DNA of 34,268 bases, taken from assembly GCA_944372025.1 (NCBI GenBank), contig CALVYE010000004.1, positions 1 through 34,268 on the forward strand, in the 5' to 3' direction. Each line of letters starts with the position of its first letter. Position 1 is the first letter of the stretch. Both the position numbers and the translations under genes were made by a program. This DNA comes from an uncultured Bacilli bacterium (GTDB lineage Bacteria > Bacillota_I > Bacilli_A > RF39 > UBA660). Positions 1 through 34,268 of the stretch are shown one piece after another. The notes beneath the pieces were generated by a model. The model saw only the letters and a list, made by a program, of their open reading frames with translations. It was not told the DNA's origin and did not search any database.

Positions 1-22
1 TCTCCTTAATTTAATTATAACA
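1..22 (-). promoter_or_regulatory. Extended -10 promoter and RBS of a gene beyond the left edge
   Basis: On the minus strand TGTTATAAT (22-14) is an extended -10 element, and AAGGAGA (7-1) is a ribosome binding site at the window edge. Together they imply that a minus-strand gene begins just outside the window. No clear -35 hexamer is visible because the preceding bases form the terminator of the ABC operon. Confidence 0.5.
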
Positions 23-68
23 AAATAAAAGTAGATCACATTTCTTTTTTTGTGTCTACTTTTATTTT
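22..68 (-). terminator. Intrinsic terminator of the ABC operon
   Basis: The arms 22-35 (AAAATAAAAGTAGA) and 55-68 are perfect 14-bp complements. The stem continues after a one-base bulge through CACA/TGTG (37-40 and 51-54), with an A/T-rich loop. On the minus strand the stem ends in a T-run followed by GTTAT. It lies 46 bp downstream of the stop codon at 114. Confidence 0.75.
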
Positions 69-113
69 ATCAGTTCAAATTTTAGTTCTATCTTCCAAAA
101 TATTGCTACAATA

Positions 114-821
114 TTATCCCCATGGTATATCTTTAGGTTTTATTCTTTTTTTATTTATAATTTCTTCTACAACTTTACCACTATTCATTTTTATTATCCT
201 ATCTCCAATTAGTGCGATGCCTGGATTGTGGGTAACAATTATCATAGTAGTGCCTAGTTTCTCATTTGCAGAAACCAAGGATTGTAAAACTATTTTACCT
301 GTTTTTTCATCTAAGGCACCTGTAGGCTCATCACAAAACATTACTTTTGGATTTTTAGCAAGAGCACGTGCGATAGAAACACGTTGTTGCTCTCCACCAG
401 ATAATTCGTGCATATATTTTTTGACATGTTTTCTAAGACCTACAGTATCGATAATTTTATTAATGTCGATTTTACTCTTAGAAAGCTTTTCTCCTACTAA
501 AACATTTTCGTATACATTTAAATGTTCAAGTAAATTATATGTTTGAAATATAAAACCTAAATTATCTTTACGAAATTTTGTTATTTTTCTATCACTATAT
601 TTACTTATATTTTCTCCATCATAGAAAATATCTCCAGAAGTAACATTATCGAGACCTGATATACAGTTTAACAAGGTAGTTTTACCTCCACCACTCGCAC
701 CTAATATCACGACAATTTCTCCTTTTTTAATATTTAAAGAAACACCGTTTAAAGCATGAGTAGGAACTTCTCCCATATAGTAAGTTTTATATACATTTTT
801 AATTTCTATTAAGTTTTCCAT
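114..821 (-). CDS. ABC transporter ATP-binding protein (MacB/LolD-like)
   Basis: A 235-residue nucleotide-binding subunit that would energise the FtsX-type permease encoded immediately upstream. Visible motifs are Walker A GASGGGKTT, the Q-loop GFIFQTYN, the ABC signature LSGGEQQR, Walker B VMFCDEPTGALD and the H-loop VTHN. The length is normal for LolD/MacB-type ATPases. The start ATG at 821 sits behind AGTAGGTG, which overlaps the end of the permease gene (8-bp gap), so the two are translated together. Its C-terminal tail ends in WG, echoing the WA end of the second ATPase at 3399-4106; the two ATPases are clearly paralogous. Walker A carries GGGKTT where the sibling has the usual GSGKST. 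The substrate cannot be told from sequence; the family exports antimicrobial peptides or lipoproteins, or works mechanically on the envelope. Confidence 0.93.
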   Translation of the reverse strand: MENLIEIKNVYKTYYMGEVPTHALNGVSLNIKKGEIVVILGASGGGKTTLLNCISGLDNVTSGDIFYDGENISKYSDRKITKFRKDNLGFIFQTYNLLEHLNVYENVLVGEKLSKSKIDINKIIDTVGLRKHVKKYMHELSGGEQQRVSIARALAKNPKVMFCDEPTGALDEKTGKIVLQSLVSANEKLGTTMIIVTHNPGIALIGDRIIKMNSGKVVEEIINKKRIKPKDIPWG

Positions 822-829
822 TTTAACAC

Positions 830-3397
830 CTACTCTCTTTTAAGGGCCACGGCAAGTGGTACTTTATTTAATACTTTTCTAGATAGATTAACAGCAAAAT
901 AATAAGCGATTAAAAGACCAATTAACCCGATTAATGCTTTTTGCCATGATAAAGTAATTGGAATAACCATGTTCATATCCCCTATTAATAAACTTATAAT
1001 CCATTTTAAAAGCGCAATCATAGCGGGTATTGATAAAAGATATGAAACAATCACAAATGGTGTGTATATATTTAAAACTATCGAACTAATGCTCTTATTT
1101 TTATATCCCATTACTTTCATTAAAGAAATTGTCCTTTTATTTTCTTCTACAACTATATTTGCAATTACTGCAATAATTACAAGAGCCATAAAAGATGCAA
1201 ATCCTATTACAATGTATATTGAAGAATTCATAGTTTGCATTTGTTTTCTAACATTATTTTCTAAATCTTCAATACTAAATATTCCAGAAATTTTAGTAAT
1301 CTCTTCATTATCTAAATTTTTCATACTGCTATATTTTGAATCATTACTATATTTAGTTGTATAAATAGCTACAGGAGACCCAAAATCTTTACTAAGAGTT
1401 TCTCTATCTACATATGCTACAAAATTCATATAGGATTCTGTTACTCCAACAATTTTATAACTTAAAACCTTATCATTATATTCTAGTTCTAAAGTATCAC
1501 CAATATCAGCATCCATAATTTCTCTCATATTTTCATTAATTATAACACCATTTTCCTCATCTAATTTTTTAATAATATTTTCCCCGTTTTTATCTAAAAG
1601 TTCAATATTTTTGGCATCACTATCTATTCCATTTAAATTAATACTGTAATCATCTTCATCTAGTTTTTTAGAATTTCCATCTTCATCAAGCAATCTATTT
1701 AAATTTAGACTATTTTGTAACAACAAATCATCTTTATCGCTAGCTTCTTCTGTCATCGCTGTATTATAACTTACCATATATTTATATTTCATACCTTCAA
1801 AAGATGTATCAATTAAAGAATTGAATAGATTCATACCAATTAAAGTAAGTACAATAAGCATTCCTGTACAAAATGATGTTAGAGATACAATAAATAATTT
1901 TCCTAAAGAACGTGAAGCAAGTGAATATTTAAATCTGTAATTAAACGGTAATTTTTTAGTAAGTTTAGTAACTAATTTACTTAAAAAATTAACTTTTAAA
2001 TTGCTTCCTTCTTTTAAGAGTTTAAGAGGCTTTTTCCTAAGCATAAACCATGCAATAAAATAACTTAGGATTGAAAGTACAACCATAGGTATAAAAATTG
2101 AACTCAATAAATATTTCATATTGAAAGTGAGCGATGATAGTGGGACTGTAAAATAATTCATATAAAGACTAGTCAAAGGTCCATTTAAAATATAACCTAA
2201 GAAAAATCCAAGAGTTCCACCTACTAAGGAACCAACTATAGGATATACTAGATAACTAAAAGCAATAGATGAAGATTTATATCCTAATGATTTTAAAACT
2301 CCGATTTGTAATTTTTCATCATCTATTCTCTTTTTAGATACTACAACAATTATAAATACTGATATACCAAGTAATAAATACAAGAAATATTCAGCAAATT
2401 TTCTATTTGTATCAAATTCCATTTGTAACATGTCGATTCTCATAATACGAGATCCTGAAGTCATAGACATTGTAAGTATATCTTTTTCGTTTTTGAATAT
2501 CTCGTTAGCAGGATTATCTGTGGTTACTTCATTTTGATTATCTTCACTGGTGGTTATTTGGATATTCATACGATCTTTAGGGTCAGTTTTATAATTAAAT
2601 TTAGCAACATAAACATCTTGCTTTATCCCCTCTAAAGCATCATAAGTATTTTGATTCATAAAGACAACATTATTATATTTTTCATCAAAAATTGGCATAC
2701 TAAAAGATACCATAGGATAAATATAATCTGGAGCATAAGTAAAACCTACAATTTTATATGTAGTATTACCAATTTTATAATTATCACCTATTTCTAAATC
2801 ATTCTTTTTAGCAAAATTAGGCAAGATGGTTATTTCATTATCTTTTGTTGGAAATTCTCCTTCTACAAGATAAGTTTTATTTATTTTCTTATCTTTATTA
2901 TAAGGCATCGCACTAATTAGATATTTTTCATCACTTATATATTTTGAAGGTTCTAAGCTATACGTAAAATCATATTTTTCAGCAATAGAATCAATTTTTT
3001 CATTACTTATTTTATATACCGCACCATATTTTTCAAAAATTCCTTGAACACCCATATATAAATTTTGAGTACATATGGAAGATTGATTTAATAAACATGT
3101 TTTATAAACATTTATTATCTGTTTTTCGTTTTCCTCGAGATTTGATAATTCATTTTGTTCTAATTCGTTTAGTTTTTCTAGTGAAATATCTTTTGTATAA
3201 TCGACGACAGGAACAAAACTAAAATCTTCAACATTTTGTTCATCTAAGTAACTATAATATCGATTTTCTAATCTATCTAAAGCACTATTCATAGATGTAT
3301 AAATGGCAGTTGATAAAAATACCATAAGTATAATTCCAAGCATTTGTACTTTTTTCTTTTTTAGACCTTTTAATGCATTTCTAAATAACAATCCCAT
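830..3397 (-). CDS. ABC transporter permease with two FtsX domains
   Basis: An 855-residue membrane protein of the FtsX/MacB permease class. One transmembrane segment (about 19-36) is followed by a large extracytoplasmic domain (about 37-333) and three TM segments (about 334-354, 378-405, 428-453). A second copy of the pattern follows: TM about 500-523, an ectodomain of about 210 residues, and three TM segments in the last 120 residues. Both FtsX modules show the cytoplasmic coupling pattern, with LKSLGYKSSSI near 368 and LMKVMGYKNKSI in the second half. Start ATG 3397 follows AAGGTGG and is one base past the stop of the upstream ATPase. The gene sits between two ATPases. Double-module permeases of this kind transport or act mechanically on envelope substrates; the substrate is unknown. 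Confidence 0.9.
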   Translation of the reverse strand: MGLLFRNALKGLKKKKVQMLGIILMVFLSTAIYTSMNSALDRLENRYYSYLDEQNVEDFSFVPVVDYTKDISLEKLNELEQNELSNLEENEKQIINVYKTCLLNQSSICTQNLYMGVQGIFEKYGAVYKISNEKIDSIAEKYDFTYSLEPSKYISDEKYLISAMPYNKDKKINKTYLVEGEFPTKDNEITILPNFAKKNDLEIGDNYKIGNTTYKIVGFTYAPDYIYPMVSFSMPIFDEKYNNVVFMNQNTYDALEGIKQDVYVAKFNYKTDPKDRMNIQITTSEDNQNEVTTDNPANEIFKNEKDILTMSMTSGSRIMRIDMLQMEFDTNRKFAEYFLYLLLGISVFIIVVVSKKRIDDEKLQIGVLKSLGYKSSSIAFSYLVYPIVGSLVGGTLGFFLGYILNGPLTSLYMNYFTVPLSSLTFNMKYLLSSIFIPMVVLSILSYFIAWFMLRKKPLKLLKEGSNLKVNFLSKLVTKLTKKLPFNYRFKYSLASRSLGKLFIVSLTSFCTGMLIVLTLIGMNLFNSLIDTSFEGMKYKYMVSYNTAMTEEASDKDDLLLQNSLNLNRLLDEDGNSKKLDEDDYSINLNGIDSDAKNIELLDKNGENIIKKLDEENGVIINENMREIMDADIGDTLELEYNDKVLSYKIVGVTESYMNFVAYVDRETLSKDFGSPVAIYTTKYSNDSKYSSMKNLDNEEITKISGIFSIEDLENNVRKQMQTMNSSIYIVIGFASFMALVIIAVIANIVVEENKRTISLMKVMGYKNKSISSIVLNIYTPFVIVSYLLSIPAMIALLKWIISLLIGDMNMVIPITLSWQKALIGLIGLLIAYYFAVNLSRKVLNKVPLAVALKRE

Positions 3398-3398
3398 A

Positions 3399-4106
3399 TT
3401 ATGCCCACCTTAATTCTTCTGCAGAAATTGTCTTTTTATTCTTTATAATTTCGACAATTTTACCACTGTTCATTTTTATTACTGTATTTGCCATTTCGGA
3501 GATACTTGGATTATGTGTAACAATTATCATAGTTGTTTTATATTTTTTATTTATTTCTTGTAACGATTTTAAAACTTTTTTCCCTGTATTTTCATCTAGA
3601 GCTCCTGTAGGTTCATCACAAAATAAGACTTTAGGATTTTTGACAAGGGCACGTGCGATAGAGACTCTTTGCATTTGACCTCCAGATAATTGATAGGGAT
3701 ATTTATCTTTGTGCTCTGTTAATTCTACTGTATTGATTACTTCATCAATGTCTAAAGGATTGGTCGATAAGTTTAGACCAAGTTCTATATTTTCAGAAAC
3801 TGTCAAATTTGATATTATATTATAACTTTGAAAAATAAATCCAAGATTATCTTTTCGATAGTTAGTTAATTCATTGTCGTTAAAATTATCTATTCTTTTA
3901 TCATAAAAATATACTTCTCCACTACTTGGATTATCTATACCTGATAAAATATTTAACATAGTAGATTTACCACTACCACTAGGTCCTAAAATAACGACAA
4001 TTTCTCCATCTTTAATTTCAAGATTAATTTTATTAAGGGCGATAGTTTTGCCTGAAAAATTATCATAAATTTTAGAAACTTTATTTATTTTATATACATT
4101 TTCCAT
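3399..4106 (-). CDS. ABC transporter ATP-binding protein, second copy
   Basis: First gene of the ABC operon, 235 residues from ATG 4106. The open frame extends upstream to 4166, but AGGAGG (4116-4111) sits just before ATG 4106 and the promoter -10 lies at 4134-4139, so the inner start is right. Motifs: Walker A GPSGSGKST, Q-loop GFIFQSYN, signature LSGGQMQR, Walker B VLFCDEPTGALD, H-loop VTHN. It has exactly the same length as the ATPase at 114-821 and aligns with it along the whole length, including the tail. Both have complete catalytic motifs, so a heterodimer energising the single permease is plausible (inference). Confidence 0.93.
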   Translation of the reverse strand: MENVYKINKVSKIYDNFSGKTIALNKINLEIKDGEIVVILGPSGSGKSTMLNILSGIDNPSSGEVYFYDKRIDNFNDNELTNYRKDNLGFIFQSYNIISNLTVSENIELGLNLSTNPLDIDEVINTVELTEHKDKYPYQLSGGQMQRVSIARALVKNPKVLFCDEPTGALDENTGKKVLKSLQEINKKYKTTMIIVTHNPSISEMANTVIKMNSGKIVEIIKNKKTISAEELRWA

Positions 4107-4133
4107 ATTACCTCCTATAATTTGTATGCACCA

Positions 4134-4163
4134 ATTATAACATTTATTAAAAAGAATAATCAA
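4134..4163 (-). promoter_or_regulatory. Sigma-A promoter of the ABC operon
   Basis: Minus strand: -35 TTGATT (4163-4158), an 18-bp spacer, -10 TATAAT (4139-4134) preceded by TGT, making it an extended -10. The -35 overlaps the terminator of the upstream Ca2+ ATPase gene. The predicted leader before ATG 4106 is about 20 nt. Confidence 0.75.
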
Positions 4164-4183
4164 CACTTGATTGATTACTCTTT
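4151..4183 (-). terminator. Terminator of the Ca2+ ATPase gene
   Basis: The arms 4151-4162 and 4172-4183 form a 12-bp stem with one G-T wobble and a 9-base loop. On the minus strand it is followed by TTAATAAATG. It overlaps the ATPase stop codon (4182-4184) and the -35 of the ABC operon. Confidence 0.65.
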
Positions 4184-6830
4184 AAACTCCTCCAATATTT
4201 CCTCTAATTCTAAGATATATTTTTCTCATAAAATCTATAGGTACTACTGTAGAAGCAAGTAATATCATGTATAAAAACTCCATTACAGTAAGTCCTGCAG
4301 TTCTAAATAGAGTACCTCCATAGTAAATTAAATATACTTGAATTATTAATATAAATAATATTATTAATATGAAAACTTTGTTCTCATACAAATGCGATAG
4401 TAAATTAAGTCTATGTGTTCTAGCATTAAAACAATTAAATATTCCCATAAAAATGAATAGTCCAAAGAATGCTGTCATAAGGTAAATATTATTATCAGAA
4501 TTTCTAAATAAATTCCCTATGAAAGGTGCTTTTAGAAAAAGTATACAAAGTAAAGATGAATATAAACCTGTAAATACAATTTCATCTATCATGTATCTAT
4601 TTAAAATTGGTTCATCTTTTTTCTTAGGATATTCTTCCATATATTCTTTTAATGGAGGTTCAAAAGCAAAAGCGAGTCCAGCTAAAGTATCCATAACCAT
4701 ATTAATCCACAACATTTGAATTACGGTTACAGGGGTATCAACTCCTATAAATGGTCCGATAATAGAAAGACTTATCGCACAAAAATTAACTGTTAATTGA
4801 AAAATTATGAATTTTCTAATACTTTTAAAAATAGTTCGTCCAAATAAAATTGCTTTAGAAATAGACATAAAATTATCATCTAAAATTACAATATCTGAAG
4901 CTTCTTTTGATACTTCAGTACCACTTCCCATTGCAAAACCGACATCTGCTTTTTTTAAAGCCGGAGCATCATTAACTCCATCACCTGTCATTCCTACTAC
5001 AAGACCACTATCTTGGCTAATTTTAACAAGTCTACTTTTATCTTGTGGAAGACTTCTTGCAACAATTTTAAGATTTGGCAAAATTTGTTTAATTTCTTCA
5101 TCAGTTTTTCTATTAAGTTCATCACTTGTAAGAACTATATCATTGCTAGAATTTATTAATCCGACTTCTCTTCCTATCGCAATAGCAGTGTCTTTATTAT
5201 CACCTGTTATCATTACAGTTTGTATGTGAGCTTTTTTAACCATTTCAATTCCTTCAATTGCATCACTTCTAACATCATCTTTAATAAAAACTAGTCCAAT
5301 TAAGGTTAAATCATGAAATCTTTCATCAATGTTTGTTGAATAAGCTGTTACTAATACTCTTATTCCTCTTTTTGTCATAGATTCTATCATTTCATTAATT
5401 TTTCTTTTAGAAAGTAAAGTAGTTTTTTCTCCATTTTCATTAACATAGTTTGTACAATAAGGAAGTATTTTCTCTGCTGCTCCTTTTATAAATCTTGTCC
5501 TACCATTATAATTAATTGTCGTAGTTGAAAATTTATTTTTACTGTCGAAAGGTACAGTATCTAAAGTTTTATAGGTTAAATTAGTTTCAGTTTTAATAAA
5601 TGACATTAGAGCTCTATCAGTTATGTTTCCTCCAATAACTTTTGTTCTTGTAGAATCATAAGAACTTGCATTGTTATAAATGAAAGACATTTTTACTATA
5701 TTATGTAGGGATTTATGTCTAAGTAATTCCATTTCGTTATTGTATTCTTTTAGATCACCTGTCATAAATCCTACAACTTCTAATTTTCCTTTAGTTAAAG
5801 TACCTGTTTTATCTGTAAATAAAATATTGATATTACCTGCTGTCTCAATACCTATTAATTTTCTTACTAATACATTATTTTTTAGCATTCTTTTCATATT
5901 AGATGACAATACTAGAGTTATCATCATAGGTAATCCTTCGGGAACTGCAACTACAATTATTGTAACACTCAAAGTAAGTGCATATAATATGTGTCCGAAA
6001 AGCACAGGAAAATTTGTTATTGTCGCACTAATGCGTGTCCAATCAAACCCATTATCGATTACAATTACTGAGAATAAATAGGAAATTGAAACAAGAATCG
6101 CACCTATATAACCTATTCTACTGATTATAGTAGCTAATTTTCTAAGTCTTAGTTTTAAAGGACTGTCAGGTTGTTTTTCTTGGATTTCTTCTGCTAGTTT
6201 TCCATAAAAAGTTGCATTACCTACTTTGGTTACAAGCATATTTGCTTCCCCAGAATAAACTACCGTTCCTCTATATACTTCGTTTTTTTCAATTATTTGT
6301 TTTTTGTAAAAGTCGACTGGTTCTTTATATGCTTCTTTAGTTTCTCCATTTAAAGAAGACTCGTCCACACTTATATTTCCATTTATGATAACTCCATCAG
6401 CTGGTATTTTGTCTCCTGAAGATAAAAGTACAATATCATTACAAACTATATCGTCAATATTGACTTCAACTATTTTCCCATTTCTTCTAACTCTACATTT
6501 TATCTTAGATGATTCTTCTTGTAATTTTTCAAAGGCTTTTTCACTTCCATATTCTGAAATTGTAGATATGAAAGAAGCTAGAAAAATGGCAATTACAATT
6601 CCAATAGTTTCAAACCAATCAAAATCTTTAAATAAAAACACTGTTTTAATAGCAAGGGCAATCAATAATATTTTTATTATAGGATCGCCTAAAGTTTCTA
6701 TAAATAGTCTAAAGAAACTTTCTTTTTTTTGCGGATTTATTTTGTTTGTACCGTATTTTTTTGCGTTTTGTATAACTTGTTCATCTGTAAGTCCTGTTTT
6801 AATATTGCTTTCATTAAATATATTCCACAT
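4182..6830 (-). CDS. P-type calcium-transporting ATPase (type IIB-like)
   Basis: An 882-residue cation pump predicted to export Ca2+ at ATP cost across the cell membrane. Visible in order: N-terminal cation-ATPase domain, A-domain loop DESSLNGETKE (about residue 156), TM4 PEGLP (about 297), phosphorylation motif DKTGTLT (Asp about 340), hinge TGDGVNDAPALKKADVGFAMG split across the P domain, and TM6 NMVMD before TLAGLAFAFEP. The Asn/Asp pair in TM6 is the pattern of plasma-membrane Ca2+ ATPases. ATG 6830 is preferred over GTG 6845, because GGGAGGA (6843-6837) is its ribosome binding site and overlaps the GTG. The length is normal for the family. It is a single-gene transcript closed by the terminator at 4151-4183. 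Substrate assignment rests on family motifs; Mn2+ is an alternative. Confidence 0.93.
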   Translation of the reverse strand: MWNIFNESNIKTGLTDEQVIQNAKKYGTNKINPQKKESFFRLFIETLGDPIIKILLIALAIKTVFLFKDFDWFETIGIVIAIFLASFISTISEYGSEKAFEKLQEESSKIKCRVRRNGKIVEVNIDDIVCNDIVLLSSGDKIPADGVIINGNISVDESSLNGETKEAYKEPVDFYKKQIIEKNEVYRGTVVYSGEANMLVTKVGNATFYGKLAEEIQEKQPDSPLKLRLRKLATIISRIGYIGAILVSISYLFSVIVIDNGFDWTRISATITNFPVLFGHILYALTLSVTIIVVAVPEGLPMMITLVLSSNMKRMLKNNVLVRKLIGIETAGNINILFTDKTGTLTKGKLEVVGFMTGDLKEYNNEMELLRHKSLHNIVKMSFIYNNASSYDSTRTKVIGGNITDRALMSFIKTETNLTYKTLDTVPFDSKNKFSTTTINYNGRTRFIKGAAEKILPYCTNYVNENGEKTTLLSKRKINEMIESMTKRGIRVLVTAYSTNIDERFHDLTLIGLVFIKDDVRSDAIEGIEMVKKAHIQTVMITGDNKDTAIAIGREVGLINSSNDIVLTSDELNRKTDEEIKQILPNLKIVARSLPQDKSRLVKISQDSGLVVGMTGDGVNDAPALKKADVGFAMGSGTEVSKEASDIVILDDNFMSISKAILFGRTIFKSIRKFIIFQLTVNFCAISLSIIGPFIGVDTPVTVIQMLWINMVMDTLAGLAFAFEPPLKEYMEEYPKKKDEPILNRYMIDEIVFTGLYSSLLCILFLKAPFIGNLFRNSDNNIYLMTAFFGLFIFMGIFNCFNARTHRLNLLSHLYENKVFILIILFILIIQVYLIYYGGTLFRTAGLTVMEFLYMILLASTVVPIDFMRKIYLRIRGNIGGV

Positions 6831-6840
6831 AAAAAGTCCT

Positions 6841-6863
6841 CCCACAATAAATATATTTATGGG
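6841..6863 (-). promoter_or_regulatory. Inverted repeat overlapping the RBS of the Ca2+ ATPase
   Basis: In the transcript CCCAUAA (6863-6857) can pair with UUGUGGG (6847-6841), seven pairs including one wobble, around a 9-base A/U loop. The last three G residues are the first half of the Shine-Dalgarno GGGAGGA. It could partly mask the RBS or be a DNA operator. No regulator is identified. Confidence 0.4.
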
Positions 6864-6904
6864 ACATGCATTTTAGAATATATTTATTTTGACAAATTTA
6901 AAAT

Positions 6905-6937
6905 GAAAACGACGAAGAATTATTCTCCATCGTTTTC
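6905..6937 (-). terminator. Terminator of the DUF1540 gene, stop codon in its loop
   Basis: The arms 6905-6919 and 6923-6937 pair over 15 bp with two G-T wobbles, leaving a 3-base loop that is the TAA stop codon of the small gene 6920-7099. The following bases on the minus strand are ATTTTAAATTT, so the T-run is weak but present. Confidence 0.6.
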
Positions 6938-7099
6938 TTTACTGCAATAGCTATCACATATTGTATCTTTTTTTTCTTTTGCATCATCACATTCAGATGA
7001 AACTTTAATTTCATTTAATTCACATTGTTCACTATCACAATTGTTATATTTACATGAATTAACGTTACATCCGATTTTTTGATTTTGTTTCTTTGCCAT
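6920..7099 (-). CDS. Small cysteine-rich protein, DUF1540 domain
   Basis: A 59-residue protein starting at ATG 7099 behind GGAGG (7113-7109), with a TAA stop at 6920. Residues 11-33 (Cys11, Cys16, Tyr18, Cys21, Cys26, ending NEIKV) match the DUF1540 pattern, in which spaced cysteines form a small probable metal-binding unit. A further cysteine cluster follows at 37, 48 and 52, so there are seven in all. There is no signal peptide or membrane segment, so it is probably cytoplasmic. DUF1540 proteins are widespread in Firmicutes but have no established function. It lies alone between the 143-residue membrane protein and the Ca2+ ATPase. The domain call is from pattern memory and would need an HMM search. 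Confidence 0.8.
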   Translation of the reverse strand: MAKKQNQKIGCNVNSCKYNNCDSEQCELNEIKVSSECDDAKEKKDTICDSYCSKENDGE

Positions 7100-7156
7100 A
7101 AATCATTCCTCCATTTTTATTATGAGAAATGTTTATAAAAATATACATTAAATTTA

Positions 7157-7588
7157 TTATGTGGTTCGAATTATTAAAAATCCTATTATTAAACCTGTTG
7201 TTAATCCCATACTTACAATTAAACTAGTTTTTCTTTGATATAAAAATTCAACAAATAATCTTAGTATCATTATTGGTATTAAAATATATTTTCCGGCAGA
7301 TAAAAATGTTCTAATAACCAAAGGATCTAAATGAATAAACCATAAAATTAAAGCTAAAAGTATACTAGCAATAGCAGGTATTTGAATTGTTATTACGTTA
7401 TATACTGTTTTGTTCAACTTATATTTAGGTATTAAATACAATTCAGTTAAATATAACAAAGTAAAAATAATCAAAATGGCAGTAGGTAAAAATAATAATT
7501 TTATTGGATTTAAAAATATAAGCCATAAATAACTAGCCAAAATAGAAACAATAAATAAAATTATTGAAATTATACATGTTATCAACAT
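7157..7588 (-). CDS. Small hydrophobic membrane protein, unknown
   Basis: 143 residues that are almost wholly hydrophobic, with four to five predicted membrane segments (about 1-22, 26-48, 62-87, 95-113, 120-141) and very short loops. I do not recognise a family. Start ATG 7588 has AGAGG at a normal distance. It begins 21 bp after the stop of the 363-residue anchored protein, so the two form an operon from the promoter at 8729-8757. The short loops argue against an enzyme; it may be a partner or anchor for the neighbouring ectodomain protein, but this is inference from position only. Confidence 0.7.
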   Translation of the reverse strand: MLITCIISIILFIVSILASYLWLIFLNPIKLLFLPTAILIIFTLLYLTELYLIPKYKLNKTVYNVITIQIPAIASILLALILWFIHLDPLVIRTFLSAGKYILIPIMILRLFVEFLYQRKTSLIVSMGLTTGLIIGFLIIRTT

Positions 7589-7609
7589 ATTAACAACCTC
7601 TTTTTATCT

Positions 7610-8701
7610 TTATTTTACAATATATGGATCTTTCTCAGTTCCTTTTCCGCTATCATACATAAGATCTTTAGTAAGATGTATAACAGGCTTTAATTTTGAA
7701 TTAGTAGAACATCTTTTTACATCTACAGTTCCATAACTTTCTATGTAGAAAACTTCATAAGTATTTTCACTATTTGGAGTTAAAGTCCACCATCCATTTG
7801 AATCAGCATCAGGTTTTAAGTAATTGTAATTTTGACATTCTCTATCCCCAATTTTATTACAATTTGTATCTACACTAGCATTTGTATATTGATATACATT
7901 TAAAAGTCCTATGTTAGCATTTTCAATATATTTTTCACAATCAATATTGTCAATATCATCTTCAATTGTTTTTCCTGAAATACAGAAATTTTTAGGTATA
8001 ACTAGTTCTTTAGCATTTTCATCAAGTAAATCATTAGAATTATATATACTATTTAGCTCATCTCTTATTCTACTTACTGTATAATCATTTATACCTGAAG
8101 TATACTCAGATTCACTATTATATCTATCATCCCATACAGTTGAAGAATCAAGTTCATCGTTTAAAACAAGTTCCATATTTCCTTCGTTATCTATACTTAC
8201 TATTCTCCATAATTTATCAGATAATTTTAAGTAGTTATTAAGATTTTCACCTCTAAATACATAATTATCTCCCTGTAAATATAAACCGCTTCCTGCTTCA
8301 ACAACTTCGTTATCATCTATAACTTTTTTATATAATTCACTAGTAACATATTCATCACCACATTCGATATATGGTATATAAAAATATTTTCCGTTTTCAT
8401 TTTTTACTGTCGCCTTACCTGTACATTTCGTACCATTTTCAAGTAATTCACTTAGAGGTTTCATAAGTTCTAATTTTACCAAATCATCTACTGATATTTC
8501 CCTTATATCTCCTTCTTTAGGCAATAGAGATGAATTTTCTTTATAATATTCTTCTGCAACATTTTTTATCTCATCTTCTACTTCTTTATAAGTCATTTTT
8601 TTAGTTGTTCCCAACATAGAAAAAATAACAATTATTATAACGACAACAACTAAAACTGCTCCAACAATTATGACTAATTTTTTTAATTTATCTCTATCCA
8701 T
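7610..8701 (-). CDS. Membrane-anchored extracellular protein, unknown
   Basis: 363 residues with a short basic N-terminus (MDRDKLKK), one strong membrane helix (about 9-30) and no lipobox or signal-peptidase site, so it is probably a type II anchored protein with about 330 residues outside. A segment around residues 30-120 has a Cys pair (CTGKATV and PYIECGDEY) and is followed by a module with LWRIVSIDNEGNMEL. Similar Trp-Arg-Ile-Val modules occur in surface proteins of gut Firmicutes. Seven cysteines in the ectodomain suggest disulfides. First gene of a two-gene operon with its own promoter; RBS AGGAGAGG before ATG 8701. The function is not recognisable. Confidence 0.75.
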   Translation of the reverse strand: MDRDKLKKLVIIVGAVLVVVVIIIVIFSMLGTTKKMTYKEVEDEIKNVAEEYYKENSSLLPKEGDIREISVDDLVKLELMKPLSELLENGTKCTGKATVKNENGKYFYIPYIECGDEYVTSELYKKVIDDNEVVEAGSGLYLQGDNYVFRGENLNNYLKLSDKLWRIVSIDNEGNMELVLNDELDSSTVWDDRYNSESEYTSGINDYTVSRIRDELNSIYNSNDLLDENAKELVIPKNFCISGKTIEDDIDNIDCEKYIENANIGLLNVYQYTNASVDTNCNKIGDRECQNYNYLKPDADSNGWWTLTPNSENTYEVFYIESYGTVDVKRCSTNSKLKPVIHLTKDLMYDSGKGTEKDPYIVK

Positions 8702-8728
8702 ATTTTTAACCTCTCCTACTATATAGAA

Positions 8729-8757
8729 ATTATAACAAAAATATATAAGAAAATCAA
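8729..8757 (-). promoter_or_regulatory. Sigma-A promoter of the 8701/7588 operon
   Basis: Minus strand: -35 TTGATT (8757-8752), a spacer of exactly 17 bp, -10 TATAAT (8734-8729) preceded by TGT. It lies between the end of addA and ATG 8701, giving a leader of about 20 nt with RBS AGGAGAGG. Confidence 0.8.
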
Positions 8758-8760
8758 TTA

Positions 8761-11700
8761 TTAAATAACATCTAAAGTTTCATCAATTATTGAATATAAA
8801 TATGTACTAACTTTCTTATTAGTTTTAGCTTCAATATATTTTTTATAGCCATTTAATTGGTTAATATAATTATCATCCTTAATATTTTTTAACTTATAAT
8901 CGATTATTTTAATTTCATCATCATATTCTAGCATTAAATCGATGATTCCGTGGTACTCTATATTATTAAATTCATAAATAAATTCGTATTCTTTATAGAT
9001 TTTAGACTTTGAAATGTCCTTAAATAAATCATTATTAAGAAAAGCTAAAACTTTATTTTTATAAAAATCATCTATATTTAAACTATCTAAATCTGGATTT
9101 TTAAAATCAATAATTTCAAAAATATAGTGAATATATTTACCTATTTCCATTTTTTTCTTATCTTCATTTGATAATAATTCATTAGTTTTTTTAGAAAATG
9201 ATTTTTCTTCAATGTTTTCATTATCTATTGTTATAGACTTTATATCCATAACTTCATTAGTTGTAGGTATACTTTCCATATAATTGTTATTTTTTATAAT
9301 TGTATAATCTTTTGAAATTTTAATTTTATCTAAATCGATTTTAGTAATATAAGAAGAAATATCATCTTTTATCGATTTTAAAATATCGTCAAATGAAGTA
9401 TATTTTAATCTTGTAATATTATTTAATATTCCACTATTATTTTTTCTATATATTGTATCGGTATTCATATTTGATACTAAAATCATTTTTTCCTTACACC
9501 TAGTTAATGCGACATAAAAAAGTCTAATTTTTTCGGAGATTTCTTCTTTTAAATATTTATCTTTTAAAAGTGTTTTGTATATTGTACTAAAAATTCCATT
9601 ATTGACATATGGTGAAATAATGCCATAAATATTATCATAAGTAAATTTTTCTTTTAAATCACTTATATTAAATTTTGCATATAACCCTGAATAATAACAT
9701 ACATGATATTCCAATCCTTTTGATTTATGAATGGTCATTATTTGTACACTATTATTATCTTCATTATTATAAGAATATTTTATATCATATTGTTTCTTAA
9801 TTATATTATCGATATACTCTATAAAGTCATACACACTATAACCAATACTAGATAAACTGTTAGATAAATTGGTTATATATTCTATTCTAATAAGTGACTC
9901 TTCAATATTTCCTATTTCAATAAGCTTTTCATAAAAATTAAACTCTTTTACAATTAAATCTAACAAATCAGAACTTTTAATGTATTCAAGCTTTTCAACA
10001 ATATTGTTTATTTTTTTAATTATTAAAGATTCAAAATAATTATTATTTCTAATATAATCAAAAATATCATTATCATCATAGCTAAATAAAAAACTACGCG
10101 CAATACTTACAAAACAATATTTAAATTCTTCATCAAAACATTTGTTCTTAACCTTTAAAATTAATCTTAAAATATTTCTTAATACCAATACATCCATTCC
10201 GTTATTAATAGTTTCATCTTTTAAAATATTTAAAGGTATATGCATATATTCAAAAATTTTCTTATACAATTCAAAATTTGTAGTTCTATCCATAAGAATT
10301 ACAAAATCTTTATATTCTATATTTCTAATTTCAAGTTCATCTTTATCAAAAACTTTATATTTATTTTCAATTTTATTTTTTATATCATTTGCGATAATAA
10401 ATGCTTCAATTTCTTCTTTAGTATATCCAAGACTTTTATCGTATTCATAATTATATACTTCAAAATTATTATTTTGTGAAGTTTTACCTTCATTTTCATA
10501 AGTAGAGTTTCCAAAAATCATTTGATGACTTTCTTTATATTGTGCGCCACCTATCATGTCATCCATTATGATATTAAAGATAGTATTTATATTTTCCAAA
10601 GTCTCTTTTCTAGATCTAAAATTTTTATTTAAATCAATTTTTATACCATTGTTATTTTTACTATAATTATCGTATTTGTTTTTAAATATATAAGGATTTG
10701 CATTTCTAAATCTATAAATTGATTGCTTTATATCTCCGACCATATAAACATTATTATTAGAAATTAGATTTATAAAAGTTTCTTGTAAATCATTAGTATC
10801 TTGATATTCATCAACTAAGATTTCCTTAAAATAATTTTTTAATTCCTCACGTATCTCCTCATTTTCTTTTACAATTTTAATTGCCATTTTTGCGATATCG
10901 TTAAATTCGAACATATCATTTTCAAATTTAAAGTTTTGAATCTTATTATCTAACTCTAAAATTATTTTACATATTATATCTATATATTTTTTAGTACTTA
11001 AAATACTCGTTTTTATATCTTCAATACTTTTATATGAACAAAGTTCTATTATTTCTTTAATTATACTATTGATATTTTCCTTTGAATTTTTAGCATTGTC
11101 ATCACTGCCTCTTGGAAGTGATGGTATTTTTATATTAAGGTTATTTTTTATTTCCATATAGCTTGTACTATTTATTAAACTTGAAATAGAATCATAAAAT
11201 TTATCATAATAATCTTGAACTACATAAGTTTCAAGAATTTTAAGTTCATCTTTTATTGTTTCTAATTTTTCTTTAATAAGATTTATGTATTTATTTATGT
11301 CTATATCAATTTTTTCATTATTAAAAAAATTGTTTAAATAATTCTTAAGATACTCTTCTTTATCATATTTCATATCTAATTTATTACTTATGGAGATGAT
11401 ATAATTTCTAATTTCTGTATCATCTTTAATACAAAAATCACCAATTAATTTTAAAAACTCAGAATTTTTTTCTTCATAAAATTTATCAAAAATTTCATCC
11501 AAAAATTCTTCCTTCTTTAAAGTGATAATACTTGCTTCACAAATAGAAACATCTTTTGATACATTAAGTAAATAATGATACTTCTTTACGACTGACAATG
11601 CATAACTATCAAAAGTCGTAATATAAGATGCATCTATCATGTCAAGCTGATTTTTTAAATCAACATCTTTTTTTATATTTTTTCTGATTCTTTCTTTCAT

Positions 11701-11886
11701 TTCATGGGCGGCAGCTTTTGTAAAAGTTAAAATAAGAAGTTCATTTATATTAATCCCACTTTTAAGCTTTCTTAAAACACGTGCTGATAAAACAGCGGTT
11801 TTCCCACTTCCTGCACCCGCACTTACGATTATGTTTTTTCCTTCTTCATCTATTGCTTGTTGTTGTTCTTTTGTCCACTTAGGCAT
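8761..11886 (-). CDS. addA: ATP-dependent helicase/nuclease subunit A
   Basis: A 1041-residue UvrD/RecB-type helicase with a C-terminal nuclease. With AddB it resects double-strand breaks for RecA loading. Motifs: Walker A AGAGSGKT (23-30), Walker B DEYQDTN (about 358), VGDIKQSIYRFRNANP, NFRSRKETL, IMTIHKSKGLEYH (about 716), RLFYVALTRCKEKM, and the RecB-family nuclease core GIIDLMLEYDDEIKIIDYK (about 980-995). The length is somewhat below the usual 1200 of Bacillus AddA. ATG 11886 is chosen because GAGGTGAT lies 5' of it and overlaps the alternative GTG at 11895. It starts five bases after the stop of the small membrane protein 11892-12299, in an operon with addB. Confidence 0.95.
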   Translation of the reverse strand: MPKWTKEQQQAIDEEGKNIIVSAGAGSGKTAVLSARVLRKLKSGININELLILTFTKAAAHEMKERIRKNIKKDVDLKNQLDMIDASYITTFDSYALSVVKKYHYLLNVSKDVSICEASIITLKKEEFLDEIFDKFYEEKNSEFLKLIGDFCIKDDTEIRNYIISISNKLDMKYDKEEYLKNYLNNFFNNEKIDIDINKYINLIKEKLETIKDELKILETYVVQDYYDKFYDSISSLINSTSYMEIKNNLNIKIPSLPRGSDDNAKNSKENINSIIKEIIELCSYKSIEDIKTSILSTKKYIDIICKIILELDNKIQNFKFENDMFEFNDIAKMAIKIVKENEEIREELKNYFKEILVDEYQDTNDLQETFINLISNNNVYMVGDIKQSIYRFRNANPYIFKNKYDNYSKNNNGIKIDLNKNFRSRKETLENINTIFNIIMDDMIGGAQYKESHQMIFGNSTYENEGKTSQNNNFEVYNYEYDKSLGYTKEEIEAFIIANDIKNKIENKYKVFDKDELEIRNIEYKDFVILMDRTTNFELYKKIFEYMHIPLNILKDETINNGMDVLVLRNILRLILKVKNKCFDEEFKYCFVSIARSFLFSYDDNDIFDYIRNNNYFESLIIKKINNIVEKLEYIKSSDLLDLIVKEFNFYEKLIEIGNIEESLIRIEYITNLSNSLSSIGYSVYDFIEYIDNIIKKQYDIKYSYNNEDNNSVQIMTIHKSKGLEYHVCYYSGLYAKFNISDLKEKFTYDNIYGIISPYVNNGIFSTIYKTLLKDKYLKEEISEKIRLFYVALTRCKEKMILVSNMNTDTIYRKNNSGILNNITRLKYTSFDDILKSIKDDISSYITKIDLDKIKISKDYTIIKNNNYMESIPTTNEVMDIKSITIDNENIEEKSFSKKTNELLSNEDKKKMEIGKYIHYIFEIIDFKNPDLDSLNIDDFYKNKVLAFLNNDLFKDISKSKIYKEYEFIYEFNNIEYHGIIDLMLEYDDEIKIIDYKLKNIKDDNYINQLNGYKKYIEAKTNKKVSTYLYSIIDETLDVI

Positions 11887-11891
11887 ACATA

Positions 11892-12299
11892 TCACCTCAA
11901 TTTTTTATGTTGTTTTCGTTTAATTATTTTCTTATAAAATAAGAATATTCCTATTATCCAAAACGGTACTGTAAATAAAATCATATTATACTCTTGATTT
12001 TTAAATAGTCTATAATCCATAAATATTAGGAATCCAAACCAGTATAATAGAATACTAATAAAGAATATATTTGAAAATAAAGGAATAAATTTGTCTTTTT
12101 TTATAATAGAAGAAACTGTAGCTCCCAGGATTGATAATGTACAAATCATAAAAGGTATAATTGCAATTTTAGTAGTTAATTTATCTGATGTTATAAATAT
12201 CCATATTGGTGCGAAATTAATAGCGATAGCCACTAAAAGTCTTATAGTTTTATAAATAATTAAAAATATATTTATTATTTTATAAGTTATATTATTCAT
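11892..12299 (-). CDS. Small four-TM membrane protein between addB and addA
   Basis: 135 residues with four predicted membrane segments (about 17-38, 44-65, 74-95, 104-122) and a strongly basic tail (KKIIKRKQHKKLR). I do not recognise a family. The gene sits between addB (5-bp gap) and addA; its TGA stop is inside the ribosome binding site of addA, so translation is probably coupled. addB and addA are normally adjacent, so this is an insertion into a conserved pair. Nothing in the sequence suggests a repair role, and it may simply be carried in the operon. Confidence 0.75.
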   Translation of the reverse strand: MNNITYKIINIFLIIYKTIRLLVAIAINFAPIWIFITSDKLTTKIAIIPFMICTLSILGATVSSIIKKDKFIPLFSNIFFISILLYWFGFLIFMDYRLFKNQEYNMILFTVPFWIIGIFLFYKKIIKRKQHKKLR

Positions 12300-12304
12300 A
12301 TTTA

Positions 12305-14686
12305 TCAGTCCTTGTTTTCTAAAAATTCCAAATTTTTATATTCTTTTAAATTTACAATATTTTTTTCATTCATAAAGCATAAATCTTTGAAATTACAAAA
12401 TTCACAACCTATATTTTTAAGCCCTATTCTTTTAGGATTAATTGTAAAATCTCCTTCTAAAATTTCTTTACTAGCTTCATCAATTTTTTTATCTACAAGT
12501 TCTATTATTTTATTTATTTTATCATCATCTATAACTTTAGAATAACTATAAAATCCATTTTTACCAATTTTCATACTTTTGATAACTTCGCTATCTACAT
12601 AGCTAAAGTCAAATTCTTTTAAAATATCTTCATTTGATGTACTATATCCTGATAATTTTAAAGAATCCCTTTTTATTTTTTCTATATCGTCTCCTACTTT
12701 TATTAAAACTTCATTGTTAAGAATCTTTTGCAAATAAAATCCTGCAAATTTTATATTAGTAAATAAATTACTATTTTTAACTAAATACAAATATACAGGT
12801 AACTGCATTTCTATACCATAAATTGTATTGTTTAAATTAGTTTCAGGATGCCCCGTTTTATAATCTATTATCGCAACCAAAGTTTGTCCATCTTTTTCTT
12901 CATATAAAATTTTATCGACAATTCCCATAAAAGTTATTTTAATATTTCTATCTTTGTTAATATATATCTTTCTTTCATACAAAGCTTTTTTAAAATTAGA
13001 AAATTTTCTTTGATAGTTTAAAGTATCTATAATAAAGCTTAATTCATCTTTAAGTTTTCCAAGAAAGAATTTTTCTTTATTAGATAAATCTTTATCTTTT
13101 AAATAATCTTCCCATGCTTTTTCAAAGTTGAACCCTTCTTCAAAACATATAGATAATATATAGTGAAACATACTACCTATAAAAATTGGAAACGTTTCTT
13201 CATATTTTTCTAATTTTAAAATATTTCCTATATAATATCTAAATTTACACCTAAAAAATTTATCGATACTAGAATATGATAATAACAGTTTATTGTGAAT
13301 AAAGTTTTTTAAATTTTCACTATCTATTTTATTGAAAGTATTATCATATTTTAAATACTTAATATCTTTATAAGAATTATATAAAATAGGTAGATTTTCA
13401 TCTATTTTTCCAAATTTTATCAGCTTGTCTAATAATTTAGCCAAATTAAGTTTGTTATGTATATCTGAATAGGCAACCTTTAAATCATTCATTGGTCTTT
13501 TTATTATCACATCCATATCATTTATTAAAATCGAAGGATAATATGTATCAAATTGAGTTTTAAGTTTATACGTAATGGTTAAATTTTGAATATTATTTAA
13601 AATATTTAAAATTATTTTTTTTTCATTAATATTCTTTTCTAAAGTTGTTTCCACATTAATAACGTTTTTTAAATTATCTCCAAAAAAGTCTTCGTCTTTA
13701 TATATTATAGGAATAGAACCTTGATTAAACCCCATTAAAAAGACATACAAATCATCATTTATAATATTATCTTTTAAATCTATAATTTCAACACAATTGT
13801 TTAAATGATTTTGAACTATTTTAGTTTGTTTTAGCTTATTTTCTATAATTTTAATATTTATATCATCTAATTTATTAAAATTAATTTTATTACAAACATC
13901 AATAATCTTGTTATAAATTTCATCATTATTAATTTCATTTTTAAATATATTTATAACATCAGTTATTGTTTCATTGGTTTTACACAGATTTAAAAACATA
14001 TTACCTAAGTAAGTATCAAATAAAGAAGTATCTGTGTCAAGTTTTAAAGGAATATTATAAAATTCAAACATTCTCTTCAAAGGTATTTCATATTCACTTG
14101 TTACACCCGCAAGTTTAATATTATTTATATTTATATCTTTGTTTAATAAATCAATAATTTGATTTATTACATAATTTATTTCATCATCTATATTGTCAAA
14201 CTCGTTTATTACAAATTTTTTACTTGGTTTATTTTCTTTATATATTATTTCAACATCAGTTATTTTAGAAATTTCCTCTAACATTTTTTTACTAAACTTA
14301 TCTATGTAATCATAGCCATATACGACTATTTTATTTTTATTTAAATAATATCTAAATAGTTCATCTTTTATTAATAAATTATTTTCTAGAAGTTCATTTT
14401 TAAAATTTAAAAGCTTTTGTAATTTTTTAGAATTATATTCATCTTTTTCTATATAATACATATTTTGTATGTAAGTTAGTGCCACATCATATTTTACTTT
14501 ATATTTTTTCATTAGAAAATAAATTGCTTCATCATCATAATCAAAAATATATTTTTTCTTTAATTTTTCTATAGACATTATTTTTATATTTTTTAAAGGT
14601 AGTTTAGAAATCTCATCTATAATTAAATTTTTAAGTTTATTAGGAACAATTAATAATGTATTATCTTTTAAGTTATTAAAATTCAT
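12305..14686 (-). CDS. addB: AddB-like PD-(D/E)XK nuclease subunit
   Basis: 793 residues from ATG 14686, chosen over GTG 14695 because AGGTGG precedes it. The C-terminal part shows the AddB nuclease: KILYEEKDG and IIDYKTG (about 605). Four cysteines are placed as in the iron-sulfur cluster of AddB, one before the nuclease (FFRCKFRYY, about 478) and three after it (CEFCNFKDLC, near 765). It is the AddA partner in break resection. It is about 350 residues shorter than Bacillus AddB, and the N-terminus (NTLLIVPNK) lacks a GxGKT Walker A, so the helicase-like half is reduced and probably does not bind ATP. First gene of the operon. Confidence 0.88.
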   Translation of the reverse strand: MNFNNLKDNTLLIVPNKLKNLIIDEISKLPLKNIKIMSIEKLKKKYIFDYDDEAIYFLMKKYKVKYDVALTYIQNMYYIEKDEYNSKKLQKLLNFKNELLENNLLIKDELFRYYLNKNKIVVYGYDYIDKFSKKMLEEISKITDVEIIYKENKPSKKFVINEFDNIDDEINYVINQIIDLLNKDININNIKLAGVTSEYEIPLKRMFEFYNIPLKLDTDTSLFDTYLGNMFLNLCKTNETITDVINIFKNEINNDEIYNKIIDVCNKINFNKLDDINIKIIENKLKQTKIVQNHLNNCVEIIDLKDNIINDDLYVFLMGFNQGSIPIIYKDEDFFGDNLKNVINVETTLEKNINEKKIILNILNNIQNLTITYKLKTQFDTYYPSILINDMDVIIKRPMNDLKVAYSDIHNKLNLAKLLDKLIKFGKIDENLPILYNSYKDIKYLKYDNTFNKIDSENLKNFIHNKLLLSYSSIDKFFRCKFRYYIGNILKLEKYEETFPIFIGSMFHYILSICFEEGFNFEKAWEDYLKDKDLSNKEKFFLGKLKDELSFIIDTLNYQRKFSNFKKALYERKIYINKDRNIKITFMGIVDKILYEEKDGQTLVAIIDYKTGHPETNLNNTIYGIEMQLPVYLYLVKNSNLFTNIKFAGFYLQKILNNEVLIKVGDDIEKIKRDSLKLSGYSTSNEDILKEFDFSYVDSEVIKSMKIGKNGFYSYSKVIDDDKINKIIELVDKKIDEASKEILEGDFTINPKRIGLKNIGCEFCNFKDLCFMNEKNIVNLKEYKNLEFLENKD

Positions 14687-14703
14687 AGTTACCACCTACA
14701 TTA

Positions 14704-14712
14704 ATTATACCA
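14704..14712 (-). promoter_or_regulatory. Extended -10 promoter of the addB operon
   Basis: Minus strand TGGTATAAT (14712-14704) is a perfect extended -10. The region 17 bp upstream (ATATAA) is a poor -35. The predicted start is only about 11 nt before ATG 14686, with RBS AGGTGG inside that short leader. Confidence 0.5.
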
Positions 14713-14738
14713 TGTACAAAATATTTTATATATCAAAA

Positions 14739-14775
14739 AAGAGAAAAGGAATAAATTATTTTCCTGTTTTCTCTT
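14739..14775 (-). terminator. Terminator of the HD-lipoprotein operon
   Basis: The arm 14761-14775 pairs with 14739-14751 (AAGAGAAA plus GGAA blocks, small bulge) around a 9-base A/T loop. On the minus strand a TTTTTT run follows. It overlaps the last codons of the lipoprotein gene. Confidence 0.65.
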
Positions 14776-15517
14776 CATACCAATTTTTAATTTTATTTTT
14801 AATATTACTCGCACCTTCAGATATTTTTTTACCTGTATTTTTTACAGTCTCTTTTAAATTTTCATAATTTTCTTGTAAGTTATTATAGTTTTCTTCTCCA
14901 ATTGTTTCTTCAGTTTTATCACTCAAATATTCTTTTGCTTGACTTATTTTTTCACTAACTTTAGTGTAAGCCTTTTTTGAAGTTGATTTTATTTTATCTT
15001 TATAATTTGGAAATTTATTTTCAATCGAATTATCCATTCTACTTGCGATGTCTAAAATTTTAGATTTAACCTCATTTGTTAAAGATTTAAATTTTACTCC
15101 TTTAATTTCTTTATCATAAAAGATAAAATCGATCACAGTTACAAAAGAGTTTGTAATTTTATCTTTAAAACTTGAAGAGTCATCGCTTGATAATAATGCA
15201 TTTGTTTCATCTTCTATATCTGAAAAATAAGATATTACTTCATCTTCACTATGAAAATTTTCATTATCAATAACAACTTCCTGATTTTCGTTAGGTATTT
15301 CAGCAATATTATCATTACTAATTTCAGATATTTCATTTTCTTTATCTTTTTCTGTATTATCTAAACTATTTGTATTTGACTCTTGTTCTTTCGTATCTTC
15401 TTCTTTAGGACCAATTACAATAGCATCTTTCTGAAAAGGATTAGTACACCCTGTAATAAAAAATACACTAAATAAGATTAAAAATATTATCAAACTTTGT
15501 TTATTAAAATACTTCAT
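14756..15517 (-). CDS. Lipoprotein of unknown function
   Basis: 253 residues with a type II signal peptide: basic MKYFNKQS, hydrophobic core and lipobox ITGC with the lipidated Cys at about 24. Residues 30-100 are acidic and low complexity (many Glu, Asn, Ser), typical of a flexible linker. The C-terminal 150 residues are Lys/Glu-rich and probably helical, with repeated Lys-Thr/Ser-Lys patterns near the end. No enzyme motif is visible. Start ATG 15517 is preceded by GGGGGGTAATT, an unusual G-run ribosome binding site in such AT-rich DNA. The HD-domain gene ends 19 bp upstream and the two share a promoter and terminator. Confidence 0.8.
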   Translation of the reverse strand: MKYFNKQSLIIFLILFSVFFITGCTNPFQKDAIVIGPKEEDTKEQESNTNSLDNTEKDKENEISEISNDNIAEIPNENQEVVIDNENFHSEDEVISYFSDIEDETNALLSSDDSSSFKDKITNSFVTVIDFIFYDKEIKGVKFKSLTNEVKSKILDIASRMDNSIENKFPNYKDKIKSTSKKAYTKVSEKISQAKEYLSDKTEETIGEENYNNLQENYENLKETVKNTGKKISEGASNIKNKIKNWYEEKTGK

Positions 15518-15536
15518 AATTACCCCCCAAAAAATT

Positions 15537-16040
15537 TTAATTATTATTTTTAGGTTTTAATCCTAAATATTTTGGCCAAGCTTTTGGATGTTTTAAAACA
15601 CTCATAGAAACATATTTATCAGCCATAGTAACTATCCACGCTTCAATATATCTTGGTGGGATTATATTAAGTGGAAACATATGTCTTAAAATAATATTTT
15701 TAGTTTTTTTATCCATATATTTATTAAAGTATTTGCAAGAATTTTCTAAAGCTTCTTTTGCGTGGACAAATCCATGTTTTTTAAAAAAGGGAGATTTTTT
15801 ACCTAGTTTATCTTGCCAAGGCTCATAATAAAAATCGTGAAGTAAACCTCCTATTGCGGCCTTTTCTTTATCTACACCTAAAAGCTTTGCAATCTTATAT
15901 GCTACATAAGAAACTTTTAATGAATGTTCATATACACTTTCGTTTTCATGATGTAGGAAATCTTTTCTTTTAAGAAATTCTTCATGATTAACGATGTCTT
16001 TTATTATATTATAATATTCTTTGTCATCTAAAAAGTTCAT
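15537..16040 (-). CDS. HD-domain phosphohydrolase-like protein
   Basis: 167 residues with an HD superfamily core: His39 in YEHSLKVSYVAYKIAK, His68-Asp69 in GGLLHDFYYEPW, further His in HGFVHAKEAL, and Asp in MADKYVSMSV near residue 141. These are the metal-binding positions of HD phosphohydrolases, which act on nucleotides or phosphodiesters; the substrate cannot be deduced. Length matches the small single-domain HD family found in Firmicutes and Mollicutes-like genomes. RBS GAGG before ATG 16040, promoter at 16069-16097. It is followed by a lipoprotein gene. Confidence 0.88.
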   Translation of the reverse strand: MNFLDDKEYYNIIKDIVNHEEFLKRKDFLHHENESVYEHSLKVSYVAYKIAKLLGVDKEKAAIGGLLHDFYYEPWQDKLGKKSPFFKKHGFVHAKEALENSCKYFNKYMDKKTKNIILRHMFPLNIIPPRYIEAWIVTMADKYVSMSVLKHPKAWPKYLGLKPKNNN

Positions 16041-16068
16041 TTACATTACCTCTTTTTAATCTATAAAA

Positions 16069-16097
16069 AGTATATACCAAAAATACTTTTTTAGCAA
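16069..16097 (-). promoter_or_regulatory. Sigma-A promoter of the HD-lipoprotein operon
   Basis: Minus strand: -35 TTGCTA (16097-16092), a 17-bp spacer, -10 TATACT (16074-16069). The predicted leader of about 22 nt carries GAGG before ATG 16040. Confidence 0.7.
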
Positions 16098-16102
16098 TAA
16101 AT

Positions 16103-16133
16103 AGAGCCTAGAAATAAAATCTTTCTAGACTCT
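16103..16133 (-). terminator. Probable terminator downstream of the DUF421 gene
   Basis: The arms 16103-16114 and 16122-16133 form a 12-bp stem with one G-T wobble and a 7-base loop. On the minus strand it is followed by ATTTATTG, a weak T-run. It lies directly before the promoter of the HD gene and after a second hairpin at 16137-16167. Confidence 0.55.
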
Positions 16134-16136
16134 AGT

Positions 16137-16167
16137 GTTACAGATTTGTAAAACCAAATCATGTAAC
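16137..16167 (-). other. Stable hairpin in the DUF421/HD intergenic region
   Basis: GTTACAGATTTG (16137-16148) pairs over 12 bp with CAAATC-A-TGTAAC (16155-16167), leaving one bulged A (U in the minus-strand RNA) and a 6-base loop. Together with the hairpin at 16103-16133 it forms a tandem structure in the 177-bp gap between the genes 16218-16946 and 15537-16040. It may be part of a double terminator or a processed 3' end. No open frame is present here. Confidence 0.5.
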
Positions 16168-16217
16168 ATTATTATAATATGTAGTTATTTATAAAATATA
16201 CATAAATATTTATAAAT

Positions 16218-16946
16218 TTATTCTAAAACATTTAAAATATCTTCTTCTTGATTTCTAAAATAAAGTACAAGTTTATCATTTATATCGACAGTTCCAAGTA
16301 AAATATCTTCGTATTTTTTGCCTTTAACTTTTAGTTCATTGTCAAGCCATTTTTTATTTTTATTTATATTACTTAAATTTTTATCCATGATTTTACCATC
16401 TATTATTACATTGGCACATAATCCTTGTTTTTCTGCTTTTAAATTCATGTCTTTAATTGTCAAAGGTTTATTTTCTCCTTTAGGTAAAAAACTTACATTA
16501 CCATTAGCTTCCATTATTGCAAATTCAATATCACTTAAATCAAAATATCCATTTGTTCTACATTCTTCTAATAAATCATTAACATCGATTTTTGCTTTTT
16601 TTAACCCATTTTCTAATAATTTTCCATTTTGAATAATTATTGTAGGAACGCCCATAAAAAATTTACGAAGTTTAATACTTTTCATGGTGATTTTGGATAT
16701 TATATAAGCTACTACTCCAAACAAAACAATTGCGACGATTCCATTTATAAATTGATTATCCATATTAGTCGTAATTTCAGCTGCAAAGTTACCTATAGAT
16801 ATTCCCATTACATAATCAAATAAACTAAGTTCTGAAATTTGTTTTTTCCCCATTAGTTTAGTTATTAAAAATAAAGTTATTAAAGATATGAGTCCTCTTA
16901 CAATTGTTTCAATTATTTGAACCATATCTGCTTCAAAAAGTTTCAT
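16218..16946 (-). CDS. DUF421 (YetF/YcaP-type) membrane protein
   Basis: 242 residues. Three N-terminal membrane segments (to about residue 90) carry TKLMGKKQISELSLFDYVMG and a GISIGNFAAE stretch typical of DUF421. A soluble part follows with IIQNGKLLENGLKKAKID and the acidic ELxxLR-like helix, then SDIEFAIMEANGNVSFLPK. Bacillus has several such proteins (YetF, YrbG and others), some produced during sporulation; the biochemical role is not settled. ATG 16946 is preferred over ATG 16958 because GGTGG lies just before it. It appears to be transcribed alone, between terminators at 17031-17051 and 16103-16133. Confidence 0.88.
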   Translation of the reverse strand: MKLFEADMVQIIETIVRGLISLITLFLITKLMGKKQISELSLFDYVMGISIGNFAAEITTNMDNQFINGIVAIVLFGVVAYIISKITMKSIKLRKFFMGVPTIIIQNGKLLENGLKKAKIDVNDLLEECRTNGYFDLSDIEFAIMEANGNVSFLPKGENKPLTIKDMNLKAEKQGLCANVIIDGKIMDKNLSNINKNKKWLDNELKVKGKKYEDILLGTVDINDKLVLYFRNQEEDILNVLE

Positions 16947-16972
16947 AGTACCACCCATAATTAATATTTACA

Positions 16973-17002
16973 ATTTTAAAAATTTAATAACTAAAATGTA
17001 AA
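16973..17002 (-). promoter_or_regulatory. Possible promoter of the DUF421 gene
   Basis: Minus strand: TTTACA (17002-16997), an 18-bp spacer, TAAAAT (16978-16973). Both hexamers match the consensus moderately in very AT-rich DNA, so this is weak evidence. Confidence 0.35.
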
Positions 17003-17030
17003 TAACAATTTATTTAGTTTAAAAATATTG

Positions 17031-17051
17031 AATAGTTGAAGCTTAACTATT
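17031..17051 (-). terminator. Probable terminator after the FAD-Rieske gene
   Basis: AATAGTT (17031-17037) and AACTATT (17045-17051) form a 7-bp stem with a 7-base loop. The TAG stop of the oxidoreductase is in the 5' arm, and ATTTTT follows a few bases later on the minus strand. Confidence 0.45.
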
Positions 17052-18531
17052 TTTTATCATCTATTTTTATACTATATACACTTGGGCCCTCAATGACATT
17101 TCCATCAATGTCAAATCTAGAACCATGACATGGACAATCCCAGGTTTTATCTTTTTCATTAAAAATTAGACTACATTTCATATGAGGGCAAAGATTACGT
17201 ACAATATGTTCCGTACCTTCGTTATCTATATATATTCCTAAATTTTTACCATTTCTTGTTTCGAATCTAACTTTTTCTTTATACCACTTATAGTTTTTTT
17301 TGAATTTTGTTAATGCATAAGCTTTTCCATTAAAATATGAATTTAAAACAAGATTTTTAATTTTATCTATACTTACAGGTCTATTAGGATTAAATAAATT
17401 GATATATCTATTTTTATTTTTAAGAATAATATCACTCAAAATTTTTCCCGCTATAGTTGCATTGGTCATTCCCCAAGTATTATATCCTGTACCAATTAAT
17501 AAATTAGAATCATCTTTTTTTATACAACCAATAAGAGGAAGATTATCATTTGTCATAATATCTTGATTGGTCCAAATATATTTTACTTGTTTATTTAATT
17601 TTTCTTTTACTTCTTTTTCTAGTTTGTTATATTCACATTTTCTATCTAATTTATCACAAAGTTTATGAGAATTACCAGCGTAAATAAAATATCTATTTTT
17701 ATCTTCATGATATCTTATAGATTTAATTGGATATGTATTTGTAATCGCATTAAATTTTTCTATTTGATTTACTTTTGATGCTGTAACATATGATTTTTCG
17801 ATATGTGTTTTAAGCGGAATAAATCCTGGAATTACAAAAAAAGGATAATGACAACTTATTACAACTTTTTTAGCTTTTATTTTCGCACTCTCTGTACTAC
17901 AAATATAAAAATCATCTTCTTTACTAAGTTTTAGTGCTCTTGTATTTTCGTATATCATAATACCTTTATCTAAACAAATTTTTTTAAGTTCTAAAATATA
18001 TTTTAAAGGATGAAAAACATAAGTATCTGATACTTTTAAAGCATATTTACATGGATGTTCAATAGGTAGATTTTTTGTAGTTGAATATTCTATTTTTGCT
18101 TTTTTAAAAAAATTTTCTTCTAACTTAAATTTAGATATTTCATTTTCATCATTAGTAAATGTATAAGAATCGTTTTTTATTAAATCACAATCTATATTAT
18201 ACTTTTTTATATTATCTACAACTAATTTAATGGCTTCTTTTTGAGAATCTAAATATAATTTACTAATTTTAAAATTAAAGTTTTTTTCTAATTTATGATA
18301 TATCAATTCTTGTAAATAAGTTAATTTTCCTGTAGTTCTAGAGCTTACACCATATCCTACTTTATCTTGTTCTATGAGTGCGATGTTCATATCACTATCT
18401 TTTAGATAGAATGCAGTTGATATTCCTGTCAAACCACCACCTATTATAAGTACATCTACATCTATATCTTTATCTAAACTTTTTTCAATTTTAGGACTAA
18501 TATTTGTTGTCCATAAACTTTTATTTTCCAT
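17047..18531 (-). CDS. FAD-dependent oxidoreductase with C-terminal Rieske domain (YhfW-like)
   Basis: 494 residues. The N-terminal DAO-type FAD fold begins with LIIGGGLTGISTAFYL (dinucleotide motif 31-36). A second signature, LLIGTGYNTWGMTNA, lies near residue 340. The last 65 residues are a Rieske [2Fe-2S] domain: Cys448-Pro-His450 and the block CPCHGSRFD with Cys466 and His469 as the other ligands. This architecture is that of Bacillus YhfW. The electron donor, acceptor and substrate are unknown; DAO-fold enzymes usually oxidise amino acids or other amines. No signal peptide, so cytoplasmic. Start ATG 18531 has AAAGGTGA in front. Transcribed separately, between terminators on both sides. 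Confidence 0.92.
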   Translation of the reverse strand: MENKSLWTTNISPKIEKSLDKDIDVDVLIIGGGLTGISTAFYLKDSDMNIALIEQDKVGYGVSSRTTGKLTYLQELIYHKLEKNFNFKISKLYLDSQKEAIKLVVDNIKKYNIDCDLIKNDSYTFTNDENEISKFKLEENFFKKAKIEYSTTKNLPIEHPCKYALKVSDTYVFHPLKYILELKKICLDKGIMIYENTRALKLSKEDDFYICSTESAKIKAKKVVISCHYPFFVIPGFIPLKTHIEKSYVTASKVNQIEKFNAITNTYPIKSIRYHEDKNRYFIYAGNSHKLCDKLDRKCEYNKLEKEVKEKLNKQVKYIWTNQDIMTNDNLPLIGCIKKDDSNLLIGTGYNTWGMTNATIAGKILSDIILKNKNRYINLFNPNRPVSIDKIKNLVLNSYFNGKAYALTKFKKNYKWYKEKVRFETRNGKNLGIYIDNEGTEHIVRNLCPHMKCSLIFNEKDKTWDCPCHGSRFDIDGNVIEGPSVYSIKIDDKK

Positions 18532-18576
18532 TCTATCACCTTTATTAATATGGTAAAAATGTTAATTTTTAAACAC

Positions 18577-18613
18577 AATAAAACCCATAAAGTTTATCTT
18601 TATAGGTTTTATT
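18577..18613 (-). terminator. Strong terminator after the 531-residue protein gene
   Basis: The arms 18577-18592 (AATAAAACCCATAAAG) and 18598-18613 form a 16-bp stem with one G-T wobble and a 5-base loop. On the minus strand the 3' arm GGTTTTATT supplies T residues before GTGTTTAAAAATT. Confidence 0.7.
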
Positions 18614-18626
18614 TGTATTTCATAAA

Positions 18627-20222
18627 TTATTTTATACCCGTAATTTCAGTAACATCACTTAAAGAAGAATATTCTATTGTTAATTTGTTACCTGCTTCAT
18701 AAAATGGTATCATTTTTTTATCTACTTTAATAGAAAGTCTATATTTATTACCTTCGATATCTGTTATGTAATAATATGTATTTCCATCTATCATCGCACT
18801 TTTTATAGATGAGATAGTTATCTCTTTAGTATTTTTTCCCTCTTCAGTAGATAACTCCACTTCATTTAAATAATTTTTAGCTGCGGTTTCAATTCCTTTA
18901 GATGAATCCGTAACTACAACTTTTTGATAATCCTTAACATCTACAAAAGCATACATTTTTACAAGACCTGCATTATCTTTTAGCGAAATTAGATAAGTTG
19001 GATTATTATTAAGATTTATGAGCAATGGGAAAGATGCCTTATAATTCATTTGTTGTACTTGACCTTCCGCACTACTCATCGCAGAATATTCTTTCGCACC
19101 TGCAACTGAGTAAAAATGAGTTTCTTTAGTTCTTAAATTACTCAAAATAAATCCTAAAATTGCTTCATCTGAAGTAGCCGAAGTGATACCAGTATACATA
19201 TATACATCATCATTCATAACTGTATAATTATATCCTTCAGTTGTAGTTGTAACATTCTTTTGACCAAAAATTGAATTTAAGAAACCATTTTTATATTTTC
19301 CCCAATCATTTATTTGTTCAATTAATAATTCAGCGGAAAATACATGATCTACCCAAGTAGGAACTTTATCAACTGAATACTTTTTAGATTTTCCTGTAAT
19401 TGGATCTAAAATAACCACTCCTGTTATTTCTTTCTTGATGCCTACTCCCGAATATTTAACTGTTGGTACTATCCAATATGGATTTCCCTCATTATCTATT
19501 TCGAAATTAGCCTTATCAAAAATTTCAGTTGGATAATTAAATCTTAAATGTCTGTATAAATTTTCATTAAACATAGCAGATGGCATATATTTCATACCTT
19601 TTTCAAGTTTAACTAATTTTGATTCACCTGAAACAGAATTAACAGTTATATATCCTTTTACTCCATTTTTTCTATTGGTAAAATACTTTATAATTCCATC
19701 ATATTCAAGAGGAGTAACACGAATAATTTCGTCATTATAATTAATTTGGGTATATAAATTTGATACATAAAATTGAGAAACTAGTTCAGGCATTTGACCC
19801 ATTACTCTATCTCCCAATTTAGAACTTGAATCTTTATCCAAAAGTGGTAAAGTATTAAAATTTACGGGGCTTACATCTTTTGTAAAATCTGTAGTTTGAT
19901 CTATTTCTATTCTTTTTGAATAAGCTTTAGATCTAAATATTGGAGATAAAAAGAAATTTATGATAAAAATTAAAATAAATACTCCAATAATTATTAGTGG
20001 GACAAGTGTAATATATGATATCTTCTTTCTATTTCTTAAAATTTCAGTAACGTTAAAAACACTTACTAATTTTGTTAAATAAAATGCTCCTACTATAAAT
20101 AATAAGAAAATATAAAAATCCATAGATGTAAGATTAAAAGGTGGTAAATATATGTAATATAAAAGTAATGTGAAAACTATTGTTATTAATATTCTAATAA
20201 ATAATGTTTTGTTTTTTGTCAT
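18627..20222 (-). CDS. Membrane-anchored protein with large extracytoplasmic domain
   Basis: 531 residues. Three membrane segments (about 8-26, 34-54, 71-93) are followed by an ectodomain of about 430 residues ending in a small beta-rich region (YYYITDIEGNKYRLSIKVD). The middle contains statements of conserved type such as GNPYWIVPTVKYSGVG and GVVILDPITGKSKKYSVDKVPTWVD, which I associate with a conserved hypothetical family of Firmicutes, sometimes labelled CvpA-like in databases; I cannot confirm that label and see no CvpA topology. No catalytic motif is recognised. RBS AGAGG before ATG 20222. It follows the 451-residue orphan by 54 bp without a terminator, so they may share the promoter at 21659-21687. 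Confidence 0.78.
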   Translation of the reverse strand: MTKNKTLFIRILITIVFTLLLYYIYLPPFNLTSMDFYIFLLFIVGAFYLTKLVSVFNVTEILRNRKKISYITLVPLIIIGVFILIFIINFFLSPIFRSKAYSKRIEIDQTTDFTKDVSPVNFNTLPLLDKDSSSKLGDRVMGQMPELVSQFYVSNLYTQINYNDEIIRVTPLEYDGIIKYFTNRKNGVKGYITVNSVSGESKLVKLEKGMKYMPSAMFNENLYRHLRFNYPTEIFDKANFEIDNEGNPYWIVPTVKYSGVGIKKEITGVVILDPITGKSKKYSVDKVPTWVDHVFSAELLIEQINDWGKYKNGFLNSIFGQKNVTTTTEGYNYTVMNDDVYMYTGITSATSDEAILGFILSNLRTKETHFYSVAGAKEYSAMSSAEGQVQQMNYKASFPLLINLNNNPTYLISLKDNAGLVKMYAFVDVKDYQKVVVTDSSKGIETAAKNYLNEVELSTEEGKNTKEITISSIKSAMIDGNTYYYITDIEGNKYRLSIKVDKKMIPFYEAGNKLTIEYSSLSDVTEITGIK

Positions 20223-20276
20223 AAATAAACCTCTTTTCTAAACACATAATATCATATTAAAAATAATATTACTATA

Positions 20277-21632
20277 TTAATCTATTTTTTTTAAAACATT
20301 TTGAAAATTAAAATTTAAATCTTGAATATCTATTGCTTTAACTGATATATTGTTTTCATAAGTTTTAGTATCTATATACTCACTAATTTGTGCATAAGGA
20401 TCATCAAACTTCATAATGTCTAATAATAAAGCTATATTGGGATTATTGATATATTTTTCAAATATTAAATTAATAATTGCTAATTTTTCTCTATACGAAG
20501 ATTTCCTCATCCAAAAATCATTAAGTATAATATCACAATTACTTTCGTTACTATAATTGTTTGTTTCAAAATTTTCTATAATATTTTTATTTAATTCAAT
20601 AAATTTTACTTTTTGAATAGTATCATCTACCAAAACCATTAAATTCCAAATATATTTACCTGTTTCATTTTTAAATAAATTTCTTGGTACTAATACATTG
20701 TTACTATAAACTTCACACGTAATTTCTTTAAGTCCACCATTTTTTATACTTTTTTTTATTTTTTCATTTGGACCTGTAGCTTTGTATTTATTTTCCTTTA
20801 TTGAAATTTTGTCTTTAACTTGTTTCGGATTACTATATTTTTCATTTAGATATATTTTATTAATAAGTTTTTTGGATTCTAAATCAAAAAAATTATCTTG
20901 AAGTGATAAAAAAGAATTAATATGCTCTACAGCATTACAGTTATATTTAGTAACATTTTTCTTTAGTTTTTTATTTTCTAATGCTAGCATAAATTTAGTA
21001 GCTTGGCTTAAATCAAGTTTTTTATAAATGTAAGTATTCCATTCTGAAAGTCCTATTCTTATTAGAAAATATATAATTCTTTTTTGAATCGTATCTATCT
21101 TTTTACGATTTTTCATAAGCATTAACGGTACACATCCGTCATCAAGATAGTCAATAAAAGCTCTATAATTATTTTTAAACTCATCAAATAATTGTTTTTT
21201 AGACAAATCTTTAAAAAAATAATCTACAACGTGAACATCTTTTTTTAAAAACTTAAATAAATTTAATTTTTTATCTTTGTAAGGTTTATTTTCAATAGTT
21301 GATTGAGGAGTTACTTCTAAAATTGTATTTATATTATGCTTAGATTTTTTATAGGGTATTTCAAAATAATTTTCTAATATTCTAAAAATGTCTACTTGTA
21401 AGAAATCGATTATATATTTTTTCCAATTATCTATTTGAAACGGAAAAGGAGCATCTGTATTTAACATGGTAATTGCAATGGCGATAACACATGCACTTTC
21501 ATCATTAATTTTCTTCGTACTTTTTAAATAAGTTTTAATTCCTAAAATCTTTCTCAACACTTCAAAAGTTTTATCATCAATTTCATTTGCATCTATATTA
21601 TCGATTCCATATAAACGAAACTTACTATTCAT
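20277..21632 (-). CDS. Unrecognised 451-residue cytoplasmic protein
   Basis: I do not recognise this gene. The protein has no signal peptide or membrane segment, is rich in Lys, Asn, Ile and Asp, and looks mostly helical in the first 250 residues. A charged, Lys-rich linker (about 275-300, KDKISIKENKYKATG) separates this from a mixed alpha/beta C-terminal part containing YIWNLMVLVDDTIQKVKFIE. No nucleotide-binding, nuclease or DNA-binding motif is obvious; three cysteines are scattered. Start ATG 21632 has a perfect AAGGAGG and a near-consensus promoter, so it is a real and probably well-expressed gene. It is divergent from the HAD phosphatase and directly upstream of the 531-residue membrane protein. 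Composition matches its neighbours, so there is no sign of recent transfer. Confidence 0.8.
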   Translation of the reverse strand: MNSKFRLYGIDNIDANEIDDKTFEVLRKILGIKTYLKSTKKINDESACVIAIAITMLNTDAPFPFQIDNWKKYIIDFLQVDIFRILENYFEIPYKKSKHNINTILEVTPQSTIENKPYKDKKLNLFKFLKKDVHVVDYFFKDLSKKQLFDEFKNNYRAFIDYLDDGCVPLMLMKNRKKIDTIQKRIIYFLIRIGLSEWNTYIYKKLDLSQATKFMLALENKKLKKNVTKYNCNAVEHINSFLSLQDNFFDLESKKLINKIYLNEKYSNPKQVKDKISIKENKYKATGPNEKIKKSIKNGGLKEITCEVYSNNVLVPRNLFKNETGKYIWNLMVLVDDTIQKVKFIELNKNIIENFETNNYSNESNCDIILNDFWMRKSSYREKLAIINLIFEKYINNPNIALLLDIMKFDDPYAQISEYIDTKTYENNISVKAIDIQDLNFNFQNVLKKID

Positions 21633-21658
21633 AAGTAATCCTCCTTAGATTGATGCTT

Positions 21659-21687
21659 ATTATAGCAAAAACAATTTTTAAAGTCAA
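21659..21687 (-). promoter_or_regulatory. Near-consensus sigma-A promoter of the 451-residue protein gene
   Basis: Minus strand: -35 TTGACT (21687-21682), a 17-bp spacer, -10 TATAAT (21664-21659) preceded by TGC (extended -10). It is among the strongest predicted promoters in the window. The leader to ATG 21632 is about 20 nt. Confidence 0.85.
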
Positions 21688-21694
21688 AAAAGAA

Positions 21695-21723
21695 TTGCTT
21701 ATTATTAATTACTAAGGTATAAT
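21695..21723 (+). promoter_or_regulatory. Sigma-A promoter of the HAD phosphatase gene
   Basis: -35 TTGCTT (21695-21700), a 17-bp spacer, -10 TATAAT (21718-21723), then RBS AAGGAG before ATG 21747. It lies back to back with the promoter at 21659-21687; the two -35 hexamers are only 7 bp apart, so the two promoters could compete for RNA polymerase. Confidence 0.8.
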
Positions 21724-21746
21724 AACTAATAAAAAGGAGAATTTTT

Positions 21747-22439
21747 ATGTCTAAATTATTAGTAAGTGATTATGATGATACATTATATACAAGTAGTAAA
21801 AGTCTTTATTTTAACATACTAGCAATTGAAAAATTTAGAAAAAACGGTAATAAGTTTGCAATTGCAACCGGAAGAAACTTTATATCTATTGATTCATTAA
21901 TTAGAAAATATAAAATTCCATATGATTATCTTATATGTAATGATGGAAGTATTATTTTTGATAATAAACATAATATTATTTCGGCTCATTATCTAAGTAA
22001 TAGTGAAGTAAATGATGCTTTATTTTATCTTAATAACAAAAATGAATTTTTTTATAGAATTTCATTATACAATACTCTATGTGAAGCATTAAATAAAGAA
22101 AAAATATTAGAGATTGCTGGTTATATAAAATTTTTAAAAAGTGTTAAAACAATAGTTAATGAAATGAATGAATATTTTAGTACAATCAAAGCTTATAAAT
22201 TTGAAAACTATTTATTTGTTAAGAGACCACAAAATAAAAGTGATGCAATTAAAGAGCTAATAGAGATTAAAGGTATAAATAAAGAAGATGTATATACTAT
22301 TGGAAATGCACAAAATGATTACGAAATGGTAAAAGATTATAATGGATATAATATGTTAATTTCAAGTCCTAAATTGTATGGTAATAGTAAAGGTACTGTT
22401 ACTTCTGTTAGACAACTTATTAAAAAAATTGACAAATAA
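21747..22439 (+). CDS. Cof-type HAD phosphatase
   Basis: 230 residues of the haloacid dehalogenase superfamily, subfamily IIB, which dephosphorylates sugar phosphates and similar small molecules. Motif I is VSDYDDTLY with the nucleophile Asp near residue 8, motif II IATGRNF, then DYLICNDGS, the motif III Lys in RPQNKSDAI, and motif IV GNAQNDYEMV. Motif IV normally reads GDxxND; here the first metal-binding Asp is Asn, which may weaken Mg2+ binding. The cap domain is short, as total length is about 30-40 below typical Cof proteins. It is a single-gene transcript from 21695-21723, ending in the terminator shared with the convergent AI-2E gene. Confidence 0.9.
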   Translation: MSKLLVSDYDDTLYTSSKSLYFNILAIEKFRKNGNKFAIATGRNFISIDSLIRKYKIPYDYLICNDGSIIFDNKHNIISAHYLSNSEVNDALFYLNNKNEFFYRISLYNTLCEALNKEKILEIAGYIKFLKSVKTIVNEMNEYFSTIKAYKFENYLFVKRPQNKSDAIKELIEIKGINKEDVYTIGNAQNDYEMVKDYNGYNMLISSPKLYGNSKGTVTSVRQLIKKIDK

Positions 22440-22465
22440 GAGATGATCATAAAAAATCATCTCTT
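22438..22465. terminator. Bidirectional terminator between HAD and AI-2E genes
   Basis: AAGAGATGAT (22438-22447) and ATCATCTCTT (22456-22465) are perfect 10-bp complements around an 8-base loop. TTTT follows on plus and ATTTG on minus. It separates two convergent genes with stops at 22439 and 22474. Confidence 0.75.
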
Positions 22466-22473
22466 TTAAAATT

Positions 22474-23517
22474 CTAAACCTTTTGTTTTTTTGGATATTT
22501 AATATAATATTTGTATGTTTGAGATAAAAGTATCGCAACAGGAAGTGCAACAATAATACCTAACATTCCAAATAATGCTCCACCTGCAAAAACGCTAAAT
22601 ATTGTAATTATTGGATGAATATTATTAGATTTACCATATATTTTTGGAGACCAGAAATATCCATCTATATTAGGTAAAATAAGTGAAACAATTAAAGTTA
22701 ATATAAATAATTTTGGACTTACTAAAATTGCTGTAATAAGAGCGATAATATTAGTAATTATTCCTCCAAAATAAGGAATTATTGTCGTAAAAGATGCAAG
22801 TATACCTAAAATTAAGAAATATGGATGACCAATTAAATAGAAAACTAAAGTATATTCAATTAACTGTACAAGAATATATTTCATAAGTCCTGAACAATAA
22901 TTTTTCATTTCTATATCTAAGCTTTTAACATAATTGTAAGTTTTCTTACTTTTATTTTTGAAAAACTCTTTAATTCTAAATCTTATATTATCCATATCTG
23001 AAAGAAAATATATACCTACAATAAATGCTATTAAAAGATTTGAAAAAACTGATATAAATACTTTTATTATATTAAAGGCACTGTTAGACACAGCTTTACC
23101 AACATCTAAAACAATCTTATTAACATCAGAAAAACTTTGTTGAATATAATTTAAATCAATGTTATATTTTGTAGATATATCCTGAATAAATTTTATTGAA
23201 CTAGATATCAAATTTACTGTTTGATCATAAACAAGAGGTACTAATAAATAAATTACTAAACCTAAGAATGCAACAACAAGTATAATAATAATCACAATCC
23301 CTAAAACTTTAGGTATTCCATTTTTCTCCATATATTTAAGAACAGGATAAAATATATATGCAAAGCAAAAAGCTAAAAGGAAAGGAAGTAAAATGCCAAA
23401 TATTTTTGTTCCCCACCATATCCAAAAATTAGCTGTTGAAACAAGAATTAAAATTAGAAGCGCAACTAAAACAAGATTTATTAATCTAAAATTTAATCTA
23501 TCTTTTTTATTTTTCAT
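22474..23517 (-). CDS. AI-2E family transporter (YdbI/PerM-like)
   Basis: 347 residues of PF01594-type topology. Paired N-terminal membrane helices end with a LPFLLAFCFAYIFYPVLKYME segment split around residue 45, followed by a helical extracytoplasmic section (about 95-150), and a C-terminal bundle with LGILASFTTIIPYFGGIITN and GMLGIIVALPVAILL, which are characteristic of this family. Members have been linked to autoinducer-2 release, Na+/H+ exchange and other roles, so the substrate is open. ATG 23517 overlaps the dtd stop by four bases (ATGA), so it is translationally coupled as the third gene of rel-dtd. Confidence 0.9.
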   Translation of the reverse strand: MKNKKDRLNFRLINLVLVALLILILVSTANFWIWWGTKIFGILLPFLLAFCFAYIFYPVLKYMEKNGIPKVLGIVIIIILVVAFLGLVIYLLVPLVYDQTVNLISSSIKFIQDISTKYNIDLNYIQQSFSDVNKIVLDVGKAVSNSAFNIIKVFISVFSNLLIAFIVGIYFLSDMDNIRFRIKEFFKNKSKKTYNYVKSLDIEMKNYCSGLMKYILVQLIEYTLVFYLIGHPYFLILGILASFTTIIPYFGGIITNIIALITAILVSPKLFILTLIVSLILPNIDGYFWSPKIYGKSNNIHPIITIFSVFAGGALFGMLGIIVALPVAILLSQTYKYYIKYPKKQKV

Positions 23518-23960
23518 TTTATACCCTCGCTATCTAATATTATGGTAATAGGTCCATCATTTATAAGTGATACTTCCATTTCTGCACCAAAAATTCCTGT
23601 TTCAACTTTTATTTTTTCACTTAATAGCTCATTAAATTTATTGTATAAAATAGTGGCTTCATCACTTTTTAAAGCTTTTATATAACTTGGTCTATTTCCT
23701 TTTTTAGTATCTGCATATAAAGTAAATTGAGAAATAGATAAAATACTTCCTCCAACTTCTAATACATTTTTGTTCATAACACCATTTTCATCATCAAAAA
23801 TTCGTAAATTAAGTACTTTTTTTATCATATATTCTAAATCCTTAATATTATCATTATATGTAAAACCCACAAGAATCATTAATCCATTATCTATTTTACC
23901 TACAACCTTTTTATTTACAGATACAGAAGATTTTTTTACTCTTTGAACTACAACTCTCAT
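23514..23960 (-). CDS. dtd: D-aminoacyl-tRNA deacylase
   Basis: 148 residues, the normal length for Dtd, which hydrolyses D-amino acids (and Gly mischarged on tRNA-Ala) from tRNA in the cytoplasm. The N-terminus MRVVVQRVKKSSVSV, the active-site motif SISQFTLYAD, and the second signature NDGPITI (canonical N-G-P-V-T) are all present. The start ATG shares its A-T with the stop of rel (TAATG at 23962-23958), and the stop overlaps the start of the AI-2E gene. The rel-dtd adjacency is also found in Bacillus. Confidence 0.95.
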   Translation of the reverse strand: MRVVVQRVKKSSVSVNKKVVGKIDNGLMILVGFTYNDNIKDLEYMIKKVLNLRIFDDENGVMNKNVLEVGGSILSISQFTLYADTKKGNRPSYIKALKSDEATILYNKFNELLSEKIKVETGIFGAEMEVSLINDGPITIILDSEGIK

Positions 23961-26125
23961 TATTTTATAATTCTTTCTACTTTCTTAATAAATTTTAAAT
24001 TATATAAATCATTTATAAATTTATCTAAAACTTCTGTATCACTTACTAAAACAGTAACTTCGTAAACTGTTATATTAGACTTACTTACAGTATTAATATT
24101 TTCAATATTTACATTATTATTAGCTGCTTTAGTTATAACATCTAATAAAGGATTTTTTGTAGGCTCAGAATGTATAGTAATCGTAGTTGGATATTTTTTG
24201 GTAATATTAGGATTCCATCTTACTTCAATTAAGCGTTCATCTACATCATAAATATTATGACAATTTTTTCTATGAATACTTATACCATTTCCCTTTGTTA
24301 TAAAGCCTATTATTTTGTCGCCTTTAATAGGTTTACAACAAGCAGCAAGATTAACTTTGATATCATCTACGCCATTTACTAAAATATCATTTTTAAGATT
24401 TATATTTTTAGGTTCTTTAGGTAGTAATTTATCAAGTACATATTCTTCTTTAGGTTTTAAATTATCAGTAATCAAATTAATTATATGACCTACAGTATAT
24501 TTATTTGTACCGATATTAAAATATAAATCATCGATATTTTTAATCTTCAAATTTGAAAACAATTTATCTAAATTTTCATCAGTAAAGATTTCGCCAAAAG
24601 ATAATTTTCTTTTTCTAAGTTCTTTGTGTAGTAAATCATTACCTTTGTCAATATATTCTAATTTATCCTTTTTAAAGAAGAAAGCCTTAATTTTACTTTT
24701 AGCTTGATTTGTTTTTGCAATATTTATCCATTCTTTATTAGGACCTACCGAAGTTTTGTTAGTATTAATTTTTACAATATCATTACTTTTTAATTCATAA
24801 TCTAGAGGTACGATTGTATTATTTACAAGCGCACCTACCATTCTATCCCCTACTTCTGTATGTACTTTATATGCAAAGTCAATAGGAGTAGCACCTTTAG
24901 GCAATTCTATAACATCACCCTTAGGAGTAAATACATAAATATTTGATTTTAATATTTCACTTTTTACAGTATTTACAAATTCTTCAGGCGTAGTATCTTC
25001 CTCTTGAAGTTCTATAATACTTCTAAAAAATTGTAATTTTTGTTCCATTTCATTTTGCATACTTTTACTTGCATCAGTGTTTTCTTTATATGACCAGTGA
25101 GACGCGATACCGTATTCCGCAATTTGATCCATCGCATGAGTTCTAATTTGAATTTCAAATAAGAACCCATCGATTCCAAAAACTGTTGTATGTAAAGATT
25201 GATACATATTAGTTTTTGGTCTCGAAATATAATCTTTAAATCTCTTAGGAATTGGTCTATATTTAGAATGAATTAAACCTAAAGCAACATAACACTCTTG
25301 TTCTGTATCTACAAGTATTCGAAGCGCGAGCAAATCAAAAATATCGTTGAAATTTTTACCTTTATCTAATTTTTTATAAATACTATAAATTGATTTAGCT
25401 CTTCCTTTAATTTCATGTTTAATGTCATGTTCGTTTAATAGTTTAGAAACTTCTTTTAACATGTCTTGAACTGTTTGATCACGTTCAAGTTTAGTTTGAT
25501 TTAATCTTTCAACAATCGAATAAAAAGCATCGGGTTTTAAATACCTTAAAGATAAATCTTCTAATTCACTTTTAAGTTTATGAATACCTAATCTATGTGC
25601 GATTGGAGTTAGAATTTCTAAAGTTTCACGTGCATTATTTTTTTGGCGTTCCTCAGATAATGCCCATAAAGTTCTCATATTGTGTAGTCTATCTGCAAGT
25701 TTTAAGATTATAACTCTTACATCTTCAGAAAGTCCTACAAAAATCTTTCTATGATAAGCAATTGTAGCTTCGTTTTCTGTAGAAAAATTAATCTTATTAA
25801 TCTTAGTAACTCCATTTACTAAAAGTGAAACTTCCGCACCAAAATTAGCAGTAATATCATCTAAAGTTACATTAGTATCTTCAACTGTATCATGAAGAAG
25901 TGCGGCACATATCGTTGCAGCATCCGCATATACTGTTGTAAGTATGTTTGCTACATTTAAAGGGTGTTGAATATAAGGTTCGCCACTTTTTCTAATCGCT
26001 CCTAAATGTGCTTCTGCAGCAAAATTGTATGCTTTTTTTATCATATCTAAATCATCTTCACGAGTAATATATGATTTTACTTTCTCTTCTAACTCTTCAT
26101 ATCTTGATATACCATCTTTACTCAT
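23960..26125 (-). CDS. relA: Bifunctional (p)ppGpp synthetase/hydrolase
   Basis: 721 residues of the long RSH family. Domains: HD hydrolase (about 30-180; HPLNVANIL and HDTVEDT at about 77), synthetase (about 230-340; KSIYSIYKKL, DLLALRILV, EIQIRT at about 323 and GIASHW), TGS (about 390-450; VFTPKGDVIELPKGATPIDF), the conserved-cysteine region (LAACCKPIKGD, HRKNCH) and a C-terminal ACT domain. Both the hydrolase and synthetase centres look intact, so it should make and degrade the alarmone, like Bacillus Rel. ATG 26125 is chosen because AGGTGATG lies at a proper distance; the longer frame starts inside that RBS. First gene of rel-dtd-AI-2E, driven by the extended -10 at 26151-26159. Confidence 0.96.
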   Translation of the reverse strand: MSKDGISRYEELEEKVKSYITREDDLDMIKKAYNFAAEAHLGAIRKSGEPYIQHPLNVANILTTVYADAATICAALLHDTVEDTNVTLDDITANFGAEVSLLVNGVTKINKINFSTENEATIAYHRKIFVGLSEDVRVIILKLADRLHNMRTLWALSEERQKNNARETLEILTPIAHRLGIHKLKSELEDLSLRYLKPDAFYSIVERLNQTKLERDQTVQDMLKEVSKLLNEHDIKHEIKGRAKSIYSIYKKLDKGKNFNDIFDLLALRILVDTEQECYVALGLIHSKYRPIPKRFKDYISRPKTNMYQSLHTTVFGIDGFLFEIQIRTHAMDQIAEYGIASHWSYKENTDASKSMQNEMEQKLQFFRSIIELQEEDTTPEEFVNTVKSEILKSNIYVFTPKGDVIELPKGATPIDFAYKVHTEVGDRMVGALVNNTIVPLDYELKSNDIVKINTNKTSVGPNKEWINIAKTNQAKSKIKAFFFKKDKLEYIDKGNDLLHKELRKRKLSFGEIFTDENLDKLFSNLKIKNIDDLYFNIGTNKYTVGHIINLITDNLKPKEEYVLDKLLPKEPKNINLKNDILVNGVDDIKVNLAACCKPIKGDKIIGFITKGNGISIHRKNCHNIYDVDERLIEVRWNPNITKKYPTTITIHSEPTKNPLLDVITKAANNNVNIENINTVSKSNITVYEVTVLVSDTEVLDKFINDLYNLKFIKKVERIIK

Positions 26126-26150
26126 AAACATCACCTACTAACTAATTTAA

Positions 26151-26159
26151 ATTATAACA
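26151..26159 (-). promoter_or_regulatory. Extended -10 promoter of rel-dtd
   Basis: Minus strand TGTTATAAT (26159-26151) matches the extended -10 perfectly. The -35 region is poor (TTTAAG at about 18 bp). The leader to ATG 26125 is about 20 nt with AGGTGATG. Confidence 0.6.
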
Positions 26160-26185
26160 TAATTTTCTTATCCTTAAATTATATT

Positions 26186-26216
26186 AAATAGGTAAATTTT
26201 TAAAACTTACCTATTT
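26186..26216 (-). terminator. Terminator of the comN-secDF operon
   Basis: The arms 26186-26195 and 26207-26216 are perfect 10-bp complements (AAATAGGTAA and its partner) around an 11-base A/T loop. The secDF stop codon (26207-26209) is in the stem. The T-run on the minus strand is interrupted (AATATAATTT). Confidence 0.6.
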
Positions 26217-28513
26217 AATCCTTTAATAACTTTTTCATCCAATTCATCTTTATCATCGATATCCCAAAATCTTTTCTTTTTAGGTTTTCCTATATTTCTC
26301 TTTTCAAGTTCAAGCCATATTTGAGCAGCTATGAAAATTGATGAGTAACATCCTACAACTAGACCTATAAGCATTGCAATATTAAATGTATATATGTTAT
26401 GTGAACCCATAATTAATAATACTATTACTGGAGTAAGTGTTGTTAAAGATGTAATTAGACTTCTAACAAACACTTGTCTTAAACTTGTATTTACAACATT
26501 AATAAGTTCATCTTTATTTTTAACTTTATCATTATACATTAATTTTAAATTTTCTCTAATTCTATCGAAACATACTATTGTATCATTTATCGAGTAACCT
26601 AAAATTGATAGTAGAGCTGCTATGAAGATTGTAGATACTTCAATTCTAAATATACTAAAAATACAAATTATAAACAATATATCATGAATTAAAGCAACAA
26701 TACCTGAGAAAGCATAATTAAATGTAAATCTAAATGTCATGTATACAATTATTCCTATTGAAGCTAAAACTACAGATATAATGGCATTCTTAACAAGTTG
26801 TTGCTTAACAACATTTGAAACGACACCTATATCGGTTTTTGCTTGATATTTATCATTCAAATTATTAGTTAATTCTTCTATTTCTTCTTTATCCAATACT
26901 TGATTAATCTTAACATATACATCTTTTTCAGTATTATTTATATGATTTATATCTGAAACTTCATATTTCATTTCCTCAGATAAATAATCTTTGACATCAT
27001 TTATTTTTAAATTGTTTTCACTCGAAATAGTTATTGATGAACCGCCTTTATAGTCTACTCCTAAATTGAAGCCCATAAATAATGTAAATATAACTCCAAC
27101 TATTAAAACTGAAGCTGTAACAACAAAGAATTTTTTTCTATTTTTAACAAAATCAATTTTTACATTAGTTACCATAACATTGTCTTTTTTCTTTTCAATA
27201 TTATTTTTAATTCTATCTTCTCTTATACCAAATAGTAATTTGAATTTCTTATCAAATTTACCCGTTCTAATTAATAATGATAAGATAAATCTTGTAATAT
27301 AAACCATAGTAAACATTGTTACAAAAATATTTATAATTAACATTGTTGCAAAACCTTTGACACTACTTTCACCAAAGATAAATAAAATTATCGCAACAAT
27401 CAAAGTAGTAACATTCGCATCTAAAATACTTGAAAAGCTATTTTTATTACCTGCTTTGAAAGCTTCATTTAAACTTCTACCCATTATAAGTTCTTCTTTA
27501 ATTCTTTCAAAAGAAATTACACAGGCATCGACAGCCATACCAATACCTAAAACTAATGCGGCAATACCAGGTAAAGTTAGAACTCCTCCAACTAAATAAA
27601 ATGTTAAAAATACTAAGAAAGTATATATTAAAATACTTACACTTGCGATTACACCCGACAATCTATATATTAAGATTAAAGTTAACATTATAAGTGCGAC
27701 TCCTATAACACCCGCAATTAATGTCTTATTTAATGAATCTTCTCCAAATGAGGCATCTACAGTTCTTGAAGATATTTCAGTAAGTTTAGTAGGCATACTA
27801 CCACTATTTATAAGTTCAACTAAATTAGTAACTTCTTCTGTAGTGAAATTACCTTCGATAATAACATCAGAAGCAAAACCTTGGTTTACGGTTGCTACTG
27901 ATAGACAGTTTGAATCACCTTTACCACAATTATTTTGCTCATTAGCAAAACTATCAGTTTCTTCATCATAGTCTAACCAAATTACTATTCTATTATCTTC
28001 TTTTTGACTAACTTTTAAAGTTTGTTCATAAAATTCATCTTTATCATTGATACTAAGACTTACGACAGGAAGTCCACTTTCATTTCTTCCTACCTTCGCA
28101 CCACCACTTTTAAGCACATCGGAAGTCATTAAAAGATTATCAGAAGTATCTCTAAAAGTAAGACTAGCTGCAGTTCCTAAAGTTTTACGTGCATCATCAG
28201 GATTTTTAATACCTGCTAGTTTAACTCTTATTTTATCATTTCCTTCGATAATTATTTCGGGTTCTGATACACCTAATACATCGACTCTTCTAGATAAAGT
28301 TTTATAAGTTGCCTGTGCCATATCTGAAGTAACTTTAGTTTTACCATCCAGGCTTTCAAGCTCGTATAAAACTTCAAAACCACCTTGTAAATCTAATCCA
28401 AAATTAATACTTTTAAATAGTGGAAATAATGCTGCAATAACAACCGCAACTAAAATAACTAAAGATGTTATTAAAAGTCCCAAATTAATTTTTTTATTTC
28501 TTTTTCTTGCCAT
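26207..28513 (-). CDS. secDF: Fused protein translocase subunit SecDF
   Basis: 768 residues from ATG 28513, chosen because AGGAGGG lies before it; the longer frame lacks an RBS. SecDF sits in the cell membrane and uses the proton gradient to pull secreted proteins out after SecA-driven export. The SecD half has an N-terminal helix, FGLDLQGG (38-45), a periplasm-side P1 domain and a TM block with GIGMAVDACVISFERIKEE. The SecF half (from about 445) has GFNLGVDYKGGSS and a TM block with LGYSINDTIVCFDRIREN. Fused SecDF is typical of Bacilli. It overlaps the 85-residue gene upstream by 20 bp and is the last gene of the comN operon. Confidence 0.96.
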   Translation of the reverse strand: MARKRNKKINLGLLITSLVILVAVVIAALFPLFKSINFGLDLQGGFEVLYELESLDGKTKVTSDMAQATYKTLSRRVDVLGVSEPEIIIEGNDKIRVKLAGIKNPDDARKTLGTAASLTFRDTSDNLLMTSDVLKSGGAKVGRNESGLPVVSLSINDKDEFYEQTLKVSQKEDNRIVIWLDYDEETDSFANEQNNCGKGDSNCLSVATVNQGFASDVIIEGNFTTEEVTNLVELINSGSMPTKLTEISSRTVDASFGEDSLNKTLIAGVIGVALIMLTLILIYRLSGVIASVSILIYTFLVFLTFYLVGGVLTLPGIAALVLGIGMAVDACVISFERIKEELIMGRSLNEAFKAGNKNSFSSILDANVTTLIVAIILFIFGESSVKGFATMLIINIFVTMFTMVYITRFILSLLIRTGKFDKKFKLLFGIREDRIKNNIEKKKDNVMVTNVKIDFVKNRKKFFVVTASVLIVGVIFTLFMGFNLGVDYKGGSSITISSENNLKINDVKDYLSEEMKYEVSDINHINNTEKDVYVKINQVLDKEEIEELTNNLNDKYQAKTDIGVVSNVVKQQLVKNAIISVVLASIGIIVYMTFRFTFNYAFSGIVALIHDILFIICIFSIFRIEVSTIFIAALLSILGYSINDTIVCFDRIRENLKLMYNDKVKNKDELINVVNTSLRQVFVRSLITSLTTLTPVIVLLIMGSHNIYTFNIAMLIGLVVGCYSSIFIAAQIWLELEKRNIGKPKKKRFWDIDDKDELDEKVIKGLNR

Positions 28514-28751
28514 TTTTCTTCCCTCCTGAATTACTTTCTTTATTAAAGAATTTAACAACTCCATATATTATAGATATGTACATACCAACACTCGATACTA
28601 AAATAGCTAAAAACGCTAAACATAAATTCAAATAATCATTAGAACCAAATAGCTTTACAAAATTAAATAGTTCTGTAAATAAAATTATGGCAAATAAAAT
28701 TGTAAAAATTAGCGAAAATATAATATTTTTTGTATCTTTCTTCTTACTCAT
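28494..28751 (-). CDS. Small two-TM protein between comN and secDF
   Basis: 85 residues: a basic start (MSKKKDTK), two membrane segments (about 10-33 and 40-66) and a C-terminal tail ending in a run of Lys (GGKKNGKKKK). I do not recognise a family. It is not YajC, which has one N-terminal helix and a larger cytoplasmic domain. Its start overlaps the comN stop by 8 bp and its end overlaps the secDF start by 20 bp, so all three are coupled. Both ends probably face the cytoplasm. Position suggests an accessory to the Sec holotranslocon, but that is inference only. Confidence 0.72.
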   Translation of the reverse strand: MSKKKDTKNIIFSLIFTILFAIILFTELFNFVKLFGSNDYLNLCLAFLAILVSSVGMYISIIYGVVKFFNKESNSGGKKNGKKKK

Positions 28752-29016
28752 ATTTTCTTCTAGCTCCTAAATTTTCATAATAATTATTTTTTCGTAAAAA
28801 TTCACTAATATCAAAGCCATCAACATTTAAAATATCATCTACTATAATTGCAAGATCTAAATCATTAGAATTAGACCACTTAGTAGAAACTAAATATTCA
28901 AAAATATCATTTTCTTGTATCATTACATATTTTTCTATATGTAAATCATGACATTTACTTTTTAATGCAGGTAAAATAGTATTATATAAGTCATCTAAAT
29001 TTTTAAACCTCTTCAT
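28744..29016 (-). CDS. comN: ComN-like post-transcriptional regulator
   Basis: 90 residues matching the small post-transcriptional regulator family (PF13797) typified by Bacillus ComN (YrzD). The opening pattern LPALKSKCHDLHIEKY, then ENDIFEYLVSTKW and the DDILNVDGFDISEFLRKN end follow the family layout. In Bacillus, ComN affects the level of comE mRNA and its gene lies just upstream of secDF, as here, which supports the call. Whether it acts on competence mRNA in this organism is unknown; no com genes are in the window. Start ATG 29016 has GGGTGA in front. Family call is from pattern recognition plus synteny. Confidence 0.75.
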   Translation of the reverse strand: MKRFKNLDDLYNTILPALKSKCHDLHIEKYVMIQENDIFEYLVSTKWSNSNDLDLAIIVDDILNVDGFDISEFLRKNNYYENLGARRKYE

Positions 29017-29058
29017 ACCTTTTCACCCATGTTCCTTTCATAAATATTATTATATATT

Positions 29059-29104
29059 AAAAACAACAATTTTTAAAGTTATTACTCTTAAAATTGTTGT
29101 TTTT
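29059..29104 (-). terminator. Terminator of the XRE regulator gene
   Basis: The arms 29059-29073 (AAAAACAACAATTTT) and 29090-29104 are perfect 15-bp complements with a 16-base loop. The minus strand 3' arm ends in TTTTT. It lies 7 bp past the XRE stop and before comN. A TATAAT (29054-29049) directly after it may serve as the comN -10, without a clear -35. Confidence 0.75.
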
Positions 29105-29110
29105 TGTATT

Positions 29111-29473
29111 TTAATTAAATTTCCTATCGAAAGCATCAAACCATTTTTTAGGATCATTAAATATTTTTCTTTTTGCTTCTTCATGTTTATCAAGTTCTTT
29201 CAAGGTTTTAATTGCATCCTCAGATACATATTCATTATAAGTATCAGTGGCTTCTTCATTTAAAACTGTGATTTCTACATCAAAGTCAAGTAAGTAATTT
29301 GGAGTTGTGTTCAAGGCTCTTGCAATAGCGACAAGTGTATCAATATCAGGTGTTCGTTCGTTTCTTTCATAACCACTTATACTTACATTTGTAACATTTA
29401 CAATTTGAGCTAATTCTTTTTGGGTAAGTCCTAAATCTTTTCTTAGCTTTCTAATCTTTTTGCCATTCAACAT
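29111..29473 (-). CDS. XRE-family transcriptional regulator
   Basis: 120 residues. Residues 5-62 form a Cro/C1-type helix-turn-helix: IRKLRKDLGLTQKELAQIVN, then VSISGYERNERTPDIDTLVAIARALN and PNYLLD. The remaining 55 residues are acidic then basic, and probably helical (SEDAIKTLKELDKHEEAKRK), perhaps for dimerisation. It could repress its own promoter or the divergent metK; the inverted repeat at 29524-29541 is a candidate site. Start ATG 29473 follows a stop in frame, so it cannot extend. A perfect GGAGG lies 14 nt upstream, which is unusually far, and a weaker AAGG is at the normal distance. Confidence 0.92.
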   Translation of the reverse strand: MLNGKKIRKLRKDLGLTQKELAQIVNVTNVSISGYERNERTPDIDTLVAIARALNTTPNYLLDFDVEITVLNEEATDTYNEYVSEDAIKTLKELDKHEEAKRKIFNDPKKWFDAFDRKFN

Positions 29474-29503
29474 CTGTTACCTTATTACCTCCTTGTTAAC
29501 CCG

Positions 29504-29509
29504 ATTATA
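29504..29509 (-). promoter_or_regulatory. -10 element of the XRE gene
   Basis: Minus strand TATAAT (29509-29504) about 30 bp before ATG 29473, leaving a leader of about 24 nt. The -35 hexamer at 17 bp (CACAAT) is poor and lies within the inverted repeat at 29524-29541. Confidence 0.45.
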
Positions 29510-29523
29510 GCTAGACATAAGTT

Positions 29524-29541
29524 TTAATTGTGTCGAATTAA
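29524..29541. promoter_or_regulatory. Inverted repeat, candidate operator of the XRE regulator
   Basis: TTAATT (29524-29529), six bases, AATTAA (29536-29541). It overlaps the expected -35 region of the XRE gene and lies 22 bp upstream of the metK -35. XRE repressors usually bind such short dyads next to their own gene. Low sequence complexity makes chance possible. Confidence 0.35.
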
Positions 29542-29563
29542 CTAATGAGTAATTTTTAATTTA

Positions 29564-29592
29564 TTGACTAAGTAAAATATATTTGGTTTAAT
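29564..29592 (+). promoter_or_regulatory. Sigma-A promoter of metK
   Basis: -35 TTGACT (29564-29569), a 17-bp spacer, -10 TTTAAT (29587-29592), then RBS AAGGAGG (29606-29612) and ATG 29618. The leader is about 18-20 nt, too short for a SAM riboswitch or T-box. A TATAAT at 29600-29605 has no -35 at a proper distance. Confidence 0.65.
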
Positions 29593-29617
29593 TTGAGTAT
29601 ATAATAAGGAGGTATTC

Positions 29618-30712
29618 ATGAAAAATTATTTTTTTACAAGTGAATCAGTAACCGAAGGACATCCAGATAAGATATGTGATAAAATTAGCGACAAAATTTT
29701 AGATGAAGCTTTAAGACAAGATTTTAATAGTAAAATGGCAGTTGAAGCTACTATCAAAGATGACCTTATTTTTATTTATGGAGAAGCTACAACAAAAGCA
29801 AAATTAGATTATGAAAGAATCGCATTAGAAGTAATACGTGATATTGGTTATAAGGAAAAATATCAAGTTATTACGAAAATAAGTAAACAATCTTCCGAAA
29901 TAAATAAGTCAGTTGTTAAAGATAGGATATGTGCGGGAGATCAGGGAACAATGTTTGGGTATGCAACTAATGAGACTAAAGAATTAATGCCTTTACCTAT
30001 ATTAGTTGCTAATAAGCTTGCTAAAAGATTATCGGATGTACGAAAAAATGATGAAGATACCCCGTTATTGCCTGATGGAAAAACTCAAGTAACCGTAGAA
30101 TATGAAAATGATGTTCCAAAAAGAATTGATACAATAATTATTTCTAGTCAACACAAAAAAGGATATCCACAAGAATTGTTGAAAGAATATATATTAGAAA
30201 ATGTTATAAACAAAACTGTGGATATGAATTTAATAGACAAAAATACAAAAATTTTAATAAACACAAGTGGGAGTTTTACTTTAGGTGGTTCATTTACTGA
30301 TAGTGGTACTACTGGAAGAAAAATAATGGTTGATACTTATGGTGGTATGGCAAGAAATGGTGGAGGTGCTTTAAGTAGTAAAGATCCATCTAAAGTGGAT
30401 AGAAGTGCGAGTTATTATGCAAGATATGTAGCTAAAAATATTGTTGCGAACGATTTAGCTTCTAGGTGTGAAATAGGGATTTCTTATGCGATTGGATATG
30501 AAAAACCAATATCTATGTTTATCGATACTTTTAACACTAATAAAGTAAGTTTAGAAGATATTTATCGATACGTTAATGAAAATTTTGATTTTTCAGTAGA
30601 TAATATTATTAAAGAACTTGATTTATTAAGACCAATTTATTATGAATTAGCTTCTTATGGACATTTTGGAAGAAATGATTTAGATTTAAGTTGGGAGAAA
30701 CTAAAAAAATAA
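29618..30712 (+). CDS. metK: S-adenosylmethionine synthetase
   Basis: 364 residues, slightly shorter than the usual 380-400. It makes SAM from Met and ATP. Signatures: GHPDKICD with His15, Asp17 and Lys18; CAGDQGTMFGYATNE (about 105-119; usually GAGDQG); TTGRKIMVDTYGG (231-243); and GGGALSSKDPSKVDRSASYY (248-267; usually GGGAFSGKDP). The loop before TGRK reads LGGSFTDSG where most bacterial enzymes have IGGPxGDxGL, yet the conserved Asp and TGRK are kept. All catalytic residues I can identify are present, so it should be active. Transcribed alone from its own promoter, divergent from the XRE regulator and convergent with the coiled-coil gene. Confidence 0.96.
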   Translation: MKNYFFTSESVTEGHPDKICDKISDKILDEALRQDFNSKMAVEATIKDDLIFIYGEATTKAKLDYERIALEVIRDIGYKEKYQVITKISKQSSEINKSVVKDRICAGDQGTMFGYATNETKELMPLPILVANKLAKRLSDVRKNDEDTPLLPDGKTQVTVEYENDVPKRIDTIIISSQHKKGYPQELLKEYILENVINKTVDMNLIDKNTKILINTSGSFTLGGSFTDSGTTGRKIMVDTYGGMARNGGGALSSKDPSKVDRSASYYARYVAKNIVANDLASRCEIGISYAIGYEKPISMFIDTFNTNKVSLEDIYRYVNENFDFSVDNIIKELDLLRPIYYELASYGHFGRNDLDLSWEKLKK

Positions 30713-30740
30713 AGGTGATTAAAATTTCACCTTTATTTTT
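30705..30740. terminator. Bidirectional terminator between metK and the coiled-coil gene
   Basis: AAAAATAAAGGTGA (30705-30718) and TCACCTTTATTTTT (30727-30740) are perfect 14-bp complements with an 8-base loop. T-runs close the stem on both strands. It contains the metK stop and touches the stop of the convergent gene (30739-30741). Confidence 0.85.
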
Positions 30741-32835
30741 ATCTTACATAATTTCTAGCTTTTAACCAATCAACAATATATTGTGATTCTTGTGCTGCTG
30801 ATGGAACTGATCCATTAGTACTTACATATGAAGTTTTCCATGCTTGATAATCTGTTTGTAAATTAGAGATTACATCTGCGTTAATTTCAGTAATTGTAAG
30901 ATTAGAAATTGAAGTTTGAATATTATCTAATTTACCATTTGCAGTATCTAGTTTTGTTTCAAGTGAAGAAACTTTTGAACTAATAGAATTTAAACGTCCA
31001 AATATAGTATCATTTGAAACATTATCTGTAGATACTCCAATTGCTGAGCTTACACCACTAACTGTAGTATTAATTAATTCAGTTTTAAGTGCTAAATTTG
31101 ATATAGAAGTATTTGCTAGTTCTACTTTACCATTAACTGTTCCTAAACTATTAATTGCATCGCTTATATTGCTATTAATTAATGTTAAACTATTATCTCT
31201 AATACCTAAGATTAAGTTAGATATAGCATTTTGATTTGCATCTACACTATCAAATCTTGTAGCTAAAGCTGTTTGATTAGTGTTCATATTAGTATCAATA
31301 ATATTAAATCTAGAAGTAATTGCTAATTGATTATCATCCATTTTATTTTCAATTCTTGATAAAACTGTTGATAATGCTTCTTGATTTAAATTCATATTTG
31401 TATTAATACCATCTAATTTTGTATTTAACGCTGTTTGATTTTGATCTATTCTTTCTAATACTGTAGAAATTAACGAATCTACGGTATTAAATCTATTTTG
31501 TAATTCTGTTTGATATGCTAATGCGTTAGCATCAATACTATCAAATCTTGAAGTTATTGATTCTTGATTTTCATCAAGTGTACATTCAATTCTTGATAAA
31601 ACCGTTGATAATGCACTTTGGTTACTATCCATATTAGCATCAATATTGTTTAATCTAGAATTTAATGCTGCTTGATTATTATCGATGTTAGTATCGATAT
31701 TGTCTAGTCTAGAATCTAATACTGTTTGGTTGTTATCCATGTTAGTATCAATATTATCTAATCTAGTATTTAATGCTAATTGATTATCATTCATTCTATT
31801 TAACACAGTAGTTAGTAGTGAATCGACATTATTAAATCTATCTTGTAATGCTAATTGATATGTTGCTGCATTAGTATCAACATTATCAAATCTAGAAGCT
31901 ATTGCTGTTTGATTTGTATCAAGTGTATTTTCAATTCTTGATAAAACTGTTGATAATGCACTTTGATTATTATCCATATTAGCATCAATAATATTTAATC
32001 TTGCATTTAAAGCTAATTGATTTTCATCTATTCTATTTAACATAGTAGAAATTAATGAGTCTACAGTATTAAATCTATCTTGTAATGCTAATTGATATGC
32101 TGCTGCGTTAGCATCAACGTTATCAAATCTAGAAGCTATTGCTGCTTGATTTTCATCAAGAGTATTTTCAATTCTAGTTAAAAATGTAGTTAATGCTACT
32201 TGATTAGCTTCCATATTAGCATCGATAGTATTTAGTCTTACATTAAGAGCTAATTGATTTTCATCCATTCTGTCTAATACAGTAGCTAGCAATAAATCTA
32301 CAGTATTAAATCTATCTTGTAATGCTAATTGATATGCTGCTGCGTTAGCATCAACATTGTCAAATCTAGAAGCTATTGCTGCTTGATTTTCATCCATAGT
32401 AAGAATAATACTATTTAAAATCATTTCTAAAGCTTCTTGATTATCTCTCATGTTTTTATCGATAATGTTAAATCTTGTTTGTGCTTCTAAAAATCCATTA
32501 TTAACAACAGTAGTTAAATCGTTAATTTTTGAATTTACATTTGAATTTACTCCATTAATTTTATTATTTAATGAATAGTAAATTGATTCTTGTTTTGAAT
32601 TTACATCATCGATTTTTGATTCAGTATTTTGACTTAATTTAGCGATATTTTCATTTGTTTCATCATTTAATTTTTTTGCTTTAGAATCATTACTGTCAAT
32701 TTTTTCTAAAACATTTGAAATACTTTCTCCCTCAATATTAAATATTTTTACTAATGAAATTATTCCAATTAATAAAGATATAGCAATTATAACAATTGCA
32801 ACAATATTAAGAGTCTTTTGTTGTTTATTTTTCAT
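30739..32835 (-). CDS. Membrane-anchored coiled-coil rod protein with 79-residue repeats
   Basis: 698 residues. Residues 10-33 are a membrane helix after a basic start (MKNKQQK), so the rest is probably outside. Residues 40-145 are helical linker. Residues 146-497 are four tandem repeats: 146-224, 225-303, 304-418 and 419-497, of 79, 79, 115 and 79 residues, with a partial fifth to about 538. Each unit reads as 18+25+18+18 residues, the 18-mer being NQxALxxRLxNIDxNMxx. The third unit has two extra 18-mers. The tail (540-698) is Ser/Asn/Leu-rich helix and a compact end (DYQAWKTSY to WLKARNYVR). One cysteine only (418). RBS AAGGAG before ATG 32835, 22 bp after the foldase gene. Looks like a surface stalk; the binding partner is unknown. 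Confidence 0.85.
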   Translation of the reverse strand: MKNKQQKTLNIVAIVIIAISLLIGIISLVKIFNIEGESISNVLEKIDSNDSKAKKLNDETNENIAKLSQNTESKIDDVNSKQESIYYSLNNKINGVNSNVNSKINDLTTVVNNGFLEAQTRFNIIDKNMRDNQEALEMILNSIILTMDENQAAIASRFDNVDANAAAYQLALQDRFNTVDLLLATVLDRMDENQLALNVRLNTIDANMEANQVALTTFLTRIENTLDENQAAIASRFDNVDANAAAYQLALQDRFNTVDSLISTMLNRIDENQLALNARLNIIDANMDNNQSALSTVLSRIENTLDTNQTAIASRFDNVDTNAATYQLALQDRFNNVDSLLTTVLNRMNDNQLALNTRLDNIDTNMDNNQTVLDSRLDNIDTNIDNNQAALNSRLNNIDANMDSNQSALSTVLSRIECTLDENQESITSRFDSIDANALAYQTELQNRFNTVDSLISTVLERIDQNQTALNTKLDGINTNMNLNQEALSTVLSRIENKMDDNQLAITSRFNIIDTNMNTNQTALATRFDSVDANQNAISNLILGIRDNSLTLINSNISDAINSLGTVNGKVELANTSISNLALKTELINTTVSGVSSAIGVSTDNVSNDTIFGRLNSISSKVSSLETKLDTANGKLDNIQTSISNLTITEINADVISNLQTDYQAWKTSYVSTNGSVPSAAQESQYIVDWLKARNYVR
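31222..32400 (-). repeat. Tandem in-frame coding repeats (237-bp unit, 54-bp subunit)
   Basis: Units at 32164-32400, 31927-32163, 31582-31926 and 31345-31581, with a partial copy to about 31222. Lengths are 237, 237, 345 and 237 bp. The 345-bp unit contains two extra 54-bp subunits at 31624-31731. Units 1 and 2 share long identical stretches (for example QAAIASRFDNVDANAAAYQL in both), indicating recent duplication or homogenisation. Confidence 0.9.
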
Positions 32836-32857
32836 ACTTTCTTACTCCTTCTTTTTA

Positions 32858-34132
32858 CTATTTAATCTTTAGCTTTTCAAAAGCATTTTGATAAATAATA
32901 GAAATTTTTTCTAAACTTTCAGAAACATTCTTTAAAAGTTTCTCTTCCCTTTTTTTCTCATAAACAACACTAAGTTTTGCATCATCTAATTCTTGTCTTT
33001 GAATAATATGAATTGCATACTTAGTTTTAACTTCACCAATATCACCAGTATTTAAATTGTCTACCATTCCCTCAATTTCTTCTAATAAGTCGCCATTTTG
33101 ATAATACATGTCATATGGAGGTTCTTTAGCGACAGCATCTTCACTATATTTTTTAATTAAATCATCAAAGTTAACTCCACTTTGTGCTTCTTCTAATATA
33201 GCTTTTGCCAATGCTTCTTTTTGATTGATTGTCGTTTCGCTTAAGCTTTCTTTTGTTGTAGAATCTACGGTTGCTAAAACAATCTGTTTAATTTTTTTAT
33301 AATTTGCATAGTATTCACTTCGTGCTTCTTCTTTTTCTTCATCAGTTAAATCATTTACTTTACCCTCAGAATATAAAGCGTCATATATTAATTTATACAA
33401 TTTATCGGTTTTTGCCATTTTATCATAAGATTCTTCAGTTGTATTATTTTTCTTAAGGAACTTCTTAAAGGCACTTTCACCACCTAAATTATTAATATAC
33501 TCTTCTTTTTCTTCTTCTAATTCTTTTAGAGCTTCATCTGTAAGAGTAATATTGTTTTCTTTTGCAATGCGATTAACAGAAGCTGCAATTTTTATTTCTT
33601 CTACGGTTTTTTCTTTTAAATATTCTCTAATAGTCATATCAGATGTACTGTCTACTTGAGTATTCAAAGTTGCTTCGGGTAAATCGGTATTATCTTCTCC
33701 GAAATGATTGTATTTAACTGAATAAAGATAAATCATGAAATCACTACTTGTATAATCACTCCCATCAATAGTAATAACTACTTTATTTTTTGATACTATT
33801 GGCATTATTACGAACAATAATGTTAAAGATACGACTACTGCTGTTAAAATTGCAATAGAAATAAACTTATTTTCTTTTATTGTTTTAGTAATTTTTTTAT
33901 ACATTTTCACCAAACCCTTGTTATTCTTATTTTTCTTTTCTATCAGTCTTTTAGTTGTTTTTTGTTGCTTTGAATTGTTTGTTTTTGCTTTACTAGATTT
34001 AACTGTTTTTTTTGCTCCACTAGTTTTAGCATTACTTCTTTTTTTAGGTTTAACTTCTGTATTTTCTTTAGTTTTTCTAGTGCTTCTAGTTTTTGAACTT
34101 ATTACTTCATTTTCTTTTTTCGTATTTGCCAC
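32858..34132 (-). CDS. Membrane-anchored parvulin-type peptidyl-prolyl isomerase (PrsA/SurA-like)
   Basis: 424 residues from GTG 34132. The open frame runs to 34189, but the leader structure and GGGGGGTGA (34146-34138) select the GTG five bases later. Residues 1-88 are a Lys/Thr/Ser-rich basic cytoplasmic tail, 90-112 a membrane helix, and the rest is outside: a SurA-N-like helical chaperone part (MIYLYSVKYN, then VNRIAKENNITLTDEAL) and a C-terminal rotamase segment (KKIKQIVLAT, VNFDDLIKKYSEDAVA, GDIGEVKTKYAIHIIQRQ). It should fold exported proteins next to the membrane. Bacillus PrsA is a lipoprotein; here anchoring is by a helix with a long basic tail, and no lipobox is present. First gene of an operon with the coiled-coil rod, which may be its client (inference). 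Confidence 0.85.
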   Translation of the reverse strand: MANTKKENEVISSKTRSTRKTKENTEVKPKKRSNAKTSGAKKTVKSSKAKTNNSKQQKTTKRLIEKKNKNNKGLVKMYKKITKTIKENKFISIAILTAVVVSLTLLFVIMPIVSKNKVVITIDGSDYTSSDFMIYLYSVKYNHFGEDNTDLPEATLNTQVDSTSDMTIREYLKEKTVEEIKIAASVNRIAKENNITLTDEALKELEEEKEEYINNLGGESAFKKFLKKNNTTEESYDKMAKTDKLYKLIYDALYSEGKVNDLTDEEKEEARSEYYANYKKIKQIVLATVDSTTKESLSETTINQKEALAKAILEEAQSGVNFDDLIKKYSEDAVAKEPPYDMYYQNGDLLEEIEGMVDNLNTGDIGEVKTKYAIHIIQRQELDDAKLSVVYEKKREEKLLKNVSESLEKISIIYQNAFEKLKIK

Positions 34133-34134
34133 AA

Positions 34135-34194
34135 GTTTCACCCCCCAACTTAGACAACTAATATAACGTGAGTGAGTGAAACCCCACATTATAT
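34135..34194 (-). promoter_or_regulatory. Structured 5' leader with loop complementary to the RBS
   Basis: In the transcript AUAUAAUGUG (34194-34185) pairs with CACGUUAUAU (34170-34161), 10 pairs with one wobble, around a 14-base loop. Nine loop bases GUUUCACUC (34182-34174) are complementary, with one wobble, to GGGUGAAAC (34143-34135), which is the Shine-Dalgarno and the spacer before GTG 34132. This allows a pseudoknot or an alternative helix that would hide the ribosome binding site. I match it to no known riboswitch class. Confidence 0.6.
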
Positions 34195-34224
34195 TATGAT
34201 ATATGAAAAGAAATAATGCTTATT

Positions 34225-34253
34225 ATTCTAATTAAAAAGTCGTTTTTTGTCAA
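34225..34253 (-). promoter_or_regulatory. Strong sigma-A promoter of the foldase-rod operon
   Basis: Minus strand: consensus -35 TTGACA (34253-34248), a 17-bp spacer, -10 TAGAAT (34230-34225). Predicted start near 34218, giving a leader of about 85 nt, the longest leader predicted from the promoters I found in this window. Confidence 0.85.
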
Positions 34254-34268
34254 TAATTTTGGTATTGA

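Follow-up and report, generated by a model that had tools for sequence, protein, structure and literature searches.

A structured leader with an operon-specific 5'-terminal motif, possibly stabilising its mRNA, precedes a foldase/coiled-coil operon in an uncultured Bacilli bacterium

Stabilising mRNA leaders of Bacilli are known from ermC, aprE and the STAB-SD of cry3A. Two other described groups bring a pseudoknot to the beginning of translation: the preQ1 class I riboswitches, small H-type structures in which the Shine-Dalgarno (SD) sequence lies in the second helix, and leaders of the ribosomal-protein type, such as those of rpsO and infC-rpmI, which are pseudoknots covering the translation start. 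The leader analysed here precedes a two-gene operon in a stretch of 34,268 nucleotides (the window) from an uncultured Bacilli bacterium. Like the stabilising leaders, it combines a 5'-proximal structure with a strong SD in a host that possesses RNases J and Y, but it also bears an operon-specific 5'-terminal motif, and stabilisation is in this case a prediction; to our knowledge, no such motif has been described for ermC, aprE or cry3A. As in preQ1-I riboswitches, its hairpin loop can pair downstream with the SD region; however, against the small consensus of that class it has a stem of 12–14 bp and a loop of 14 nt, its operon contains no queuosine genes and the pairing is not conserved. No match to the preQ1-I covariance models of Rfam was obtained, neither at the gathering threshold nor at E<=5 on the leader. 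A pseudoknot over the translation start would be the feature in common with rpsO and infC-rpmI, although the operon lacks a known RNA-binding protein gene, the Lys-rich tail of the foldase being a speculative candidate only.

The operon lies on the minus strand, with the foldase gene first and the gene that we call rod second, preceded by a TTGACA-17-TAGAAT promoter and the leader (Table 1). The N-terminal tail of the foldase is rich in lysine and cytoplasmic. Start positions of the orthologs back GTG 34132 as its start codon, while another in-frame codon, ATG 34189, falls within the stem, lacks an SD and is not conserved. Residues 1–11 (MANTKKENEVI, 34132–34100) are the same in the window and in the orthologous locus L032, while the remainder of the tail has diverged. 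The genome, from a family of Bacilli, measures 1.16 Mb in 98 contigs and codes for RNase Y and two RNase J-type proteins; the names of related metagenome-assembled genomes suggest that the host is a gut bacterium. The window contig stops at 34268, and its last 77 bases (34192–34268) are identical to the beginning of another contig (G000:C71:1-77, L027), which runs on into a divergent upstream gene encoding a SpoVB/MurJ-like flippase. Such an exact 77-base overlap is what de Bruijn contigs show at a branch, so that an assembly branch point adjoins the 5' arm of the hairpin and strain variation close to the hairpin is possible.

Table 1. Features of the foldase/coiled-coil operon and its leader, in window coordinates
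Feature	Position	Strand	Basis or remark
Sigma-A-type promoter TTGACA-17-TAGAAT	34225..34253	-	11/12 consensus; -35 and -10 kept in orthologous leaders, spacer not
Operon-specific 5'-terminal motif CATTATTTCTTTTC, predicted ~+1 to +14 of the mRNA	34205..34218	-	Leader conservation and pattern search
Leader hairpin, 12-14 bp stem, core 34161-34170 / 34185-34194, loop 34171-34184	34159..34196	-	Sequence and MFE fold
Loop segment GGGUUUCACUC complementary to the RBS	34174..34184	-	Complementarity to 34143-34133
Shine-Dalgarno and spacer GGGGGGUGAAACUU	34133..34146	-	34143-34133 is the complement of the hairpin loop; mostly unpaired in nested ensemble (predicted)
Membrane-anchored PpiC/PrsA-like foldase, 424 aa	32858..34132	-	PF13616 E 1.1e-9; PrsA chains in PDB
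Early codons GAAAAUGAAGUAAU, predicted partner of the 5' motif (34217-34205)	34101..34114	-	Fold; 13 pairs, one bulge
'Rod', long repetitive, probably coiled-coil membrane-anchored protein, 698 aa	30739..32835	-	Second gene of the operon

With the promoter at 34253–34225, a leader of about 86 nt is predicted before GTG 34132. Since inferred leaders elsewhere in the genome cluster mainly at 10–30 nt (21 of 32 genes with strong promoters), that of the foldase is long for its genome, in agreement with the initial annotation. The 10-pair stem and 14-base loop described there are also present. The core stem (34194–34185 with 34170–34161) includes one U-G pair; it reaches 12 bp when extended outward to 34196/34159, and further inner pairs bring it to 14 bp in the minimum free energy (MFE) fold. 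The 121-nt region around the hairpin folds 4.4 standard deviations better than shuffles (z = -4.4). In the nested fold the SD is placed in the loop of a second hairpin, the stem of which contains the GTG codon.

Among 386 genomes of the family, a clear foldase ortholog was found in nine others (44–57% identity), with two further orthologs in genomes G435 and G458; a search of viral contigs and genome contigs yielded none beyond those from the family genomes. In every ortholog examined a counterpart of the coiled-coil gene follows the foldase gene, while the upstream neighbours vary, which suggests that the two genes move as a unit with their promoter and leader. The distribution of the operon (window 30739–34132; L030–L038, L111, L112) is patchy in the family, in differing neighbourhoods, suggestive of a surface-protein cassette that is mobile or often lost.

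Eight independent orthologous leaders besides that of the window were compared, at 43–57% protein identity. TTGACA and a -10 box are present in all of them, and the strong SD that is expected of a stabilising 5' leader of Bacilli, of GGGGG/GGAGG type, in nearly all. The span from TTGACA to the start codon ranges from 80 to 121 nt, and most leaders carry a 7–10 bp hairpin between motif and SD, in the same place but of unrelated sequence and other size. Taken together, the orthologous leaders show more structure than shuffles do (window excluded, Stouffer P 3e-5, an optimistic value as are all combined P values here, the leaders being related by descent). This structure, together with the operon-specific 5' motif, makes it probable that the long leader is functional, as the initial annotation had proposed from its length, though a function through pairing of the loop with the ribosome binding site (RBS) finds no support beyond the foldase leader of the window.

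A conserved part of the leader is the motif at its predicted 5' end. Mean pairwise identity of the motif reaches 96% in the four closest leaders versus 38% for the spacer between -35 and -10; the remaining leaders carry TATTTC, or a sequence close to it, at almost the same distance from the -10 box, a distance fixed at 8–10 nt in nearly all. The 14-mer CATTATTTCTTTTC occurs once in the genome, the overlapping contig end being counted as the same place. A search of the 386 genomes with the pattern TTGACA-N16-18-TANAAT-N8-10-TATTTCTT gave matches in nine, eight of them at the foldase operon and one before an RNase J-like gene (G070), and its reversed control gave two matches. The pattern also caught one more ortholog (L121, in genome G311), clipped by a contig end and missed by the protein search, and serves as a working marker of the operon. 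On these sequence comparisons, the motif is an operon-specific mark at the predicted mRNA 5' end.

For eight of the nine leaders, folding predicts that the first 14 nt are paired at 0.5–0.9. Compared with shuffled surroundings, the combined P is 0.001, or 0.006 with the window left out, a post hoc and exploratory result. The predicted partner is leader sequence in L033, L036 and L037, and early codons in the window, L030, L032 and L038. The pairing of motif and early codons beats mononucleotide and dinucleotide shuffles (P about 3e-4; like the preceding test, this one was devised after the data were seen). As a special feature, this long-range pairing was rejected, being significant neither against synonymous recoding nor against swapped partners (P 0.11).

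We tentatively favour, with a probability of about 0.4, a leader with an occluded 5' end and a strong SD that sets high or long-lived expression by stabilising the mRNA against RNase J. A strong sigma-A promoter would read the two-gene foldase/coiled-coil operon into an mRNA whose leader keeps the fixed 14-nt 5' motif, a hairpin free to vary in sequence and a very strong SD. Base pairing, either within the leader or with early codons, would hide the 5' terminus, and a 30S subunit would stay bound at the strong SD; the two together would hinder attack by RNase J from the 5' end as in leaders of the ermC/aprE type. We infer from the sequences the transcription start at the motif, the pairing of the 5' end and the stabilisation of the mRNA. 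This explanation is favoured because the orthologs have promoter, 5' motif and strong SD in common but differ in the sequence and length of the hairpin, because pairing of the first 14 nt is predicted for most leaders and RNase J and Y genes are present, and because the orthologous leaders are more structured than shuffles. Against it stand locus L031, with a predicted free 5' end (0.24), locus L111, where 5'-end pairing is no better than in its own shuffles, and the lack of significance of the motif-codon pairing.

Occlusion of the 5' end would not by itself explain why the motif keeps both its sequence and its distance from the -10 box, a constancy that suggests sequence-specific recognition. 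The main alternative to stabilisation is that the motif acts at the DNA level or through a specific factor. The stretch from +1 to +14 could be an operator or a promoter-escape/initial-transcribed signal of the operon, the hairpin being secondary. Its constant offset from the -10 box, its high conservation beside a diverged spacer and its near-exclusive occurrence at the foldase operon in 386 genomes would fit such an element; on the other hand, no linked regulator gene accompanies the operon, and no other promoter with the motif was found in the sampled 61% of the genome (contigs other than the window). The latter result makes a general regulator unlikely and led us to reject the motif as a regulon operator or a general initial-transcribed sequence; a DNA-level element of this operon we consider unlikely as well.

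The initial annotation had instead placed the function in the loop, as an H-type pseudoknot masking the RBS. Its base pairs were confirmed: nine consecutive pairs, one of them G-U, join GUUUCACUC (34182–34174) of the loop GGGUUUCACUCACU (34184–34171) to GGGUGAAAC (34143–34135) just upstream of the start codon, and wobbles extend them to eleven (34184–34174 with 34143–34133). Loop and SD are both predicted to be mostly unpaired in the nested ensemble (about 0.7–0.97) and could therefore meet. A rough estimate for the pseudoknot, -30.9 versus -31.9 kcal/mol for the nested MFE at 37 C, is roughly isoenergetic, and more favourable at 20–25 C than at 37–42 C, as with any helix; energetically, the pseudoknot is thus possible in the modelled window sequence. 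A lineage-specific translational control might then operate, in which the loop pairs with SD and spacer and lowers initiation until a ribosome, a protein, a ligand or heat opens the structure. The orthologs argue against it. Loop-RBS pairing does not exceed five pairs in the other leaders. In L031, the closest in hairpin sequence, loop and 3' arm could pair with the SD, though only in two pieces of eight and five pairs (P 0.015–0.055), and L032, of the same genus, shows no comparable pairing. Covariation on a MAFFT alignment of the leaders, in which the hairpin part is mostly gaps, was no more than in shuffles, and a search of the ortholog leaders for a conserved SD-sequestering segment of any sequence gave a combined P of 0.07–0.12 without the window. 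The comparison of homologous leaders that the initial annotation had itself proposed, looking for conserved or compensated pairing, found neither in the eight orthologous leaders and so went against the pairing, and we regard this translational control as improbable. The pairing would be a lineage-specific modulator or an accident, and could be conserved at closer range, among strains of one species.

How often such a match arises by chance bears on the same question. When a stem of 8 bp or more was required, a match of equal strength was obtained in 0 of 1000 shuffles of the foldase leader and, with the leaders of all genes shuffled, in 1 of 1806, and the foldase leader ranks second among 602 genes (ORFs in 0.71 Mb of the window genome, stem >=8 bp). 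Unusual as the match is, these figures give a chance expectation of ~0.5 such leaders per genome of roughly 1000 genes, and any UCAC-containing loop pairs with SDs of GGUGA type. The strongest match of the sample is on the minus strand of L076 (2360–2450), before a 113-aa ORF, where the loop AAAATCACTTATAA forms 13 pairs with the SD/start AGGTGATTTTATG. Taken on its own, the loop-RBS match is probably a product of chance, a conclusion compatible with the stabilising leader. That the whole leader has no special role, an AT-rich hairpin with a UUUCAC loop merely happening to fit the GGGUGAAAC RBS, would agree with this expected frequency, with the better score of the L076 leader and with an initial annotation on the lookout for such patterns, but is doubtful given that one leader combines an extremely strong stem with an extreme loop pairing, and that its context is conserved, structured and marked by an operon-specific 5' motif.

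It is more improbable still that the 5'-terminal motif is read by a dedicated factor, which might be the Lys-rich tail of the foldase itself, acting autogenously, with the loop-SD pseudoknot adding translational control in this lineage. The proposal of a small translational riboswitch or thermosensor was not borne out, the leaders giving no match to Rfam riboswitch or thermometer families and no covariation, and the operon containing no ligand-linked gene.

A testable explanation thus takes the place of a riboswitch reading that was attractive but unsupported. From genome to genome the operon takes along its promoter and a diagnostic 14-nt 5' motif, an indication that control lies at the mRNA 5' end and not at the hairpin loop. 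If confirmed, this would be a 5'-end element specific to one operon, in a gut lineage that is uncultured and has a small genome.
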